From positions 806,001-870,000 of the forward strand of contig NZ_CP046315.1 of NCBI RefSeq assembly GCF_009730335.1: a stretch of DNA of 64,000 nucleotides, given 5' to 3'. The DNA is from Schaalia odontolytica. Its GTDB lineage: Bacteria; Actinomycetota; Actinomycetes; Actinomycetales; Actinomycetaceae. The notes under the pieces were generated by a model. It was given only the letters and a program-made list of their open reading frames with translations. It made no database searches and was not told where the DNA came from. Made by a program: the position numbers and the translations under genes. Positions 1 through 64,000 of this stretch are shown here, in pieces. Within the stretch, counting starts at the first letter, position 1. Every line of letters starts with the position of its first letter.

Positions 1-173
1 GCGCTGCCAGCTAGTCCCGAGAAACGCTCCGAGTGGTAGTGGGTGACCAGTTCGTCGAATACGGCTTTACCTGCCCGGTCGTGAGGATGCCAGACGACGT
101 AGATATCGAGCACCGTTGGGGAGGGGGCGGCGAGTTCATGCACTAACGCAGGGGCGGGTATGCTGTCCGTCAT
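1..173 (-). CDS. N-terminus of a possible TIR-like domain protein (partial, runs off window)
   Basis: Only the first 57 codons are present, reading leftward from an ATG at 171-173. After a short polar leader the protein has a hydrophobic strand followed by WHPHD (DIYVVWHPHD), an amphipathic helix (GKAVFDELVTHYHSE) and FSGLAGS. A leading strand with a V-V-W-H-P signature followed by a long helix is what I recall from TIR-like domains of bacterial conflict and defence proteins. The catalytic glutamate and the rest of the fold lie outside the window, so the assignment is tentative. The gene diverges from a short degenerate open frame at 282. No strong Shine-Dalgarno is visible. It could instead be an unrelated hypothetical protein. 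Confidence 0.5.
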   Translation of the reverse strand, partial: MTDSIPAPALVHELAAPSPTVLDIYVVWHPHDRAGKAVFDELVTHYHSERFSGLAGS

Positions 174-281
174 ACTGTCTCAGTCTAGGCCCGCAATCAT
201 TGGTTGACAAGCTGCTGTAGACCGTCATTCAGGGGCTTTATGTTGTCGTGTCACTTGTTGAACTGTCGCGGAGTGTGCGTG

Positions 282-461
282 ATGGAAGTGCGTGCGGATG
301 CCCAGGATCAGTGGACTCGAGCTCTCATCGAGTACTACCGCGAGAATCGCACGAAGTATTCTCGCCTGAGTACCACTTCGGCACCGTGCCGTGTGTGGCA
401 CAGCCCCCTATGCATTATCGGGTTGTGCGCCGACGCCAGTAGCCGATCAGGCCGATCGTGA
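282..461 (+). pseudogene. Short open frame, possible truncated gene start
   Basis: ATG at 282 with GCGGAG about 9 bases upstream opens a 59-codon frame. The first 33 residues look protein-like (MEVRADAQDQWTRALIEYYR, then a basic helix). The remainder is Cys/Ser/Arg-rich and runs into the 3' end of the convergent membrane-protein gene, as expected when a reading frame is cut and continues into unrelated DNA. I read it as the stump of a gene truncated by a deletion next to the TIR-like gene. It may equally be chance. No family recognised. Confidence 0.25.
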
Positions 462-987
462 GGGCGGGAGCCCACAGGAGCAGCATCGGGGCGTAGGCCG
501 CGACCAGGATGGCCACCTGCCAGCCGTTCATGCCGTCCGCGGGGGTCCTGCCGTCGGTAAGGCCCAGCCAGATGGAGCCGAACCTGATGATCAGGGTGGC
601 GCTGATGCGGTAGAGCAGGGCGTTTCCGATCCCTCCGAGCACTAGGGGTAAGAACGTGGGGATCCGTCTCGATCCGAGAAGGGGACACCATCGGGGAACG
701 CGCTCGCCCCAGGGGTAGATGAGTCCGAGGCACAGGGTTCCAGCGAGGGCCTGGATGGCCTCGAGGCCCAGGATGTAGGCGGTGGCCGAGGCGTTGGATC
801 TGAAGAAATCTGCCTGGGAGAAACCGAGGTCAGCTCCGCAGAGCATCGCGATCCTCCACACCACCGGTAGAAGGGCGCTGATGAAGGCTGTCCAGCAGGC
901 TGCGCGCACCAAGCCGCTCGCTCGGACTTCCGGTTGAGCGGCCGGGTCGGCACCCCTCACGTTGTCTCGGTGCGACTGAGAACTCAT
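415..987 (-). CDS. Small multi-pass membrane protein, downstream partner of ABC exporter
   Basis: This 190-residue protein has a polar N-terminus followed by about four to five hydrophobic segments (around residues 28-48, 67-88, 110-130 and 155-182) and a short basic tail (GYWRRRTTR), typical of an integral membrane protein with a cytoplasmic C-terminus. I do not recognise a named family. It starts 3 bases after the stop of the ABC permease gene on the same strand, so it is very likely co-transcribed and may be a further membrane component or an immunity/accessory protein of that transporter. The coordinates assume the ATG at 985-987. Confidence 0.7.
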   Translation of the reverse strand: MSSQSHRDNVRGADPAAQPEVRASGLVRAACWTAFISALLPVVWRIAMLCGADLGFSQADFFRSNASATAYILGLEAIQALAGTLCLGLIYPWGERVPRWCPLLGSRRIPTFLPLVLGGIGNALLYRISATLIIRFGSIWLGLTDGRTPADGMNGWQVAILVAAYAPMLLLWAPALTIGLIGYWRRRTTR

Positions 988-990
988 GCA

Positions 991-1740
991 TTATTCCCAG
1001 CGGAAGAAACGCGCCGCTGCGGCGGCGCAGACGGTGCCGAACACAAGGAGAATGAGAGCGGCTATCCAGTGCTCGCCCCATCCCTCGCCATCCCACAGGC
1101 CTCGTGTGAGATAGGTGAGTTGCGTCATCGGCGAGTACTTCGTGATGGAGAGGATACTGGGAGGGAGCATCGCCAGGGGAACCGCGGCGCCCGAGGTGAA
1201 GATGAGTGGGTACATGAGGATGTTTCCTAGCCCCTGAGCCGCACCGACGTTGCGGAACCGCCCGGCGATGAGGTAGCCCGCTGCCAGGAAAGCCGCTAGA
1301 CCGAGCATAGTAGCCGCGAGTGTGGAGATGAACGCTCCGGCTGATGCTGGGCGTACCCCGAAGCCGAGTACGGCGATGGCGTACATGGCGGCGAAGGATA
1401 CGAGGCCGAGTGTCAAACGGGAGACAACGTCGGCGGCCAGGTAGAGGGCCGGGTTGAGTGGGGTGGCGCGAAAGCGGCGCAGTACGCCCGCCCCCCGCTG
1501 GGTCACGAGGTCGACGGGGACGATGATGAGCGCGCTGATCGCGATGACGATCCCGGGGAAAGCGGTGAAGTTTGCCTCGAGGAATCCTTTTCCTCCGAAC
1601 TCGGGTAACGGGTTGTTGCCGAAGATGAGGCCCATGCACCCGATGAAGGCGGGGGCGAACAGAAGCGTGAAGATGACGCTGACGGGTTCTCGCAGTGCGC
1701 GCATCGCGGTGACGCGGCACAGTTGAATGAAGGTGCGCAT
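991..1740 (-). CDS. ABC-2 type transporter permease
   Basis: A 249-residue integral membrane protein with about six hydrophobic segments and the layout of ABC-2 permeases of daunorubicin/multidrug exporters: a cytoplasmic N-terminus (MRTFIQLCRVTAMRALREP), first membrane span near residues 20-40, an extracellular loop, then paired spans. The RRFRATPLNP segment after the second span is characteristic of these permeases. It follows the ATPase gene by 3 bases, so the two should form one exporter. The transported substrate cannot be told from sequence. Expression is probably set by the AbrB-type gene at the head of the operon. Confidence 0.9.
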   Translation of the reverse strand: MRTFIQLCRVTAMRALREPVSVIFTLLFAPAFIGCMGLIFGNNPLPEFGGKGFLEANFTAFPGIVIAISALIIVPVDLVTQRGAGVLRRFRATPLNPALYLAADVVSRLTLGLVSFAAMYAIAVLGFGVRPASAGAFISTLAATMLGLAAFLAAGYLIAGRFRNVGAAQGLGNILMYPLIFTSGAAVPLAMLPPSILSITKYSPMTQLTYLTRGLWDGEGWGEHWIAALILLVFGTVCAAAAARFFRWE

Positions 1741-1743
1741 GGC

Positions 1744-2667
1744 TCACGCCTCCTGACGCATGTTGCGGCCGGTGAGTGCGAGGAACACGTCCTCGAGGCC
1801 GGGGGAGCTGGTGCGGATGTCTGTCACGGTGAGGCCCGTGGCCTCGATGGCTGCGATGGCAGCCTGGGGGATGCCGCTGCCCGACCACAGCATCGAGACG
1901 GAGGTCCCGGCGATCATCACGTCGCTGATGCCGTCGATCTCGTCGACGATGCCGCGGGTGAGCTGCTGGGAGGTGCGCAGCTGTACCTTCGTGCCCTTCG
2001 CGATGGAAGCAATGAGGCCGGGCACCGTGTCGAGTGCGATGAGGCGGCCGGCATCGATGACGGCGACGCGGTCGCACAGGGCCTCGGCCTCTTCCATGTA
2101 GTGGGTGGTCATGACCACGGTGGCTCCGCCCTGTCGGATGGAGCGCACGACAACCCACATGGCCAGTCTCGCCTGCGGGTCGAGGGCTGTGGTCAGCTCG
2201 TCGAGGAACACGACCTCGGGCTTGCCCAAGAGGGCGAGAGCGATGAAGACTCGTTGGCGCTGTCCGCCCGAGAGCTTGTCCACGTAGGAACGCCCCTTGG
2301 CTGCGATGCCGAGCTCGTTAAGGAGTTGAGCTGGGTCGGCGGGGTTGGAGTACATGGAGGCGAAGAGTGCCATCGCCTCGTTGACGGTGATCTTGGGGGG
2401 CAGGGCTGCTGTCTGTAGCTGGACGCCGATCCTTTCTCGCCATCGTGTGGAGGGACGGGAGGGATCCTCCCCCAGGACGTCGATGGTGCCGCTCGTGGGG
2501 CGGCGTAGGCCCTCAAGGCATTCCATGAACGTCGTCTTGCCTGCCCCGTTGGGGCCGATGATTCCGAAGATCTCGCCGGGGTGGACCTCCAGTGATACGC
2601 CGTTTACGGCGGTGAGGTCGCCGTAGCGCTTGGTGACATCCGTCGCGCGGATAGCTGGGGTTGTCAT
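1744..2667 (-). CDS. ABC transporter ATP-binding protein (DrrA-like)
   Basis: This 307-residue cytoplasmic ATPase energises the permease encoded just downstream. Walker A GPNGAGKTT lies near residue 39, the signature LSGGQRQR near 133, Walker B VVFLDELTTALDP near 153 and the switch histidine in MTTHYMEEAE near 187. Note DEL-TTALDP in place of the usual DEPTxGLDP. The C-terminal third matches the accessory domain of DrrA-type ATPases. It lies between an AbrB-like regulator (30 bases upstream) and the permease (3 bases downstream), so a single operon is likely. A drug or peptide exporter is the most probable role. Confidence 0.92.
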   Translation of the reverse strand: MTTPAIRATDVTKRYGDLTAVNGVSLEVHPGEIFGIIGPNGAGKTTFMECLEGLRRPTSGTIDVLGEDPSRPSTRWRERIGVQLQTAALPPKITVNEAMALFASMYSNPADPAQLLNELGIAAKGRSYVDKLSGGQRQRVFIALALLGKPEVVFLDELTTALDPQARLAMWVVVRSIRQGGATVVMTTHYMEEAEALCDRVAVIDAGRLIALDTVPGLIASIAKGTKVQLRTSQQLTRGIVDEIDGISDVMIAGTSVSMLWSGSGIPQAAIAAIEATGLTVTDIRTSSPGLEDVFLALTGRNMRQEA

Positions 2668-2697
2668 GACTTCTTCTGAAGATGCTGTTGACAGGTG

Positions 2698-3003
2698 TCA
2701 CGAGGCGGGGGCTGCGTCTGCGGGGCCGCTGTCCGCCTCGGGGGGCATGGTGCCCGCCATGGTGTTGCGTACGAGAGCCGCGATGGGGTTCGTGTCCGCG
2801 TGTTGGGAGACGAGAACCGATAGTGGGATGAGGGCGAGGCCTTGGGATGGGTCGGTGAGGACGACCAGCTGGTCGCCGGGTTCGAGTCCGAGGGACTTGC
2901 GAGCCTGGGCGGGGATCGAGACCTGTCCTCGAGTTCCCACGGTGACGGTTCCGAAGAATCCGCGACCTCCGGGTCCGTAGTGCGCGGGGTTGCGTGGTGT
3001 CAT
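2698..3003 (-). CDS. AbrB/MazE/SpoVT-type DNA-binding regulator
   Basis: A 101-residue protein with a swapped-hairpin AbrB domain around residues 16-62: GTVTVGTRGQVSIPAQARKS, then LGLEPGDQLVVLTDPSQGLALIP, the classic pattern of an N-terminal strand, RGQ(I/V)xIP and GDxL. The remaining 35 residues are a flexible Pro/Ala/Glu-rich tail. GAGAGGA sits 6 bases before the ATG. The gene heads the operon with an ABC ATPase, permease and small membrane protein, so autoregulation of that exporter is the simplest role. No toxin gene follows, which argues against an antitoxin function. Confidence 0.88.
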   Translation of the reverse strand: MTPRNPAHYGPGGRGFFGTVTVGTRGQVSIPAQARKSLGLEPGDQLVVLTDPSQGLALIPLSVLVSQHADTNPIAALVRNTMAGTMPPEADSGPADAAPAS

Positions 3004-3046
3004 GTGTGTGTCCTCTCCGTCATGTCAGATATAGCATGCAAAACAC

Positions 3047-3058
3047 GTATACATGTAT
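3047..3058. promoter_or_regulatory. AT-rich palindrome upstream of AbrB-type operon
   Basis: Two nested perfect palindromes, GTATAC (3047-3052) and ATACATGTAT (3049-3058), stand out in otherwise GC-rich DNA 45-55 bases upstream of the AbrB-type start codon. The position suits the promoter core, and AbrB-family proteins favour AT-rich, weakly palindromic sites. I therefore read this as promoter/operator DNA for the exporter operon. The assignment is by position only. Confidence 0.4.
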
Positions 3059-3145
3059 TATCTGCCTCGGAGAGATTCTCGTGTGAGTATTGAATTGTGA
3101 TCTAGGCCATGCTCAATGCGGTTGTGTGAGCTCTCTGGGCATGCA

Positions 3146-3187
3146 GCTGACGCCTTGGGGCGCTAACCGTTGTCCCAAGGCGTCAGC
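3146..3187 (-). terminator. Long hairpin ending the nuclease-fold gene
   Basis: A perfect 14-bp stem (GCTGACGCCTTGGG at 3146-3159 with CCCAAGGCGTCAGC at 3174-3187) and 14-nt loop lies 28 bases beyond the stop of the leftward gene at 3215. No U-tract follows on that strand, as in many actinobacterial terminators. It also separates that gene from the AbrB operon promoter. Confidence 0.7.
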
Positions 3188-3214
3188 AAGCGCGGACTAT
3201 GCCCGGCTTCTCAG

Positions 3215-4597
3215 TTAGGCACGGTGCCTGGCCAGGAGAAGGGCCCCTCCTACTCCCGCAGCCACGACGAGGCCAAGAAGACCCGAGTGTGCCCCCGAGT
3301 TCGCGAGCCTGGGCCCCTCGCCCGAAGGGGGAGGCGTCTCGGGGTGGCTCGCGCTCGGGCTCGGCTCACTCGGTGCAAAAGAGCGCGGAAAACGCAGCTT
3401 GGACCACACCAAGCGGTGGTCCGAGGTCGGAAACGGATACAGACCGGTCAAACGGAAAGCCTCGTCCTCGCGCGTCGGCCAGAACACCCCCGCGTCCTCG
3501 ACCTGGGTCCCGGTGTTTGGCAGGACGTAGTCAATGCGCAGGTTCCCCGGCCGTGGAGTGTCGTTAAAGTCGCCGGTATCGTACTTGGGCTCCGTCCTGT
3601 GCGTCAGGTTTGCTCCTCCCTGAAGCTCGGCTTCGCGCTGGCCTCCCAGCGAGGTCGGCGCCGTGTCCGCCACTCGGGAGTTTGTCAGCAGCTGATCGAT
3701 GGCGCCCGGGTAGGAGTCCCCGTCAAGGGGGTCCGAGTTGTAGTCCCCGAGGATCACGAAGTTGGCATCCGCGCTCAGACCTCCCCGCACTCCGTTGTCG
3801 TCGTACAGGTAGTCGGCTCGGTTCGAGACGTAGTCCGCCCACAGCCGGATCTCGTCGAAGTTCCGCTTCTTGTTACGCTGCTCGGCTCCGTCGAATGACG
3901 GGGGCGTTGTGTGCGCCGCCAGCACGTGGATTGTCGTGCCATCAACATCGACCGGCAGGTCCGCGTGAGTCTTCGAAGACAGGGGGAAGCTGTCGAGTAC
4001 CTCGTCGGAGTACCAGCCGGTGCCGTCGCTGTTGGTGGGCAGGAGAGCGCCTGGCATGTCCTTCCATAGGAAGTGCTGGAAGGTACGAACCTGCTCGTCC
4101 TTGATCGGGTACTTGGAGTAGACGACGAATCCGTACTGGCCTGGGAACTTGCCGAATCCCCAGGCGTCGGAGGGTCCGGAGGTGCTTCCGTCCCCGTCCA
4201 GGTCGAAGCCGCTGGGGATGCCCGTGTTTACCGAACCCGACCATGAGTAGGGGTAGGACACGGGCCGGGAGCCGTTGTGTGGGATTTCGAGGTAGTTCGT
4301 GCGAAAGAGGTCAACCGCGGCCGCGGTGGCGTCGTAGTCGAACTCGTTGATCAAAATGATGTCTGGGTTCACCCGCTGGATGGTCTCTGCGACGTTCGAT
4401 GCCTGGGCGTTGTCTGCCGTGGCCAGGTCGTCGAGAAGCTGACCCGGGGCGTCTCGGTTAAGGCTAGCGTTGAAGGTGGCCACCGTGAGGACATCGGTTG
4501 TCGACGACCGTGGGGGATCGGCGAGCGCGGGGGCTGCCGCCAGTAGGCACAGGGATAGGGGAAGGCACGCCGCGGTGGCTGCCGAGAGGGGCTTCAT
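3215..4597 (-). CDS. Secreted, membrane-anchored endonuclease/exonuclease/phosphatase-family protein
   Basis: A 460-residue protein. An N-terminal signal peptide (MKPLSAATAACLPLSLCLLA, cleaved after ALA near residue 26) is followed by an EEP (DNase I-like) domain: VATFNASLNRD near 40, the metal-binding E in ILINEFDYD, VLAAHTTPP, FVILGDYNSDP and a terminal SDHRLVWSKL. Then come a Pro/Ser-rich linker, one transmembrane helix (LLGLVVAAGVGGALLLA) and a short basic end, so the enzyme should sit on the outer face of the membrane. I chose the ATG at 4597 because AAGGAG lies about 9 bases upstream. An ATG at 4618 is in frame but would put that ribosome site inside the gene. The substrate (DNA, sugar-phosphate or phospholipid) is unknown. 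Confidence 0.85.
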   Translation of the reverse strand: MKPLSAATAACLPLSLCLLAAAPALADPPRSSTTDVLTVATFNASLNRDAPGQLLDDLATADNAQASNVAETIQRVNPDIILINEFDYDATAAAVDLFRTNYLEIPHNGSRPVSYPYSWSGSVNTGIPSGFDLDGDGSTSGPSDAWGFGKFPGQYGFVVYSKYPIKDEQVRTFQHFLWKDMPGALLPTNSDGTGWYSDEVLDSFPLSSKTHADLPVDVDGTTIHVLAAHTTPPSFDGAEQRNKKRNFDEIRLWADYVSNRADYLYDDNGVRGGLSADANFVILGDYNSDPLDGDSYPGAIDQLLTNSRVADTAPTSLGGQREAELQGGANLTHRTEPKYDTGDFNDTPRPGNLRIDYVLPNTGTQVEDAGVFWPTREDEAFRLTGLYPFPTSDHRLVWSKLRFPRSFAPSEPSPSASHPETPPPSGEGPRLANSGAHSGLLGLVVAAGVGGALLLARHRA

Positions 4598-4760
4598 TGC
4601 CAAAATCTCCTTCATCACCGTTGGGATGTGTACGACAGATGGTAGATCCCCGGGTGGGCAACAAACAAGGATGCGGTAGTAGTGGGAGGAGAAGGGCGGG
4701 TAGCCTGAACGACGCGACTGCTAGTCGATGCAGCCCTGCGAGTAAGGAATCGAGGTTTCC

Positions 4761-5579
4761 ATGGTTTCAACAGCTTCCCTGGTATCCATGGGCGTGAGTG
4801 CTCTGGCCGCGCTCGTCCTGCCGATCGTCATCCTCGTCGCCGCTCGGCGCAGGTGGCGTTTTTCCCTGTGGTCCGCCGCCGTCGGTGCGCTCGTGTTCGT
4901 CGTGTTTGCTCTCCTCCTCGAAGGGGGAACGCACTCGCTTGTATTCGCGGCCGTCCCAAGCCTGCGCAGTAGCCCCGCCCTCTACACCCTCTACGGGGCG
5001 CTCGCGGCCGGAGTGTTCGAGGAGCTCGGGCGGGTGTGTGGCTTCGCCGTGCTGCGAGCAAGCGATCGACGCCCCGACGACGTCGGGCGCGCCCTCGGGG
5101 CGGGCATTGGACACGGAGGCATCGAGGCAATGCTGCTCGTGGGAGTGGGGATGGTCTCCAGCCTCGTAACCTCGGTGAGCATCATCAACGCGGGGGCCAG
5201 CGAGGCGTTCCTCGCCGGCTTGCCCGACGCCCAGCGCGACACCGTCGCCCGCCAGTTCGACTCACTCATCAATACCCCCGCGCCGCTCTACCTGCTGGGC
5301 ATCGGCGAGCGCGCCATCGCCATTGCCTTGCACATCACCCTGTCGGTCCTGGTCTGGATGGCGTTCACGGGGCGGATCCGCCGCTGGTGGATCCTCGGGG
5401 CGATCCTCGCCCACGCCCTCGCGGACGCTGGTGCTGCCCTGTATCAGAGCGGGGCGGTGAGCGTGTTCGTGGCGCAGGGGTGGGCGCTGATCGTCACCGT
5501 CATCCTCGCACTGGCGATCAGGCGAATCTACGTGTCCGCCACGGCGCCGCTCGCCCGCGGGGCCGCGCAGGCCTCGTGA
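4761..5579 (+). CDS. YhfC-family intramembrane glutamic-type protease-like protein
   Basis: A 272-residue polytopic membrane protein with about seven hydrophobic segments. FEELGR near residue 87, GIGHGGIEAMLL near 114 and a later HITLSVLVW near 190 fit the conserved Glu/His/Glu pattern of the YhfC family, which is related to CPBP/PrsW-type intramembrane proteases. Its substrates are not known. GAGG lies 6 bases before the ATG. It diverges from the secreted nuclease-fold gene and converges with the ABC permease at 5604. The 24-base gap between those two stop codons contains CGTGAGC/GCTCACG arms (5575-5581, 5602-5608) that could form a shared bidirectional terminator. Confidence 0.8.
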   Translation: MVSTASLVSMGVSALAALVLPIVILVAARRRWRFSLWSAAVGALVFVVFALLLEGGTHSLVFAAVPSLRSSPALYTLYGALAAGVFEELGRVCGFAVLRASDRRPDDVGRALGAGIGHGGIEAMLLVGVGMVSSLVTSVSIINAGASEAFLAGLPDAQRDTVARQFDSLINTPAPLYLLGIGERAIAIALHITLSVLVWMAFTGRIRRWWILGAILAHALADAGAALYQSGAVSVFVAQGWALIVTVILALAIRRIYVSATAPLARGAAQAS

Positions 5580-5603
5580 GCGAGCGACGGGCGGGACATG
5601 AGC

Positions 5604-7205
5604 TCACGCGGGAATGTCGCGCACGCGGTAGGCGATGAGGCCGCCAGCACAGCACGCGATGCCCACGCCGAGCTGGACGGCCAAGGGGAGCCAGTGGGTC
5701 GTCCCCCACGGGTCGGCCACGTGCCCGAGGACGGACAGGTCCTGTGCCCACGCCGGCATGTCGATGAGGCCCCCGAAGAGACGCGCGAAGGAACTCCACG
5801 CGATGACCGCCCACGCCAGGGACCGCCACTGGGGCGCAGCTCCCACCAGGAACACGGCGATGCCCGCCGCCGCCACGACCCCCGGTAGCTGGGTGAGCGT
5901 GGAGACGAGCGCGCGACCGGCAGCGTGGTCCTCGCTCACCTGGGTGGCCGTCGCCGCCGCCAGCGCTGCCCCGGACACGAGGAGCAGGACCACCCCGGCG
6001 CCGATGGCGTCGGCCACCGCCGCCACGAGCGTGCGCGTGCGCGGGACCCCGCAGGCCAGCACCGCCTCGGACAGCCCCCTCTCCTCCGACGCAGCCAGGC
6101 CGAGCACCCGCTGGACGACCGCAGTGTCCACGAGGGCCACCATCACGACCGCGAGCAACGTGGTGTACTGGACGACGGGCCGCATCTCGGGGGCCATCTT
6201 GTCGACGTAGGCGGCGCTCGCCGGGTTGTTGGCGATCAGGTCGGACAACCCGCCCGACATCGCGCCGAAGAGCGCCCCCGCGAGCGCCAGCGCGAAGGCC
6301 CAGGCCGCCAGGCGCCGAACGCCCAGGCGCGCGGTCAGGCCCAGCGGGCTGCGCACGCGCCACCGCCTGGCGGACACCGAGCGGTCGGCCAACACCGCCC
6401 CCAGCAGCTCCCGGCGGGAGTGAAGCAGTGCCGCCAGTGCCACCAGAGCAGCGACCACGAGCGCAAAGACGGCGAGTACCCATACGCGCTCCGCCCCGAA
6501 GGGCTCGGCGACATCCCGCCAGGCCAGGGGGCTCAGCCACCGCAGCCACGCGGCTCCCGTCTCGTCGGCCAGGACGCGGACGGCGAAGGCTGCCCCGAAC
6601 ACTGTGAAACTCAGTCCCCGAGCGGCTGAGGTGTCCCGCACCAACTGCGAGGCCACCAGGGCGATCCCTGCGAAAGCCCATCCCTGGGCGATGGCCACGC
6701 CCCCGAACACGAGCGCCCCCCGTAGGGGCGTCTCGCCCACGACGGCATCCACGCCGATCAGCGAGACCGCCAGACCCGTGCCCGTGAGCGCCATCGCGCC
6801 CAGCGCCCACGCGGTCGCCGAGGCGAAGGGCACCCAGCGGCCGGCGCCCGCCCCGAGGACGACCTCGACGTGCCCGTCCTGCTCGTCACGCCTGGCCAGC
6901 ACGGTCGTGAGCATGATCGCCATGATCGCCACGAACCACAGCAGGTACCCGCCGTCCTCCCAACTGGCGAACTCTCCCACGCCGCCGGTGGCGGGGAGGG
7001 GCCCGAAGAGCAGGCGCACGCCGGGCGCGTCGCGCATCTGGGTGAGGAGTGCGGTGCGCTCCTCGAAGGAGGGGTAGGTGCGCTGCAGGGCGATCGGATG
7101 GCCCAGCAGGAACAGCCACAGCGGCACCATCCACGCGAGCGCCTGCCACCTGTAGCGGCGCGTCGCCAGCCCCAGGCACCGCCGCAGTCCCGTGAACGCG
7201 CTCAT
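5604..7205 (-). CDS. ABC exporter permease (large, polyketide-antibiotic type)
   Basis: A 533-residue permease with about twelve hydrophobic segments in two similar halves, the arrangement of single-chain permeases in actinobacterial antibiotic exporters (TnrB3-like). The start MSAFTGLRRCLGLATRRYRW shares an ATGA overlap with the stop of the ATPase gene (ATG 7203-7205, TGA 7202-7204), showing translational coupling. Large extracellular loops follow the first span (LGHPIALQRTYPSFEERTAL) and the middle of the protein. With the ATPase and the MerR regulator upstream it forms a three-gene drug-efflux operon. The substrate is unknown. Confidence 0.9.
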   Translation of the reverse strand: MSAFTGLRRCLGLATRRYRWQALAWMVPLWLFLLGHPIALQRTYPSFEERTALLTQMRDAPGVRLLFGPLPATGGVGEFASWEDGGYLLWFVAIMAIMLTTVLARRDEQDGHVEVVLGAGAGRWVPFASATAWALGAMALTGTGLAVSLIGVDAVVGETPLRGALVFGGVAIAQGWAFAGIALVASQLVRDTSAARGLSFTVFGAAFAVRVLADETGAAWLRWLSPLAWRDVAEPFGAERVWVLAVFALVVAALVALAALLHSRRELLGAVLADRSVSARRWRVRSPLGLTARLGVRRLAAWAFALALAGALFGAMSGGLSDLIANNPASAAYVDKMAPEMRPVVQYTTLLAVVMVALVDTAVVQRVLGLAASEERGLSEAVLACGVPRTRTLVAAVADAIGAGVVLLLVSGAALAAATATQVSEDHAAGRALVSTLTQLPGVVAAAGIAVFLVGAAPQWRSLAWAVIAWSSFARLFGGLIDMPAWAQDLSVLGHVADPWGTTHWLPLAVQLGVGIACCAGGLIAYRVRDIPA

Positions 7206-8116
7206 GACCGTGCCCCCTGGTTCCCCGAGTAGTGGCTCATGAACAGGTCCTCCAGGCTGGCGGGCTCCACCTGGACGTCCTCCGCGCCCAGTTCCGCGAC
7301 CACGCTCAGGACCCCGGGCACCAGGGAGGAAGGGACGCGGGTCTCCACGCGGGTGCCGGTGGGGCGGACGTGGGCGCCGAGCGCAGCCAGGGTCTCGACG
7401 AGGCGGGGGCGGCGCGCGTCCGATTCGCCGACGCCGATGCGGATGGCGGTCTTTGCCAGGGAACGCAGGTGCGACAGGTCGCCGCTCTCCACGGTGCGCC
7501 CGTCCTTGATGATCGTCACGTGCGAGCACAGGTCCTGGACCTCCGCCAGGATGTGGCTGGACAGCAGGACGGTGGCGCCCCCGTCGGCGGCCTCGCGGAC
7601 CGTGTCCGTGAAGACCCGCTCCATGAGGGGGTCCAGGCCAGAGGTCGGCTCGTCGAGGATGAGCAGATCCACGGGCGCGGACAGGGCGGCCACGAGCGCC
7701 ACCTTCTGCGCGTTGCCCTTGGAGTAGGTACGCACTTTCTTGGTGGGGTCCAGGTCGAAGCGCTCGGTGAGTTCCTCCTCGCGGGCGCGGTCGCGCGAGC
7801 CGCGCAGGCCCGCCAGGGTGTCGAGCACCTGCCTGCCCGTGAGGCTGGGCCACAGGCTCACCGATCCGGGTACGTAGGCGAGGCGGCGGTTGATGGCGGA
7901 GGCCTCGCGGGCGGGGTCCATCCTCAGGACCCGGGCGCGGCCGCCGTCGGTGTGGTACATGCCCAGCAGTACGCGGATCGTCGTGGACTTCCCCGCGCCG
8001 TTGGGGCCCAGGAATCCGTGGATCTGGCCCTGCCCGACCCCCAGGTCGAGGCCGTCCAGGGCCTTGACCCTCCCGAAACTCTTGATGAGGCCCTCGGCCT
8101 CGATGAGATTAGACAA
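7202..8116 (-). CDS. ABC transporter ATP-binding protein (antibiotic exporter type)
   Basis: A 304-residue ATPase. Walker A GPNGAGKST near residue 38, signature YSKGNAQK near 133 (the divergent form usual in this subfamily rather than LSGGQ), Walker B LLILDEPTSGLDP near 153 and the switch histidine in LLSSHILAEVQDLC. The C-terminal accessory domain ends ASLEDLFMSHYSG, typical of the group. I placed the start at a TTG (8114-8116): it overlaps the MerR stop codon, has AAAGGA about 10 bases upstream and leaves SNLIEAEGLIKSFG as the N-terminus. No ATG or GTG fits better. It is co-translated with the permease. Confidence 0.9.
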   Translation of the reverse strand: MSNLIEAEGLIKSFGRVKALDGLDLGVGQGQIHGFLGPNGAGKSTTIRVLLGMYHTDGGRARVLRMDPAREASAINRRLAYVPGSVSLWPSLTGRQVLDTLAGLRGSRDRAREEELTERFDLDPTKKVRTYSKGNAQKVALVAALSAPVDLLILDEPTSGLDPLMERVFTDTVREAADGGATVLLSSHILAEVQDLCSHVTIIKDGRTVESGDLSHLRSLAKTAIRIGVGESDARRPRLVETLAALGAHVRPTGTRVETRVPSSLVPGVLSVVAELGAEDVQVEPASLEDLFMSHYSGNQGARS

Positions 8117-8975
8117 TGTTCCAGTCCTTTCCTGTTTTCTCTTCGAGCACGGGCCCGAACTCCGGGTCCGCCTGCAAGCGGCGGACCAGGTCGTCGATGA
8201 CGCGCCTCTGGTCGGGCTCGGGGTAGCCGATCTTGGACAGCCGGGCCACCCGCTTCCACAGCAGGTGCCCGGGCCCGCCACTGGGCAGGTCGCGCAGCAA
8301 CGCGAGGGCGGTGGCCCTGTTGCGCTCGAGGACGGCCCACTCGGCCTCCTCAAGCTCCTCGATGACGCGCTCCCTCTCCTCGTCGCCGTAGGCGCCGGGG
8401 TAGCGGCTGCGGTCGAGTGTGGCGAACGTGGTGAGCATGCGGACCACCGCGCGGCGGTCCTCGTCGCTGAACCCCTCAATGAACGGGCTCAGCGAGGCCG
8501 GGATGAGGCCTGAGATCGCCAGCGCCAGGACCATGCGCCGGTCCGTGTGGATGATGGGCAGCGTGGCCGGGTCCTCGACGAGGTCCTCGAGGTGATCGTA
8601 GAAGCGCTCCAGGACGATGGGCAGGGGCGAGAGCGCCTCGCCGGAGCGCACCCTGGCCACGAGCTCATCGATGCGGGCGCGCTGGTGGTGCAGGACCTCG
8701 ATGCGGGCGTCGATCTGCGCCCGCGTGGCGAGCAGATCCGCCTCGACGGCGCTGCGCCCCTGGGCGGGTTCCTCGGGCAGCATCTGGGCGATCTTCGCCA
8801 GGGGGATCCCGGACTCGGCCAGCCACCGTATGCGCAGCAGGCGCGCCAGGTGCTCGATGCCGTAGTCGCGGCGCCCCGCGACGAGTGGGGGCACGGGGAG
8901 CAGGCCCAGGCGGTGGTAGTAGCGCACCGTCCGGGTCGTGGTCCCCGCCAGGTCGGCCATCACTTTCACTCTCAT
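8109..8975 (-). CDS. MerR-family transcriptional regulator with large effector domain
   Basis: A 288-residue protein. The N-terminal winged-helix MerR domain (MRVKVMADLAGTTTRTVRYY, then HRLGLLP and the RIRWLAESGIPLAKIAQML helix) is followed by a coiled-coil helix near residues 80-105 and a 180-residue helical C-terminal domain that presumably senses a ligand. It is the first gene of the operon with the antibiotic-type ABC exporter, so it most likely activates that operon when a drug binds. TTGACA lies at 9008-9013 on this strand, 32 bases before the chosen ATG at 8973-8975. An alternative ATG at 8982-8984 adds three residues. A leaderless or nearly leaderless mRNA is likely. Confidence 0.88.
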   Translation of the reverse strand: MRVKVMADLAGTTTRTVRYYHRLGLLPVPPLVAGRRDYGIEHLARLLRIRWLAESGIPLAKIAQMLPEEPAQGRSAVEADLLATRAQIDARIEVLHHQRARIDELVARVRSGEALSPLPIVLERFYDHLEDLVEDPATLPIIHTDRRMVLALAISGLIPASLSPFIEGFSDEDRRAVVRMLTTFATLDRSRYPGAYGDEERERVIEELEEAEWAVLERNRATALALLRDLPSGGPGHLLWKRVARLSKIGYPEPDQRRVIDDLVRRLQADPEFGPVLEEKTGKDWNIV

Positions 8976-9120
8976 GGGTACCATCGAACACTGTGACGCT
9001 ACGTCGCTGTCAAGGGTGCGAGAGTCGCGGACCATCGTCGCGGACTCGGCGCACTCGCGATCCTCCCTGATCGACGCCGATCGTTCACGGAACGCTCGCG
9101 TGAGTCGCTAGTATGGCGTC

Positions 9121-10428
9121 ATGAAAACCTTGGTGGTCGGAGCAGGGATCTCGGGACTTGCATGCGCTGACGCGCTCGCTCGGAGCGGTCAGGACGTCGA
9201 GGTCTACGAGGCGAGCGCGCGAGCGGGTGGTCGCATTGAAACGGCTACGGTGGCCGGTTGTCGGGTTGAGGTCGGTGCGAACTTTCTGTCCTCGACATAC
9301 CGTGTCATCCCGCGCATGGCCGAGCGCCTCGGCGTCGCGCTCCGCCCGATTCGTGCGCGCGCAGGAATCATCGTCGACTCGCAGGCTGTGACCTACGTCC
9401 CCAACGGATTCGCGATGGTGCGAGCGGGCGTGATGGGCTGGCGCGAAGCCGCCCGGGCGGGATGGCAGCTTGCCCGTCAGTTCCCGCGCCTCGCGAAAGC
9501 CAACCCGGCTGATCCCGCCCACTGGGCAGACATCGACGTGCCCGCCGACGAATGGTGTTCCGCGCGCTTTGGCGAGGCCTTCACCCGCGCGGTCATCGGA
9601 TCCTCGTTTAGGGGCTACTACTTTCAGGATCTTGCCGACACCTCGGCCTGTGCGGCGCTCGCCATGGTCTCCTACGGCGCGCGTCCCTTCGTCACGCTCA
9701 CCGCGGATCCTGGGCTCGAAGCGATCCCTCGGGCACTGGCCTCGGGACTGTCGATCCATTACGAGGCTCCCGTCGCTCGCGTCGAACGCGATGGGACCGG
9801 CGGCGCTTTGGTGCTCGCTAACGGAACTGTGGTCGAGGCGGATCGAATTGTCCTGGCTGTTCCCGGACCCGTGGCCGCTTCGCTCCTCGTGGATCCCTCC
9901 CCGCTTGAAGCTCAGCTCCTATCGACACCCTACAGCTCGGGGCTCCTGGTTGTCCTCGCGTGCCGTCGTCGCCTGAGCGAACGCGAGTTGGGCGGTGCAT
10001 ACGGTTTGCTGGCGTCGCCGAGCCAGGCTGGCCCCATCGCCGCGCTGTGTGTGGCGAGCCGCGCCGGGCACGCGGCGCCGGGCGTAGATGCCGTGACCGT
10101 CATGTTTGATGGGGAGGCTGCGCAGCGCTCGATCTTCATGGGGGAGTCCGACACTGAGGTGACCGCTCGGGCGGTCGCGGTGGTGTGCGAGCTCGCGCCG
10201 ACTGTGGGAGACGCCGTTGATCTGGAAGCGAGCCGCGTCGTCAGGATCCCTCACGCGATGCCGACCTGTCGGGTTGGGCGAGTCAGTCAGGTTCGCCGCT
10301 ATCGCAAGGAGCATACGGGGCCGGTGGTTCTCGCGGGTGATTACTTGGCATTCCCGTGGTCGGATTCGGCGGCGCTGACGGGCCTGTGGGCAGCGAACTG
10401 CGCGAGGGTATCGGGCGAGCGAGACTGA
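9121..10428 (+). CDS. FAD-dependent amine-oxidase/protoporphyrinogen-oxidase-like protein
   Basis: A 435-residue flavoprotein. A Rossmann FAD-binding motif opens the protein (KTLVVGAGISGLACADALAR) and is followed by the ADP-ribose-binding acid (VEVYEAS), the RAGGRIET motif of the amine oxidase/phytoene desaturase superfamily, and a C-terminal FAD motif (GPVVLAGDYLAFPWSDSAAL). The family includes HemY-type protoporphyrinogen oxidases, carotenoid desaturases and monoamine oxidases. I cannot choose among them: no heme or carotenoid gene is adjacent. The ATG at 9121 lies a few bases after TAGTAT (9110-9115), a good -10 match that suggests a very short or absent leader. Confidence 0.82.
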   Translation: MKTLVVGAGISGLACADALARSGQDVEVYEASARAGGRIETATVAGCRVEVGANFLSSTYRVIPRMAERLGVALRPIRARAGIIVDSQAVTYVPNGFAMVRAGVMGWREAARAGWQLARQFPRLAKANPADPAHWADIDVPADEWCSARFGEAFTRAVIGSSFRGYYFQDLADTSACAALAMVSYGARPFVTLTADPGLEAIPRALASGLSIHYEAPVARVERDGTGGALVLANGTVVEADRIVLAVPGPVAASLLVDPSPLEAQLLSTPYSSGLLVVLACRRRLSERELGGAYGLLASPSQAGPIAALCVASRAGHAAPGVDAVTVMFDGEAAQRSIFMGESDTEVTARAVAVVCELAPTVGDAVDLEASRVVRIPHAMPTCRVGRVSQVRRYRKEHTGPVVLAGDYLAFPWSDSAALTGLWAANCARVSGERD

Positions 10429-11173
10429 GGAACATGCGGTTGCGCAGAGTCGAGCGTGCTCGGGTCATCGCGTGTTAGCAAGATCTGTGGGGCGGTAGCG
10501 GTTTGTGGCGCTGGCGATCGTAACTGGCGAAGCTGTCGTGGGCTGCGTAGGGATAGTTTGTCTCGTGCCGTCTGGTGGTCCATTGTCTCGCACCTATGGT
10601 GCCTGAAGAATCCGGCTTCATAGCACACCGTGATATTACCGACGATGAGCGTCGGATAATTCATCATGTTTGTCGATTGAATTTCCCTTTTGGGTCTGAA
10701 TGAAAATATGTTAGACAATTTATGTGATGAGAGTGTAAGTGTACCGAGGTGGAATCGGCGTGTAATTCGTTAGACCTTTCTGTGTCGGATGACTAGCTCT
10801 TTATGGAGTAATGAACATTTCAGTACAAGCTGACAAATGGACCGAGATCGTCCGCAATAAACGCGCTCTTAGCACCGTCCGCGCCACTACTGGCATAGGA
10901 CACTTTTGGACGCGTAAGGTCCGGAATCGCGGGAAATTAATCTGGGACCAAGGTCGGGATTGACCTGGTTCGCTCTCGATACCATTGACCGCACAAAGTT
11001 CAGCGAGTGCTACTGGTAGCCACGCTTCATGATGATTAACGGTGATCAGAATAGTGGCTCGACGTCGACAAATACCTGGATTTTCATTCAATGATGATGA
11101 TGCGAGACATGGTCGCGGGGCGATGTCAACAAATTGATTTCCCAGCCTCTCAATTTCATGAAAGGTGGTCGCA
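10429..11173. other. Relatively AT-rich gap without a convincing gene
   Basis: About 745 bases, visibly richer in A and T than neighbouring DNA from roughly 10600 onward. It contains an imperfect palindrome at 10635-10660 (ATTACCGACG / CGTCGGATAAT), two copies of GTTAGAC (about 10708 and 10769) and a 50-codon open frame at 10811-10963 (MNISVQADKWTEIVRNKRAL...) with only a weak, too-close GGAG. I recognise no protein. The tract ends at the broken MFS/fixC locus, so it may be its old regulatory region or decayed foreign DNA. Confidence 0.5.
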
Positions 11174-11811
11174 GTGCTGAGCATGCTCACCCAGGAGCGC
11201 CACGCGAACGATCTGTCGCGTGGACACCGCTTCATCCTGCTCGTTCTGGTCTCCATCGGCAGCTCCATCATCTACACCCCCGTCTACCTGCAGTACGTCT
11301 TTGAGGACCCGTTGGGTAAGGCGCTGATTGCCTCGAGTACGGATGCCACCTCACGATTGAGGACGGTCCGGCCATGGTGGCGCATGATCTGACCCGCCCG
11401 GGTCTGATGATCATCGGGGATGCCGCGGGCTTCACCCTCAACATGGGCCTGACCATCCGCGGCATGGACCTGGCGGCTGGCTCCGCGCTGGCGGCTGCCG
11501 AAGCCATCGAGAAGGCCTTCCAGACCATGGACTTTGGCCAGCAGTCGATGGACCAGTACCGCGCCCTGCTCGACGAGAGCTTTGTCGGCAAGGACATGGC
11601 GACCTACGCGAAGGCCCCGGCCTTCCTGGAGCGCCCGCGCATGTACAAGGACTACGGCAAGCTCGCCGCCGAGGTGTTCTACGGCATCTTCAACCATGAC
11701 CTGACGCCGAGGCGCCACATCCGCAAGGTCGGTCTCGACGCCCTCAAGGCGTCGGGCCTGAAGCTGACGCAGATCATGGGCGATGTCCTCGCGGGCATCC
11801 GCGCCCTGTGA
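11174..11811 (+). pseudogene. fixC: Deletion scar: MFS-transporter start joined out of frame to the end of fixC
   Basis: A GTG at 11174 (AAAGG 8 bases upstream) opens a protein whose first 50 residues look like the cytoplasmic start and first span of a major-facilitator transporter (RGHRFILLVLVSIGSSIIYT, then PVYLQYVFEDPL). This similarity breaks near 11325-11335. From there a different frame reads EYGCHLTIEDGPAMV, then GLMIIGDAAGFTLNMGLTIR and about 120 more residues matching the C-terminal part of FixC, the flavin subunit of electron-transferring FixABCX complexes, to the stop at 11811. The FAD-binding N-terminus of FixC, and any fixA and fixB, are absent. An internal ATG at 11374 could give a 145-residue FixC tail, which could not bind FAD normally. 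One large deletion explains the structure. Confidence 0.8.
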
Positions 11812-11837
11812 CGAGATTTCTGAAAGGAGGACGAGCA

Positions 11838-12134
11838 ATGGCTCAATTCGTCATCGAGAGTGTCCCCGCCCGCCTGGCTGGGAACACCTACTACCTGGAT
11901 GAGGAAGAATCCCACATCGAGGTCAATCAGGAACTCGCTCGCGCCACTGGCGCTGGCGCTCTCCTCGAGCGCGTCTGCCCCGCGAAGGTGTACTCGGTTG
12001 AGGCCGACGGGACCGTTGGCGTTGAGTATGCGGCGTGCCTTGAGTGTGGCACCTGCTTGGCTGTTGCACCGAAGGGCGTGCTCAAGTGGCACTACCCGCG
12101 CGGTAGTTTCGGCATCATGTTCCGCGAGGGCTGA
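11838..12134 (+). CDS. fixX: FixX-type ferredoxin-like protein
   Basis: A 98-residue protein matching FixX, the small iron-sulfur partner of FixC in electron-bifurcating or quinone-linked FixABCX systems. The four cysteines sit in the FixX pattern: one in VCPAKVY near residue 48 and three in CLECGTC near 67-73, followed by the conserved WHYPRGSFGIMFREG end. AAAGGAGG lies 7 bases before the ATG, so it is well set for translation. It follows the fixC remnant by 26 bases and no complete partner gene exists in this window, so the reading frame is intact but probably without function here. Confidence 0.88.
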   Translation: MAQFVIESVPARLAGNTYYLDEEESHIEVNQELARATGAGALLERVCPAKVYSVEADGTVGVEYAACLECGTCLAVAPKGVLKWHYPRGSFGIMFREG

Positions 12135-12172
12135 TTCAAACCCCACAAGGCGTGGCCGAGAGTTGTGCCTGT

Positions 12173-12211
12173 GGTGAGGCGGTGGGAGCGTGAAGCTCCC
12201 GCCGCCTCACC
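12173..12211. terminator. Hairpin between fixX and the CDF exporter
   Basis: A 17-bp stem, GGTGAGGCGGTGGGAGC (12173-12189) and GCTCCCGCCGCCTCACC (12195-12211), with one G-U pair and the loop GTGAA. On the plus strand GTTTGTG follows. It lies between the convergent fixX and CDF genes and can serve both. Confidence 0.8.
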
Positions 12212-12237
12212 GTTTGTGTATGGAGGTGAAGTGTCGC

Positions 12238-13269
12238 TTAGTGCTCAATGTGCTCGTGTTCGCGGTGTTGCGGGCATTCGAGCTGGAACGTGGAGTGCGC
12301 GATGGGGAAGTGGTGGCACGCGCATTCGCCCAGCTGGTGGACAATTCTGTCCCGGCTTGGCCCGTCGGCGTGTTCCGACACGGTCACGTGCGCCGTGACG
12401 GTCACCAGGTGAGATGAGACGGCAGCGACGTGTAGGTCGTGCACGTTGAGCACGCCGTCGACGTTCAGCATGTGTGCGCGCAGCTCAGTGACGTCCACGT
12501 TCGCTGGCGCCTGCTCCATAAGGATTGCGACAGAGCGGCGCAGGAGGGTGAGTGCGCGCGGTGCCATGAGCGCTGCAATAAGGAGTGAAGCGATCGCGTC
12601 GGCGCGGGTCCACCCGAAGGCCCACTCGGCACCCGCAGCGACGATGACAGCGACCGAACCTAGGGCATCGTTCGCGACTTCCAGGAATGCTGCCTTCATG
12701 TTGAGGTTCGCGTCGCGCCCGCCCGCGAGGATCGCCAGCGACACGACGTTGGAGGCTAAGCCGATGATGCCGACGAGGAGCATCGGTCCGGCCTCGACCT
12801 CGGGCGGAGAAAGTAGTCGCCACGCGCCCTCCCACGCGACGATCGCGCAAATGATCAGCAGCATGCCGGCCTGTAGGGCGGCGGCCAGGACCTCGGAGCG
12901 CGCCCACCCCCACGTGCGCTTGTCGTCCCGTGGGAGCCGTGTCAGGTGCGCGGCGATCAGTGCGATGACGAGGCCGGAGGCGTCCACGACCATGTGCCCG
13001 GCGTCCGCCGCCAGCGACAGGGATCCGGACCAGAAAGCGCCGACCAGCTCGGCGACAACGACGGCACCCGTGACCGTGAGCGCCCACCCGAGGCGCTTGG
13101 TCGAGGCCCCCGCGTGGGAATGATCGTGGGAGTGGCCGCCGTGCCCGCCGCCCTCGGAGTGCGCGTGGTCCTGGGAGTGGGCCACGGCCTCGTCGATGTG
13201 GGACGAGGCGGGGGTCGATTCTTGCGCGTAACCGGCGCTGGGGGAGGGGCTGGGGCGGTTGTTGAGCAT
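12238..13269 (-). CDS. CDF-family cation (zinc-type) efflux protein
   Basis: A 343-residue cation diffusion facilitator. The N-terminus has a histidine-rich metal-binding stretch (HSQDHAHSEGGGHGGHSHDH, residues about 30-50), then six membrane spans with metal-site residues in AADAGHMVVDASGL (span 2) and FLEVANDALGS (span 5). A cytoplasmic ferredoxin-like domain ends in another His/Cys-rich tail (CACHHFPIAHS, CPQHREHEHIEH). It should exchange Zn2+ for protons across the cytoplasmic membrane. I use the ATG at 13267-13269. TATAGT (13276-13281) lies 7 bases before it, which suggests a leaderless mRNA. No metal regulator is adjacent. Confidence 0.9.
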   Translation of the reverse strand: MLNNRPSPSPSAGYAQESTPASSHIDEAVAHSQDHAHSEGGGHGGHSHDHSHAGASTKRLGWALTVTGAVVVAELVGAFWSGSLSLAADAGHMVVDASGLVIALIAAHLTRLPRDDKRTWGWARSEVLAAALQAGMLLIICAIVAWEGAWRLLSPPEVEAGPMLLVGIIGLASNVVSLAILAGGRDANLNMKAAFLEVANDALGSVAVIVAAGAEWAFGWTRADAIASLLIAALMAPRALTLLRRSVAILMEQAPANVDVTELRAHMLNVDGVLNVHDLHVAAVSSHLVTVTAHVTVSEHADGPSRDRIVHQLGECACHHFPIAHSTFQLECPQHREHEHIEH

Positions 13270-13384
13270 GCTCCTACTATACGTTCCGAATGGGCTCCGT
13301 GAGGAGAGGTCCAACCGCTCGGTATGTCATAGATCACTGCCAGGCTGGATGGTCTTGGGACTGGGTGCCCGGGTTCCACTGTGA

Positions 13385-14461
<1,077 letters not shown>

Positions 14462-14491
14462 GGCTACCGCCCTCGTGGCGGTTGGTGGGAA

Positions 14492-14527
14492 GGGCGCGCG
14501 CCCGGCTGATTGGCCGGGCGCGCGCCC
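14492..14527 (+). terminator. Very GC-rich hairpin after mdh
   Basis: A perfect 14-bp stem (GGGCGCGCGCCCGG at 14492-14505, CCGGGCGCGCGCCC at 14514-14527) around the loop CTGATTGG, 30 bases after the mdh stop. A smaller ACCGCC/GGCGGT hairpin lies just before it. There is no U-tract. The DNA beyond is G/T-rich. Confidence 0.75.
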
Positions 14528-14530
14528 GCA

Positions 14531-14640
14531 TGTATGGGGGGGTTGTTGTGGGCTGGCGGGGTTGTTGTGGTGTTGTTGCGGTGTTGTTGTGCGGGTGTAG
14601 TGGGGTCGGGCAGTGTTGTTGCGGGGTTTGTCAGTGAGTG
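14531..14640. repeat. G/T-rich, GTTGTTG-repeat tract
   Basis: The plus strand here is almost only G and T: a run of seven G is followed by repeated GTTGTTG, TGGTGTTGTTG and GGGGTTG blocks. Clustered G-runs give it G-quadruplex potential. A comparable tract, on the opposite strand, lies at 16221-16290, so the two face each other across the repeat-rich segment and the GNAT gene. No coding potential. Confidence 0.7.
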
Positions 14641-14674
14641 TGGCGCGGTCGTGCTGCTTTGGTCGCGCGCGGCA

Positions 14675-14774
14675 GCAATGCACTAGATAGCGAGGCATTG
14701 CACTAGATAGCGCGGCAATGCACTGCATACTTCCCAGTGCAATGCTGCGCTAAGTGGTGCAACGCTACTGAGCA
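14675..14774. repeat. Array A: five 20-bp units, head-to-head around a dyad
   Basis: Exactly 100 bases in five 20-base units. Units 1-3 begin GCAATGCACT or GCATTGCACT (GCAATGCACTAGATAGCGAG at 14675). Units 4 and 5 carry the inverse (CAGTGCAATGCTGCGCTAAG at 14735; TGGTGCAACGCTACTGAGCA at 14755). The change of orientation lies in unit 3. TAGCGCGGCAATGCACT (14708-14724) pairs with AGTGCAATGCTGCGCTA (14736-14752) with two mismatches. It lies beyond the mdh terminator. Confidence 0.85.
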
Positions 14775-14851
14775 ACAAGCCCATGCGCGGCATGGCCTGC
14801 TCCATTGCTGCTCCAACACGATTCCAGCCGAGCTGTGCCGGGCAGCCCTGC

Positions 14852-14943
14852 GCCGGTTAGGGAGCATAGGGCCGGTTAGGGAGTATTACATTAGCTCCGA
14901 GCTGGTGTAATACTCCGCTAATTGGTGTAACACCACTGAGGAC
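14852..14943. repeat. Array B: 19/20-bp units, head-to-head around a dyad
   Basis: Two forward units begin GCCGGTTAGGGAG (14852 and 14871, spacing 19). Two inverse units begin GGTGTAA (14904 and 14924, spacing 20). GAGTATTACA (14881-14890) pairs perfectly with TGTAATACTC (14906-14915). The core sequence differs from arrays A and C, but the construction is the same. The 77 bases between A and B show nothing further that I can name. Confidence 0.8.
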
Positions 14944-15085
14944 CAGGGGCATTGTGGTCTGGTGCTCACCGCGCTTCGGTGAGAAGTGCTGTAACTGGCC
15001 TCTGGCCTTTGGCGTGGTGCGCAGTGTCGGACCTGTTGGCGGGGCTGCGCTGCCCCTGACGTGTATCCGCGCTGTCGCTTGTTGC

Positions 15086-15183
15086 GATCGGGTCGTGCAC
15101 CCGATCAGTGAGCATTGCACCCGCTCTGATCGGGTGCAATGCTCCTTAACGGGTGCAATGCACCTTATCGGGTGTAGCTCCGC
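15086..15183. repeat. Array C: 19-bp units with perfect inverted repeats
   Basis: Direct units CGGGTGCAATGCTCCTTAA (15131), CGGGTGCAATGCACCTTAT (15150) and a partial CGGGTGTAGCTCCGC (15169) repeat every 19 bases. GAGCATTGCACCCG (15110-15123) is the exact inverse of CGGGTGCAATGCTC (15131-15144). GATCGGGT (15086-15093) is the exact inverse of ACCCGATC (15099-15106). The 140 bases between arrays B and C contain no feature I can name. Confidence 0.85.
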
Positions 15184-15189
15184 AAAAGC

Positions 15190-15293
15190 CGCATGCAATT
15201 CCCGCGTTGGAACATCAGGCATTTAATCCGAAACATTGAAATCATGCGGTTTATGAGGTGTCGTTGATCTGTGTTCGCGGGGAATTGCATGCG
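15190..15293. repeat. 104-bp element bounded by near-perfect 17/18-bp inverted repeats
   Basis: CGCATGCAATTCCCGCG (15190-15206) is inverted as CGCGGGGAATTGCATGCG (15276-15293), with a single extra G in the second arm. The 69-base interior is AT-richer and non-coding. The shape is that of a miniature inverted-repeat element or a long cruciform. I see no clear target-site duplication. It abuts array C on the left and precedes the 3' end of the GNAT gene. Confidence 0.65.
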
Positions 15294-15326
15294 AAAGTGT
15301 GGGACGTATCTGCGGCCGATTGGGCG

Positions 15327-15836
15327 TTATGGTCGCGAGCTGCCGTCGCGTGGTTCCTCTTTGATCCAGTCGTAGGCAACGCGCTCCGTGCCGTTGGCCA
15401 CCGTGATCGTTCCGCACTCTTGGAATCCGAAGGATTCGAGCGCGCGTCGCATCGGTATGTTCTCTTCGTGAGTGTCGCATCGTAGATAATCCGCGTGTTC
15501 CGCCGCAAATCTGAAGATCGCCCGCGCAACCCCATGCCCACGCACCGCGGCCACGCGGTGGATGACGTGGTAGTCGGCATTGGAGTGCCAAGCGCCGGCG
15601 ATCTCTGTGTAGGTTTCGTCCGGACCTGGCGTGAAGGTGAAGACGGCGAGAGGTCCATCCTTGTCGGTGATGAGGAAACAGTGCTCGCTCGCGATGTCTG
15701 CCTCCGCATCGATCCGCCCTGGGTAGCAGTCAGGCCACTGGGTTGCGTTCCCATTCTCCCGCATGAACGCGCGAGCGTGCTCATAGGCACCTTCGATGAA
15801 GGCGAGGTCTGAGCGGGACGCGAGTCGAATCTGCAT
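15327..15836 (-). CDS. GNAT-family N-acetyltransferase
   Basis: A 169-residue acetyl-CoA-dependent acetyltransferase. The acetyl-CoA-binding motif A appears as HRVAAVRGHGVARAIFRFA near residue 92-110, preceded by strand beta-4 (LAVFTFTPGPDETY) and followed by the CDTHEENIPMRRALESFGF motif B region with the usual N-x-x-M/A-x-x-L. The acceptor (small molecule or protein) is not predictable. It stands alone between repeat arrays C and D. Its composition is somewhat less GC-rich than the neighbouring housekeeping genes, consistent with but not proving acquisition. Confidence 0.88.
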   Translation of the reverse strand: MQIRLASRSDLAFIEGAYEHARAFMRENGNATQWPDCYPGRIDAEADIASEHCFLITDKDGPLAVFTFTPGPDETYTEIAGAWHSNADYHVIHRVAAVRGHGVARAIFRFAAEHADYLRCDTHEENIPMRRALESFGFQECGTITVANGTERVAYDWIKEEPRDGSSRP

Positions 15837-15953
15837 CCCCCAATGATAGGAGGTGTTCGTGGCCCCTCCGATAGGTGGTGGCCTGGGCCCTATGGGCGGA
15901 GTGGTAACCCGATTGGTAGTAGTGGTGGCAGCGCGCCCAGGCTGTCACCTAAA

Positions 15954-16053
15954 GGGTTAGCGTGCGCATCAAGGGGTTAGCGTGCGTACTAAGGGGTTAA
16001 TGTGCGTATCAAGGGGTTAACGTGCACATAGAGGGGTTAAGGGCGCCACCTAG
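15954..16053. repeat. Array D: five direct 20-bp units
   Basis: Five 20-base units begin GGGTTA: GGGTTAGCGTGCGCATCAAG (15954), GGGTTAGCGTGCGTACTAAG (15974), GGGTTAATGTGCGTATCAAG (15994), GGGTTAACGTGCACATAGAG (16014) and GGGTTAAGGGCGCCACCTAG (16034). A weaker sixth copy follows at 16054. Unlike arrays A-C all units point the same way. It sits in the gap between the GNAT start and purU. The stretch 15837-15953 shows no gene. Confidence 0.9.
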
Positions 16054-16143
16054 CGGGTCGACGTGCCAGCCTTGCGTCGGCGGGTGCGGTTCGAAGCTGG
16101 CCCGGACGCGAGTTAACAGTTATTTGGGAGCAGACTAAGCGTG

Positions 16144-16205
16144 CGTGAAACGCGCGTGAAACCAGCGCGGCCGGCCCTGGCGACCCGTGAAACGCGCGTG
16201 AAACC
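16144..16205. repeat. Duplicated CGTGAAACGCG motif
   Basis: The 20-mer CGTGAAACGCGCGTGAAACC occurs at 16144-16163 and again, identically, at 16186-16205, 42 bases apart. Each copy is itself two near-copies of CGTGAAAC spaced 11 bases, about one helical turn. The position 150-200 bases before purU could make this a protein-binding site. Confidence 0.7.
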
Positions 16206-16220
16206 GTGGTGCCGCCTGTC

Positions 16221-16290
16221 CAGACAGTAACCCCGACCGCAACAACGCACCAACGCAACCCCGCCCAGCAACAACCCCACCCCGCAACCC
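16221..16290. repeat. C/A-rich tract, inverse counterpart of the 14.5-kb G/T tract
   Basis: Runs of CCCC separated by AACAACG and CAACG make the minus strand G/T-rich (GGGGTTG and GTTGTTG blocks, G-runs of three to four). It resembles the 14531-14640 tract read from the other strand. Non-coding, just upstream of purU. Confidence 0.6.
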
Positions 16291-16357
16291 CGTGGCATCT
16301 CCCGCAAACGGTGCCCCGGCCTCGTTCATGGGTATGAACCTGGCTAGACTGGCTCCC

Positions 16358-17212
16358 ATGACTGAAAACGCGCAGCTTGTTGTGACCCTGTCCTGCCCGG
16401 ACCGCCCCGGCATCGTGCACGCCGTGACCGGCGTGATTGGTGGGTCCGGCGGCAACGTCATCCAGTCCCAGCAGTTCGGTGACTCCGACACGGGTACTTT
16501 CTTCATGCGCGTCGAGGTCGACTCCCCGAAGGGTCGCGCGCCCATCGATGAGGGCCTGGCCCGCGTCGCCGAGGAATTCGCCGCCACCTACCGCGTCGAC
16601 GACCTGGGCCGCAAGCTGCGCACCATCATCATGGTCTCCCGCGAGGGCCACTGCCTCACTGACCTCCTGTACCGCCAGCAGACGCAGGGCATGCCCATCG
16701 ACGTCATCGCGGTCGTCGGCAATCACCCGGATCTGGCGCCCGTTGCCCAGTTCTACGGCGTCCCCTTCCTCAATATCCCCGTTACGAAGGACACGAAGGC
16801 CCAGGCGGAGCGCCAGCTCCTCGACCTCATCGCCTCCGAAAACGTTGAGCTCGTCGTCCTGGCGCGCTACATGCAGATCCTCTCCGACGAGGTCTGCCGC
16901 GCCATGCAGGGTCGCGTCATCAACATTCACCACTCCTTCCTGCCCTCCTTCAAGGGTGCGCGCCCCTACGCGCAGGCCCACGAGCGCGGTGTGAAGCTGA
17001 TCGGCGCGACCGCTCACTACGTGACCGCCGACCTCGATGAGGGTCCGATCATCGAGCAGGACGTCACCCGCGTCTCCCACGCCGACTCGACGCCGGACAT
17101 GGTGGCCCTCGGCCAGGACGTGGAGCGCCGGGTCCTCGCCCAGGCCGTCCGCTTCCACGCGGAGCGTCGCGTCCTCATGAATGGCAACCGAACGGTCGTC
17201 TTCTCGCGCTGA
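16358..17212 (+). CDS. purU: Formyltetrahydrofolate deformylase
   Basis: A 284-residue cytoplasmic hydrolase of 10-formyl-tetrahydrofolate, releasing formate for purine synthesis and one-carbon balance. An N-terminal ACT domain (LVVTLSCPDRPGIVHAVTGV, residues about 6-85) is joined to a formyltransferase domain with the catalytic Asn/His in NIHHSFLPSF near 190 and Asp in TADLDEGPIIEQDV near 230. Upstream in-frame ATGs exist at 16328 and 16334, but the ATG at 16358 gives the normal N-terminus, and TAGACT (16345-16350) lies 7 bases before it, pointing to a leaderless transcript. Folate metabolism is also served by glyA-folD at 36-38 kb. Confidence 0.95.
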   Translation: MTENAQLVVTLSCPDRPGIVHAVTGVIGGSGGNVIQSQQFGDSDTGTFFMRVEVDSPKGRAPIDEGLARVAEEFAATYRVDDLGRKLRTIIMVSREGHCLTDLLYRQQTQGMPIDVIAVVGNHPDLAPVAQFYGVPFLNIPVTKDTKAQAERQLLDLIASENVELVVLARYMQILSDEVCRAMQGRVINIHHSFLPSFKGARPYAQAHERGVKLIGATAHYVTADLDEGPIIEQDVTRVSHADSTPDMVALGQDVERRVLAQAVRFHAERRVLMNGNRTVVFSR

Positions 17213-17482
17213 CGCCCTCCCGAGGGAGTCAAGACGAGGCCGGGGCGCGGTCCGTGGGCATGCTGAGCCTGACCGCCCGAGCGGCGCGTTGGCCTCGTGA
17301 CACCCGGCTGGCGTGTCGCAACCTCTCACAAGGGTGTGTGCGGCCATGCGGTCACATTTACGCGATATGACGCCCCTGTGTGGAGTCTCTTGTCACTTGG
17401 TGGGCAAGGTTCAGACGTGATCTTTCGGTCATTTAGCGGGTAAGTGTCGCATTGACCGCCTGATAAATGGCACACTTGTTAC

Positions 17483-17980
17483 GTGGACGAAACGACTCAG
17501 CAACGCACCCCCATCACCGGCTACGTGCCCGGGGGTTTTGACATGTTCCACCAGGGACACCTCAATATCCTGCGCGCCGCGCGTGAGCGCTGCGATCGCC
17601 TCGTCGTCGGCGTGACCTCGGACGAGGCCCTCATCCGCATGAAGGGCCGCGCCCCCGTCATTCCGCTCAAGGAGCGCTGCGACCTCGTGTCGTCGCTGCG
17701 TTTCGTGGATGCGGTTGTCGTCGACCTGGACCAGGACAAGCGCCTCGCGTGGCGTCTCCAACCTTTCGACGTCCTCTTCAAGGGTGACGACTGGAAGGAC
17801 ACTCCGAAGGGCGCCGCGCTCGAGGCCGAGATGGCCGAGGTCGGCGCGCGCGTCGTCTACCTCCCGTACACGCCGTCGACGTCGTCGACGAAGCTGCGCC
17901 GTTTCATTGCGCCCGAGGACTTCTCTGACGAGGCCCCGGCGAAGGACAGCGACCAGGCGGCGGAAGGGGAGGCGCAGTGA
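17483..17980 (+). CDS. TagD-like cytidylyl/adenylyltransferase
   Basis: A 165-residue nucleotidyltransferase of the glycerol-3-phosphate cytidylyltransferase type. The HxGH motif is in GGFDMFHQGHLNILRAA near residues 15-30, the second nucleotide motif is YTPSTSSTKLR near 130, and FKGDDWKDT fits the family. By analogy with TagD it would make a CDP-polyol such as CDP-glycerol, but related enzymes use other phospho-acceptors. The start is GTG at 17483. Its stop shares GTGA with the next gene, a CDP-alcohol phosphotransferase, so supply and use of an activated alcohol appear coupled. It opens the surface-polymer operon. Confidence 0.88.
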   Translation: MDETTQQRTPITGYVPGGFDMFHQGHLNILRAARERCDRLVVGVTSDEALIRMKGRAPVIPLKERCDLVSSLRFVDAVVVDLDQDKRLAWRLQPFDVLFKGDDWKDTPKGAALEAEMAEVGARVVYLPYTPSTSSTKLRRFIAPEDFSDEAPAKDSDQAAEGEAQ

Positions 17981-18771
17981 GCCTGCCCGTCGTGCTTGAG
18001 CCGGCTTCCTCGTGGGGGACTCGTTTTAGTGCTTACCGCTCCGCGCTGGCTGCCGCGCAGAAGCCGGGCGCGGGTGTACCCGCGTACATGCGCTGGGTGA
18101 ACCGCGGCGCTGCGCGCGTCGTGGCCGCCGCCTGCGCGGCCTTCGGCTGGACGCCGAACTTCGTCAGTTTCGTTTCCGTGTGCTTCTCGACGCTGGGCCT
18201 CATCGTCCTCGTCGCGTGTGACCCCGCGTGGTGGACGGGCCTCATCGTGGGCATGGCCCTCGCGGTTGGCTTCATGTTCGACTCCGCAGACGGCCAGGTC
18301 TCGCGCGTCACGGGCGCGTCCTCGAAGACTGGCGAGTGGGTGGACCACGTCGCCGACGCGTTCCGCTCCCCGGCGATCCACTTCTGCACCGCCGTCGCCG
18401 TCATGGTCTACCTCCCTGAGTCGTGGTGGCTCGCCGTCGTCGCGCTCGTCTACGGCTGGGTGACGTCGGGCCAGTTCATGAGCCAGATCCTCGCCGAGCA
18501 GTTCGTGCGTGCCGCGGGCCGCAAGCAGACGCGTGGCGGCAACCTGCGTTCCTTCGTGCTGCTGCCCACCGACCCGGGCGTGCTGTGCTGGTCCTTCGTG
18601 CTGTGGGGCTTCGGCGTGCCTTTCATGGTGCTCTACACGTTCCTCGCAGTCATCGCGGTTGCGCATTCCTCGATTTCGCTGCGCCGTCGTTTCCGCGACC
18701 TGCGCGCCCTGGACGCGGCCGCTAAGGAGGCCGCCAAGCAGGCCGCCACGCAGGGGGAGCCCCGTGCCTGA
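17977..18771 (+). CDS. CDP-alcohol phosphatidyltransferase-family membrane enzyme
   Basis: A 264-residue membrane enzyme. The defining motif D-x2-D-G-x2-x-R-x8-G-x3-D-x3-D is visible as DSADGQVSR, G and EWVDHVAD near residues 101-127, at the end of the second of about six hydrophobic segments. The family moves an alcohol-phosphate from a CDP-alcohol onto an acceptor hydroxyl. Directly after a TagD-like cytidylyltransferase (GTGA overlap), it could place a polyol-phosphate on a lipid or glycan carrier for the surface polymer rather than make ordinary phospholipid. The tail is Ala/Lys-rich. The GTG start overlaps the previous stop. Confidence 0.9.
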   Translation: MSLPVVLEPASSWGTRFSAYRSALAAAQKPGAGVPAYMRWVNRGAARVVAAACAAFGWTPNFVSFVSVCFSTLGLIVLVACDPAWWTGLIVGMALAVGFMFDSADGQVSRVTGASSKTGEWVDHVADAFRSPAIHFCTAVAVMVYLPESWWLAVVALVYGWVTSGQFMSQILAEQFVRAAGRKQTRGGNLRSFVLLPTDPGVLCWSFVLWGFGVPFMVLYTFLAVIAVAHSSISLRRRFRDLRALDAAAKEAAKQAATQGEPRA

Positions 18772-19672
18772 GCTGTCCGTCCTGCTGCCTGCGCGTAACG
18801 CGGCGGGCACGATCACGCGCGCCGTGGCCTCGACGCTGGCGGCCATGCCGCGCGACGCCGAGCTGGTCGTCGGCAACGACTCGTCGTCTGATTCGACTGT
18901 CGGCGAGGCGATCCGTGGCGCGTCGCGTGGGGGAGTGGTCGATCCTCGCCTGCGCATTGAGGACATCACCCCGGGCGAGGGCGGTGTCTCTCGTGTTCTC
19001 ACTCAGCTCATGGAGCGCACCGACTCGCGCCTCGTGGGTCGTATGGACGCCGACGACGTGTCCCTCAAGGGCCGCTTCAAGCGCACGATGCGCGCCATCG
19101 AGCGCGGCGACGACATGGTCTTTACGCAGATGATTGAGCTGCGCGGTTCCCGCCCGGTGCCCCGTATGCCCTACGAGATCACGCCCGAGGACATGGGCTG
19201 GCACCTGCTGCTCACCAACCCCGTGTGCCACCCGACCATGCTCGCCACCCGCGAGATCATGGACCGCGTCGGCGGCTACCGTAGCGTTCCCGCCGAGGAC
19301 TACGATCTGTGGATGCGCGTGGCGTCCGCGGGCGGTCGAATCCGCCGCATCGCGCCCTGGGGTCTGCTGTACCGCATCCACCCGGGACAGGTCACCGGAA
19401 ACGCCTCGTGGCGCTCGGATTCGTGGAAGAATCCCGAGCAGGCGCAGGCCTTCGCTGACCTTTCGGTGTCTCTGACGGGCCAGGAGCTGCCGCGCCTGGT
19501 CTCGCTCGTTTCGCTTCCTCGCGACGAGGCTGAGCGTGAGCTCGACAGCTTCGTGCAGGTCTACACTCAGGGGGTCGCGTCTCGACCCGCATCGTCTCGC
19601 CGCGCTCTCGAGCGCCGGCTCAATGCGCGCGCCGCGTGGGTGCGCTCTCACCTCCAAGGAGAACAGTCATGA
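18764..19672 (+). CDS. Glycosyltransferase family 2 (A)
   Basis: A 302-residue GT-A fold enzyme. It begins LSVLLPARNAAGTITRAVAS, followed by the nucleotide-binding NDSSSDST near residue 40, the metal-binding D-x-D-type MDADD near 90, and an acidic EDYDLWMRVA near 180 that probably provides the catalytic base. The GTG start at 18764 follows AGGGGGAG and overlaps the previous gene by 8 bases. It should add one sugar of the surface polymer on the cytoplasmic side. The donor and acceptor are unknown. A 60-residue C-terminal helical part follows the catalytic domain. Confidence 0.9.
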   Translation: MPELSVLLPARNAAGTITRAVASTLAAMPRDAELVVGNDSSSDSTVGEAIRGASRGGVVDPRLRIEDITPGEGGVSRVLTQLMERTDSRLVGRMDADDVSLKGRFKRTMRAIERGDDMVFTQMIELRGSRPVPRMPYEITPEDMGWHLLLTNPVCHPTMLATREIMDRVGGYRSVPAEDYDLWMRVASAGGRIRRIAPWGLLYRIHPGQVTGNASWRSDSWKNPEQAQAFADLSVSLTGQELPRLVSLVSLPRDEAERELDSFVQVYTQGVASRPASSRRALERRLNARAAWVRSHLQGEQS

Positions 19673-20961
19673 TCCTGACCCCTCCGCCCACGGGCGGCCA
19701 GCAGATCCTTCGTCACGCGCTGGCACGCCGCTGGACCTCGATCGTTGCGGGGACCGTGGCCGGCCTGGTCGTAGGTGTCGCAGCCGCCTTTGGTGTCCCC
19801 GCGTCGCACTCGGCGACCGTGTCGATGACCGTGACGTCTCCGTCGATCACCCCGGCTCCCGCCGTGCGCGCCTCGCTGTCGAACACGACGGACATGGTGA
19901 CCGAGCAGGGCATTGCGAAGTCCGCCGCCGTCCTTGATGTCGCGGCTGCGCGCCTCGGCAATGGTGTCACCGCCGAGGAGCTTCGCTCCAACATGGAGGT
20001 GTCCGGCGACACGAACGGCACGATCGTCAAGATTGAGTACGTGGCTCCCACGCGCCAGCAGGCCGTTGACGCCGCCGACACGATCGCCAACGCCTACCTG
20101 ACCGAGCGCACCGCCCTCGTCGAGCAACGCGCCGACGAGATGGCAGCCGGCATCAACGAGCAGATCGAGGCCCTTGAGGCCGAGCTCGCCTCCCTCCAGC
20201 CCCTGACCGACGAGGACGGCAAGACGAAGGACAACCCGCGCGCCGCCGAGATCCGTACCGAGCTGACCAAGCTCGCGAAGGATGCCGAGCAGCTCGCCCC
20301 CTACCACGCCACCGCCGGCCGCGTCATCACCCCGGCCGCGGCTTCGAGCGACGAGGTCTCGCCCTCGAAATCCCGCCTGATTCTCATCACGACCGTGGTC
20401 GGCCTCTTCGCCGGCCTGGTCCTGGTCCTCATCCGTGAGACCCGCTCGCGCTCCCTGACCTCGCCCACGCAGCTCGCCGACCTGACGGCGCTGCCCGTGT
20501 GGAGTGCCGACGAGGGCGCCCCCGAGCCGTGGCTCGCCCCCACCCGCATGCTCGCGATGGCGATAGACCGCGATCACTGGGTTGACCTGATCGTCGATGC
20601 GTCCGATCCGCAGGCCCGCGACCTGCACCGCGTCCTGTCCGCCTCGCTGGCCGAGACCCGCGTGCCCGCGCCGCGCCTCATCGACATCAACCAGCCCCTT
20701 GCCTCCCTCCTCGACGAGGTGCGCCCCTCGCGCCATGTCCTCGTCGCCGTTCGCAAGGGCCACGACCTGAAGGCGCTGCACGCCCTCCTCGATGAGCTGG
20801 CGATCATCAACCGCGAGGTGAACGGCTTGATTTACCTGGGTGACCAGGTGGCCGCGCCCGCCTCCGCTCCGACTACTCCCGCTCAGTCGGCCGAGGTCAT
20901 CGAACCCGAGGCTGAGGAAGAAGCCGCGGAAGAGACTTCCTCGGAGAAGGGCAAGAAATGA
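19669..20961 (+). CDS. Wzz/chain-length-determinant-like membrane protein
   Basis: A 430-residue protein. The first span is near residues 24-46 (SIVAGTVAGLVVGVAAAFGV), followed by a periplasmic-type beta segment (ATVSMTVTSPS), a long helical coiled-coil region (about 130-215, rich in E/A/Q/L) and a second span near 245-262 (LILITTVVGLFAGLVLVLI). This is the polysaccharide co-polymerase topology. A roughly 160-residue cytoplasmic part follows that lacks a recognisable Walker A motif, so it is not a full Wzc-type kinase. It probably sets polymer length together with the Wzy-like protein encoded downstream. ATGA overlaps join it to both neighbours. Confidence 0.85.
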   Translation: MILTPPPTGGQQILRHALARRWTSIVAGTVAGLVVGVAAAFGVPASHSATVSMTVTSPSITPAPAVRASLSNTTDMVTEQGIAKSAAVLDVAAARLGNGVTAEELRSNMEVSGDTNGTIVKIEYVAPTRQQAVDAADTIANAYLTERTALVEQRADEMAAGINEQIEALEAELASLQPLTDEDGKTKDNPRAAEIRTELTKLAKDAEQLAPYHATAGRVITPAAASSDEVSPSKSRLILITTVVGLFAGLVLVLIRETRSRSLTSPTQLADLTALPVWSADEGAPEPWLAPTRMLAMAIDRDHWVDLIVDASDPQARDLHRVLSASLAETRVPAPRLIDINQPLASLLDEVRPSRHVLVAVRKGHDLKALHALLDELAIINREVNGLIYLGDQVAAPASAPTTPAQSAEVIEPEAEEEAAEETSSEKGKK

Positions 20962-22301
20962 GTGCCGAGGAGACCACCGCAGCCGACCACAAGGCTGCCT
21001 CCATCTGGCACGTTGACCGCACTGCGCGCGTCTCTCAGCTGATTTCGGGCGACCCATCGGATCCGCGAGCGCTCGTGCTCGTGCGCGACAACGGCCGTAA
21101 CTCGGCGTTCGTCGACATCGAGGGCACGGACCATCCGGAGACCGATCCGCGTGTGCTCGAGGTCGAACCGGCCCCTGCGCGCGGCTGGGAAGAGGGCGCT
21201 GGCGCCGACGTGGACGCGACCGTTGTCATGTGCACGGTCGGCTCGTGCGACATGCTCGAAGACGCGGTGCGCGCCATCCTCGCGCAGGATCACCAGCGTT
21301 TCACGCTCGTCGTGGTGGATAACGCGCCGCACACGGGCCTGACGCGCGAGAAGCTCGCGGGCATCGACGATACGCGCCTGAGCATCGTCTCTGCGTCTCG
21401 TCCCGGCCTGTCTCGCGCCCGCAACCGCGGCGTGTTGGCTGCTCGCGGCGAAGTCATTGTCTTCACGGACGACGACGCGATCGTCGACCCGCACTGGCTG
21501 ACCGCCATGATTGACCCGTTCACGGCCTCGCCGTACGTGGCTGCGACGACGGGTATCGCGCTGCCCCTGGAGCAGCGCTACGCGCCCCAGCGGTGGTTCG
21601 AGTCGCGCGGCGGATTCCCCAAGGACATGTCCCCGCGCGTGTGGTGCGTCGGTGATATCCCCGAGGGCCTGGAGGTCCTGGGTGAGAAGGGTGACGGCGG
21701 CCCGCTGTTCCCGATCACGACGGCCCGGGTGGGCGCAGGCGTGTGTATGGCCATGCGTCGCGACGTCCTCATGGAGGTCGGCCCCTTCGATCCGGCGCTG
21801 GGCGCCGGCACCTCGACGCGCGGCGGTGAGGACCTCGACATGTTCGCGCGGATCCTGGCCACGGGCGACGTCATCATCCACACGCCCGACGCTCTCGTGC
21901 ACCACCGTCACCGCGTCGACGAGGCCGGCCTGGATAAGCAGATCCGCGGCAACGGCTCGGGTATGGCGGCGCTCCTGACGAAGGCGATCATCGCCAAGCC
22001 CTCCGTACTCGGTACGCTGGCGACTCGTGTGCCTGGCGTCCTCAATCGCGTCAAGCCCGGTGGCGCTCGCGTCGCCGGCACCGACGAGGACGTGCCCGGC
22101 TCGCTGACCAAGTCCGAGATCAAGGGCTTCCTCGAGGGCCCCTTCCTCTACCTGTCGTCGCGCACGCGCAACAAGCTCGGCGCCCCGCGCCAGGCCGAGC
22201 GGGCCCCCGCGCAGGATAGCGTGACCGCACCGAGCAGCGCTGGGGAGGCCCAGGCCTCGTCCGCGACGGAGACGACCGGCGAAGGGAACGGTAACGCGTG
22301 A
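20958..22301 (+). CDS. Glycosyltransferase family 2 (B), with N-terminal extension
   Basis: A 447-residue GT2 enzyme. An unusual 85-residue N-terminal region (HVDRTARVSQLISGDPSD...) precedes the catalytic domain, which shows ATVVMCTVGSCDMLEDAV, the nucleotide-binding VVVDNAPHTG, and FTDDDAIVDPHW near residue 175 as the metal-binding acidic motif. GGEDLDMFARIL near 295 holds the likely catalytic base. The protein ends in a 40-residue low-complexity acidic/Thr-rich tail. ATGA overlap with the Wzz-like gene and GTGA overlap with the next gene show one operon. Confidence 0.88.
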   Translation: MSAEETTAADHKAASIWHVDRTARVSQLISGDPSDPRALVLVRDNGRNSAFVDIEGTDHPETDPRVLEVEPAPARGWEEGAGADVDATVVMCTVGSCDMLEDAVRAILAQDHQRFTLVVVDNAPHTGLTREKLAGIDDTRLSIVSASRPGLSRARNRGVLAARGEVIVFTDDDAIVDPHWLTAMIDPFTASPYVAATTGIALPLEQRYAPQRWFESRGGFPKDMSPRVWCVGDIPEGLEVLGEKGDGGPLFPITTARVGAGVCMAMRRDVLMEVGPFDPALGAGTSTRGGEDLDMFARILATGDVIIHTPDALVHHRHRVDEAGLDKQIRGNGSGMAALLTKAIIAKPSVLGTLATRVPGVLNRVKPGGARVAGTDEDVPGSLTKSEIKGFLEGPFLYLSSRTRNKLGAPRQAERAPAQDSVTAPSSAGEAQASSATETTGEGNGNA

Positions 22302-23815
22302 GCCCACGCCGAGGACTCTGGGCCAAACCCGCCCCCGCCCAAATTGGGCCGTTGCGAGAGGACGCGCAAGATCTGCCTGCGTGGCCCTTCGTTGTGGCCT
22401 ATTCGGCGTACTTCCTGTGGTGGGTTCTCGGCTCCGGTGACCTGATGTGGCCGCTGTTCGCGTCGATCATGCTCGTGTTCATGATCGGCCGACACGGCCT
22501 GCGCTTCCCGCCCGGATCCATCCTGTGGGTATTCTTCCTGGCGTGGGTGCTGGCCTCGATGACCATGCTCGACACGGGCGGGCGCGTCATCGGCGCGTTC
22601 TACCGCTTCCTGCTGCATATCTCGCCTGGCATCTTCGCGGTCTACGCCTTCAACGCACGCAAGTCCCTCAGCGTGCGCACGATCGTAGGCACGATGTGGG
22701 GCTTCCTGGCATCGACCACGATCGGCGGCTTCATCGCCATGGCGGCGCCGACGCTGCGCTTCAAGACTCTCATGTACTACCTGGTGCCGCGAGCCCTGCA
22801 CTCCAACGACTTCGTCAAAGAGTTCACGAAGCGCGCGACCACCCAGTGGACCCCGTCGTCGTGGATCCTCTCCGACCCGCGTCCGTCGGCCCCCTTCATC
22901 TACTCCAACACCTACGGCAACGTCTACTCGCTGATCTTCCCGCTCGCGCTCGTTTTCGCCTACGTGCTGTGGCGCGAGCGCTCCAAGTGGCGTTTCATCG
23001 TGGCGGCCGTGTGCGCTCTGTCGGTCATCCCGGCAGCCGCAACGCTCAACCGCGGCATGTACATCGGCCTCATCGTCATTGTCGTGTGGGTGGGTTTCCA
23101 GCGCCTGCGCGCGGGAGCTTGGCGTACCGTCCTGGGTATCGTCGCGGCCATCGTCGTGGGTGTGATCGCGTGGCTCGCCACGCCGGCCTCCCAGTCGCTC
23201 CTTGAGCGCGTTGCGGCCTCCTCCTCGACGGAAGACCGCGCCTCCAACTACGTCGAGACGCTCTACGAGCTCCAGCAGTCCCCGCTCCTGGGCTTCGGCG
23301 CCCCGCGTCCCTCAGCCTCGCCGTGGCTGCCCTCCCTGGGCACGCAGGGCCAGTTCTGGACGGTCATCTTCTCCTACGGCCTGGTCGGCCTGGTGCTGTT
23401 CCTCGCCTTCTTCCTGCGCATGTTCCCGCGCATCTGGCGAGCCACGGACGTGTACGGCTCGATCCTGGGCGGCATCATCCTGGCGACCCTGGTGGAGCAG
23501 TTCTACTACGGCATGAACACCGGCCTCATGATCTCCGTCGTCGCGGTGGCGCTCCTGTCGCGTCACCTCGAGGAGGAGAGCGATCCGATCAAGCGCGCCG
23601 AGGCCGAGCGTGACGGCCGCGCGAACGCCGGTAGCATCGCCGGGACAGTCCGCGCCGAGCGCGCGGTGCGCATGGGGCAATGGACAAGCCCCGCCGCGAA
23701 CGACGGGGCTTTTGCCACTCACATGCTTGCTCGACTCAACAAGTCGGGTCGTCGGGGAACGAGAAGCCGGACAGCTTCCACGCGCCGCCGTCCTTCACAA
23801 ACAGAAAATAGGTGA
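22298..23815 (+). CDS. O-antigen polymerase/ligase-like membrane protein (Wzy/WaaL type)
   Basis: A 505-residue multi-pass protein with about ten to eleven hydrophobic segments. The Wzy_C-type core NRGMYIGLIVIVVWVGFQRL near residues 250-270 is followed by a large external loop (SSTEDRASNYVETLYELQQS; SPWLPSLGTQGQFW) and further spans. It probably polymerises or ligates the repeat unit outside the membrane. The C-terminal part is odd. After about residue 445 the frame runs through a hairpin with a T-run (23686-23713) and then 80 bases into the convergent gene at 23736, encoding a basic Arg/Ser/Thr tail. The natural stop may have been lost by a small frameshift. Confidence 0.85.
   Translation: MSPRRGLWAKPAPAQIGPLREDAQDLPAWPFVVAYSAYFLWWVLGSGDLMWPLFASIMLVFMIGRHGLRFPPGSILWVFFLAWVLASMTMLDTGGRVIGAFYRFLLHISPGIFAVYAFNARKSLSVRTIVGTMWGFLASTTIGGFIAMAAPTLRFKTLMYYLVPRALHSNDFVKEFTKRATTQWTPSSWILSDPRPSAPFIYSNTYGNVYSLIFPLALVFAYVLWRERSKWRFIVAAVCALSVIPAAATLNRGMYIGLIVIVVWVGFQRLRAGAWRTVLGIVAAIVVGVIAWLATPASQSLLERVAASSSTEDRASNYVETLYELQQSPLLGFGAPRPSASPWLPSLGTQGQFWTVIFSYGLVGLVLFLAFFLRMFPRIWRATDVYGSILGGIILATLVEQFYYGMNTGLMISVVAVALLSRHLEEESDPIKRAEAERDGRANAGSIAGTVRAERAVRMGQWTSPAANDGAFATHMLARLNKSGRRGTRSRTASTRRRPSQTENR
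23686..23713 (+). terminator. Rho-independent terminator inside the 3' end of the Wzy-like frame
   Basis: AAGCCCCG (23686-23693) pairs with CGGGGCTT (23704-23711), with further C-G pairs in the 10-base loop, and is followed by a T-run (23710-23713). This is the classical stem plus U-tract, yet it lies 100 bases before the stop of the frame that contains it. It could also serve the convergent gene at 23736. Confidence 0.75.
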
Positions 23816-24389
23816 GGGCGCGGGTCATGGTCGTGTCGTCCGTCAGCGCAGTTCCCGCGTCGTTGAGGACGCGAACGTTGGACGAGTCGACGCACGCCGA
23901 GACCGTGACGTTTCCGGCACCGTCATCGCTGAGGATGTGCACGTCCTCGAGGGTGGGTGAGCCGGTGGTGCGGGTGCCGTCCCTCGTCCACTCGAGAGCC
24001 TGCGCGTCGAACTCCTCCAGCGCTGAGGCGGTGAGCACGGAGGACAGGTCGGTCGCACGAGCCTGCTCGGGATCCGTGTACGCGTCCCATAGGGTGTTCA
24101 TGACGAAGGTGGCCTGTCCGGTGGCCTCGGCGTCCGTGGCCAGCGAACCGGATTCGTTCGCGGGCCCGCCCGACTGCGGGGTGATGGTCTTCGCGACGGA
24201 CTGTGGGATGTCGGACTGCGGGTCCTCTTCGGCGCTCTGCGCCCCGGACGCCGCGGAGGCGGCCATATCTGTCTCGGAGGAGCCCGTCAGGCGCAGGAAG
24301 CCGGCGATGACGAGCGCAATGATGAGGAGAATCGCGGCTGCCAGCAGGCTCTTCTTGCGGGCAGGGGAGAGCGAGTTGATGAAGTCCAT
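23736..24389 (-). CDS. Membrane-anchored extracytoplasmic protein, NTF2-like C-terminus
   Basis: A 217-residue protein. A short basic N-terminus and one transmembrane helix (KSLLAAAILLIIALVIAGFL, residues 13-32) are followed by a 55-residue flexible acidic/Ser-rich linker and a globular C-terminal half (FVMNTLWDAYTDPEQA ... YFLFVKDGGAWKLSGFSF) whose pattern recalls NTF2-like, Mce-associated-type domains. It is oriented against the polymer operon and overlaps the Wzy-like frame by 80 bases. A TATAAC -10 (24407-24412 on this strand) follows a 14-bp palindrome, so it has its own promoter. Role unknown; placement suggests the cell surface. Confidence 0.75.
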   Translation of the reverse strand: MDFINSLSPARKKSLLAAAILLIIALVIAGFLRLTGSSETDMAASAASGAQSAEEDPQSDIPQSVAKTITPQSGGPANESGSLATDAEATGQATFVMNTLWDAYTDPEQARATDLSSVLTASALEEFDAQALEWTRDGTRTTGSPTLEDVHILSDDGAGNVTVSACVDSSNVRVLNDAGTALTDDTTMTRALTYFLFVKDGGAWKLSGFSFPDDPTC

Positions 24390-24420
24390 GTGTATCCCAT
24401 CGGTAGGTTATAGAAAAAGG

Positions 24421-24434
24421 CTACCGCGCGGTAG
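24421..24434. promoter_or_regulatory. Perfect 14-bp palindrome in a divergent promoter gap
   Basis: CTACCGCGCGGTAG is a perfect palindrome between the divergent NTF2-like gene and the flippase gene. On the leftward strand it lies directly upstream of a TATAAC -10 (24407-24412), in the -35/spacer region, and it ends 14 bases before the flippase ATG. This is a good operator position for controlling both genes. Confidence 0.5.
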
Positions 24435-24448
24435 CGGGAAGGTTGATC

Positions 24449-25936
24449 ATGAGTGAGGCAAATCAAGCCAGGCGTTCCCTCGCGCGCGGGGGCATCGTCG
24501 GCTTCGTTGGAGCGGCTGCCTCCGCGGTCCTGGGCTTCGCGTTCACGATCATCCTGTCGCGCATGCTGGGTGCCGAGGGCGCGGGTATCGTCACCCAGGC
24601 AACCGGCGTCTTCGCGATCGTCATGGCCCTGGCCAAGGTGGGCCTCGACTCCACCGCCATCTACCTGATGCCGCGCCTATCTTTGGATGCGCCCGAGGAG
24701 ATCCGCGCGACCCTGTCCTTCATGGCCTCCATGACTGTGGGCGTGTCCACCGTGTGCGTCCTCATTCTCGAGGCCGTGGCTCCCCTGATCTGGAACGCCG
24801 AGGTTGCGGCGTCCACCCGGGCCGTCCTGTGGTTCGTACCGATCGGTGCCCTCACCCTGGTCGCATCCGCCGCCCTGCGGGCGCTCGGCAACATGCGCGA
24901 GTACGTCCTCATTCAGAACCTGCTGCTGCCCGGCCTGCGCCCCCTCCTCGTTGCGCTCGCGGCCGCGTTCACCGGGTCGCTGGCCTTCGTGTCTGTCGCC
25001 TGGGCGCTGCCCTTCGTCGTCGTCCACGTTGCCGCGTGGTGGCTGCTGCTGCGACACATGCCCTCGGCGGCCGACTCGGTGGGTCGCTGGCCGACCGCTC
25101 AGCGGCGTCGTCAGGTCGTGTCCTTCGCGCTTCCTCGCACCCTCACCGCTGGTCTCGAGCAGGCGCTGCAGTGGCTCGATGTCCTCCTCGTCGGTCTCCT
25201 GGCGGGCGATGCGGCCTCGGGCATCTACGGTGGCGCCATTCGCTTCATTCAGGCGGGCATGGTCGTCGACACGGCTTTGCGGGTCGTCGTCTCCCCGCAG
25301 TTCTCCAAACTCCTGCACCAGGGTAAGACGAAGGAGCTGCGCGACCTCTACAGCACGGCCTCGATCTGGCTCGTCCTGTTCGCGGCCCCCATCTACGCCC
25401 TCATGGCGATCTACGCGCCCGCGCTCATGCGCATCCTCGGTGATGGCTTCGCTCCCGGCGCGAACGTCCTCGTGGTCCTGTGCATCGGCTCCATCGTGAC
25501 TTTCATGGCGGGAAACATTCACTCGCTGCTCATCATGAGTGGACGCTCCGGGTGGGCGGCGGTCAACAAGATCGTGGTCCTTACGCTCAACGTTGTGGGT
25601 AACGTCATCTTTATTCCGCGTGGAGGAATGGTTGCCGCGGCGATCGTGTGGGCTGTGTGCATGGTGCTTGACGCGGCCATGGCGACCATTCAGGTCTCGC
25701 GGTTTATCGGTGTGACACCGAAATTGTCGGAAGTGGTCAAGCCGATCCTTGTTGTGGGCGTGTCTGCGGTGATTCCGGGCGGGTGTATAGCGTGGTGGCT
25801 GGGGCGCGACTCTTTCGTTGCGACCATTGTCGGATCGGCACTCGCGGTCCTGGTTTTCGCTTGTGTTTGCTGGGTGTTTAGGGATCGTCTGCACCTGTCG
25901 GGACTTGGGTCCCTAGCGAGGCGTCGCAGGGGGTAG
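24449..25936 (+). CDS. Polysaccharide flippase-like membrane protein (Wzx/MATE superfamily)
   Basis: A 495-residue protein with about fourteen hydrophobic segments. It begins ARGGIVGFVGAAASAVLGFA and FTIILSRMLGAEGAGIVTQA, the pattern of Wzx/RfbX and MurJ-like lipid-linked oligosaccharide flippases. It would move the undecaprenyl-linked repeat unit across the membrane for the Wzy-like protein. I use the ATG at 24449, with GGGAAGG six bases before it; a TTG two codons earlier is possible. It follows the Wzy-like gene but is separated by the convergent NTF2-like gene, so it probably has its own promoter near the 24421 palindrome. Confidence 0.9.
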   Translation: MSEANQARRSLARGGIVGFVGAAASAVLGFAFTIILSRMLGAEGAGIVTQATGVFAIVMALAKVGLDSTAIYLMPRLSLDAPEEIRATLSFMASMTVGVSTVCVLILEAVAPLIWNAEVAASTRAVLWFVPIGALTLVASAALRALGNMREYVLIQNLLLPGLRPLLVALAAAFTGSLAFVSVAWALPFVVVHVAAWWLLLRHMPSAADSVGRWPTAQRRRQVVSFALPRTLTAGLEQALQWLDVLLVGLLAGDAASGIYGGAIRFIQAGMVVDTALRVVVSPQFSKLLHQGKTKELRDLYSTASIWLVLFAAPIYALMAIYAPALMRILGDGFAPGANVLVVLCIGSIVTFMAGNIHSLLIMSGRSGWAAVNKIVVLTLNVVGNVIFIPRGGMVAAAIVWAVCMVLDAAMATIQVSRFIGVTPKLSEVVKPILVVGVSAVIPGGCIAWWLGRDSFVATIVGSALAVLVFACVCWVFRDRLHLSGLGSLARRRRG

Positions 25937-26052
25937 GAATGGGGTGTGTGGCGCACCTGTGAAAGTCTGACGTGACCATTCGGTTGATTGAACGGGGATT
26001 GTTGTGTAATTCTTTATGCAACAAGTTTCTGTTCCCTCCGAAAGGTCGTGTC

Positions 26053-29000
26053 ATGGCTTCTGCGATTTCGCGCCTTGCAATCCTTGCAACTGCGCCGATT
26101 GTCGCCTGCGCTTCCCTCGCGCTCGCTCCGATGGCTCACGCTGTTGGCACAGGTCAGGGAGATTCTGCACCCGGTCAGGCTATCGTTCGCGACGGTTCGA
26201 GCGCCGCGACTGCCGCCGCGTCGTGCTGGGACATTAAGCAGCGCAATCCCAGCGCTTCCGACGGAGCGTACTGGCTGCAGACCCCCGCCATGGATCACCC
26301 TGCACAGTTCTTTTGTGACCAGACGACAGATGGTGGCGGCTGGGTCATGATCGGCCGCGGCCGTGAAGGCTGGGAGGCCTGGAGTGGCGGCAAGGGAGAT
26401 CCCGCGAAGCTGACCACCCGCGGGCGTGACGCGAGCGCTTTCGACGTTGTTCAGCTCTCCAATGACACCGTGAATCAGCTGCTCAATAACGTGCCGGTTA
26501 AGGATCAGGCCGACGGCGTGCGCGTCATGCGTTCGTCGAGCCCCTCCGGACATTCCTACCAGTCGTTGGATATCCGCTTCCAGAAGATGACCGACTTCGT
26601 GTGGCCTTTCAAGATGGCACATCCCATCAGTATCTCGATGGACAAGCGCGGCCCAGTCAGCGACATCATGTGGAACACCTCCGGCTACGATCAGGGCTGG
26701 AACGCCCTGCAGGTCTACCCGTCTGCCCGTACCGGCTGGCAGATCGGCTGGGGCTATGGCCCCGTGGCCGCCAGTTGGGGTGGTGACGTCACCTCCCGTG
26801 GCTCCTTTTTGCGCAAGTCTGGTCAGACAGTGTTCCCCTACGCGGAGGCCTACATGCGTCCACGCCTGAGCTCCGAGGACGCGTCGTTCTCCCGCATCTC
26901 CGATGAGGGACTTCCGGCCAGCACCGTCACTCGCGCCGTCTCGCAGTACGCAGCTAAGACCTCGTGGGGCGTGAGCGGTAACCTCAACGGCTCGTACGCC
27001 GAGGGCAACATCCAAGTCCAGGCCTTCGCCCAGGTCGGCTCCACCATGTACGTCGGTGGCAACTTCACCGGCGTCAAGCAGGGCGACAAGGGCACCGAGA
27101 TTTCCTCGCGCGGTCTCGCGGCCTTCGACGTGTCCACCGGCGACTTCACCGGCCAGACCTTCGACTTCAACGCGCAGGTCAAGGCCCTCCTCGCCCTACC
27201 CGACGGCCGACTCCTCGTCGGTGGTGACTTCACGCAGGTCAACGGACAAACTCACGTCGGAACCGCCGTCATCGATCCGTCGACCGGCCAGGTCGACTCG
27301 TCGTGGAACCTGCAGGTCTCGAATGCTCTTCGTGGTGGTGCAGTGAGCGTGCGTTCGCTCGCCTACTACGATGGCAACGTCTACATTGGTGGATCCTTCA
27401 CGCATCTCAGCGGTGGTGGTCGCTCCAAGGTCTACGCCCGAAACGCCGGCCGTGTTGACCTCTCCTCGCGCCCCGACCGCTCGTGGAACCCCGAGATTAA
27501 CGGCTCGGTCCAGGCTGTGGGCGTCTCCGAAGCCAACAGCTCCTTCTACGCCGGCGGCCACTTCACCAAGGCTCACGGCACCGAGCGTGCCTGGTACGCC
27601 GCCAAGTTCTCCACTCAGCCCGGCGCCGCCCAGGACACCTCCTTCGTGTTCGAGCCCTCGACGACCACCGCAGGCAAGTACCAGCAGACCATCGCGACGG
27701 CCGGCAACCGCGTGTACATTGGCGGATCCGAGCATTCGCTCTTCGGCTACGACGCCGGCTCCAACAAGCGTGTTTCCGGCTCCGTGACCTTCAGTAGGGG
27801 TGGCGATCTGCAGGCCAGTACCGTGTCCTCGAAGGGCATCATCTATGCGTCTTGCCACTGCTCCGATGCCTCCTACCAGGACATGTACTTGTGGCAGATG
27901 GACTCCAGTTGGTCGCGTGTCGACGAGATCAAGTGGGTCGGCGCGTGGGACGCAGCCACCGGCGAGAACCTGAAGTGGACTCCCTTCGAGCTCTCCTCGC
28001 GCCGCAAGACCGGCGCCTGGGCGCTGACGACCGATAACTACGGCAATCTGTGGGTGGGCGGCGACTTCACCCTCTCCCACACCGATGCCACGCGCACCCA
28101 GTGGAACGGCGGCTTCGCCCGCTACGATAGCCGCGACAACGTCGCGCCCGAGGCGCCCTCCTACCTGCGCTCCTCCGCGTCCAACGATTCCACCGTGACC
28201 CTCGCCTGGAAAGGCATCGCCGACGCCGTGTCCTACGAGATCCTGCGCGACGATCGGCCGATCGCCACCTCCGAGACCACCACCGTCGAGGTGCCGCGCG
28301 GCGGCGAGAACCGCTACTTCGTGCGCGCCGTTGACGCCGAGGGCAACCGCTCCGCAACCACCGCGGTCTACACCGCCCCGGCCCCCGGTCAGGTGGACGC
28401 CTCCAACCCGGTCCTCCTTGAGGCCGATGCGACGTGGAACTACCGCTCTGACGCCAGCGCGGCCCCCGAGAACTGGGCCCAGGCCTCGTTCGACGACTCC
28501 GCGTGGCCGACCGGCGCAGCCCCCCTGGGCTACGGCGATTCCGCGATCGCGACCCAGATCGCCACCAAGGGCTCGCGCCCCGTGACGACCTACTACCGCA
28601 CGCACTTCCGGGTCGCCGACGCGAAGGGCCTCAAGGGTATTAACGTCAAGTACCTGGCCGACGATGGCGCCGTCGTCTACATCAACGGCGTCGAGGTGGA
28701 CCGTACCCGCATGGGTGCCGGCACGGTGAGCTACACGACCCGTGCCGATGCCGCTCCCAACTTCGCTGCGGCCTCTGCATCGCCCTCCGAGATCTTCGTG
28801 CCCGCGTCGGCCCTGAAGACCGGTGACAACGTCATCGCCGTGGAAACGCACGTCAACTACATGCGCACCGCGACCGTGGCCATGCAGGCCTCCATCTTCC
28901 GCGTGGAAGGCACCCCGGACGACAACAGCTCCGTTCCCACCGAGCGCAGCACCGAGCCGACCGACGCGACGCAGCCGATCAACGCGGCCTCCGTCAAGTC

Positions 29001-29505
29001 CGGCACAGTCATCCACACTGGGGACGAGTGGAACTACTGGACCTCGACGGATGCTCCCGCCTCCGACTGGGCGACGACCGGCTCCCTCCAGAGCTGGAAC
29101 CGTGGCTCCGGCCCGATCGGCTGGGGAGACTCCGCCGCGGTAACCGCCCTCGATATCGCCAAGAAGGATCGTGCGATCACGTACTACTTCGCGCGCGACA
29201 TCGACCTGGGCCCGATCACCCCGAACACCACGCTGACCGTCAAGGTGCGTGCGGATGACGGCGTCGTCCTGCGAGTCAATGGCACGATCATCGACATGAA
29301 ACGTATGTCCGATGGCAAAATTACTCACACCACCTACGCGAACTCGGCCGTGAGCGCCGCCAAGGCAGCCTCCGATCTGCTCGAGGTCACCATCCCCGCC
29401 AGCCTCTTGACGAGCGGCGTGAATCGCATCGGTGTTGAGGAGCACCTCAACTACAAGGGCTCGCCCTCGATGACCTTCGATCTGAACGCGACTCTTGTGA
29501 AATAA
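26053..29505 (+). CDS. Secreted fibrinogen-domain / propeller / FN3 surface protein, paralogue 1
   Basis: A 1150-residue exported protein. The signal peptide (MASAISRLAILATAPIVACA, cleaved after AHA near 30) is followed by a fibrinogen-like GGGW domain at about 55-270 (SCWDIKQ, GAYWLQT, FFCDQTTDGGGWVMIGRGRE). Next is a propeller-like region at about 300-690 with repeats of the MYVGGNFTG / LLVGGDFTQVNG type (delta-60 pattern) and a CHCSD pair near 601. An FN3 domain (about 698-775) and two related beta modules (785-945, 980-1150) follow, each with W-N-Y, a central DDG-x-V-x-x-N-G and a late ET/EEH-x-N-Y. No LPXTG or membrane anchor is seen. AAAGG lies about 8 bases before the ATG. It sits inside the surface-polymer locus and may bind or process that glycan. 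Its paralogue follows at 29732. Confidence 0.85.
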   Translation: MASAISRLAILATAPIVACASLALAPMAHAVGTGQGDSAPGQAIVRDGSSAATAAASCWDIKQRNPSASDGAYWLQTPAMDHPAQFFCDQTTDGGGWVMIGRGREGWEAWSGGKGDPAKLTTRGRDASAFDVVQLSNDTVNQLLNNVPVKDQADGVRVMRSSSPSGHSYQSLDIRFQKMTDFVWPFKMAHPISISMDKRGPVSDIMWNTSGYDQGWNALQVYPSARTGWQIGWGYGPVAASWGGDVTSRGSFLRKSGQTVFPYAEAYMRPRLSSEDASFSRISDEGLPASTVTRAVSQYAAKTSWGVSGNLNGSYAEGNIQVQAFAQVGSTMYVGGNFTGVKQGDKGTEISSRGLAAFDVSTGDFTGQTFDFNAQVKALLALPDGRLLVGGDFTQVNGQTHVGTAVIDPSTGQVDSSWNLQVSNALRGGAVSVRSLAYYDGNVYIGGSFTHLSGGGRSKVYARNAGRVDLSSRPDRSWNPEINGSVQAVGVSEANSSFYAGGHFTKAHGTERAWYAAKFSTQPGAAQDTSFVFEPSTTTAGKYQQTIATAGNRVYIGGSEHSLFGYDAGSNKRVSGSVTFSRGGDLQASTVSSKGIIYASCHCSDASYQDMYLWQMDSSWSRVDEIKWVGAWDAATGENLKWTPFELSSRRKTGAWALTTDNYGNLWVGGDFTLSHTDATRTQWNGGFARYDSRDNVAPEAPSYLRSSASNDSTVTLAWKGIADAVSYEILRDDRPIATSETTTVEVPRGGENRYFVRAVDAEGNRSATTAVYTAPAPGQVDASNPVLLEADATWNYRSDASAAPENWAQASFDDSAWPTGAAPLGYGDSAIATQIATKGSRPVTTYYRTHFRVADAKGLKGINVKYLADDGAVVYINGVEVDRTRMGAGTVSYTTRADAAPNFAAASASPSEIFVPASALKTGDNVIAVETHVNYMRTATVAMQASIFRVEGTPDDNSSVPTERSTEPTDATQPINAASVKSGTVIHTGDEWNYWTSTDAPASDWATTGSLQSWNRGSGPIGWGDSAAVTALDIAKKDRAITYYFARDIDLGPITPNTTLTVKVRADDGVVLRVNGTIIDMKRMSDGKITHTTYANSAVSAAKAASDLLEVTIPASLLTSGVNRIGVEEHLNYKGSPSMTFDLNATLVK

Positions 29506-29589
29506 GGGAAGAATCGTTGTTCTTCGCCCGCGTTTGTGTGAGGCATGAGCCAGAGACATTCGTTCATTCCAGCTCGTGAATCGTGCTGA

Positions 29590-29627
29590 CAAGTGCAACC
29601 CCCACCTTTTTGGCGGGGGTTGACTTG
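29590..29627 (+). terminator. Long hairpin after surface protein 1
   Basis: CAACCCCCACC (29596-29606) and GGCGGGGGTTG (29612-29622) pair around TTTTT with one mismatch. Flanking ACAAG/CTTGT extends the stem with a bulge. It lies 85 bases after the stop of the first fibrinogen-domain gene and before the next promoter. Confidence 0.7.
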
Positions 29628-29666
29628 TATGTGGTAAACGGCTCCCACCTGGTCCTAACCAAGTGG

Positions 29667-29695
29667 TTGAGCGGTGGCAATTATCGTGACACTAT
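29667..29695 (+). promoter_or_regulatory. Likely promoter of surface protein 2
   Basis: TTGAGC (29667-29672) and CACTAT (29690-29695) are separated by 17 bases, 37 bases before the ATG at 29732. GTGAGG (29721-29726) would be the ribosome site. With the terminator just upstream this suggests the second surface-protein gene has its own transcription start. Confidence 0.5.
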
Positions 29696-29731
29696 AGAAG
29701 TAACCATTTACACGATACCCGTGAGGACCCC

Positions 29732-32700
29732 ATGAGTTTTATGCGCCGTTGCTTGGCGCTTGGACTGGCATCAGTGACCAGCCTGAGCGTGCTTGCGTTC
29801 TCCCCGGCTGCCCACGCCGCCACCGACCCGCTCCACGATGGCCTGAGCGCGGCCACGGCCGCGGCCTCGTGCTGGGAAATCAAGCAGAACGACCCGCGTT
29901 CCCAGAATGGAACGTACTGGCTGCAGACCTCGACCATGGACGCGCCCGGCCAGTTCTTCTGCGATCAGACCACTGACGGCGGCGGCTGGGTTCTCATCGG
30001 TCGTGGCCGTGAAGGGTGGGAGACGTGGAGCCAGGGACAGGGCGACCAGGAGAAGCTCAAGACCCGTCCGCGTACCGCCGGTGACTTCGAAGTCGTGCAG
30101 GCCTCACACCAGACGGTCAATGGGTTACTGGGCGGCACCTCTGTCTCCGACCTTGAGGACGGCCTCATGGTCCAGCGTGCCTCGAACCACAAGGGCACCG
30201 CCTACCAGACCGTGCGCATGCGCTTCCCGAAGATGCGTGACTTCATCTGGCCGTTCAAGAGCGCTCACCCGGTGGATGTGAAGTTCGACCACGAATGGTG
30301 GGTCCAGGGTGGCATTGTGTGGGCAGGCTTCGGTACCAACACCTCCTGGGGCTACGTCAACCTCATCGCCTCCGCGCAGAACAAGTACACGCTCGGCTGG
30401 GGCTACGGCCCCCTCGCAACCTCCTGGTACGACACGTCCTCCTCGACGTCGTACTTCCACCGCAACGGCTCGATCATCAACCCCTACGCCGAGGCCTACG
30501 TGCGCCCGCAGCTGCGCTCCACGGACGCCAGCTTCCGCGCCATCGGTGACGGTGGGACGCCCGCCAAGAAGCAGAAGGCTACCGCTTCTGAGTTCGCGTC
30601 GCCGATGTCTTGGGGCGTGGCCGGCAACCTCAACGGTTCCGTCCAGGAAGGTAACATCCAGGTTCAGGCCTTCGAGCAGATCGGCTCGACGATGTACGTG
30701 GGCGGTAACTTCACCGGCGTGAAGAAAGGCAAGAACGGCCAGGAAATCGCCTCCAGTGGTCTTGCCGGCTTCGACGCGACGACGGGGGAGTGGAACGGTC
30801 AGACGTTCTCCTTCAACAACCAGGTCAAGGACCTCGCCGAGTTGCCCAACGGCAAGCTTCTCGTGGCCGGCGACTTCACAAAGGTGAACGGTGAGACCCA
30901 CGTCGGCACCGTTCTGATCGACCCTGCGACCGGCCAGATCGACCCGTCGTGGACCCTGCAGGCGCGCACCGGCACCAACGGTGGCCGTGTCTCGGTCAAG
31001 TCCATCAAGATCATCAACGACCACATCTATCTGGGCGGTATCTTCACGCACTTCCAGGGCAACGGCGCGTCGTGGACCTACGCCCGTAACGGCGCCCGCC
31101 TCGACATCAATGGCAAGCCCGACCGCTCGTGGAACCCCGAGTTCAACGGCTCCGTCATCGATATCGACGTCGACGAGAACGAGGCCTACTACTACGCGGC
31201 CGGCTACTTCACCCGAGCCCACGACCGCGTCGTCGAAAACGCTGGCCGCCTGTCCACGGCAGCCGGCGCCGAACTCGACCAGTCCTGGACCTTCCGTCAC
31301 TCCTACCTGATCGGCAAGTACCAGCAGACCGTGACGGCCGCCAACGGCCGCGTCTACTTCGGTGGCTCGCAGCACTCGCTCTTCGGCTACAACTCCGACA
31401 CGATGACGCGCACCTCGGGCTCCATCACCATGTACAACGGCGGTGACCTTCAAGCCAGCACCCGGTCCGCCACTGGCGTCGTCTACGCGTCGTGCCACTG
31501 CTCCGACTACGCCTTCCAGGATGCCTACCAGTACCTGACGCTGGGCACCACGTGGACGCGAGCCGACGAGATTCAGTGGGTCGGCGGCTGGGACGAGGCC
31601 ACGGGCCGCCAGCTCGGTTGGACCCCCTACCGCCTCGGCTCCCTGCGCTCCAGCGGCGCGTGGGCCCTCGAAATGGCTGACGACGGTGCCCTGTGGGCCG
31701 GCGGCGATTTCAACTACTCCTACACGTCGCTGACCTCGGGCCAGTGGTCCGGTGGCTTCGTGCGCATGCCCGCCCGCAACGCCACCGCCCCCGCGGTTCC
31801 CGCGAACCTGCGCGCCTCCGACGGCAACTCCAAGGATGTCACGCTCAAGTGGTCCTCCGTGCCCGGTGCCGTCTCCTACGACATCCTGCGTGACGATCGT
31901 CCGATCGCCACCACGACCTCGAACTCCGTGACCGTTCCCCTGGGCGGCAAGAATCGCTTCTTCGTGCGCGCGGTGGCCTCCGACGGCCTGCGCGGTGCCT
32001 CGACCCATGTCTACACGGTCGACTCCAACGGCAAGCCCACCCAGCCCGACGGTGCCACGCTGCTCGTCGACGAGGATGACGCCTGGGCGTACCACTGGTC
32101 GACCGATCCGGTCGCCGAGAACTGGGCCCAGACCTCGTTCGACGACTCCGCCTGGAGTCGCGGTGCCTCGCCGATCGGCTACGGTGGCCCCGGAATCAAC
32201 ACGACACTGACCCCGGGCGCGGCCAAGAACCGCCCTGTCACCACCTACGCGCGCATCAACTTCACGGTCGCTGACCCGACCGCCATCGGCGGCGTGAACG
32301 TTGCCGTGACGGCCGACGACGGAGCCGTGGTGTACGTCAACGGCAACGAAGTAGACCGCCAGCGCATGGACGATGGAACGGTTGACGCCTCGACCTTCGC
32401 GAACGCGTCCGTCACGACGCCCGCCGCGCGCGCCGACCGACAGCTGGTCTTCGTCCCCGCGGACAAGCTGGTCGCCGGTACGAACACGCTGGCCGTCGAA
32501 ACGCACCTGAACTACCGCTCCAGCTCGTCGATGACCATCGACGGTATGGTCAAGGTCGTCACCAAGGGCGACGAGCCTACTCCGGAACCCGATCCCGAGC
32601 CCGATCCGGAGCCGGCGCCCCAGCCGCAGCCGGACGTTCCGCTCACGCCCGACCCGGACAAGCCCCTCGAGGTGCTCGATGTCTCCGCGATGAACCTCGG

Positions 32701-33202
32701 TAACTTCCTGTACCCCGGCATGTACTGGAACTACTGGAACTCCAAGGAAACTCCGGACCCGGCGTGGAACTCCACCGCCGACCTGTCCTCGTGGAAGCAC
32801 GGCGCCAGCCCGCTTGGCTGGGGTGACCGTGACGCCGGTACGCCCTTCACGCTGCCGGCAGCGGACCGAGCCATCACGAACTACTTCGTGCGTGACGTCA
32901 ACTTCGGTACCCTCAGCGCTGACTTCGAGGTCATTCTCAACGTCCGCGTTGACGATGGTGCAGTCATCTACATCAACGGCACCGAAATCAAGCGCGTGAA
33001 CATGCCCGAAGGCACGATCGACGCCAATACGCGAGCCTCCTCCAACGTGGGCCTCGCTACGGCGAAGAACAACATTGTGCGCATCGCGGTACCTCGCAAG
33101 GTGCTCAGGGACGGCGTCAACCGTATCGCGGTTGAAACGCACGCCAACTACGCGAATGCGGCATCCGTAACCTTCGATCTCAAGGCAAGCCTGGTGAGGT
33201 GA
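29732..33202 (+). CDS. Secreted fibrinogen-domain / propeller / FN3 surface protein, paralogue 2
   Basis: A 1156-residue exported protein, collinear with the one encoded at 26053: signal peptide ending AAHA near 29; fibrinogen-like domain (SCWEIKQ, GTYWLQT, FFCDQTTDGGGWVLIGRG); propeller-like repeats (MYVGGNFTG, LLVAGDFTKVNG) including the same CHCSD pair; FN3 (VSYDILRDDRPIATT); and two C-terminal beta modules. It differs mainly by a Pro/Glu/Asp linker (PEPDPEPDPEPAPQPQPD) between the two modules. The stop is next to the glycosyltransferase gene at 33208, so the two may be co-transcribed. Tandem duplication followed by divergence is clear. The ligand is unknown. Confidence 0.85.
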   Translation: MSFMRRCLALGLASVTSLSVLAFSPAAHAATDPLHDGLSAATAAASCWEIKQNDPRSQNGTYWLQTSTMDAPGQFFCDQTTDGGGWVLIGRGREGWETWSQGQGDQEKLKTRPRTAGDFEVVQASHQTVNGLLGGTSVSDLEDGLMVQRASNHKGTAYQTVRMRFPKMRDFIWPFKSAHPVDVKFDHEWWVQGGIVWAGFGTNTSWGYVNLIASAQNKYTLGWGYGPLATSWYDTSSSTSYFHRNGSIINPYAEAYVRPQLRSTDASFRAIGDGGTPAKKQKATASEFASPMSWGVAGNLNGSVQEGNIQVQAFEQIGSTMYVGGNFTGVKKGKNGQEIASSGLAGFDATTGEWNGQTFSFNNQVKDLAELPNGKLLVAGDFTKVNGETHVGTVLIDPATGQIDPSWTLQARTGTNGGRVSVKSIKIINDHIYLGGIFTHFQGNGASWTYARNGARLDINGKPDRSWNPEFNGSVIDIDVDENEAYYYAAGYFTRAHDRVVENAGRLSTAAGAELDQSWTFRHSYLIGKYQQTVTAANGRVYFGGSQHSLFGYNSDTMTRTSGSITMYNGGDLQASTRSATGVVYASCHCSDYAFQDAYQYLTLGTTWTRADEIQWVGGWDEATGRQLGWTPYRLGSLRSSGAWALEMADDGALWAGGDFNYSYTSLTSGQWSGGFVRMPARNATAPAVPANLRASDGNSKDVTLKWSSVPGAVSYDILRDDRPIATTTSNSVTVPLGGKNRFFVRAVASDGLRGASTHVYTVDSNGKPTQPDGATLLVDEDDAWAYHWSTDPVAENWAQTSFDDSAWSRGASPIGYGGPGINTTLTPGAAKNRPVTTYARINFTVADPTAIGGVNVAVTADDGAVVYVNGNEVDRQRMDDGTVDASTFANASVTTPAARADRQLVFVPADKLVAGTNTLAVETHLNYRSSSSMTIDGMVKVVTKGDEPTPEPDPEPDPEPAPQPQPDVPLTPDPDKPLEVLDVSAMNLGNFLYPGMYWNYWNSKETPDPAWNSTADLSSWKHGASPLGWGDRDAGTPFTLPAADRAITNYFVRDVNFGTLSADFEVILNVRVDDGAVIYINGTEIKRVNMPEGTIDANTRASSNVGLATAKNNIVRIAVPRKVLRDGVNRIAVETHANYANAASVTFDLKASLVR

Positions 33203-33207
33203 TCTCC

Positions 33208-33987
33208 ATGACCGCGACGTCAACTCCCGCCGGCGGCGAGGCTGAACCCGAAGCTGCCGGCGCGGTCGGCGCCCCCGCGACCGATCCCGCGTTCGACGCG
33301 ATGGCACAGCGCGTGCTCACTCGAGGGCACACGACCACGTGGCTCAACCACTGGTCCCTCCTGCATGCCGACTTCCGTGCGCTTGCCCGCATGCACGCTG
33401 TCGGCTTCGATGGGACCCTCCTGCAGATGCGTCTGCGCGCAGCAGGCCACGAGGTCGCCCGCACCTCTGCGGACCTCGTCCTGCCGCACGTCTTCGAACG
33501 CCTTGAGGATGGCACCCGCATCGCCCTCATCGGGGCTGTGCCCGAGGCCGGTCAGGCCGCAGCCGATCGCCTGCATCGCTTCGATGTACAGGTCATTGAC
33601 GGGTATGAGGGGCTTCGTCGGCTGAAGGCCGATCCTTCGGTGCTCACTGCCTTCGATCCGCGCCTCGTGATCGTCGGCCTGGGGGCCGGCCTCCAGGAGG
33701 TCGTCGCGTCGTTCGTTCTCGACCTCCTGCCCGAGGCGTCTGTGTGCACCGCGGGCGGTTGGATCGACCAGTACGCGCGCGCTGCCGACGACTATTTCCC
33801 GACCTGGGTGCACGCCGCCCGCCTCGGGTGGGCCTGGCGCATCGCGCACGAGCCCAAGCGGCTCACCAAGCGCTACACCGTCGAAGCCCTCGACTTCGTC
33901 GCTCACGCGCCCGAGCTCATCTCGCGGCTCGAGGCAATGGGTAGCTTCGACGATCTCGGACTGGTCGGTGGCGTGACGCTTCGCTGA
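33208..33987 (+). CDS. WecG/TagA/CpsF-family glycosyltransferase
   Basis: A 259-residue enzyme of the GT26 type, which in teichoic-acid and enterobacterial-antigen pathways adds ManNAc(A) to an undecaprenyl-linked first sugar. Recognisable parts are GFDGTLLQMRLRAAG near residue 70, IALIGAVPEAGQAAADRL near 110, LVIVGLGAGLQE near 152, and the C-terminal WVHAARLGWAWRIAHEPKRL, where the HP-basic stretch of the family occurs. I chose ATG 33208, with GAGGTG about 8 bases upstream; a GTG at 33199 overlapping the previous stop is possible. It is the last plus-strand gene of the polymer locus. Confidence 0.85.
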   Translation: MTATSTPAGGEAEPEAAGAVGAPATDPAFDAMAQRVLTRGHTTTWLNHWSLLHADFRALARMHAVGFDGTLLQMRLRAAGHEVARTSADLVLPHVFERLEDGTRIALIGAVPEAGQAAADRLHRFDVQVIDGYEGLRRLKADPSVLTAFDPRLVIVGLGAGLQEVVASFVLDLLPEASVCTAGGWIDQYARAADDYFPTWVHAARLGWAWRIAHEPKRLTKRYTVEALDFVAHAPELISRLEAMGSFDDLGLVGGVTLR

Positions 33988-34008
33988 CCGAGGTTGACGC
34001 TAGTCGTT

Positions 34009-34048
34009 GTGGAGGAGACCGGACCCGCAGGGGTCCGGCCTCCTCCAC
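34009..34048 (+). terminator. Hairpin ending the polymer locus
   Basis: GTGGAGGAGACCGGACC (34009-34025) pairs with GGTCCGGCCTCCTCCAC (34032-34048) with one mismatch, 22 bases after the stop of the WecG/TagA-type gene. No U-tract follows. Confidence 0.8.
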
Positions 34049-34205
34049 GTTGCCGAATAGGCTGGCGCTGCCCACTGGTGGGTCGTGAAGGCTGCTGGCG
34101 CGTAGGGGCTGTTGTTTCTACCTGCTGTCATCTGGCATTGTGTGCGCCTAGTGTGGTCAGCCCCCCGTATCTGGCGACGTGCGCTTCAGGCGACTGCAAC
34201 GGGTT

Positions 34206-34310
34206 GTTCTGGATAGGAACGGCAGTTCTGGATAGGTTACTTTCCTATTCAGATCGCTCCAACCTATCCAGATCGCCATAACCTATCCGTATCGTCATGG
34301 CATATCCTCC
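34206..34310. repeat. Array E: 19-bp units, head-to-head around a dyad
   Basis: Two units begin GTTCTGGATAGG (34206 and 34225, spacing 19). Three inverse units follow at 34244, 34263 and 34282 (CCTATTCAGATCGCTCCAA, CCTATCCAGATCGCCATAA, CCTATCCGTATCGTCATGG), with a partial copy at 34301. CTGGATAGG (34228-34236) and CCTATTCAG (34244-34252) form the central dyad with one mismatch. The layout matches arrays A-C at 14.7-15.2 kb, although the core sequence differs. Confidence 0.85.
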
Positions 34311-34781
34311 CGGCCCATGCCCGCGGCAAGTGGGGCTCGAGGCTCTTATCGGTCAATCCTGTCGTCCTGTGTCTCGAAGCTCGGTCAGCAACAGGGTTTG
34401 CGTGAAGGTGCGCGCTCGCAGGTCAGGGTCTCTTTCGTGTGAGAGCCTGGTCGGCTTTCGGGAGTGCATGAGGGACGCGCGTGGGGGAGGGGGAGTGGCG
34501 CTGAGCGTGTCTCACAACGCTTCCGGATGGATGCTTAAAAGGGTTATGCAGTGAATGGTGTAGCCCACACAAACCATTATGAGGGTGCGACGGATCCCTG
34601 GGATGCGGGTGGCAAAGGGGCTCCTGTGTGCCGGTGTCACACTCTCGTGAGACTTATGAACTGCTCATTGTGTGAGCACTGCCATGAGGTACTGCGATGG
34701 GGCCTCACCGCGCTGTCCAAGCCGGTGTGAATTGCCTAGAGGTTGCGGTGATGTGCGGCCGTGGTGGGGCGTTAAAGATAA
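34311..34781. other. Non-coding stretch between array E and the sugar-transferase terminator
   Basis: About 470 bases, somewhat less GC-rich than the surrounding genes. The open frames here lack family resemblance and ribosome sites. A small GCTCA/TGAGC inverted repeat lies near 34663-34677. I see no gene or RNA that I can name. Confidence 0.5.
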
Positions 34782-34817
34782 AGGTGTGGCCCGAGCCAAT
34801 TGGCTCGGGCCACACCT
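34782..34817 (-). terminator. Perfect 36-bp palindrome terminating the sugar-transferase gene
   Basis: AGGTGTGGCCCGAGCC (34782-34797) and GGCTCGGGCCACACCT (34802-34817) flank AATT, and the whole 36 bases are a perfect palindrome. On the leftward strand TTTATCTTTAA follows, a good U-rich tail, 24 bases after the stop of the gene at 34841. Confidence 0.9.
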
Positions 34818-34840
34818 AATCACACACAGAGAGGAAAGGC

Positions 34841-35536
34841 TTAGTAGGCCCCCTCGTGACGCAGGATCGCGGGGATGGTCTGAAGTATGATCCACGCGTC
34901 GAGGGTGAGGGAGCGGTGCTGGGCGTAGGAGAGGTCCAGGTGGACGGTCTCATCCCAGGAGAGGTTCGAGCGGCCGGAGATCTGCCAGAGGCCCGTAATG
35001 CCGGGGCGAACGGCAAACTTGCCCATGACACGCGACTCGTACTGAGCGACCTCGCTGGGGAGCGGGGGGCGCGGCCCGACGAGCGACATGTCGCCACGCA
35101 GCACGTTGAACAGCTGGGGAAGCTCGTCGATGGAGGTCTTGCGCAGGAAGGCCCCGATGCGCGTAACACGCGGATCGTTCGCCATCTTGAACATGATCGA
35201 ATTTCCGGCAGAGGAGTCCGCTTCGTTGGCTTCCGTGAGGGAGGCCTTGAGTTCTTCAGCGTCCATGCGCATGGTGCGGAACTTGTACATGGTAAAAGTT
35301 GTTCCGTTGAGGCCAATGCGCTCCTGCGTGAAGAAGGCGGGGCCTCCGTCGTTCAGGCGCACCATGAGGGCGACGATGATCCAGAGTGGCGTCAGTAGGA
35401 TGATTCCGACGAGGGCAGCGAAAAAGTCGCACATGCGCTTAATCGCATTGTCGGCGGAGGCGGCAAGATCCGACGCGTGCTCGAATGCGAGAGCCGTCGA
35501 GGCGGCTCGTGCAGTGGGCTTCGTCAAAGTTGTCAT
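34841..35536 (-). CDS. Undecaprenyl-phosphate sugar phosphotransferase (initiating transferase)
   Basis: A 231-residue monotopic enzyme of the bacterial sugar transferase family (WcaJ/CpsE catalytic-domain type) that starts polymer synthesis by putting a sugar-phosphate on undecaprenyl phosphate. One membrane-embedded hydrophobic helix (FFAALVGIILLTPLWIIVAL, near 38-57) is followed by GGPAFFTQERIGLNG, YKFRTMRMDAEE, KTSIDELPQLFNVLRGDMSL and VGPRPPLP, then VRPGITGLWQISGRSNLSW. It lacks the extra N-terminal spans of full-length WbaP-type enzymes. It faces the polymer operon from the other side and has a long upstream region rich in perfect inverted repeats, so it may be a control point. Confidence 0.93.
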   Translation of the reverse strand: MTTLTKPTARAASTALAFEHASDLAASADNAIKRMCDFFAALVGIILLTPLWIIVALMVRLNDGGPAFFTQERIGLNGTTFTMYKFRTMRMDAEELKASLTEANEADSSAGNSIMFKMANDPRVTRIGAFLRKTSIDELPQLFNVLRGDMSLVGPRPPLPSEVAQYESRVMGKFAVRPGITGLWQISGRSNLSWDETVHLDLSYAQHRSLTLDAWIILQTIPAILRHEGAY

Positions 35537-35586
35537 CTGTGCGTCTTCCTTCTACTTCCTCAAACTCAAATGCTGCGTGATGGTTA

Positions 35587-35777
35587 GAGCGGTGAAAACC
35601 GCTCCGAACTGGGATATCTACTGGGTAGATATCAACTGCGCAACTCAGTCACCGTTAGGTGTTAACTCTAGTCTATCCACATGGTTAGCTTGGTTGCTAA
35701 CCAAAGGGTCAAGTACAAGCGAAAAATAGCTGTGATTTCGTGCACGGCGAGAGTTTTCCAGGAGCGCTGGAAAACTC
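35587..35777. promoter_or_regulatory. Cluster of four perfect inverted repeats
   Basis: Within 191 bases between the sugar-transferase start and the glyA leader lie four perfect inverted repeats: GAGCGGT/ACCGCTC (35587-35604, loop GAAA); GATATCTAC/GTAGATATC (35613-35633, spacer TGG); TGGTTAGC/GCTAACCA (35682-35703); and GAGTTTTCCAG/CTGGAAAACTC (35751-35777, spacer GAGCG). The DNA is AT-rich. The third and fourth have different sequences, so several regulators or structured leader RNA are possible. Confidence 0.6.
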
Positions 35778-35849
35778 ATGTGACCGGCTGGTAGGGCGTT
35801 GACACCTTGGCAGAATGCATGGAAAACCACCGAGCGATAGACTGGTAGG

Positions 35850-35926
35850 TGTGTCGTGACTGGCGAACAGGTGGGCCACCACCGGGGAGCGACGCGTCGG
35901 CATCGATAGCCGCCCGCCTGGGCTAG
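35850..35926 (+). promoter_or_regulatory. ZTP (pfl) riboswitch controlling glyA-folD
   Basis: The conserved parts of the ZTP/ZMP aptamer are readable in order: GTCGTGACTGGCG (35853-35865), a GGTGG...CCACC stem leading into ACCGGGGAGCGACG (35881-35894), a variable linker, then CGCCTGGGC (35915-35923). ZTP riboswitches sense the purine intermediate ZMP/ZTP, which rises when 10-formyl-tetrahydrofolate is short, and they switch on one-carbon genes such as glyA and folD, exactly the genes that follow. TAGACT (35838-35843) is a fitting -10 box, putting the transcript start at the aptamer edge. No U-tract terminator is seen between the aptamer and the ATG at 35970, so control of translation seems more likely. 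Confidence 0.88.
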
Positions 35927-35969
35927 AGGCCACTGCCAACCATCATCGGATGATCAATAGGAGAACCCC

Positions 35970-37253
35970 ATGGATTCCCTCAATGACATGACACTTGCGC
36001 AGCTGGATCCTGAGATTCAGGCCGTTCTGGACGCCGAGCTTGGTCGCCAGCGTGACACTCTTGAGATGATCGCCTCGGAGAACTTTGTCCCGCGCGCCGT
36101 CCTCGAGGCGCAGGGCTCGGTCCTTACGAATAAGTACGCCGAGGGCTACCCGGGCCGCCGCTACTACGGTGGCTGCGAGTTCGTGGATGTCGCAGAGTCT
36201 CTCGCCATCGAACGTGCGAAGCAGGTTTTCGGCGGCGACTACGTCAACGTTCAGCCCCACGCCGGTGCGCAGGCCAACGCCGCCGCACTCATGGCTATGG
36301 CGAACGTCGGCGACCCGATCCTCGGCCTGTCGCTGGCTCACGGCGGTCACCTGACCCACGGCATGCGCCTGAACTTCTCGGGCAAGAACTACAAGGCCGT
36401 CGCCTACGAGGTTGACCGCGAGACCATGCGCATCGAGCCTGAGAAGGTCCGTGAGGCTGCCCTCGCGGAGCGTCCGCGCGTCATCATCGCCGGCTGGTCC
36501 GCCTACCCGCGTCACCTTGACTTCCAGGCCTTCCGCGACATCGCGGACGAGGTCGGCGCCGCCCTCTGGGTGGACATGGCTCACTTCGCGGGCCTCGTGG
36601 CCGCGGGACTGCACCCGAACCCCGTCCCCTTCGCTGATGTGGTGACGACGACGGTCCACAAGACCCTGGGTGGTCCTCGTTCTGGCATGATCCTGTCCTC
36701 GCGCGGCGAGCAGTGGGGCAAGAAGCTGAACTCTTCGGTGTTCCCCGGCCAGCAGGGCGGCCCCCTCATGCATGCGATCGCTGCGAAGGCCATCGCCATG
36801 AAGGTCGCGCAGACCGACGAATTCAAGGACCGCCAGCGCCGCACCCTCGAGGGTGCGCAGATCATCGCCGAGCGCCTGGGCGCTGACGACGCGAAGACGG
36901 CCGGCATCAAGCTGGTCACGGGCGGCACCGACGTGCACCTCGTCCTCGTTGACCTGGTTGACTCCGAGCTCAACGGTCAGCAGGCCGAGGATCTGCTGCA
37001 CGAGGTCGGTATTACCGTCAACCGCAACGCCGTTCCCTTCGACCCTCGTCCGCCGGCCGTCACCTCGGGCCTGCGCATCGGCACCCCTGCCCTTGCGACG
37101 CGTGGTTTCGACGCCGAGGACTTCGCCGAGGTTGCGGACATCATTGGCACGACCCTGTCTCAGGGGGCGTCCGGCGGCAACGTTGAGGTGGACGCCCTGC
37201 GCGCCCGCGTCAAGAAGCTGACGGACAAGCACCCGCTGTACGCCGGGCTCTGA
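35970..37253 (+). CDS. glyA: Serine hydroxymethyltransferase
   Basis: A 427-residue PLP enzyme converting serine and tetrahydrofolate to glycine and 5,10-methylene-tetrahydrofolate. Visible are [19 protein letters not shown] near residue 33, [15 protein letters not shown] near 55, the PLP-lysine motif [14 protein letters not shown] near 225 and [14 protein letters not shown] near 365, with normal family length. AGGAG lies about 8 bases before the ATG. It is preceded by a ZTP riboswitch and followed after 2 bases by folD, so one-carbon unit production is made from one mRNA. Confidence 0.98.
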
Positions 37254-37255
37254 TC

Positions 37256-38164
37256 GTGAGGGCTCCCTGGGAGGGCCCCGCCGGGGTCCTGGATGGCAAG
37301 GCGACCGCTGCCGCCATTAAGGCGGAGCTGAAGGAGCGCGTCGATCGTCTGCGCGAGGCCGGGGTTGTCCCGGGCCTCGGTACGATCCTCGTGGGCGAGG
37401 ACCCCGGGTCCGTCGCCTACGTCGCCGGCAAGCACCGCGATTGCGCTCAGATCGGCGCCGAGTCGATCCGTGTGGACCTGCCCGCCGACGCGACGCAAGA
37501 ACAGGTGGAGGCCGCGATCGATCAGCTCAACGCGGATCCTGCCTGCACGGGCTACATCGTGCAGCTGCCCCTGCCGCGCGGCATCGATACGAACGCCGTC
37601 CTGGAGCGTATCGACCCCGCGAAGGACGCTGACGGCCTGCATCCGATGAACCTCGGACGCCTCGTGCTGCGAGGCTCGGGGCCCATCGATTCGCCTCTGC
37701 CGTGCACGCCGCGCGCGGTCATCGAGCTCATGGAACGCCATGGGATCGACCTGGCCGGCAAGAACGTGTGTGTCATCGGTCGAGGCGTGACCGTGGGTCG
37801 TTCGATCGGCCTGCTGCTCATGCGCAAGGAAGTGAACGCGACGGTCGACGTGTGCCACACGGGTACGACCGACCTGGCTGATCACGTGCGTCGTACGGAC
37901 GTCATCGTGGCCGCGGCGGGCTCCGCGGGGATTATCACCCGCGACATGGTGGCCCCCGGCGCCATCGTCCTCGACGTCGGCGTGAGCCGCGTGCAGGGCG
38001 AGGACGGCAAGGCTCGACTGATGGGCGACGTCGCGGACGGCGTCGATGAGGTGGCCAGCTGGCTCAGCCCCAACCCCGGCGGTGTTGGCCCGATGACGCG
38101 GGCCCTCCTCGTGACGAACGTCGTCGAGGCAGCCGAACGCCAGGCGGGAATCAGCGCGAACTGA
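37256..38164 (+). CDS. folD: Bifunctional methylene-THF dehydrogenase/cyclohydrolase
   Basis: A 302-residue enzyme that converts 5,10-methylene-tetrahydrofolate to 10-formyl-tetrahydrofolate in two steps. Motifs: the catalytic lysine in [15 protein letters not shown] near residue 52, [12 protein letters not shown] near 100, the NADP-binding [16 protein letters not shown] near 175 and the C-terminal [13 protein letters not shown] near 280. The GTG start at 37256 lies 2 bases after the glyA stop, so translation is probably coupled and under the same riboswitch. The N-terminus ([20 protein letters not shown]) is about 8 residues longer than usual, so a start slightly downstream cannot be excluded. 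Confidence 0.96.
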
Positions 38165-38212
38165 CAGGCGCGCGTGGCCTCGGTAAACATGGAGGTCGCG
38201 CGCGAACGCAGC

Positions 38213-38251
38213 GGAGGCGCGGTGAGGATGTCCATTCCTCGCCGCGCCTCC
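38213..38251 (+). terminator. Hairpin after folD
   Basis: GGAGGCGCGGTGAGGA (38213-38228) and TCCTCGCCGCGCCTCC (38236-38251) form a 16-bp stem with one G-U pair and a 7-base loop, 48 bases past the folD stop and just before the TAGACT -10 box (38261-38266) of the next gene. Confidence 0.85.
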
Positions 38252-38293
38252 TCGTTCCTCTAGACTGAAGAAAACTCGCGTAAGGAGAAAACG

Positions 38294-39121
38294 ATGACTC
38301 TGACGGTGACCACCGTGAACCTGAACGGCATCCGCGCCGCCCACAAGCGTGGATTCCTCGACTGGCTGGAGGCAAGCGATACGGATGTGCTGCTCATGCA
38401 GGAGGTGCGCGCGCCTGAGGAGATCTCTCGTGAGATCATGGGCGAGGCCTGGGAGAGCGTGTGGGTTCCCTGTCGTATCAAGGGGCGCGCGGGTGTAGGC
38501 GTAGCAGTGCGACGCGGGCGCGCGGTCTTGGAAGGCGAGCCTCGCCTGATTCTCGACGAGGCCGAGACGGACGTGGATTCGGGTCGTTGGCTTGAGGCCG
38601 TCGTGCGTCCCGAGGGCGGCGACACCCCCGTGCGCGTCGTCTCCGCTTACTTCCATTCGGGCGAGAAGGATACTCCCAAGCAGGAGGCCAAGATGGCGCA
38701 CCTGCCCCGCATCGGCGCGCGCATGGCTGAGCTCATCGCCGAAGAGGCTGGCGGTGGCATCTCCTCGCTCGTGTGCGGCGACTTCAACGTTGTGCGCTCG
38801 GAGGCTGACATTAAGAACTGGAAACCGAACCACAACAAGCGCGCCGGCGTCCTCGACGAGGAGATCGCCTTCCTCAACCGATGGGTGGAGGAGGGGTGGC
38901 GCGATACCGTGCGCGACCTGGCCGGCGATGTGCAGGGCCCCTACTCGTGGTGGTCGTGGCGCGGCCAGGCCTTCGTCAACAACGCGGGCTGGCGCATCGA
39001 CTACCAGTACGCGACGCCCGCCCTGGGCGAGCGCGCGCGTTCCTTCGAGATCGGCCGCGCCGACGAGTACGCGGAGCGCTTCTCGGATCATGCGCCGGTC
39101 TCGGTGACCTACGAGATCTGA
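38294..39121 (+). CDS. exoA: Exodeoxyribonuclease III-type DNA repair enzyme
   Basis: A 275-residue EEP-fold nuclease of the AP-endonuclease/exonuclease III family that cuts abasic sites in base-excision repair. The landmarks are VTTVNLNGIRAAHKRG near residue 5, the metal-binding Glu in LLMQEVRAP near 34, the catalytic Asp/Asn in VCGDFNVVRSE near 155, WRIDYQYATPAL near 235 and SDHAPVSVTYEI at the end. It lacks a signal peptide, unlike the EEP protein encoded at 3215, so it is cytoplasmic. AAGGAG lies 5-6 bases before the ATG, and TAGACT 27 bases upstream gives its own promoter. Confidence 0.95.
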   Translation: MTLTVTTVNLNGIRAAHKRGFLDWLEASDTDVLLMQEVRAPEEISREIMGEAWESVWVPCRIKGRAGVGVAVRRGRAVLEGEPRLILDEAETDVDSGRWLEAVVRPEGGDTPVRVVSAYFHSGEKDTPKQEAKMAHLPRIGARMAELIAEEAGGGISSLVCGDFNVVRSEADIKNWKPNHNKRAGVLDEEIAFLNRWVEEGWRDTVRDLAGDVQGPYSWWSWRGQAFVNNAGWRIDYQYATPALGERARSFEIGRADEYAERFSDHAPVSVTYEI

Positions 39122-39131
39122 CATTTCAACG

Positions 39132-39173
39132 ACGAGGCCGTGGCCTGGGAATGCTCCCTGGGCCGCGGCCTTT
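39132..39173 (+). terminator. Hairpin after exoA
   Basis: AGGCCGTGGCC and GGGCCGCGGCCT segments pair with a bulge around CTGGGAATGCTCCC and are followed by TTTCG, about 12 bases after the exoA stop. The stem includes the recurrent ACGAGGCCGTGG motif. Confidence 0.6.
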
Positions 39174-39252
39174 CGTGTGTGTTGAGGTGCCCGTGGATGG
39201 CCGTTGCCTCCGGCGCCCGGATACCAGTGTGCGCAGGGCTGGTGGCAGGGAA

Positions 39253-39801
39253 TCAGTGGCCGGAGGCGTCGAAGTCGAAGAGGGCCATCGACGAATAGAT
39301 GCCCGAGGGGGCGATGCGGTCCAGACGGAAACCGGGAACGATCCAGGAGGCCTCAACGGTTGCGCCGATGTCGAGTGCCATGTCCAGGGCGACGTCGTCG
39401 ACGTCCTGAGCCAGCGTTACGTGAGGGTGATACGGAAAGCGCGTCTCGTGGTCGAGGGGGCCGGAGCGGATCTCCTCGGCGAGGTCCGTGCAGTCGGAAG
39501 CACCTTCGGCCAGCGTCATGAAAGCGACGTTGGAGACGGGGCGGAAGGAATCGGTGCCGGACAGGGTGACGCGGAAGGGGGAATGCCTCGATGCGATGGA
39601 GCGCAGGTGGTCGATGACTTCGGCGCGCGCTTCTCGTGCGACGGGCGTGGGCGGCATCAGCGTGATGTGCGCGGGGATGCGTGATCCTGCAAGGTCTCCC
39701 AGGCGCAGGCGCAGGTCGGTGAGCTGTGTGACCCACGGTTCGGGGATCGCGACGACGACGCCGAGCCAGTCCTGGTCGGGGAGTCGTTGGGGGAGGAACA
39801 T
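39253..39801 (-). CDS. 2H phosphoesterase / 2'-5' RNA ligase-family protein
   Basis: A 182-residue protein with the two His-x-Thr motifs that define 2H phosphoesterases: HITLMPP near residue 45 and HPHVTLAQDV near 127, each ending a central strand. The family includes bacterial 2'-5' RNA ligases (ThpR) and cyclic phosphodiesterases acting on RNA or nucleotide ends. The cellular substrate here is unknown. I start at the ATG at 39799-39801 (MFLPQRLPDQDWLG). It is convergent with exoA and divergent from galK, so it is probably transcribed alone. Confidence 0.85.
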   Translation of the reverse strand: MFLPQRLPDQDWLGVVVAIPEPWVTQLTDLRLRLGDLAGSRIPAHITLMPPTPVAREARAEVIDHLRSIASRHSPFRVTLSGTDSFRPVSNVAFMTLAEGASDCTDLAEEIRSGPLDHETRFPYHPHVTLAQDVDDVALDMALDIGATVEASWIVPGFRLDRIAPSGIYSSMALFDFDASGH

Positions 39802-39933
39802 GGGGCCTGCCTGTGTCGCGGTTGTGGTGGCTCCACTGTACCGGGTGTCGGGGCGGGTTCGATGAGGCCGTAGCGCTTGAAGGATGTGAGGGCGTTCACG
39901 TAGCCTTGGGGAAGTGAGACCAAGGAGGATCTT

Positions 39934-41181
39934 GTGACTGATCTCGTGTGGGCCGACGCCGCTACTCCCGATGAAGGGGCCGCGCAGGCCGCAGACCTGT
40001 TCCGTGACGCGTTTGGCTACGAGCCTCGGGGCGTGTGGAGCGCGCCCGGGCGCGTCAACATCATCGGCGAGCACGTGGACTACAACGGCGGTCCGTGCGT
40101 TCCGATCGCACTGCCGCACCGCGCCTACGTGGCGCTGTCGCCTCGTGAGGATCGGACGATTCGCCTGATTTCGCCGCAGACGCGCGAGGCGATCGACGTC
40201 CTCGATCTCGACGTGATCGGTCCGAAGGGAACCCCCGGCGAGGTCGCTAACCACTGGACCGCCTATCTCGCCGGTGTCGCGTGGGCCCTCGAGCAGGCTG
40301 GATATGGGCCGCTGCCCGGTTTTGACGCGGCTCTGTGGTCGTGCGTGCCGCTGGGAGGTGGCCTGTCGTCGAGCGCCGCGCTCGAGTGTGCGACTGCGGT
40401 TGCCCTTGACGAAGTGTGCTCGCTGGGTCTTGCGGGCACGATCGAGGCCCCCAACGACGAGGGGCGCAAGGTGCTCGTGGATGCCGCGCGCGCCGCGGAA
40501 AACCAGGTGGCGGGTGCGAACACGGGTGGCCTGGACCAGACGGCGTCCCTGCGCTGCCGCGAGGGGCACGCGCTGGCCCTCGACTGCCGCGACATGTCGA
40601 CGCGCCAGGTTCCCTTCGACCTGAGCGCGGTGGGTCTCGAGCTTCTCGTCATCGATACGCGTGCCAAGCATTCGCTGGCGGACGGCCAGTACGGGTCGCG
40701 CCGCGCGGACTGCGAGGAATCGGCGCGCATCCTGGGAGTGGGCCAGCTCGTGGAGGTTGAGGACCTCGGCGAGGCCACGGCCGCGCTGGGTAATGAGCGC
40801 TTGGCCGCCCGCACGCGCCACGTCGTCTCCGAAATCGCGCGCACGCGCGCCTTCATTGAGCTTCTCGATGAGGGGCCGCTGGACGGCACGCGTCTGGCGG
40901 TCGCGGGCGCTCTCCTGAACGATTCGCACGACTCGCTGCGCGACGACTACGAGGTCTCCTGTGAGGAGCTGGATGTGGCTGTGGAGGCTGCCCGCGCCGC
41001 GGGCGCGCATGGTGCGCGCATGACGGGCGGTGGCTTTGGCGGAAGTGCGATCGCGCTCGTCGACGCGCACGCCGTGGAGGGTGTGGCACGAGCCGTCGCG
41101 GCCGCCTACGCGGAGCGAGGTTGGGAGCCTCCCCACTTCATCCGATCCCTCCCGGGAGCTCCTGCCGGACGCCTGGACTGA
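39934..41181 (+). CDS. galK: Galactokinase
   Basis: A 415-residue GHMP kinase that phosphorylates galactose with ATP in the Leloir pathway. The galactokinase signature GRVNIIGEHVDYNGG near residue 40 is followed by the ATP-binding PLGGGLSSSAALE near 145, the conserved NTGGLDQTASL near 192 and the third GHMP motif GARMTGGGFGGSAIALV near 360. The start is GTG at 39934 with AAGGAGG nearby. No galT or galE is adjacent, so the other Leloir genes must lie elsewhere. UDP-galactose supply for the surface polymer is a possible link. Confidence 0.96.
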   Translation: MTDLVWADAATPDEGAAQAADLFRDAFGYEPRGVWSAPGRVNIIGEHVDYNGGPCVPIALPHRAYVALSPREDRTIRLISPQTREAIDVLDLDVIGPKGTPGEVANHWTAYLAGVAWALEQAGYGPLPGFDAALWSCVPLGGGLSSSAALECATAVALDEVCSLGLAGTIEAPNDEGRKVLVDAARAAENQVAGANTGGLDQTASLRCREGHALALDCRDMSTRQVPFDLSAVGLELLVIDTRAKHSLADGQYGSRRADCEESARILGVGQLVEVEDLGEATAALGNERLAARTRHVVSEIARTRAFIELLDEGPLDGTRLAVAGALLNDSHDSLRDDYEVSCEELDVAVEAARAAGAHGARMTGGGFGGSAIALVDAHAVEGVARAVAAAYAERGWEPPHFIRSLPGAPAGRLD

Positions 41182-41200
41182 GCGATCTGTGACAAACCGA

Positions 41201-41235
41201 GGGGCCGGTGCTTCAGCATTTGAAGCACCGGCCCC
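41201..41235 (+). terminator. Perfect hairpin after galK
   Basis: GGGGCCGGTGCTTC (41201-41214) and GAAGCACCGGCCCC (41222-41235) form a perfect 14-bp stem with the loop AGCATTT, 19 bases after the galK stop. CGAG/CTCG can extend it. Confidence 0.88.
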
Positions 41236-41282
41236 GGCCTCGTTACACTGAGGAACAGCAGACACGAGGGAAGGACATTCCG

Positions 41283-42146
41283 ATGGGGATCAGCAAACGA
41301 GCATGGCAGGTAGCGGGCGCGGCAGCCGGCGGTGCGAGCCTCTTTGGTGGCGGCCTGGCGATTGGACGCCTCCTGCGGCTGGATTCCCAGCGCGGTGACT
41401 ACCGCAAGGCATGGGAAAACCACAACCTGGCGACCCTGGACCGCCTGCGTGAGCTCGACGAGCATCCCGAGGGTGAGCGTCCCTACCTGATCGTCTCCCT
41501 CGGCGACTCCTCCGTGCAGGGTGTGGGCGCCTCGCGCGTCACCGAGTCCTACCCGGCCCGCCTCGCCTCCTCGATCGCCGCGCAGATGGATCGCGAGGTC
41601 CTTCTGCTCAACCTGTCCCTCTCCGGGGCCACGATCGAGTCCGTGGAACTCACTCAGATCCCGCAGATGCGCGGCCTGGGCCTCCTGGACGGCCCCTACC
41701 GCCCCGACCTGGTGACGCTGACCATCGGCGGCAACGACGTCATGACCGAGGACATGGCCCCCGGCCAGTTCGAAGAGCGCCTGCGTCGAGTCCTCGTCTT
41801 CCTGCCTGCCGACGCGCTCGTCTCCACGATCCCGTCCTTCGGCATCATGCCCCAGGAAAGTCGTGCGCAGGACATGTCCGACCGTATCGGGTCCGCAGTC
41901 TCCGACAGCGACGCGCACCTTGTCGACCTGCGTTCCCTCACCCAGGAATACTCCCTGCCGACCTACACGTTCGCCTACCACGCTGCGGACTTCTTCCACC
42001 CGAATTCGGCGGCGTACACCAAGTGGGCGCAGCTCTTCGCAGACGCGTGGGCCACGTCTCGACGTGAGGCAGCCCCCGTCGTCGAGGATGCCCCCCAGTG
42101 GGACATGCTCTCGGCGCGGGTGGCACAATCGGAGTATGACGACTGA
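41283..42146 (+). CDS. SGNH/GDSL-family hydrolase, probably membrane-tethered
   Basis: A 287-residue esterase/lipase-like protein. The N-terminus (KRAWQVAGAAAGGASLFGGG) is a hydrophobic segment without a clear cleavage site, so it may be a signal anchor. Catalytic blocks: SLGDSSVQGVG near residue 72 (nucleophile Ser in G-D-S), the IGGND block near 150 and DFFHPN near 240 (Asp-x-x-His dyad). Such enzymes remove acyl groups from lipids or glycans. It overlaps the following pth gene by 11 bases, although no functional link is evident. Confidence 0.87.
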   Translation: MGISKRAWQVAGAAAGGASLFGGGLAIGRLLRLDSQRGDYRKAWENHNLATLDRLRELDEHPEGERPYLIVSLGDSSVQGVGASRVTESYPARLASSIAAQMDREVLLLNLSLSGATIESVELTQIPQMRGLGLLDGPYRPDLVTLTIGGNDVMTEDMAPGQFEERLRRVLVFLPADALVSTIPSFGIMPQESRAQDMSDRIGSAVSDSDAHLVDLRSLTQEYSLPTYTFAYHAADFFHPNSAAYTKWAQLFADAWATSRREAAPVVEDAPQWDMLSARVAQSEYDD

Positions 42147-42738
42147 CGGACCGTGGCTCGTCGTCGGGTTGGGTAACCCCGGCGCACAGTATGCCTTCAC
42201 CCGACACAACGTTGGGTACTTGACCCTCGACGTGCTCGCCTCGCGCGGCGGCGCGACCCTGACCTCGCACCGCTCGCGCACGCACACCGCCGATGTCCGC
42301 TTAGGGATCGGCCCCGGCGGCGTGCCTGGACCCCGCGTGATTCTCGCGCGTTCCGACAGCTACATGAACACCTCCGGCGGTCCGATCAGCGCGCTCGCCA
42401 CCTTCCACAAGATCGACCCCTCGCGCATCCTCGTCATCCACGACGACATGGACCTGCCCGCACACACTCTGCGCCTCAAGGTCGGCGGCGGAGAGGGCGG
42501 CCATAATGGCCTGAAGTCCCTCAGCCAGCACCTGGGCACGCGCGACTACGCACGCCTGCGCATCGGCGTGGGCCGCCCGCCGGGGCGCATGGACCCCGCC
42601 GACTACGTGCTCGCCACCCTGCCCTCCAAGGAACGCCCCGAATGGGACGTGACCTTTGAGCAGGCCGCCGACGTCGTCGAAGACATCGTGACCAAGGGAT
42701 TTGCTCCCACCCAGATGGCCCTGCACACCGGGTCCTGA
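42136..42738 (+). CDS. pth: Peptidyl-tRNA hydrolase
   Basis: A 200-residue enzyme that frees tRNA from peptidyl-tRNA dropped by stalled ribosomes. The family signature is complete: GLGNPGAQYAFTRHNVGY near residue 10 with the catalytic His (His-26 in this count) and Asn, SDSYMNTSGGP near 75, VIHDDMDLPAHTLRLKVGGG near 102 and GGHNGLKSL near 122. The ATG at 42136 lies inside the end of the preceding hydrolase gene, 11 bases of overlap, preceded by GGAG. The pth-mfd order is usual in actinobacteria. Confidence 0.97.
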   Translation: MTTDGPWLVVGLGNPGAQYAFTRHNVGYLTLDVLASRGGATLTSHRSRTHTADVRLGIGPGGVPGPRVILARSDSYMNTSGGPISALATFHKIDPSRILVIHDDMDLPAHTLRLKVGGGEGGHNGLKSLSQHLGTRDYARLRIGVGRPPGRMDPADYVLATLPSKERPEWDVTFEQAADVVEDIVTKGFAPTQMALHTGS

Positions 42739-42791
42739 TCGAGGCGGCGCCCCTGGGCGTCGCCGCGCACTCTCACCGCGAAAGGCAGCGC

Positions 42792-45700
42792 GTGCTACTC
42801 ACCGGACTTCTCCCGGACATCACCACCGATCCCGCGATCGAGACGGCCATCGACTCCGTCGAAGCCGGCCGTTCCGGCACGATCGTCGCGCCCGTCGGCA
42901 TCCGTCCACCCCTCCTTGCGGCCGTCGCCTCCCGCGCGGCCACGCCCCTCGTCGTCCTCACGGCCACCGGGCGCGACGCCGAATCGCTGACCAACGCCCT
43001 GGCCTCGTGGATCCCGGGCGTGGCCATGCTGCCCGCGTGGGAGACCCTGCCCCACGAGCGCCTCTCGCCCCAGGTCGATACGATGGCGCGCCGCATCGCC
43101 GTCCTGCGCCGCCTCGTCCACCCGATCACGGGAGACGACAGCGCCGGGCCGATGTCGGTCCTCGTCGTCCCCATCCGCGCCTTCCTCCAGCCGATCATCT
43201 CCGGCCTGGCGGACCTCGAACCCGTGCGCGTGCGCACCGGCGACATTCTCGACCTCACCGAGACCACGAACCGCCTGGCCGAGCTGGGCTACGAGCGCGT
43301 CGACATGGTCGAAGGCCGCGGCCAGATGAGCGTGCGCGGCGGCATCCTCGACGTCTTCCCGCCCCAGGAACCCCACCCCCTGCGCGTGGAGCTGTGGGGG
43401 GACGAGGTCGACGACATCCGCGCCTTCTCCGTCTCCGACCAGCGAACCCTCGGTGAGGCCGCCGACGGCCTGTGGGCCGTCCCCTGCCGCGAGCTTCTCC
43501 TCACCCGGGCCGTACGTGCCCGGGCCCGCGAGGCCGCCGACCGCCTGCCCGGCGCCGCCGAGATGCTCAGCCTCGCCGCCGAGGGAATCGCCGCCCCCGG
43601 CATCGAATCCCTGGCTCCGATCCTCGTCGGCGGCATGGAATCCCTCCTCGACCTGCTGCCCGCAGGCTCGCCGATCCTCGCCTCCGACCCCGAACGCATC
43701 CGTGCCCGCGCCGCCGACCTCGTCGCCACGACCGAGGAATTCCTCGCCGCCGCGTGGAGCGCCGCCGCCGGGGGAGCCGACACCCCGCTCGAGGCCTCCA
43801 AGGCCTCGTTCCTTGACCTGGCAGACCTGTGGGGGAGTGGGAATCGCCCCTGGTGGGAGCTCACCGACCTGCCGCCCGCCGACCTCGCCTCCGCGATCGA
43901 CGAGGCCGAGGCCGACTCGCCCTCTACGGACGGCCCCGCGCCCGTCGTCGTCTCGCCCACCCTCATGCGCGTGGGCGCCCGCGACGTGCACCCCTACCGC
44001 GGAGACTTCGCCCGAGCCGCCGCCGACCTCACCGACCTGGCCCGCGACGGCTGGCGCATCGTCGTCACCACCGAAGGGCCCGGCCCGGGCCGACGCATCC
44101 GCTCCATCCTCATCGACGCCTCGTGCCCGGCCGCGCTCGCGGACAACGTGGAAGCGCGCCCCGACCCCGGCCTCGTGACCATTACGACGGCGCAGGCCGG
44201 CGTCGGCTTCGTCACTCCCCACCTGAAGGTCGCGATCCTCACCGAAGGCGACCTCACTGGGCGCGCGGGCGCATCCACGCGCGACATGCGCCGCATGCCC
44301 TCGCGCAGGCGCAAGGGCGTCGACCCGCTGACCCTGCACCCCGGGGACTACATCGTCCACGACCAGCACGGCATCGGACGCTTCATCGAGCTCGTCTCCC
44401 GCACGATCGGGCGCGGGGACGCCGCCTCGACGCGCGACTACCTGGTCATCGAATACGCGCCCTCCAAGCGCGGACAGCCCGCCGACCGGCTCTTCGTGCC
44501 CACCGACGCGCTGGACCAGATCTCGAAGTACACCGGATCCGACGATCCCTCCCTGACCAAGATGGGCGGCGCCGACTGGGCCAAGACCAAGGCTCGCGCC
44601 AAGAAGGCCGTTAACGAGGTCGCGAAGGAACTCATCCGCCTGTACGCCGTGCGCCAGCAGACCAAGGGCCACGCTTTCGGCCCCGACACGCCCTGGCAGC
44701 GCGAACTCGAGGACGCCTTCCCATACGTTGAGACCCCCGACCAGCTCGTCACCATCGACGAGGTCAAGGCCGACATGGAAAAGCCCGTTCCCATGGACCG
44801 CCTGCTCACCGGCGACGTCGGCTACGGCAAGACCGAGATCGCCGTGCGCGCCGCCTTCAAGGCCATCCAGGACGGCTACCAGGCCGCCGTCCTCGTGCCC
44901 ACGACCCTGCTGGTCACCCAGCACGCGGAAACCTTCGCCGAGCGCTACGCCGGCTTCCCCGTGCGCATTGGCACGCTCTCGCGCTTCTCGACCCCGAAGG
45001 AAACCGAGGAGGTCAAGGCGGGGCTGGCCTCGGGCGAGGTTGACCTGGTCATCGGCACGCATTCGCTGCTGACCGGCACCGTTTCGTTCAAGAAGCTCGG
45101 CCTCGTCATCATCGACGAGGAGCAGCGCTTCGGCGTCGAGCACAAGGAGACGCTCAAGGCGCTGCGCACCGACGTGGATGTCCTGTCGATGTCCGCCACG
45201 CCTATCCCGCGCACGCTCGAGATGGCGATCTCCGGAATCCGCGAGATGTCGATCCTCCAGACCCCGCCCGAGGAGCGACAGCCGGTCCTGACTTTTGTCG
45301 GCGCCTACACGGACGCCCAGGTCAGCGCCGCGATCCGACGCGAGCTCCTGCGCGACGGCCAGGTCTTCTACGTGCACAATCGCGTCGACTCGATCTCTTC
45401 GGTCGCCGCCCACATCACCGAGCTGGTTCCCGAGGCGCGCGTGCGCACGGCCCACGGAAAAATGAACGAGCACCAGCTCGAGGCCGTCATTCAGGACTTC
45501 TGGAACCACGAGTTCGACGTGCTCGTGTGTACGACCATCGTCGAGACGGGCCTGGACATTTCCAACGCGAATACGCTCATCGTGGATCGCGCCGACACCT
45601 TCGGCCTGTCTCAGCTCCACCAGCTGCGCGGGCGCGTCGGACGAGGCCGCGAACGCGCCTACGCGTACTTCTTCTACCCCGGTGACAAGGCGCTCACCGA

Positions 45701-46376
45701 GACCGCCCACGAGCGCCTCAAGACGATCGCCGCCAACACCGAGCTGGGAGCCGGCCTAGCCGTCGCTCAGCGTGACCTCGAGATTCGAGGCGCCGGAAAC
45801 CTCCTGGGAGGGGCACAGTCCGGCCACGTCGAGGGGGTCGGTTTTGACCTCTACGTGCGGATGGTCTCCGACGCGGTTGCCGCCTATCGAGGCGACGCCC
45901 CCACTGAAAAGACGGACGTGCGTATGGACCTGCAGGTCGACGCGCACATTCCCGACGGCTACGTGCGCGGAGAGCGCCTGCGCCTCGAGGTCTACGCCAA
46001 GATCGCGGCCATCTCCACGCCCGAACAGGAAGCCGACGTGCGCGAGGAACTCGTCGACCGATACGGTCCCATCCCGCCCCAGGTTGACCTGCTCTTCGCC
46101 GTCGCGCGGCTGCGCGAGATCGTGCGCCGCGCGGGGATCACCGAGATCGTCACGCAGGGCAAGTACCTGCGCGTCTCGCCCGTCGAGCTGCGCGATTCCC
46201 AGGTCATGCGCCTCAAGCGTCTGCACCCCGGAACGGTCATCAAGGCCGCGGTTCGCCAGGTTCTCGTCCCCCTGCCGCTCACGTCTCGCGTCGGCGGTTC
46301 CCCGCTCACCGACGGCCCGCTCCTGGAGTGGGTGGAGATTCTGGTGACCAAGATTCTCGTGCCTTTTGGCGAGTAG
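42792..46376 (+). CDS. mfd: Transcription-repair coupling factor
   Basis: A 1194-residue ATP-driven translocase that removes RNA polymerase stalled at DNA lesions and recruits UvrA. An N-terminal UvrB-like part (PAWETLPHERLSPQVDTMARR near 77) precedes the RNA-polymerase-interaction domain at about 505-575 (GDYIVHDQHGIGRF). The RecG-like motor follows, with Walker A GDVGYGKTE near 675, DEEQRFGV near 775, ATPIPRTL near 805 and the GRVGRGRERAYAYFFY motif near 945. A C-terminal inhibitory domain ends the protein. The start is GTG at 42792. It is full length. Confidence 0.98.
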   Translation: MLLTGLLPDITTDPAIETAIDSVEAGRSGTIVAPVGIRPPLLAAVASRAATPLVVLTATGRDAESLTNALASWIPGVAMLPAWETLPHERLSPQVDTMARRIAVLRRLVHPITGDDSAGPMSVLVVPIRAFLQPIISGLADLEPVRVRTGDILDLTETTNRLAELGYERVDMVEGRGQMSVRGGILDVFPPQEPHPLRVELWGDEVDDIRAFSVSDQRTLGEAADGLWAVPCRELLLTRAVRARAREAADRLPGAAEMLSLAAEGIAAPGIESLAPILVGGMESLLDLLPAGSPILASDPERIRARAADLVATTEEFLAAAWSAAAGGADTPLEASKASFLDLADLWGSGNRPWWELTDLPPADLASAIDEAEADSPSTDGPAPVVVSPTLMRVGARDVHPYRGDFARAAADLTDLARDGWRIVVTTEGPGPGRRIRSILIDASCPAALADNVEARPDPGLVTITTAQAGVGFVTPHLKVAILTEGDLTGRAGASTRDMRRMPSRRRKGVDPLTLHPGDYIVHDQHGIGRFIELVSRTIGRGDAASTRDYLVIEYAPSKRGQPADRLFVPTDALDQISKYTGSDDPSLTKMGGADWAKTKARAKKAVNEVAKELIRLYAVRQQTKGHAFGPDTPWQRELEDAFPYVETPDQLVTIDEVKADMEKPVPMDRLLTGDVGYGKTEIAVRAAFKAIQDGYQAAVLVPTTLLVTQHAETFAERYAGFPVRIGTLSRFSTPKETEEVKAGLASGEVDLVIGTHSLLTGTVSFKKLGLVIIDEEQRFGVEHKETLKALRTDVDVLSMSATPIPRTLEMAISGIREMSILQTPPEERQPVLTFVGAYTDAQVSAAIRRELLRDGQVFYVHNRVDSISSVAAHITELVPEARVRTAHGKMNEHQLEAVIQDFWNHEFDVLVCTTIVETGLDISNANTLIVDRADTFGLSQLHQLRGRVGRGRERAYAYFFYPGDKALTETAHERLKTIAANTELGAGLAVAQRDLEIRGAGNLLGGAQSGHVEGVGFDLYVRMVSDAVAAYRGDAPTEKTDVRMDLQVDAHIPDGYVRGERLRLEVYAKIAAISTPEQEADVREELVDRYGPIPPQVDLLFAVARLREIVRRAGITEIVTQGKYLRVSPVELRDSQVMRLKRLHPGTVIKAAVRQVLVPLPLTSRVGGSPLTDGPLLEWVEILVTKILVPFGE

Positions 46377-46430
46377 TGCCTGTGGTGGAATACACTGGTC
46401 CTATTGCGTTGCAACACATCTGAGGAAGGA

Positions 46431-47027
46431 ATGCTCGTGCGCTACACACGCCAGCTCGCCACCGCCGCCCTGATTGTGGCCGCAGGACTGGGAATGGGGG
46501 CGTGCTCCGCCCATCCCGGCGCTGCCGTCATCACCAACAATGGCGACTACAGCATCGCGGAAGTTGACGAGGCCGTGAGCCAGATTGCCGCAGTGACGGG
46601 CGGGCAGTCCTCCATCGGCGCGTATCAGGTGCGCGCCAGCCTCATGAACGAACCGCAGCTCGTCGCAGTGGCCGACTCAGTGGGCATCAGTGTGACCGAC
46701 GAGCAGGTCGACCAGGCTATCGAGCAGATTGCGACGCAGACCGGTGCTCAGGTGCCCGTAATTGGGCGCGGCACGCGCGCGACCGTGCGTTCCCTGCTCC
46801 TGAATCAGCAGCTCAGCCAGGTCGCTCAGGTGAACCCGGGGGCTGTGTCAGCCATGAACGAGGCCTTCGAGCAGGCCCGCGCCGCAGCGAACGCGCGGAT
46901 CAACCCGCGTTTCTCCCAGCCGACCCTGGGTGGAGGCCAGGCACCGACCATGCCCCTCTTTGGTGACGCCGTATCTGGAGCCAAGGACGATCCTACGGCA
47001 GCGCTCCTGGGTGGCAGCGCCCAGTGA
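46431..47027 (+). CDS. Lipoprotein with SurA-like N-terminal domain
   Basis: A 198-residue exported lipoprotein. The signal peptide RYTRQLATAALIVAAGLGMG is followed by the lipobox-like GMGAC with Cys near 24 as the lipidation site. The mature part has the helical chaperone-like pattern of SurA/foldase N-terminal domains (YSIAEVDEAVSQIAAVTGGQ, then VGISVTDEQVDQAIEQIA) and a Pro/Gly-rich end. No parvulin catalytic domain is present. AGGAAGGA precedes two candidate starts, ATG 46431 and GTG 46437. It lies between mfd and eno, as in relatives. Confidence 0.82.
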   Translation: MLVRYTRQLATAALIVAAGLGMGACSAHPGAAVITNNGDYSIAEVDEAVSQIAAVTGGQSSIGAYQVRASLMNEPQLVAVADSVGISVTDEQVDQAIEQIATQTGAQVPVIGRGTRATVRSLLLNQQLSQVAQVNPGAVSAMNEAFEQARAAANARINPRFSQPTLGGGQAPTMPLFGDAVSGAKDDPTAALLGGSAQ

Positions 47028-47140
47028 GCCTTGTGAGTATTCGCTCACAGCGCCTCCGGCAGGGACTAATGTCGCTTGTCCGGGTGCACAACCGGGGTTG
47101 ATAGCCCCAAAAACCACAACGTCCCCCTCGCCGGGGGTGA

Positions 47141-48487
<1,347 letters not shown>

Positions 48488-48509
48488 GCCTAGGCAACTA
48501 GCCGCATAG

Positions 48510-48546
48510 CTCCGCGCGGGCCCGTAAGGGTCCGCGCGGAGTTTTT
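48510..48546 (+). terminator. Rho-independent terminator after eno
   Basis: CTCCGCGCGGGCCC (48510-48523) pairs with GGGTCCGCGCGGAG (48528-48541) around GTAA, with one G-T pair, and is followed directly by TTTTT (48542-48546). This is one of the few terminators in the window with a clear U-tract. Confidence 0.95.
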
Positions 48547-48593
48547 CGGCGTGGGGCTGAGCCAAAGACGTCAACTTAGGGCACGATAGAAGA

Positions 48594-49355
48594 ATGGCTA
48601 GCCGTCGTCCTTCTTCTCGCCCCTCTTCGCATCGTCGCTCCTCCGCTTCGGAGGCAGCGCGTACGACGCGTGAGATCAACGCGGAAAAGTCGCGCCAGCG
48701 CAGGGCGGCCGCGAAGGCTTCGAAATCCTCGAAGAGGGCCGAGGCCTCGGCGAAGCGCCAGAAGTCGGCGCGGGGAGCACAGAAGAATGAGGGGGCAAAG
48801 CGCAGCTTCTTCCGCAGGAATAAGGGCGCTGAGAAGGGCACGTCGCGCTCTTCGTTTGTACGCCCCGCCGCGGAGGGCTCTTCGGTCCTGTCCATCGGTG
48901 GCCTCGACGTGTCCACGCGACTTCTCGTCGTCCTGATCGTCGCCGCGATTCTGTCGGTCATGCTGGTGCCCAGCCTCTACCAGTGGTGGCAGCAGGAGCG
49001 TGAACTCGCGCAGATTAAGACGCAGGTCGCCGAGCAACAGCAGAAGAATGCCGACATGCAGCGTCAGCTCGACCTGTGGAATGACCCCGACTACATCTCC
49101 ACGCAGGCGCGCGAGCGCCTCGGATTCGTTCGCCCCGGTGAGACCCAATACACGGTGGTGGATCCGGGGCCGCAATACCAGGACTCGGCGCTGGCGGCCG
49201 CAGCTGCATCCACTGGACCGGCGCGCCCCTGGGTACATCAGCTCGGTATCCTAGTGGGGAAGGCGGACCAGCCGCCGAGTGCGACGCCTATCCCGTCGGC
49301 TGAGAGCAGCCAGTCGGGCCAGGCTCCCACCACCAGCCAAGAAAGCGGAGAATGA
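48594..49355 (+). CDS. FtsB/DivIC-family septum-formation protein
   Basis: A 253-residue bitopic membrane protein of the division scaffold. A long, very basic N-terminal cytoplasmic region (about 100 residues rich in Arg/Lys/Ser/Ala) is followed by one span (LLVVLIVAAILSVMLVPSLY, near 109-128). Then come an external leucine-rich coiled coil (ERELAQIKTQVAEQQQKNAD) and the DivIC motif LWNDPDYISTQARERLGFVR near 158-177, and a disordered Pro/Ser/Gln tail. It would link FtsL-type partners to septal wall synthesis. ATGA overlap with the DUF501 gene downstream is the usual actinobacterial arrangement. Confidence 0.9.
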   Translation: MASRRPSSRPSSHRRSSASEAARTTREINAEKSRQRRAAAKASKSSKRAEASAKRQKSARGAQKNEGAKRSFFRRNKGAEKGTSRSSFVRPAAEGSSVLSIGGLDVSTRLLVVLIVAAILSVMLVPSLYQWWQQERELAQIKTQVAEQQQKNADMQRQLDLWNDPDYISTQARERLGFVRPGETQYTVVDPGPQYQDSALAAAAASTGPARPWVHQLGILVGKADQPPSATPIPSAESSQSGQAPTTSQESGE

Positions 49356-49861
49356 GCCTCGTTAACACCACCGACGCCACTGAAGAGGACCTGGAGGTCC
49401 TGCGTTCCCAGCTGGGCCGCGTGCCCCGAGGGGTCGTTGGTATCGCCGCGCGCTGCGTGTGCGGTCGGCCCACGGTCGTGGCCACCGCGCCGCGCCTACC
49501 TGACGGGACGCCGTTCCCCACGACCTACTACCTGACGCACCCGGCGGCAGTGAAGGGCGCTTCCACGCTTGAGGCCGAGCACGTCATGGAGACCCTCAAC
49601 GAGGACCTCGCGGCTGATGAGGAGCTGCGCGCCGCCTATGCGCGTGCCCACGAGGCCTACATTCAGGCGCGCCTGACCCTGGGCGACGTCCCGGAGATTT
49701 CGGGCGTGAGCGCCGGCGGAATGCCCACGCGCGTCAAGTGCCTGCATGCCCTCGTCGGCCATTCTCTGGCTGCCGGCCCCGGCGTGAATCCGATCGGGGA
49801 CCGAGCGCTCGCGATGCTCGACGAGCGTGGCCTGTTCTCCACCTCCCGTTGCTCCTGCTGA
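49352..49861 (+). CDS. DUF501-family protein
   Basis: A 169-residue cytoplasmic protein of unknown function, conserved between the division protein and the exopolyphosphatase gene in actinobacteria. It contains RVPRGVVGIAARCVCGRPTV near residue 23, LPDGTPFPTTYYLTHP near 48, and GGMPTRVKCLHALVGHSLAA near 122, which are family hallmarks. It has Cys in CVCG and in KCLHAL, and ends in Cys-Ser-Cys. No enzymatic activity can be inferred. The ATG overlaps the previous stop. Confidence 0.9.
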   Translation: MSLVNTTDATEEDLEVLRSQLGRVPRGVVGIAARCVCGRPTVVATAPRLPDGTPFPTTYYLTHPAAVKGASTLEAEHVMETLNEDLAADEELRAAYARAHEAYIQARLTLGDVPEISGVSAGGMPTRVKCLHALVGHSLAAGPGVNPIGDRALAMLDERGLFSTSRCSC

Positions 49862-49922
49862 GCGCTTTTTGCCCGTGCCCGCCCCGGCCTCGTCCGGGAC
49901 TCACCCCCGTAGAAACGAAGCG

Positions 49923-50891
49923 ATGACCCGCGTAGCTGCCATTGACTGTGGAACCAATTCGATCCGACTGCTTGTCGCCGATGGACATATCGGCGAGGAC
50001 GGCCGCCCTCACCTTTGCGATCTGACCCGCCAGATGCGCATCGTGCGCCTGGGGCAGGGCGTGGATGCGCGCGGCTACCTGGACCCCGCGGCGATCGAGC
50101 GCACGGTGGAGGCCGTGGTCGAGTACCAGCGCATGATTGAGGCCCTGGGCGCGACGAGCACTCGTTTCGTGGCGACCTCCGCCACCCGAGATGCGTCCAA
50201 CAGCGCGGACTTCGTGCGCCAGATCAAGGCCATCATCGGTGTGGAGCCCGAGGTCGTCGTCGGCACGGAGGAGGCTTCCCTGTCCTTCAACGGCGCGGTG
50301 AGCGGCCTGGGCGAGTCCGTGACCGCCCCGATGCTGGTCGTCGACATCGGCGGTGGGTCGACGGAGCTGGTGCTGGGTGCGACCCGCGTCGAACAGGCGA
50401 TTTCGATCGACATGGGCGCCGTGCGCGTCACCGAGAAGTTCTTCTCCCACGTGGATCCGGCAGGCGGAGTGCCCGTCGAGGACCAGGAGCGCGCGATCGC
50501 GTGGATCGATGAGCAGCTGGACGGCGCGGAAAAGTCCGTGGACCTGGCACGCGTGCGCTCCCTCGTGGGCGTCGCGGGCACGGTGACCACCCTGACCGCC
50601 CAGGCACTGGGGCTCACCTCCTACCAGCCGGAGCGCATCCACGGTGCCCGCCTGAGCGCCGCCCAGTTCGAGGAAGCCGTGCGCTTCATGGTCGATCAGC
50701 CGACCTCCGTGAAGGCCTCCCTGGGCTTCATGCCCGAGGGACGCGAGGACGTCATCGCGGCAGGCGCGCTCATCTGGAGCCGCATCGTCACGCGCGTTCT
50801 GGCGCGCGCCGAGGCAGCCGGGCACCCGATCGAGCAGGTCATCACCTCCGAGCACGACATCCTCGATGGCATCGCACAGGCGATGATCTGA
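49923..50891 (+). CDS. ppx: Exopolyphosphatase / Ppx-GppA phosphatase
   Basis: A 322-residue enzyme of the ASKHA-fold Ppx/GppA family that releases phosphate from polyphosphate or from pppGpp. Nucleotide/phosphate motifs: AAIDCGTNSIRLLVADG near residue 5, the catalytic Glu in GTEEASLSFNGA near 115, VVDIGGGSTELVLG near 140 and VGVAGTVTTLTAQAL near 218. It is the short, single-unit form common in actinobacteria. The ATG at 49923 follows GAAGCG; an earlier in-frame start would encode an unlikely Pro-rich leader. A hairpin terminator follows before the tRNA gene. Confidence 0.93.
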   Translation: MTRVAAIDCGTNSIRLLVADGHIGEDGRPHLCDLTRQMRIVRLGQGVDARGYLDPAAIERTVEAVVEYQRMIEALGATSTRFVATSATRDASNSADFVRQIKAIIGVEPEVVVGTEEASLSFNGAVSGLGESVTAPMLVVDIGGGSTELVLGATRVEQAISIDMGAVRVTEKFFSHVDPAGGVPVEDQERAIAWIDEQLDGAEKSVDLARVRSLVGVAGTVTTLTAQALGLTSYQPERIHGARLSAAQFEEAVRFMVDQPTSVKASLGFMPEGREDVIAAGALIWSRIVTRVLARAEAAGHPIEQVITSEHDILDGIAQAMI

Positions 50892-50903
50892 GCGGAGCTT
50901 GAG

Positions 50904-50937
50904 GCGCACGCCAGCCTCCCGTAGGCTGGACGTGCGC
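50904..50937 (+). terminator. Hairpin between ppx and the tRNA gene
   Basis: GCGCACG (50904-50910) and CGTGCGC (50931-50937) enclose CAGCCT/AGGCTG (50912-50917, 50923-50928), giving a 13-bp stem with small bulges and the loop CCCGT. It ends 6 bases before the tRNA. Confidence 0.75.
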
Positions 50938-50943
50938 GTGCAC

Positions 50944-51017
50944 GCCCCCGTGGCCCAATTGGCAGAGGCAACCGACTTAAAATCGGTGTGTTGTGGGTTC
51001 GAGTCCCACCGGGGGTA
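50944..51017 (+). tRNA. tRNA with anticodon UAA (Leu codon UUA), short variable loop
   Basis: The cloverleaf folds fully: acceptor GCCCCCG/CGGGGGT (with G1-U72), D arm with AATTGGCAGA loop, anticodon stem ACCGA/TCGGT enclosing CTTAAAA (anticodon TAA), a 5-base variable loop GTGTT, and T arm GTGGG-TTCGAGT-CCCAC. The discriminator base is A. CCA is not encoded. The anticodon says leucine, and A73 agrees, but leucine tRNAs normally have a long (class II) variable arm, which is absent. Confidence 0.93.
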
Positions 51018-51172
51018 CAGACCAGCGGTGTCATTGACGAGGCCGTGGCCAGTTCGTGGAACTCGCTGCGCGTGTGGATGCCGCGTTGCGCTGCGCGCAT
51101 AATGGTACGTTTCCCACCCGTGGATGCCTCGTGCGACACTAGAGGCACTGCATCACTGAATGAGGAGGAAAA

Positions 51173-52153
51173 ATGGCCAACCCGGTGATGAATTCGATCG
51201 TGAAGGACTGGTCTACTCAGTCGACGACTCCCGCCGGCTACCCCGAGATGCCGGGGTACCAGCCCGCTTCGGCGCAGGCACAGAACCCCTACACGGGTGC
51301 GACCAACCCGTACGGCACCCAGCAGGGTGTCGACTATTCGGGGCAGCCGGTCTACGGCACTGCACAGGCTGGCGCCGAGGGCTACCCGGTGTCGTCCAGC
51401 TATGAGGAGCAGATGGCCTCGTACGAGGCGATGATGAACGCTCCCGCGGCCGACGCGGTGGATCGTGGAACGATGACCTACGACGACGTTGTGGTCAAGT
51501 CCCTGATCTGTTTCGGTCTGCTGCTCATGGGTGCGACCGCAGGATGGCTGACGGGCATCGTGACGCTCGGCGCGGCTATGCTCGTGGCTCTTGGCGCGTG
51601 CGTGGTGACGCTGGGGCTGGGTCTGTTTATCCGGTTTTCGAAGACGGTCCGCCCGGCCGCGATCATCGCCTACTCGCTGATCGAGGGCTTTGTCCTTGGT
51701 GCCCTGTCCTTCGCCTTCGAATTGATGTACCCGGGCATCGTCGTCACCGCGGTAGTTGCGACCCTCGTCGTTATCGGCGTGACCCTGGCGGCCTTCACGA
51801 TGGGCTTCGTGCGCAACTCCTCGACGCTCGCCCGCGTCGCTGGCATTGGTTGCACTGCGTTTTTCTTCTACTACATGGCCAGCTTTGTCCTCTCGGTCAC
51901 CGGCCTCGTGGACATGACGGCCGTGAACAACGCAAAGATCTTCGGTATTCCGCTTGGCATCATCATCGGTGTTCTCGCCGTCTTCATCGGTGTCCTGTGC
52001 CTCGTGCGCGACTTCGATACCGTCAAGGTTGGTGTCGCCAACAATGTGCCTGAGAAGTACTCGTGGCTGTGCACCTTCGCCATCATGACCGACGTTATCT
52101 GGATCTACCTCGAGATCCTCAGGATCCTGTCCTACCTCATGCGCCGCGACTGA
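51173..52153 (+). CDS. Bax inhibitor-1/YccA-family membrane protein
   Basis: A 326-residue protein. A 100-residue soluble N-terminal part rich in Tyr/Gly/Pro/Gln (PGYQPASAQAQNPYTGATNP) precedes seven hydrophobic segments. RGTMTYDDVVVKSLICFGLL begins the membrane domain, and YSLIEGFVLGALSFAFELMY and the C-terminal DFDTVKVGVANNVPEKYSWL followed by a final span match the bacterial Bax-inhibitor-like (YccA) family with its conserved acidic residues. These proteins are linked to membrane proteostasis or ion leak; the actual role here is unknown. GAGGAGG lies just upstream of the ATG. Confidence 0.9.
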   Translation: MANPVMNSIVKDWSTQSTTPAGYPEMPGYQPASAQAQNPYTGATNPYGTQQGVDYSGQPVYGTAQAGAEGYPVSSSYEEQMASYEAMMNAPAADAVDRGTMTYDDVVVKSLICFGLLLMGATAGWLTGIVTLGAAMLVALGACVVTLGLGLFIRFSKTVRPAAIIAYSLIEGFVLGALSFAFELMYPGIVVTAVVATLVVIGVTLAAFTMGFVRNSSTLARVAGIGCTAFFFYYMASFVLSVTGLVDMTAVNNAKIFGIPLGIIIGVLAVFIGVLCLVRDFDTVKVGVANNVPEKYSWLCTFAIMTDVIWIYLEILRILSYLMRRD

Positions 52154-52186
52154 CGCGTCGCTTCACCGACCCTAAGGAAAGACATC

Positions 52187-52585
52187 ATGGAAAACATCTC
52201 TGTCGCCGACGAATTCGGCCGCAAGCCCACCCTGTCCTTCGACGGCACCCCCTCTGATGAACTCGTCGTCGAGGTCCTGCACGGCGGTGACGGCCAGGTC
52301 GTCGAGGCCGGCGATACGATCACGTGCCACTACTACGGCGCGGTCTTCGGCTCCGACGTCGACTTCGATAACTCCTTCGACCGCGGCGGCGCCCTGTCCT
52401 TCCAGATCGGCGTTGGAATGGTCATCCCCGGATGGGACGAGGGCCTCGTGGGCAAGCGAGTGGGCGACCGCGTCCTGCTGTCCATCCCCTCCGAGCTCGG
52501 CTACGGCGATCGCGGCGTCCCGCAGGCCGGCATCCCCGGCGGTGCGACCCTCGTGTTTGTCACCGACATCCTGGGCGTGAACTGA
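52187..52585 (+). CDS. FKBP-type peptidyl-prolyl cis-trans isomerase
   Basis: A 132-residue cytoplasmic FKBP. The active-site pattern is present: ITCHYYGAVFGSDVDFDNSF near residue 45, IPGWDEGLVGKRVGDRVLL near 84 and SIPSELGYGDRGVP near 103, with the usual D, F, W and Y residues lining the proline pocket. It has no signal peptide or extra domain. AAGGAAAG lies about 6 bases before the ATG. It is convergent with msrA and separated from it by a strong shared hairpin. Confidence 0.94.
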   Translation: MENISVADEFGRKPTLSFDGTPSDELVVEVLHGGDGQVVEAGDTITCHYYGAVFGSDVDFDNSFDRGGALSFQIGVGMVIPGWDEGLVGKRVGDRVLLSIPSELGYGDRGVPQAGIPGGATLVFVTDILGVN

Positions 52586-52594
52586 TCTCACGCG

Positions 52595-52636
52595 ATGTGG
52601 GGCGGGCCGGCACACACGTGCCGGCCCACCCCACAT
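52595..52636. terminator. Bidirectional hairpin between FKBP and msrA genes
   Basis: ATGTGGGGCGGGCCGGCAC (52595-52613) and GTGCCGGCCCACCCCACAT (52618-52636) form a 19-bp stem with one C-A mismatch and the loop ACAC, between two convergent stop codons. Confidence 0.9.
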
Positions 52637-52652
52637 CTGTCTCACGCGTTGG

Positions 52653-53279
52653 CTACTCGTGGGGGAGCGCCGGGCAGGCAACGCCCGTGCGGGCGTGGCA
52701 CTCGTAGCCGCCCGGGTTCTTGAACAGGTACTGCTGGTGGTAGTCCTCCGCGTACCAGAAACGTGCGGTGGAGTCAGCATCTGGAGCGGGGGAGATGACT
52801 GTCTGAATCGGGCCGAAACCGCGCTTGGTGAGCACCTCCTGGTAGGCCGTGCGCAGGGCGGTCGCGTCGCGCAGCTGCTCGGGCGTGGTCGTCCAGATCG
52901 CAGAGCGGTACTGGTCGCCGATGTCGTTGCCCTGTCCGCCCACCTGCGTCGGATCGTGGATCTCAAAGAAGAGGCGAACGAGGTCAGCGGCACTCGTGAG
53001 CGCGGTATCGAAGACGACGCGCACGGTCTCCGCATGACCCGTCGAGTGAGAACACACCTGCTCGTACGTCGGGTTGGTCGAATGCCCGCCCATGTAGCCG
53101 GTCGCCGTGGTCACGACCCCGGGCGCATTCCACAGGGCCTTCTCGACGCCCCAGAAGCACCCCGCTGCGAGGTAGATGACCTCCTGGCCCGCCCTGGCCT
53201 CGTCCCTCATGTTTGAGCCGAGGACCGCGTGCGTGGAGACGTGAACGTTCGTGTGTGCCTGCTTGAAAAACGATGTCAT
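52653..53279 (-). CDS. msrA: Peptide-methionine (S)-S-oxide reductase
   Basis: A 208-residue enzyme that reduces methionine-S-sulfoxide in oxidised proteins. The catalytic motif AGCFWGVEKALW near residue 40 is followed by TGYMGGHSTNPTYEQVCSHS near 61, FFEIHDPTQ near 105 and WYAEDYHQQYLFKNPGGYEC near 175. The C-terminal Cys-containing ends (YECH, VACPAL) may provide the resolving thiols. The N-terminal 24 residues before RDEARAGQEV are longer than typical, so an internal ATG at 53208-53210 is a possible alternative start. It is cytoplasmic and transcribed alone. Confidence 0.95.
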   Translation of the reverse strand: MTSFFKQAHTNVHVSTHAVLGSNMRDEARAGQEVIYLAAGCFWGVEKALWNAPGVVTTATGYMGGHSTNPTYEQVCSHSTGHAETVRVVFDTALTSAADLVRLFFEIHDPTQVGGQGNDIGDQYRSAIWTTTPEQLRDATALRTAYQEVLTKRGFGPIQTVISPAPDADSTARFWYAEDYHQQYLFKNPGGYECHARTGVACPALPHE

Positions 53280-53378
53280 ACCTCCCAGTATGCGCCCCTC
53301 GTGGTAGGTAAGCGCGCTGCGCGAACGGAAATGCGTGTGCGCGCGAGTATGCTGAGGGGTGAACGAAAAGGAGGGACC

Positions 53379-54863
53379 GTGGCCGACACTCAGGAACAGC
53401 CGCGATGGAAGCTATCCGACCTCATCGGCAGGCTCTCAGCTGCCCTGCCGTCGAAACACGCAGATGAACCCGCACCCGCGCCTGTCATGGTGTCCGTGCG
53501 CGAGGAACACGAGGATGAGCGCGACGTGGCAGCTGCCGTCCCGCGTACCCTCCGTGTGGCCGCAGCGATCTCGTGGCGCACTCTGGTCGTCGCCGGCCTG
53601 GTCTTGGCTGTGCTGTGGGGCATCGCGCGCCTGACGATCGTCATCATGCCGGTCGCGATCGCGCTGACGGTGGCGGTGCTTCTCGAACCCCTCGTCTCCT
53701 GGATGCGCCGCCGCCTGCACTTTCCCTCGTCGCTGGCCGCAACTGTCGGTCTGCTGGTCTTCTTCGCTGTCGTTGCTGGTGCGCTGAGCCAGGCTGCCGC
53801 CGAACTTATCCAGCAGGTCCCGCAGCTGGCCTCGGAGGCCGCGGACGGCTTCCGCAAGTTGCTCGACGCGATTGTGCACAACGAGTTCCTGCAGGACGGC
53901 CCTCTCAAGATCGATACGACTGTCCTGACGGCCGCGGCCGAGCAGCTACGTTCCGAGCTGGTGAACTGGCTGAATAGCAATAAGGAAACGCTGGCGACCG
54001 GTGCCCTGAGCATCACCTCGTCGGTGGGTACGCTGGCGACCTCCGGCCTGACGATGCTCTTCTGTCTATTCTTCTTCCTGAAGGAGGGGCGCTCGATCTG
54101 GCTGTGGTGTGTGCGCCTGCTGCCCGCCCCCGCCCGCGTTCCCGTCCACGAGAGCGCGATCCGCGGTTGGGCAACTTTCGGCTCCTACGTGCGCACACAG
54201 ATCCAGGTGGCGGCCATCGACGCGATCGGTATCGCGCTGGGCGCATTCTTCCTGGGCGTGCCCCTGGCCATCCCGATCGGTGTCATCACCTTCTTCGCTG
54301 CGTTCGTGCCGATTCTGGGCGCCCTGACCTCCGGCGTCATCGCGGTGCTGGTGGCGGCCGTGAACGGTGGCTTGACGAAGGCGATCATCATGCTCGTCAT
54401 CATCCTGGTTGTCCAGCAGGTCGAGTCCAACATCCTGCAGCCGTTCATGATGTCGAATGCCGTCTCCCTGCACCCCGTCGCCGTCATGCTTGTCATCACC
54501 GCCGGTTCCGCGATCGCGGGCATTGCGGGCGCGGTTTTCTCGGTGCCGATCGCCGCCTTCATCAACGCGACCGTCATGTACCTGCACGGGTATGACCCGA
54601 TGCCCGAGCTGGCGACCGCCGAGGATCGCCCGGGTGGCCCTCCGGGCATGCTCGAGGAGAAGATCGCCGCCTCCTACGCGGGTAAGCCGGATACGCGCCC
54701 GTACGTTGCTCGTGAGGAGTTGAGTGAGGACGAGGTCGTGGCGTCCGTGGATCTTCACGTCGAGGCCCGTGTCGAGTCGGAGGGGGACGCGACCCAGGAG
54801 GAAACACCGGCTGATGAGAAGCAGAAGCCGGGAGAGCCTCCGACACCCCACGTGGAGGTGTAA
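53379..54863 (+). CDS. AI-2E-family (TqsA/PerM-like) transporter
   Basis: A 494-residue membrane protein of the autoinducer-2-exporter-like family, which also includes Na+/H+ antiporters, so the substrate is uncertain. Soluble N-terminus of about 65 residues; paired spans near 68-105; a helical extracytoplasmic segment (AAELIQQVPQLASEAADGFR); and the C-terminal membrane half containing GLTMLFCLFFFLKEGRSIWL, FFLGVPLAIPIGVITFFAAF and PILGALTSGVIAVLVA with the usual P-x-x-G. An acidic, Glu-rich tail of 80 residues ends the protein. The GTG start at 53379 follows AAAGGAGG, an excellent ribosome site. Confidence 0.9.
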   Translation: MADTQEQPRWKLSDLIGRLSAALPSKHADEPAPAPVMVSVREEHEDERDVAAAVPRTLRVAAAISWRTLVVAGLVLAVLWGIARLTIVIMPVAIALTVAVLLEPLVSWMRRRLHFPSSLAATVGLLVFFAVVAGALSQAAAELIQQVPQLASEAADGFRKLLDAIVHNEFLQDGPLKIDTTVLTAAAEQLRSELVNWLNSNKETLATGALSITSSVGTLATSGLTMLFCLFFFLKEGRSIWLWCVRLLPAPARVPVHESAIRGWATFGSYVRTQIQVAAIDAIGIALGAFFLGVPLAIPIGVITFFAAFVPILGALTSGVIAVLVAAVNGGLTKAIIMLVIILVVQQVESNILQPFMMSNAVSLHPVAVMLVITAGSAIAGIAGAVFSVPIAAFINATVMYLHGYDPMPELATAEDRPGGPPGMLEEKIAASYAGKPDTRPYVAREELSEDEVVASVDLHVEARVESEGDATQEETPADEKQKPGEPPTPHVEV

Positions 54864-54891
54864 GGCCTCCTCGCGAGCAGATGTAATGCGC

Positions 54892-54921
54892 AGCGGGTCC
54901 CACCAAGTGGTGGGACCCGCT
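54892..54921. terminator. Bidirectional hairpin between AI-2E gene and greA
   Basis: AGCGGGTCCCACC (54892-54904) and GGTGGGACCCGCT (54909-54921) form a perfect 13-bp stem around AAGT in the gap between convergent genes. Confidence 0.88.
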
Positions 54922-54974
54922 CATTGCGTGTCAGCTGTGCGCGCGAAGCCTCATGGGTCTACGCGCCTCTGAAC

Positions 54975-55454
54975 TCAGCCTTCGAAGGGCTTGGCGTCGA
55001 GGATCTCGACGTCGATCATGCGGCCCGTGGGGGCTTCGAAGGAGAGCTTGTCGCCGGCCTTGTGGCCGATGACCGCGGCGCCCAGGGGAGCCTGTGCGGA
55101 GAAGACCTGAATTCCCAGGTCACCGCCGGCGTCACGCGAACCGAGCAGGAACTTCTGCTCGCGGCCGGCCACCAGAGCCGTAACAACCATGCCGGGCTCG
55201 ACGATGCCGTCGTCGGCGGGGGTCTCGCCGACCTCGGCGTGCTCCAGCATTTCCTGGAGGGCCTGGATGCGGGTCTCGTTCATGGACTGCTCGTTGCGCG
55301 CAGCGTGGTAGCCGCCGTTCTCGCGCAGGTCGCCCTCCTGGCGGGCGGCATCGATGAGGCGCGCGATCTCGACGCGCTTGACCTCGACGCGCTCCTTCAG
55401 CTCGCTTGCGAGCAGGTCGTACTGGGCCTGCGTGAGCCACTGTGTGTCAGCCAT
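54975..55454 (-). CDS. greA: Transcription elongation factor GreA
   Basis: A 159-residue factor that enters the RNA polymerase secondary channel and stimulates cleavage of backtracked RNA. The N-terminal coiled coil carries the catalytic acidic tip in DAARQEGDLRENGGYHAARN (Asp and Glu near residues 42-45). The C-terminal FKBP-like domain ends APTGRMIDVEILDAKPFEG. The start ATG is at 55452-55454. TACACT (55519-55524 on this strand) is a plausible -10 element. Placement next to a hemolysin III gene and a prenyltransferase mirrors the arrangement in mycobacteria. Confidence 0.96.
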   Translation of the reverse strand: MADTQWLTQAQYDLLASELKERVEVKRVEIARLIDAARQEGDLRENGGYHAARNEQSMNETRIQALQEMLEHAEVGETPADDGIVEPGMVVTALVAGREQKFLLGSRDAGGDLGIQVFSAQAPLGAAVIGHKAGDKLSFEAPTGRMIDVEILDAKPFEG

Positions 55455-55569
55455 GGTTCCTCCAATGACGTGTCAGTAATCGAGCGCCGACACACGGGTG
55501 CCGGCGCGCATGGTGTCGAGTGTAGCAACATTGCGCCTGGCCACGGGTGCAGCCTGGCCGGGCGGCGCG

Positions 55570-56253
55570 TCAGGAATTCAGGACCGCCAGGTAGACGGCG
55601 ACGCAGTGGCAGGCCCACGCGGCGACGGTGAACGCGTGGAAGATCTCGTGGAAGCCGAACCAGGTGGGGGAGGGGTCGGGCTTCTTCGTGCCGTAGACGA
55701 CCGCGCCGAGCGTGTAGAGGACTCCTCCGGCGACGATCAGCCACACCACGATGGGGCCGCCGCCCGCCCACAGCTGGGGCAGATACCAGACCGCCACCCA
55801 CCCGAGTGCGACGTAGACGAAGGTGGTCAGCCAGCGCGGTGCGCTGGGCCAGAAGAGGTTGAGGAGGATGCCGGCGATCGCCCCTCCCCACACGACCGAC
55901 AGGAGAACAGTCGCGTCAAAGCGGTCCAGGAGTGCGATCGTGATCGGCGTGTAGGTGCCCGCGATGAGCAGGAAGATGTTGGAGTGGTCGAGGCGCTTCC
56001 ACATGATCTCCCAGCGCGGGGCCCAGTAGAAGCGGTGGTAGGCGGCCGAGACGCCGAAGAGGATGAGGGAACAGGCCAGGTAGACGGCGGATCCGATCTT
56101 CGTGGGGGTCGTGGGCGCCAGACAGACGAGGACGATGGATGCGGCCAGGGACAAAGGGGCGGCGGCCAGGTGTAGCCAGCCGCGCAGCTTCGGCTTGATC
56201 TGCACGAGCTGGCCCGAGAACCATTCCTTGGGCGTGAGCGATGCGATCCTCAT
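55570..56253 (-). CDS. Hemolysin III / TrhA-family membrane protein
   Basis: A 227-residue protein with seven hydrophobic segments and the PAQR-type metal-site pattern: SAAYHRFYWAP with RLDHSNIFLLIAGTYTPITI near residues 70-105 and GFHEIFHAFTVAAWACHCVA near the C-terminus, supplying Ser, Asp and His ligands. TrhA-type proteins affect membrane homeostasis; the hemolysin name is historical. It is divergent from the prenyltransferase gene at 56441. Confidence 0.92.
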   Translation of the reverse strand: MRIASLTPKEWFSGQLVQIKPKLRGWLHLAAAPLSLAASIVLVCLAPTTPTKIGSAVYLACSLILFGVSAAYHRFYWAPRWEIMWKRLDHSNIFLLIAGTYTPITIALLDRFDATVLLSVVWGGAIAGILLNLFWPSAPRWLTTFVYVALGWVAVWYLPQLWAGGGPIVVWLIVAGGVLYTLGAVVYGTKKPDPSPTWFGFHEIFHAFTVAAWACHCVAVYLAVLNS

Positions 56254-56440
56254 CTGTTCCCCCTGTCAATCTGTCAACATTTCTTACGAGTCCGTAGGTT
56301 ACTACGCCGTAACTTGTTGCGATAGGCGTGTTCTCGCTCTTCGAGAGTGCTTGTGTTTCCTTGCCGTCCTACGGCGCGATACCCTTAATGTCATAAGAGT
56401 ACGCCGCACCACGGGGTGCGACAGTAGCAGGAGGGACATC

Positions 56441-57202
56441 ATGGCCCAGTGGAACATGCTCTACGACATGTACGAGCGTCGCCTCAAAGCCGAGCTGTCT
56501 GACGCCGCCGTGCCCGCCCACATCGGCGTGATCCTGGACGGTAACCGTCGTTGGGCGAAGTCCCTGGGCGCGACCGCCTCGCAGGGACACCGCGCTGGCG
56601 CCGGGAAGATCAGCGAGTTCCTCCAGTGGTCCGACGACGCGGGTGTGTCGATCGTGACGCTGTGGCTCCTGTCCACCGATAATCTCTCGCGCGATGCCGG
56701 CGAGCTGGGCGAGCTGCTGCGCATCATCTGCGAGGCCGTCTCCCTCCTGGCGGACCAGGGGCGCTGGAAGCTGGCCGTCGTCGGCGACCTCTCCCTGCTG
56801 CCCGAAAAGGTGGCCGAGGACCTGCGTGCGTCCGTCGCGCGCACCGCCGGCGTGCAGGGAATGACCGTCAATATCGCGGTTGGCTACGGCGGACGACACG
56901 AGATTACCGAGGCCGTGCGATCCATGATGCGCGAGGCGTCGGCCCAGGGGCGCACCCTCGACGAGCTCGCCGACTCCTTCACGGACGCGGATATCACCGC
57001 GCACGTGTACACGAAGGACCAGCCCGACCCCGACCTCGTCATCCGTACCTCGGGCGAGCAGCGCTTGTCGGGCTTCATGCTGTGGCAGTCCGTGCACTCC
57101 GAGTACTACTTCTGCGAGGTCTACTGGCCGGACTTCCGCCGCGTCGACTTCCTGCGTGCCCTGCGCTCCTACGCGCAGCGGGAGCGCCGCATGGGCAAGT
57201 AA
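56441..57202 (+). CDS. Cis-prenyltransferase, probably short-chain (Z-farnesyl diphosphate synthase type)
   Basis: A 253-residue UppS-family enzyme. The first motif HIGVILDGNRRWAKSLGATA near residue 27 contains the catalytic Asp, followed by GHRAGAGKISEFLQWSDDAG and LWLLSTDNLSRDAGEL, and the pyrophosphate-binding DLVIRTSGEQRLSGFMLWQS near 205 with the final FCEVYWPDFRRVDFLRAL. Mycobacteria have two such enzymes, and the short-chain one (Rv1086 type) lies near greA and a hemolysin III gene. The same neighbours here suggest it makes Z,E-farnesyl diphosphate, the primer for decaprenyl phosphate, rather than being the long-chain enzyme. AGGAGGGA precedes the ATG at 56441. Confidence 0.9.
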   Translation: MAQWNMLYDMYERRLKAELSDAAVPAHIGVILDGNRRWAKSLGATASQGHRAGAGKISEFLQWSDDAGVSIVTLWLLSTDNLSRDAGELGELLRIICEAVSLLADQGRWKLAVVGDLSLLPEKVAEDLRASVARTAGVQGMTVNIAVGYGGRHEITEAVRSMMREASAQGRTLDELADSFTDADITAHVYTKDQPDPDLVIRTSGEQRLSGFMLWQSVHSEYYFCEVYWPDFRRVDFLRALRSYAQRERRMGK

Positions 57203-57233
57203 ACGCGCGCCAATCGTGCCGAGCGTTCGATGT

Positions 57234-57268
57234 ACGAGGCCGGACCCCGTTGTGGGGACCGGCCTCGT
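57234..57268. terminator. Bidirectional hairpin between prenyltransferase and kinase genes
   Basis: ACGAGGCCGGACCCC (57234-57248) pairs with GGGGACCGGCCTCGT (57254-57268) except for one A-A mismatch, around GTTGT. It lies between convergent stop codons. Confidence 0.88.
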
Positions 57269-57284
57269 CACGTGTGTGGCGATC

Positions 57285-58220
57285 TTAGGAGAGCTCGTGC
57301 GCCCAGGGAGGGTTCGCGCCCTTGCGCGAGACGGTCACGTCGGAGACGGCGCTGGCGCGGTCGATGATGGCGCGGACCTGCTCCTCGGGCAGGGCGCGCA
57401 GGGTCGCGCGCGCGTCGGCGCCGCGCAGGCCCATGCCCCACATGGCGTCGATCATGCCGCCCATGAAGGAGTCGCCCGCGCCGACCGTGTCGACGACCTT
57501 GACGTCGCTCGGTGTCTTCGTGAAGCGCACGCCCGAGGAGGTGACGGCGAGGCTCCCGTGCTTACCGTGTGTGACGACGACGAGCGAGACGCCCATGCCG
57601 AGCCAACGATCCACGACCTCGTCGATGGGCGCGCCGCCTGTCAGCCACTCGATGTCCTCGTCGGAGACCTTGACGACGTCAGCCAGGGCGATAAAACGCT
57701 CGAGGGAAGCGAGCGCCGCCGCGGGCTCGCCCATGATCGAGGGGCGCGCGTTCGGGTCGAAGCACACGAGCGCGTGCTCGCGGCCGCGGGTCAGCGCGTC
57801 GAGGACTGCGGAGGCGCCGGGCTCAATGATCGCGGAGATTGAACCGGCCTCGATGATCTGCGCGGTAGGCGGAACGGTGATTGGAGGAGCCGGCGCCCAC
57901 TCCAGGTCGAAGGTGTAGGAGGCGGCCCCCGACTCGTCCAGGCGTGCCAGCGCCGTCGACGTGTGCGAGGCACCGCGTGAGGCCCCGGTGACGTGCACGC
58001 CGGAATCGTACATGTGGAAGTCGATGAGACGGCCGCGCTCGTCCAGACCGATCCAGGTCGCCAGCGCCACCGGCCGGTCCAGACGCCCCAGCGTTAGGGC
58101 GACGTTCGCGGGAGAGCCGCCGGGGATCTCAACGGGGAAGTCGGGTTGCTCGTACGTGATGACGACGTCGATGAGCGCCTCGCCGATCGCGAGAATGTGG
58201 GGGCCAGATTGCACCGTCAT
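57285..58220 (-). CDS. PfkB-family carbohydrate kinase (fructokinase-like)
   Basis: A 311-residue ribokinase-fold kinase. The N-terminal GEALIDVVI is followed by IPGGSPANVALTLGRLDRPV near residue 32 (first PfkB signature region) and the C-terminal signature DTVGAGDSFMGGMIDAMWGM near 245 with the catalytic Asp and anion hole. KVSDEDIEWLTGG near 187 is the usual hinge motif. It phosphorylates a sugar, most likely fructose, but 2-keto-3-deoxygluconate or others are possible. No sugar transporter is adjacent. It is convergent with the prenyltransferase gene and not clearly in an operon with xseB. Confidence 0.9.
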   Translation of the reverse strand: MTVQSGPHILAIGEALIDVVITYEQPDFPVEIPGGSPANVALTLGRLDRPVALATWIGLDERGRLIDFHMYDSGVHVTGASRGASHTSTALARLDESGAASYTFDLEWAPAPPITVPPTAQIIEAGSISAIIEPGASAVLDALTRGREHALVCFDPNARPSIMGEPAAALASLERFIALADVVKVSDEDIEWLTGGAPIDEVVDRWLGMGVSLVVVTHGKHGSLAVTSSGVRFTKTPSDVKVVDTVGAGDSFMGGMIDAMWGMGLRGADARATLRALPEEQVRAIIDRASAVSDVTVSRKGANPPWAHELS

Positions 58221-58263
58221 GGCGTCTCCTCACCTGCGTGTGAGCGGATCTACAGAATGTACA

Positions 58264-58494
58264 TTAGCGTGCTTCGGGGGAGGGCGTGGAGGTGCGCTCA
58301 GAAAGACGAGCCTGGGCGCCGTCCAGGATCTGGGAACAGCGGGCTGCCAGGGCCTCGCCGCGTTCCCACATCGTGAGAGTGTCCTCAAGCGGGGCCTGAC
58401 CGCCCTCGAGGGTCTGGACGATGCGCACGAGCTCGTCGCGCGCCTCCTCGTAGCCGAGGGACTGGGGATCGGGGAGCTGGTCGTTCGTGGTCAT
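58264..58494 (-). CDS. xseB: Exodeoxyribonuclease VII small subunit
   Basis: A 76-residue, mostly helical subunit. The typical pattern SLGYEEARDELVRIVQTLEG, then LEDTLTMWERGEALAARCSQ and ILDGAQARL, is complete. It binds the large subunit XseA, whose gene lies immediately upstream on this strand (50-base gap), to form the single-strand DNA nuclease. The tail is short and Ser/Pro-rich. Confidence 0.95.
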   Translation of the reverse strand: MTTNDQLPDPQSLGYEEARDELVRIVQTLEGGQAPLEDTLTMWERGEALAARCSQILDGAQARLSERTSTPSPEAR

Positions 58495-58544
58495 TTGTGT
58501 TCCTTTGGGTGAGAGGTTCGGGGACGAGGCCGGGACCCTGAGTG

Positions 58545-59873
58545 TCAGGTGCCTGTGTTGGGCGCGTCCGCGGGAGGAGTGGGGTTGGTGGCACCCACGA
58601 CCTGGGCGACCATGCGGCCCGACGCGAGGATGCCTTCGATGAGGTCGCCCTTCTTGATCTGCGCCGAAGAGGTGATGAGCGCGCCGGAGGGAGTCTTCAG
58701 CAGCACGTAGCCGCGGTCCAGCGTCGCCTGCGGAGACAGGGCCGTCAGGGTCGCGCGCGAGCGAGTCAGCTGCTGGCGCTCTGAGGCGAGCCGACGCTCG
58801 ATCGCCGATCGCATCGCCGTGACCCGCTGCGTGAGGGCTACACGGTGCCCCTCGACGATCGCCTCCGGGCCTTGGAGCACCGGGCGTGACGCAATGAGCG
58901 TCAGGTTCGAGCGCTCTGTCGCCAGGCGCGCGCCCAGCGCCCCACGCATGCGGGTCAGCGCCTGAGAGATGCCGTCGTGCTCGCGGGCGCGGTCCGGCAC
59001 GATGCGGCGAGCCGCATCCGTCGGGGTCGAGGCCCGGTAGTCTGCGACCAGGTCCAGCAGGGGAGAATCCCCCTCGTGGCCGATCGCGGAGACGATGGGC
59101 GTGCGGGCGTCCGCGACGGCGCGCACGAGGCGCTCGTCGGAGAAGGGGAGAAGGTCTTCGACCGCGCCGCCGCCGCGCGCGATGACGATGACGTCCACGT
59201 CGTCCATGGCGTCCAGTTCGAGGAGGGCGCGGCCCACCTCGGGTACGCAGTGATCGCCCTGCACGGCGACCTCGCGGATCTCGAAGCGGGCGGATGGCCA
59301 GCGGTCCGACGCGTTCACGACCACGTCGTCCTTCGCCTTCGCGTTTCGTCCGCAGATCAGACCGATCGTGCGCGGCAGGAACGGCAGCGGTTTCTTGTGT
59401 GCATCCGAGAACAGCCCCTCTGCGGCCAGGCGGGCACGCAGCGCCTCAATCTGGGCCAGCAGATCACCCACGCCCTGGAGGTGAATCTCCGCGGCCTGCA
59501 GGTTGAGGCGGCCCGAGCGCTCCCAGAACACCGGCTTCACGCGCGTCACCACGCGCGCGCCCTCGGTGAGGGGCGTGGAATCCATGACGCCCGCCCACGC
59601 GGTCACCGTCATCGACGTGTCCGTCTCGAGGTCGCGCAGCGTCAAAAAGTGCATCTTTGCGCCCGGGCGTACCTTGTATTCGACGACCTGTCCCTCCACC
59701 CACAGGGGGCTCATGCGGTCCACGTACACCTTGATGTTCTCCGTCAGCCTGCGCAGCGGCCACGGATTATCCCGCGTCGTATCAGCCGCCTTCGTGGCGG
59801 GCGGACGAGGCTGGGACGAGCCGCCCGGAGGCGGCGCAGCATGAGTATCAGGCAATGTCACGCCACTCAGCAT
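58545..59873 (-). CDS. xseA: Exodeoxyribonuclease VII large subunit
   Basis: A 442-residue nuclease subunit degrading single-stranded DNA from both ends. The N-terminal OB fold (LRRLTENIKVYVDRMSPLWV, then VWVEGQ-type strand and MHFLTLRDLETD) is followed by the catalytic region PRTIGLICGRNAKAKDDVVV near 168, DDVDVIVIARGGGAVEDLLP near 225 and VSAIGHEGDSPLLDLVADYR near 260. A long helical coiled-coil part and the C-terminal LDRGYVLLKT near 398 complete it. I start at the ATG 59871-59873; a nearby downstream GTG is possible. It is divergent from ispH. Confidence 0.95.
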   Translation of the reverse strand: MLSGVTLPDTHAAPPPGGSSQPRPPATKAADTTRDNPWPLRRLTENIKVYVDRMSPLWVEGQVVEYKVRPGAKMHFLTLRDLETDTSMTVTAWAGVMDSTPLTEGARVVTRVKPVFWERSGRLNLQAAEIHLQGVGDLLAQIEALRARLAAEGLFSDAHKKPLPFLPRTIGLICGRNAKAKDDVVVNASDRWPSARFEIREVAVQGDHCVPEVGRALLELDAMDDVDVIVIARGGGAVEDLLPFSDERLVRAVADARTPIVSAIGHEGDSPLLDLVADYRASTPTDAARRIVPDRAREHDGISQALTRMRGALGARLATERSNLTLIASRPVLQGPEAIVEGHRVALTQRVTAMRSAIERRLASERQQLTRSRATLTALSPQATLDRGYVLLKTPSGALITSSAQIKKGDLIEGILASGRMVAQVVGATNPTPPADAPNTGT

Positions 59874-60002
59874 GCCACAGGAAAGTCCCCGCCGCGCTGC
59901 CGCAGCGTACGCCTGTCGACAGCCCCGGCCTCGTCGATGAGGAGCGTGTGGGATTGCCACGAGCGCGCGCACGCCCCGGGCCGCGGGCGCTAGGGTGGAC
60001 GC

Positions 60003-61070
60003 ATGAATGAAAACGTCGACCTGCGAGCCAGCGCCGAGACCCCCCTGCCCTCCTCCCACGGTGAGGGCAGCGGCCGCATCCTCTTGGCCGCCCCCCGCGG
60101 ATACTGCGCCGGCGTGGACCGCGCCGTCGACGTCGTTGAAAAAGCCCTCGAGCTCTACGGCGCGCCCGTATACGTGCGCAAGGAGATCGTCCACAACAAG
60201 TTCGTCGTCGAGTCGCTGACCAAGCGCGGCGCGATCTTCGTGCAGGAGACCGACGAGGTGCCCGAGGGTGCCCGCGTCGTGTTCTCCGCACACGGCGTCT
60301 CCCCGGCCGTCCACGAGGCCGCTGCCACCCGCCACCTCGCCACGATCGACGCGACCTGCCCGCTCGTGACCAAGGTGCACCGCGAGGCCGTGCGCTTCGC
60401 GAAGGAAGACTACGACATCATCCTGGTGGGCCATCAGGGCCACGAGGAGGTTGAGGGCACCTTCGGCGAGGCCCCCGACCACATCCAGGTCGTCGGCACC
60501 CCCGACGAGGTCGATAACGTCGTCGTGCGCGACCCCTCGCGCGTCGTGTGGATCTCCCAGACCACGCTCTCGGTCGACGAGACCCGCGAGACCGTCGACC
60601 GTCTGCGTCAGCGCTTCCCGCAGCTCATCGACCCGCCGTCGGACGACATCTGCTACGCCACCCAGAACCGCCAGGGCGCCGTCAAGCACATCGCGCCCCA
60701 GGTGGACGTCATGGTCGTCGTCGGCTCGGCGAACTCCTCGAACTCTGTGCGCCTCGTTGAGGTCGCGCTTGAGGCCGGGGCGGGCGCCGCCTACCGCGTC
60801 GACAAGGCCGACGAGCTCGAGGAATCCTGGTTCGAGGGTGCCCGCACCGTGGGCCTCACCTCCGGCGCGTCCGTGCCCGAAATCCTCGTGCGCGAGGTCA
60901 TCGAATGGCTACAGGAGCGCGGATTCCCCACCGTTGAGGTGGCCCGCACCGAAACCGAGTCCACGACCTTCGCGCTGCCCCGCGACCTGCGCGCCGACCT
61001 CAAGAAGGCCGGCATGGCGCCCGCGCGTCCCCACGCGCCCCGCGTCGCCGGGCCAAACCACACGAAGTAG
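60003..61070 (+). CDS. ispH: 4-Hydroxy-3-methylbut-2-enyl diphosphate reductase
   Basis: A 355-residue iron-sulfur enzyme forming isopentenyl and dimethylallyl diphosphate, the last step of the MEP pathway. The three cluster cysteines are seen in [14 protein letters not shown] near residue 37, [13 protein letters not shown] near 119 and [14 protein letters not shown] near 217. VFSAHGVSP and [11 protein letters not shown] are also typical. TAGGGT (59990-59995) lies 7 bases before the ATG, so the mRNA is probably leaderless. The N-terminal 25 residues are extra compared with many homologues. The prenyltransferase at 56441 would use its products. Confidence 0.97.
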
Positions 61071-61107
61071 GGCAACACCACCGGGCCTGCTCCGATAGGA
61101 TGGGGGC

Positions 61108-62190
61108 GTGTCTCTTACTATCGGTATCGCCGGACTGCCCAACGTCGGCAAGTCCACCCTGTTCAACGCCCTGACCCGCGCGACCGTGCTCGCCGCGAAC
61201 TACCCCTTCGCGACCATCGAGCCCAACGTCGGCGTCGTTCCCCTGCCCGACCCGCGCTTGAACAAGCTCGCGGAGATCTTCGGCTCCCAGCGCATCCTGC
61301 CCGCCACCGTGTCCTTCGTGGACATCGCCGGAATCGTGCGCGGCGCCTCCGAGGGTGAGGGCCTGGGCAACCAGTTCCTTGCCAACATCCGTGAGGCAGA
61401 CGCGATCTGCCAGGTCACGCGCGCCTTCTCCGACCCCGACGTCGTGCACGTCGACGGCAAGGTGGACCCGGCCTCGGACATCGAGACCATCAAGACCGAG
61501 CTGATCCTCGCCGACATGCAGACGATCGAGAAGCAGATCCCGCGCCTCGAGAAGGAGGTGCGCGGCAAGAAGACCGAGCCGATCGTCCTCGAGACCGCGC
61601 GCCAGGCTCTCGAGCTGCTGGAGCGCGGCGAGCTGCTGTCCGGCCCCGAGGGCGCCAAGCTGGACCAGGACGCGCTGCGTTCCTTCCAGCTCATGACCTC
61701 CAAGCCCTTCATCTTCGTGTTCAACATGGACGCCGCCGAGATGGACAACGAGGAGATGAAGGACGAACTGCGCGCCCTCGTCGCCCCTGCTGAGGCCATC
61801 TTCCTGGACGCCCAGTTCGAGGCTGAGCTGGTCGAACTGGACGACGAGGACGCCCGCGAGATGCTCGCCGAGTCCGGCCAGGACGAGTCCGGCCTGGACA
61901 AGCTGGCCCGCGTCGGCTTCGACACCCTTGGCCTGCAGACCTACCTCACCGCGGGTGAGAAGGAAGCGCGCGCCTGGACGATCCACAAGGGCGACACCGC
62001 CCCCAAGGCCGCCGGCGTCATCCACACGGACTTCGAGAAGGGCTTCATCAAGGCCGAGGTCGTCTCCTTCGACGACCTGGTCGAGGCCGGCTCCATGGCC
62101 GCGGCAAAGGCCGCCGGCAAGGTCCGCATGGAAGGCAAGGACTACGTCATGGAAGACGGAGACGTCGTGGAGTTCCGCTTCAACGTCTGA
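61108..62190 (+). CDS. ychF: YchF/Obg-like ribosome-binding ATPase
   Basis: A 360-residue P-loop protein. The G1 motif GIAGLPNVGKSTLFNALTRA starts at residue 5, followed by ANYPFATIEPNVGVVPLPDP, the G3 region VDIAGIVRGASEGEGLGNQF near 72 and the NMDAAEM-type G4 near 210, which in YchF favours ATP. A coiled-coil insertion and the C-terminal TGS domain (ARAWTIHKGDTAPKAAGVIH to MEDGDVVEFRFNV) complete the protein. The start is GTG at 61108. TAGGAT at 61096-61101 gives an expected transcript start at the GTG itself, so it is probably leaderless. The decayed hsd locus begins 10 bases after its stop. Confidence 0.97.
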   Translation: MSLTIGIAGLPNVGKSTLFNALTRATVLAANYPFATIEPNVGVVPLPDPRLNKLAEIFGSQRILPATVSFVDIAGIVRGASEGEGLGNQFLANIREADAICQVTRAFSDPDVVHVDGKVDPASDIETIKTELILADMQTIEKQIPRLEKEVRGKKTEPIVLETARQALELLERGELLSGPEGAKLDQDALRSFQLMTSKPFIFVFNMDAAEMDNEEMKDELRALVAPAEAIFLDAQFEAELVELDDEDAREMLAESGQDESGLDKLARVGFDTLGLQTYLTAGEKEARAWTIHKGDTAPKAAGVIHTDFEKGFIKAEVVSFDDLVEAGSMAAAKAAGKVRMEGKDYVMEDGDVVEFRFNV

Positions 62191-62199
62191 GGGGAAGAA

Positions 62200-63640
62200 G
62201 TGAAGGTAACTGATCTTGCCAGGTTCGCGCGGCGCTGTGGAGCGCCGCAGACGAGCTGCGCGCCAATTCCAAACTGACTTCGGTGCAGTACCGTGACCCG
62301 GTATTGGGCCTTGTCTTCTTGGCCTACGCGGAAGATCGGTTTGAATCCGTGCGTGCTGCGGTTGATGCTGGCGCTACGAGCCGTAACCCGGCCAACGTCG
62401 CGGACTACAGGGCGAAGTCCGTGCTCTATGTGCCCGACGAGTCTCGCCTGTCCTACCTGGTAAACCTGCCAGAAGGTAAGGACGTCGGCAAGGCGACCGA
62501 TGCGGCCATCAAAGCCATCGAAGAGACCAACCTAGAGCTCAAGGACGTCCTGCCACGCGGGTCCCAGAAGCTCGAACGCTCTACTCTTATCGAACTCCTT
62601 CGCCTGTTTGCCCCACTACCCAAGCAGCTTGAGGGGGACGCGTTCGGGTTCATCTACGAGGATTTTCTCTCCAACTTCGCCGCCCAGGAAGGAAAGGGCG
62701 GTGGTAAGTACTTCACCCCGTACTCGACGCGCGTCTGATCGTCGAGATCCTGCAGCCCTTTCAGGGGCGCGTGTTCGACCCGGCCTGCGGCTCGGGCGGC
62801 ATGTTCGTGCAATGCGCGAAGTTCGTTGAGTGCCATCACGAGAAAGCCAGCCGCAAGTTGTCCCTTTTCGGTACAGAGAAGACCGGGGACACCATCCCAC
62901 TGGCGAAGATGAACCTCCCCCTGCACGGCCTGTCCGGTGACATCCGTCAGGACAACAGCTACTCCGAGGACCCATACAAGGCCGACAATGGCAACTTCAT
63001 CTGGATCCAGCAGTTCTACGCAGCCCTTTCGGCCAAAGGCCGCGCCGGATTTGTCATGGCCAACTCCGCGTGTGACACCGGGCATTCTGAGAAGGACATT
63101 CGACAGAGGCTCATCGAGTCTGGCACAGTTGACGTGATGGTGGCCGTCGGGCCGAACTTCTTCTACACAGTCACCCTGCCGGTGACGCTGTGGTTCCTTG
63201 ACAAAGCGAAGCTGGGCACTGCACGGGAAGACACTGTGCTCTTCATCGACGCCCGGCACGTCTTCTATCAGATCGACCGTGCCCACCGTGACTTCACCGC
63301 GGAACAGATCGAGTTCATTTCCAACATCGTGAGACTCTATCGCGGCGAACACGTCCAGACTGTTGACGGCAGTAACGAACTCCTTGAGCAGAACTTCCCC
63401 GGCGGCCAGTACGTCGACGTCGGCGGCCTGTGCAAGATCGCCACCCGCGTCGAGATCCAGGAACAGGGCTGGAGCCTCAACCCTGGCCGCTACATCGGCA
63501 CTGCCGCCGTCGACGAAGAAGACGTCGACTTCTTGAGCGACCTGCAACGACTATACGAGGAGTTCACTCAACTCAGCGACGACGCCGACGCTCTTCGCGC
63601 CAAGGTCGACGCGGCGATCAACGGGGTTCTCGGATTATGA
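62200..63640 (+). pseudogene. hsdM: Type I restriction-modification methyltransferase subunit, decayed
   Basis: The reading starts at GTG 62200 (VKVTDLARFAR) but must change frame near 62232 to continue ALWSAADELRANSKLTSVQY and RDPVLGLVFLAYAEDRFESV, typical HsdM. A second change is needed near 62733, where KYFTPYST goes into stop, to continue RLIVEILQPFQGRVFDPACG and SGGMF (the AdoMet-binding motif). Both breaks fit single-base deletions. Near 62980 the sequence jumps from SEDPYK directly to ADNGNFIWIQQFY, so about 45 residues that carry the catalytic N-P-P-F/Y motif are missing. The rest, RAGFVMANSACDTG to GWSLNPGRYIG, is intact in frame to 63640. Methyltransferase activity is not expected. 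Confidence 0.9.
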
Positions 63641-63804
63641 CTGTCAGGTTTGGTGGTCCCGTTTCCTACCACATCGGGGGTGGGTGGGGTAGCGAGACTC
63701 CGAATCCAGTCTCGGATGTACCCGCCTATGTCATTCGCGGCACCGACATACCCAGGGTAGCTGTTGGTGATTTGAACTCGGTGGAGTTTCGGTTCAGCAC
63801 GTAA
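63637..63804 (+). pseudogene. hsdS: Truncated type I specificity subunit (first 55 codons)
   Basis: ATG at 63637 overlaps the hsdM stop (ATGA), the normal hsdM-hsdS junction. The 55 residues match the start of an HsdS subunit: a small strand, GGGWGSETPN, then YVIRGTDIPRVAVGDL near residue 31. The frame stops at TAA 63802-63804, far short of a target-recognition domain, and the following DNA is not recognisably HsdS. It is therefore a stump that cannot give DNA specificity. Confidence 0.8.
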
Positions 63805-63833
63805 GTATTTCCTGATGTTCAGACTTGCCCTCA

Positions 63834-64000
63834 GTGACAAAGTTGAAGGGAAAGCGGGATGCAGCGGTCGTAGATCCCAGCCAACTGGACGTCTGTGAGC
63901 CCGCAGCAGTAAAACGGCAGGTCAAAGACCTAGCGCCTTTGGGGCTAATGGCGCTCAAGCGGGCGGGTTTGCGTGATCTCACACACACTTGGTCTGTAAG
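63834..64000 (+). CDS. Unidentified partial open frame at the right edge
   Basis: From GTG 63834 (or TTG 63843) a frame stays open to the window end, reading TKLKGKRDAAVVDPSQLDVC and then a basic helical stretch ending AGLRDLTHTWSV. Lys/Arg/Leu content is plausible for a DNA-associated protein, but I recognise no family and no good ribosome site. It may be a gene that broke hsdS, or chance. Confidence 0.25.
   Translation, partial: MTKLKGKRDAAVVDPSQLDVCEPAAVKRQVKDLAPLGLMALKRAGLRDLTHTWSV

Follow-up and report, generated by a model that had tools for sequence, protein, structure and literature searches.

The window analysed here is the whole 64,000-nt stretch C1:806001-870000 of a single-contig 2.43-Mb genome. 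We regard the host as Schaalia-like, as the nearest named relatives of its malate dehydrogenase include that of Schaalia sp. Marseille-Q2122 (80% protein identity). Between the mdh gene and a gene for a GNAT-family acetyltransferase lies a gap of 865 bp which, since the two genes are encoded on opposite strands and face each other, is convergent. This gap alone carries repeated elements of three subfamilies, A, C and B. The features are the following (strand in brackets where one applies):

13472-14461 (+): malate dehydrogenase gene mdh, left neighbour (Ldh_1_N, Ldh_1_C)
14675-14774 (-): array A, five 20-bp units, body of a subfamily A element; copies genus-wide
14675-14724: units 1-3, core GCAWTGCACT, unit starts 14675, 14695 and 14715
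14725-14735: centre of array A between both runs, 11 bases, GCATACTTCCC on the + strand
14736-14774: units 4-5, inverse core AGTGCAATGC / GGTGCAACGC, unit starts 14735 and 14755
14768-14780 (-): conserved head GCTTGTTGCTCAG, with CCGCG before it, common to subfamilies A, B and C at one end
14695-14791 (-): extent of the element in its match to sequence model R1 (86 bits, E 3.5e-25)
14872-14946 (-): partly decayed sister element of subfamily C with cores of the GGTGTAATAC type
15066-15161 (+): sister element of subfamily B with GGGTGCAATGC cores and, at 15077, the head GCTTGTTGC
15327-15836 (-): GNAT-family acetyltransferase gene, right neighbour (match to 2pc1, E 3.8e-18)

On inspection of the sequence, array A consists of five 20-bp units over 14675-14774 whose orientation is reversed in mid-array, the units starting at 14675, 14695 and 14715 reading GCAATGCACT, GCATTGCACT and GCAATGCACT. 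A preliminary description of this DNA had reported this arrangement, and the observation holds: the self-match at offset 20 is 0.55, compared with a maximum of 0.50 at the best offset between 10 and 40 in 300 shuffled 100-base stretches. TRF reported no more than the first 2.5 units, as the orientation is reversed beyond them. The repeat had also been called exact, which is correct for the spacing but not for the sequence, since unit 5 is degenerate (GTGCAACGC). Similarly, the proposed dyad with 17-base arms (14708-14724 and 14736-14752) is present, but the arms are identical at only 15/17 positions, a match reached by 3/300 shuffles and hence not very rare taken alone. The element extends past the array and begins, on the minus strand, with the head GCTTGTTGCTCAG. 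Array A is thus not self-contained; it is a module within a family of dispersed repeats.

Directly after mdh, at 14492-14527, lies a strong G+C-rich hairpin (GGGCGCGCGCCCGGC / GCCGGGCGCGCGCCC) which is probably the gene's own terminator, so that array A is not needed in this capacity. A MITE-like element of ~110 bp occupies ~15190-15297, with inverted ends GCATGCAATTCC ... GGAATTGCATGC (or ACGTAATTCC ... GGAATTACGT); it often adjoins arrays and is also found near 474 kb, 332 kb and 763 kb in the same genome. About four 20-bp tandem units (GGGTTAGCGTGCGCATCAAG) in one orientation are present at 15949-16040, in the gap from which the GNAT gene and a purU-like gene diverge. The flanks of the region (14535-14600 and 16229-16292) are of low complexity, GTTGTTG-rich and CAACAACCCC-rich.

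A dispersed intergenic family and its turnover

The family comprises dispersed intergenic elements of ~100-125 bp with a conserved head, CTTGTTGC. The 29 aligned copies fall into three subfamilies (A, B and C) with one layout, in which the head (CCGCGnnnGGGCTTGTTGC) is followed by a left run, usually of two units but sometimes of three, then by a centre of 11 nt and finally by two to five units that form the right run. The core is AGTGCAWTGC in A, GGTGTAATGC in C and GGGTGYANYGC in B, and a fourth subfamily, B2, has the core GGTTGAATCTTCCC; the 11-nt centre of array A also fits copies of A, B, B2 and C. No module is conserved at the opposite end among the aligned copies, where only the head CTTGTTGC is conserved and one unit type builds both runs. 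Searching the array's own genome revealed further copies with the same orientation change, the flank GCTTGTTGC being common on one side.

With array A as query, matches were obtained in 9/35 genomes of the genus, up to 20 per genome. The sequence-only model R1, built from the aligned A, B and C copies, detects about 16 elements in the genome from which array A comes. Its carriers, 11/213 Actinomycetaceae genomes, all belong to one genus; ten of them have 15-44 matches and the eleventh (G015) 2-3, counts in which one array can match on both strands. We are thus dealing with an extragenic, multi-copy and clade-specific repeat, and for array A this conservation, expressed by the element counts in its own and the carrier genomes, is the decisive evidence against a chance origin. 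The search across relatives suggested in the preliminary description finds a family that is multi-copy in carrier genomes, located between genes and variable in unit number; it is neither absent from all relatives nor a known repeat lacking the dyad. Phage and plasmid collections contained no DNA similar to array A, and an origin from either was rejected for this reason.

The elements are found mainly between convergent genes. Of the 62 element clusters identified in 8 genomes, 38 lie in convergent gaps, 14 in tandem and 2 in divergent ones, with 8 unclear. These and the following counts are approximate because the calls of the simple codon-based gene caller are crude (it missed the GNAT gene, which was identified separately). 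When orthologues are merged and the window locus is set to convergent by hand, 26 independent loci remain, 17 convergent, 8 tandem and 1 divergent, an excess of convergent gaps with a P of 1.6e-5 against an assumed 25% and a Fisher P of 5e-4 against 4/26 gaps in the window. At tandem gaps, the element is oriented in the direction of the genes in 7/8 loci. BOX and other pneumococcal repeats are likewise over-represented between convergent genes, which has been read as tolerance (PMC3049150), and a similar bias has been reported for REP elements (PMC1525189).

At orthologous gaps the unit number varies in whole 19-20-bp steps. A uvrA-like locus is empty in five genomes, with 95-97 bp, compared with 337-686 bp including a B array in four; a second locus is empty in three genomes (69-92 bp) and filled with two to four elements in five (396-915 bp). 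The gene names at both loci, including the uvrA-like one, are those that we presume from recognition of the sequences. Neither comparison revealed a visible target-site duplication or a terminal inverted repeat pair, and a clean insertion signature was rejected, the filled and empty sites differing by replacement of the whole gap. The comparison of G000 with G005 at 2041 kb was discarded as an insertion case because a larger rearrangement confounds it. G005, a genome of the same species, has a fairly degenerate copy, so any single copy looks dispensable. One gap in G022 (L304, C7:99549-100664) contains four elements in the order C, A, B2, C, and its relatives have A-C, A-B2, C-A or none; judging from these arrangements the turnover appears cassette-like.

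Family D, arranged in the same way

Next to one of the C elements lies an array of a second family, D, whose CCTATCCAGA units have a period of 19, a 7-nt A/T-rich centre and a modal 3+3 arrangement. Its mirror runs flank TTATTAA, and it shares the layout of A/B/C while being unrelated in sequence. One copy lies within the window:

34208-34291: family D copy between convergent genes, CCTATCCAGA units, period 19, opposed runs

In the own genome the two-unit pattern of family D gives 33 hits, against 0 for a reversed control. The family occurs in the same clade as A/B/C, with up to 104 hits in G020 and a single array each in G009 and G018; pattern hits outside the genus (G112, G113) were rejected, as they did not form centred arrays. 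Arrays are seen at many loci of G000, G020, G022 and G026, and at one locus of G020 (L333, C1:452800-458000, positions 2388-2878 therein) about three tandem copies of a complete 4+4 array follow one another at intervals of 173 bp.

Across 27 family D arrays the 10-bp core is nearly invariant, and the spacing of 19 and the centre offset of 17 are kept in nearly all arrays. The 9-nt spacers at mirror positions are no more alike (3.05/9) than those of different arrays (3.10/9); spacers on the same side are more alike (4.41/9). The first seven loci in the own genome, including the window copy, are convergent in six cases and tandem in one, and a wider set comprises 12 convergent, 9 tandem, 2 divergent and 1 unclear gap.

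Core constraint, arm pairing and rival explanations

In six orthologous loci of A/B/C elements the divergence is 0.090 in the cores, 0.163 in the spacers and 0.19-0.34 in the flanks, with unit cores diverging about half as fast as spacers. Core divergence is the lower of the two in 37/40 pairs, although these are non-independent and the 332-kb locus is weak on its own. Constrained core sites, freer spacers and a fixed phasing are thus found at A/B/C loci and in family D alike, as would be expected of a docking array for proteins. That two families without sequence relationship have one layout in common also suggests that DNA-binding proteins may dock there.

The same arrays might instead act as RNA, their transcribed runs folding as a long hairpin which would either act as a terminator or shield the 3' end of the mRNA, a reading that we consider improbable. 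It would account for the predicted fold of array A (-64 kcal/mol, z -4.3), for the near-perfect hairpins of several C, B and B2 copies and for the agreement with gene direction in 7/8 tandem loci. However, when arms were swapped between elements of a subfamily, pairing was no better inside an element (all P 0.24; A P 0.97; B likewise), apart from a slight excess of true pairing in B2 (P 0.005) and C (P 0.013). Since arms pair no better within than between elements, DNA sites are favoured over an RNA hairpin, and the mirror symmetry resembles a pair of runs of one DNA site more than a maintained hairpin. This weakens the RNA-hairpin reading for A, while C and B2 may have a hairpin role. RNAalifold did return a structure with 10 doubly changed pairs, but the changes mostly track subfamilies and were rejected as compensatory, given the absence of within-element compensation in the arm-swap test except weakly in C and B2. 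The balance of G-U and A-C mismatches favours one strand in C and the other in B; because of this reversal, a strand bias in folding energy was rejected as evidence for RNA. The mirror spacers of family D are non-complementary, and array A itself showed neither a terminator-like site nor a U-tract after the stem in a terminator scan, nor anything significant in an Rfam scan, where only chance-level miRNA matches appeared.

The most serious alternative is a mobile repeat of the MITE or BOX kind, itself non-autonomous, in which the units would be binding sites of an externally supplied transposase and copies would spread and decay; convergent gaps would simply be where insertions do no harm. It overlaps with the docking model, a transposase likewise needing sites of this kind, and differs in who benefits; we regard it as a real possibility, though short of probable. 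The many copies per genome within one clade, the conserved head CTTGTTGC, the degenerate copies, the presence or absence at orthologous gaps (69-97 bp empty compared with 337-915 bp filled) and the variable order of elements at the C-A-B2-C locus of one species all fit such a history. On the other hand, empty and filled sites differ by neither a terminal inverted repeat pair nor a target-site duplication, unit number varies at both ends, phage and plasmid hits are lacking, and the Y1/RAYT transposase (PF01797) was detected in 0/35 genomes of the genus while positive controls were found. Moreover, family D copies keep their cores and differ in their spacers, unlike recent copies of one mobile unit. 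That the arrays are functionless tandem repeats produced by slippage and inverted duplication is very hard to credit: such an origin predicts the greater likeness of same-side spacers in family D and agrees with the variable unit number, but not with cores conserved relative to spacers, nor with a centre and period that are constant at unrelated positions in two unrelated families.

Putative docking sites and known repeat systems

We therefore return to the docking array, in which protein binding is likely, as far as can be judged from sequence. The array would be a double-sided docking site in DNA, the 9-10-bp cores being bound by a sequence-specific protein or a few related ones. With cores at a fixed 19-20-bp step in opposed runs round a fixed centre, the assembled oligomer would be identical from either side. 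At the 3' ends of genes, mostly convergent ones, this assembly could act as a two-way boundary, either by blocking read-through from both sides or by retaining the supercoils and topoisomerases which accumulate at such gene ends. A docking array with such a boundary as its most plausible use at gene ends is the best explanation we can offer, with about even prospects of being right; the two-way boundary role specifically is speculative and somewhat doubtful. Several points count against the docking model: four or more different cores in a genome call for more than one protein or for one of lax specificity, and the convergent bias is also explained by insertion tolerance. The degenerate copy in G005, the hairpin that mdh has of its own and the slight excess of arm pairing in B2 and C weigh on the same side. 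A bolder proposal, rather unlikely in our judgement, is that this Schaalia-like clade of Actinomycetaceae uses a new class of chromosomal boundary, opposed-run arrays at convergent gene ends on which at least two sequence-unrelated families would have converged, each with its own putative protein stopping transcription or fixing topology from both sides.

Phased protein binding had already been proposed in the preliminary description, and the fixed unit length, the gain and loss of whole units, the conservation of cores over spacers, the arms without within-element pairing and the presence in relatives all speak for it. The further suggestion that bound proteins lie on one face of the DNA does not hold exactly: at 10.5 bp per turn, 20 bp correspond to 1.90 turns and sites drift round the helix, as do those of family D (19 bp, 1.81 turns).

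In being short, extragenic, present in many copies per genome, clade-specific and often located between convergent genes, with subfamilies clustered in one gap, the elements resemble REP/BIME sequences (PMC1525189, PMC3733652). REPs, however, are palindromes of 20-40 bp tagged GTAG or CGTC, whereas the units here are non-palindromic, follow each other in steps of 19-20 bp and form opposed runs; neither tag is a conserved end in the subfamily alignment, arm pairing is not maintained in A, B or D, and the RAYT (Y1) transposase that goes with REPs is absent from this genus. Identity with REP/RAYT was rejected in view of the missing transposase, palindrome and tag. The BOX elements of Streptococcus pneumoniae (boxA-boxB(n)-boxC) are similarly modular and intergenic, with variable internal units and over-representation between convergent genes (PMC3049150). 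They differ in having distinct boxA and boxC ends and an internal unit in one orientation, in contrast to the single short unit type used here in both opposed runs. The resemblance to REP/BIME and BOX is that of a clade-specific small repeat at gene ends; the defining features that were tested, namely REP palindrome and tag, RAYT and BOX end modules, are missing here.

MITEs and transposon ends such as those of Tn7 and Mu contain several ~20-bp transposase-binding sites, in opposite directions at the two ends. Repeated ~20-bp sites with opposed directions are common to both, but in the present arrays a mere 7-11 bp separate the runs, and each side has a variable number of sites. Neither a terminal inverted repeat nor a target duplication was found, nor, in a search for the Y1 family, a transposase. 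Protein-roadblock terminators, e.g. TTF-I at the Sal boxes of mammalian rDNA, likewise rely on short oriented protein sites repeated downstream of genes; here the runs are opposed and the setting is bacterial.

The preliminary description knew of no element with this construction, and in the literature covered by our partial search we too found no precedent for opposed-run arrays; the part of the Actinomyces/Schaalia literature that was covered contained no such repeats and nothing relevant. Most short interspersed repeats of bacteria are of the REP or BOX kind, and hairpins and transposases are invoked to account for them. Both families described here keep a grammar of sites (step, mirror orientation and centre) at convergent gene ends while the spacers drift, which points to DNA-binding proteins and offers a testable system for the role of repeats at gene ends. 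The differences in unit number would also be of use as strain-typing markers.
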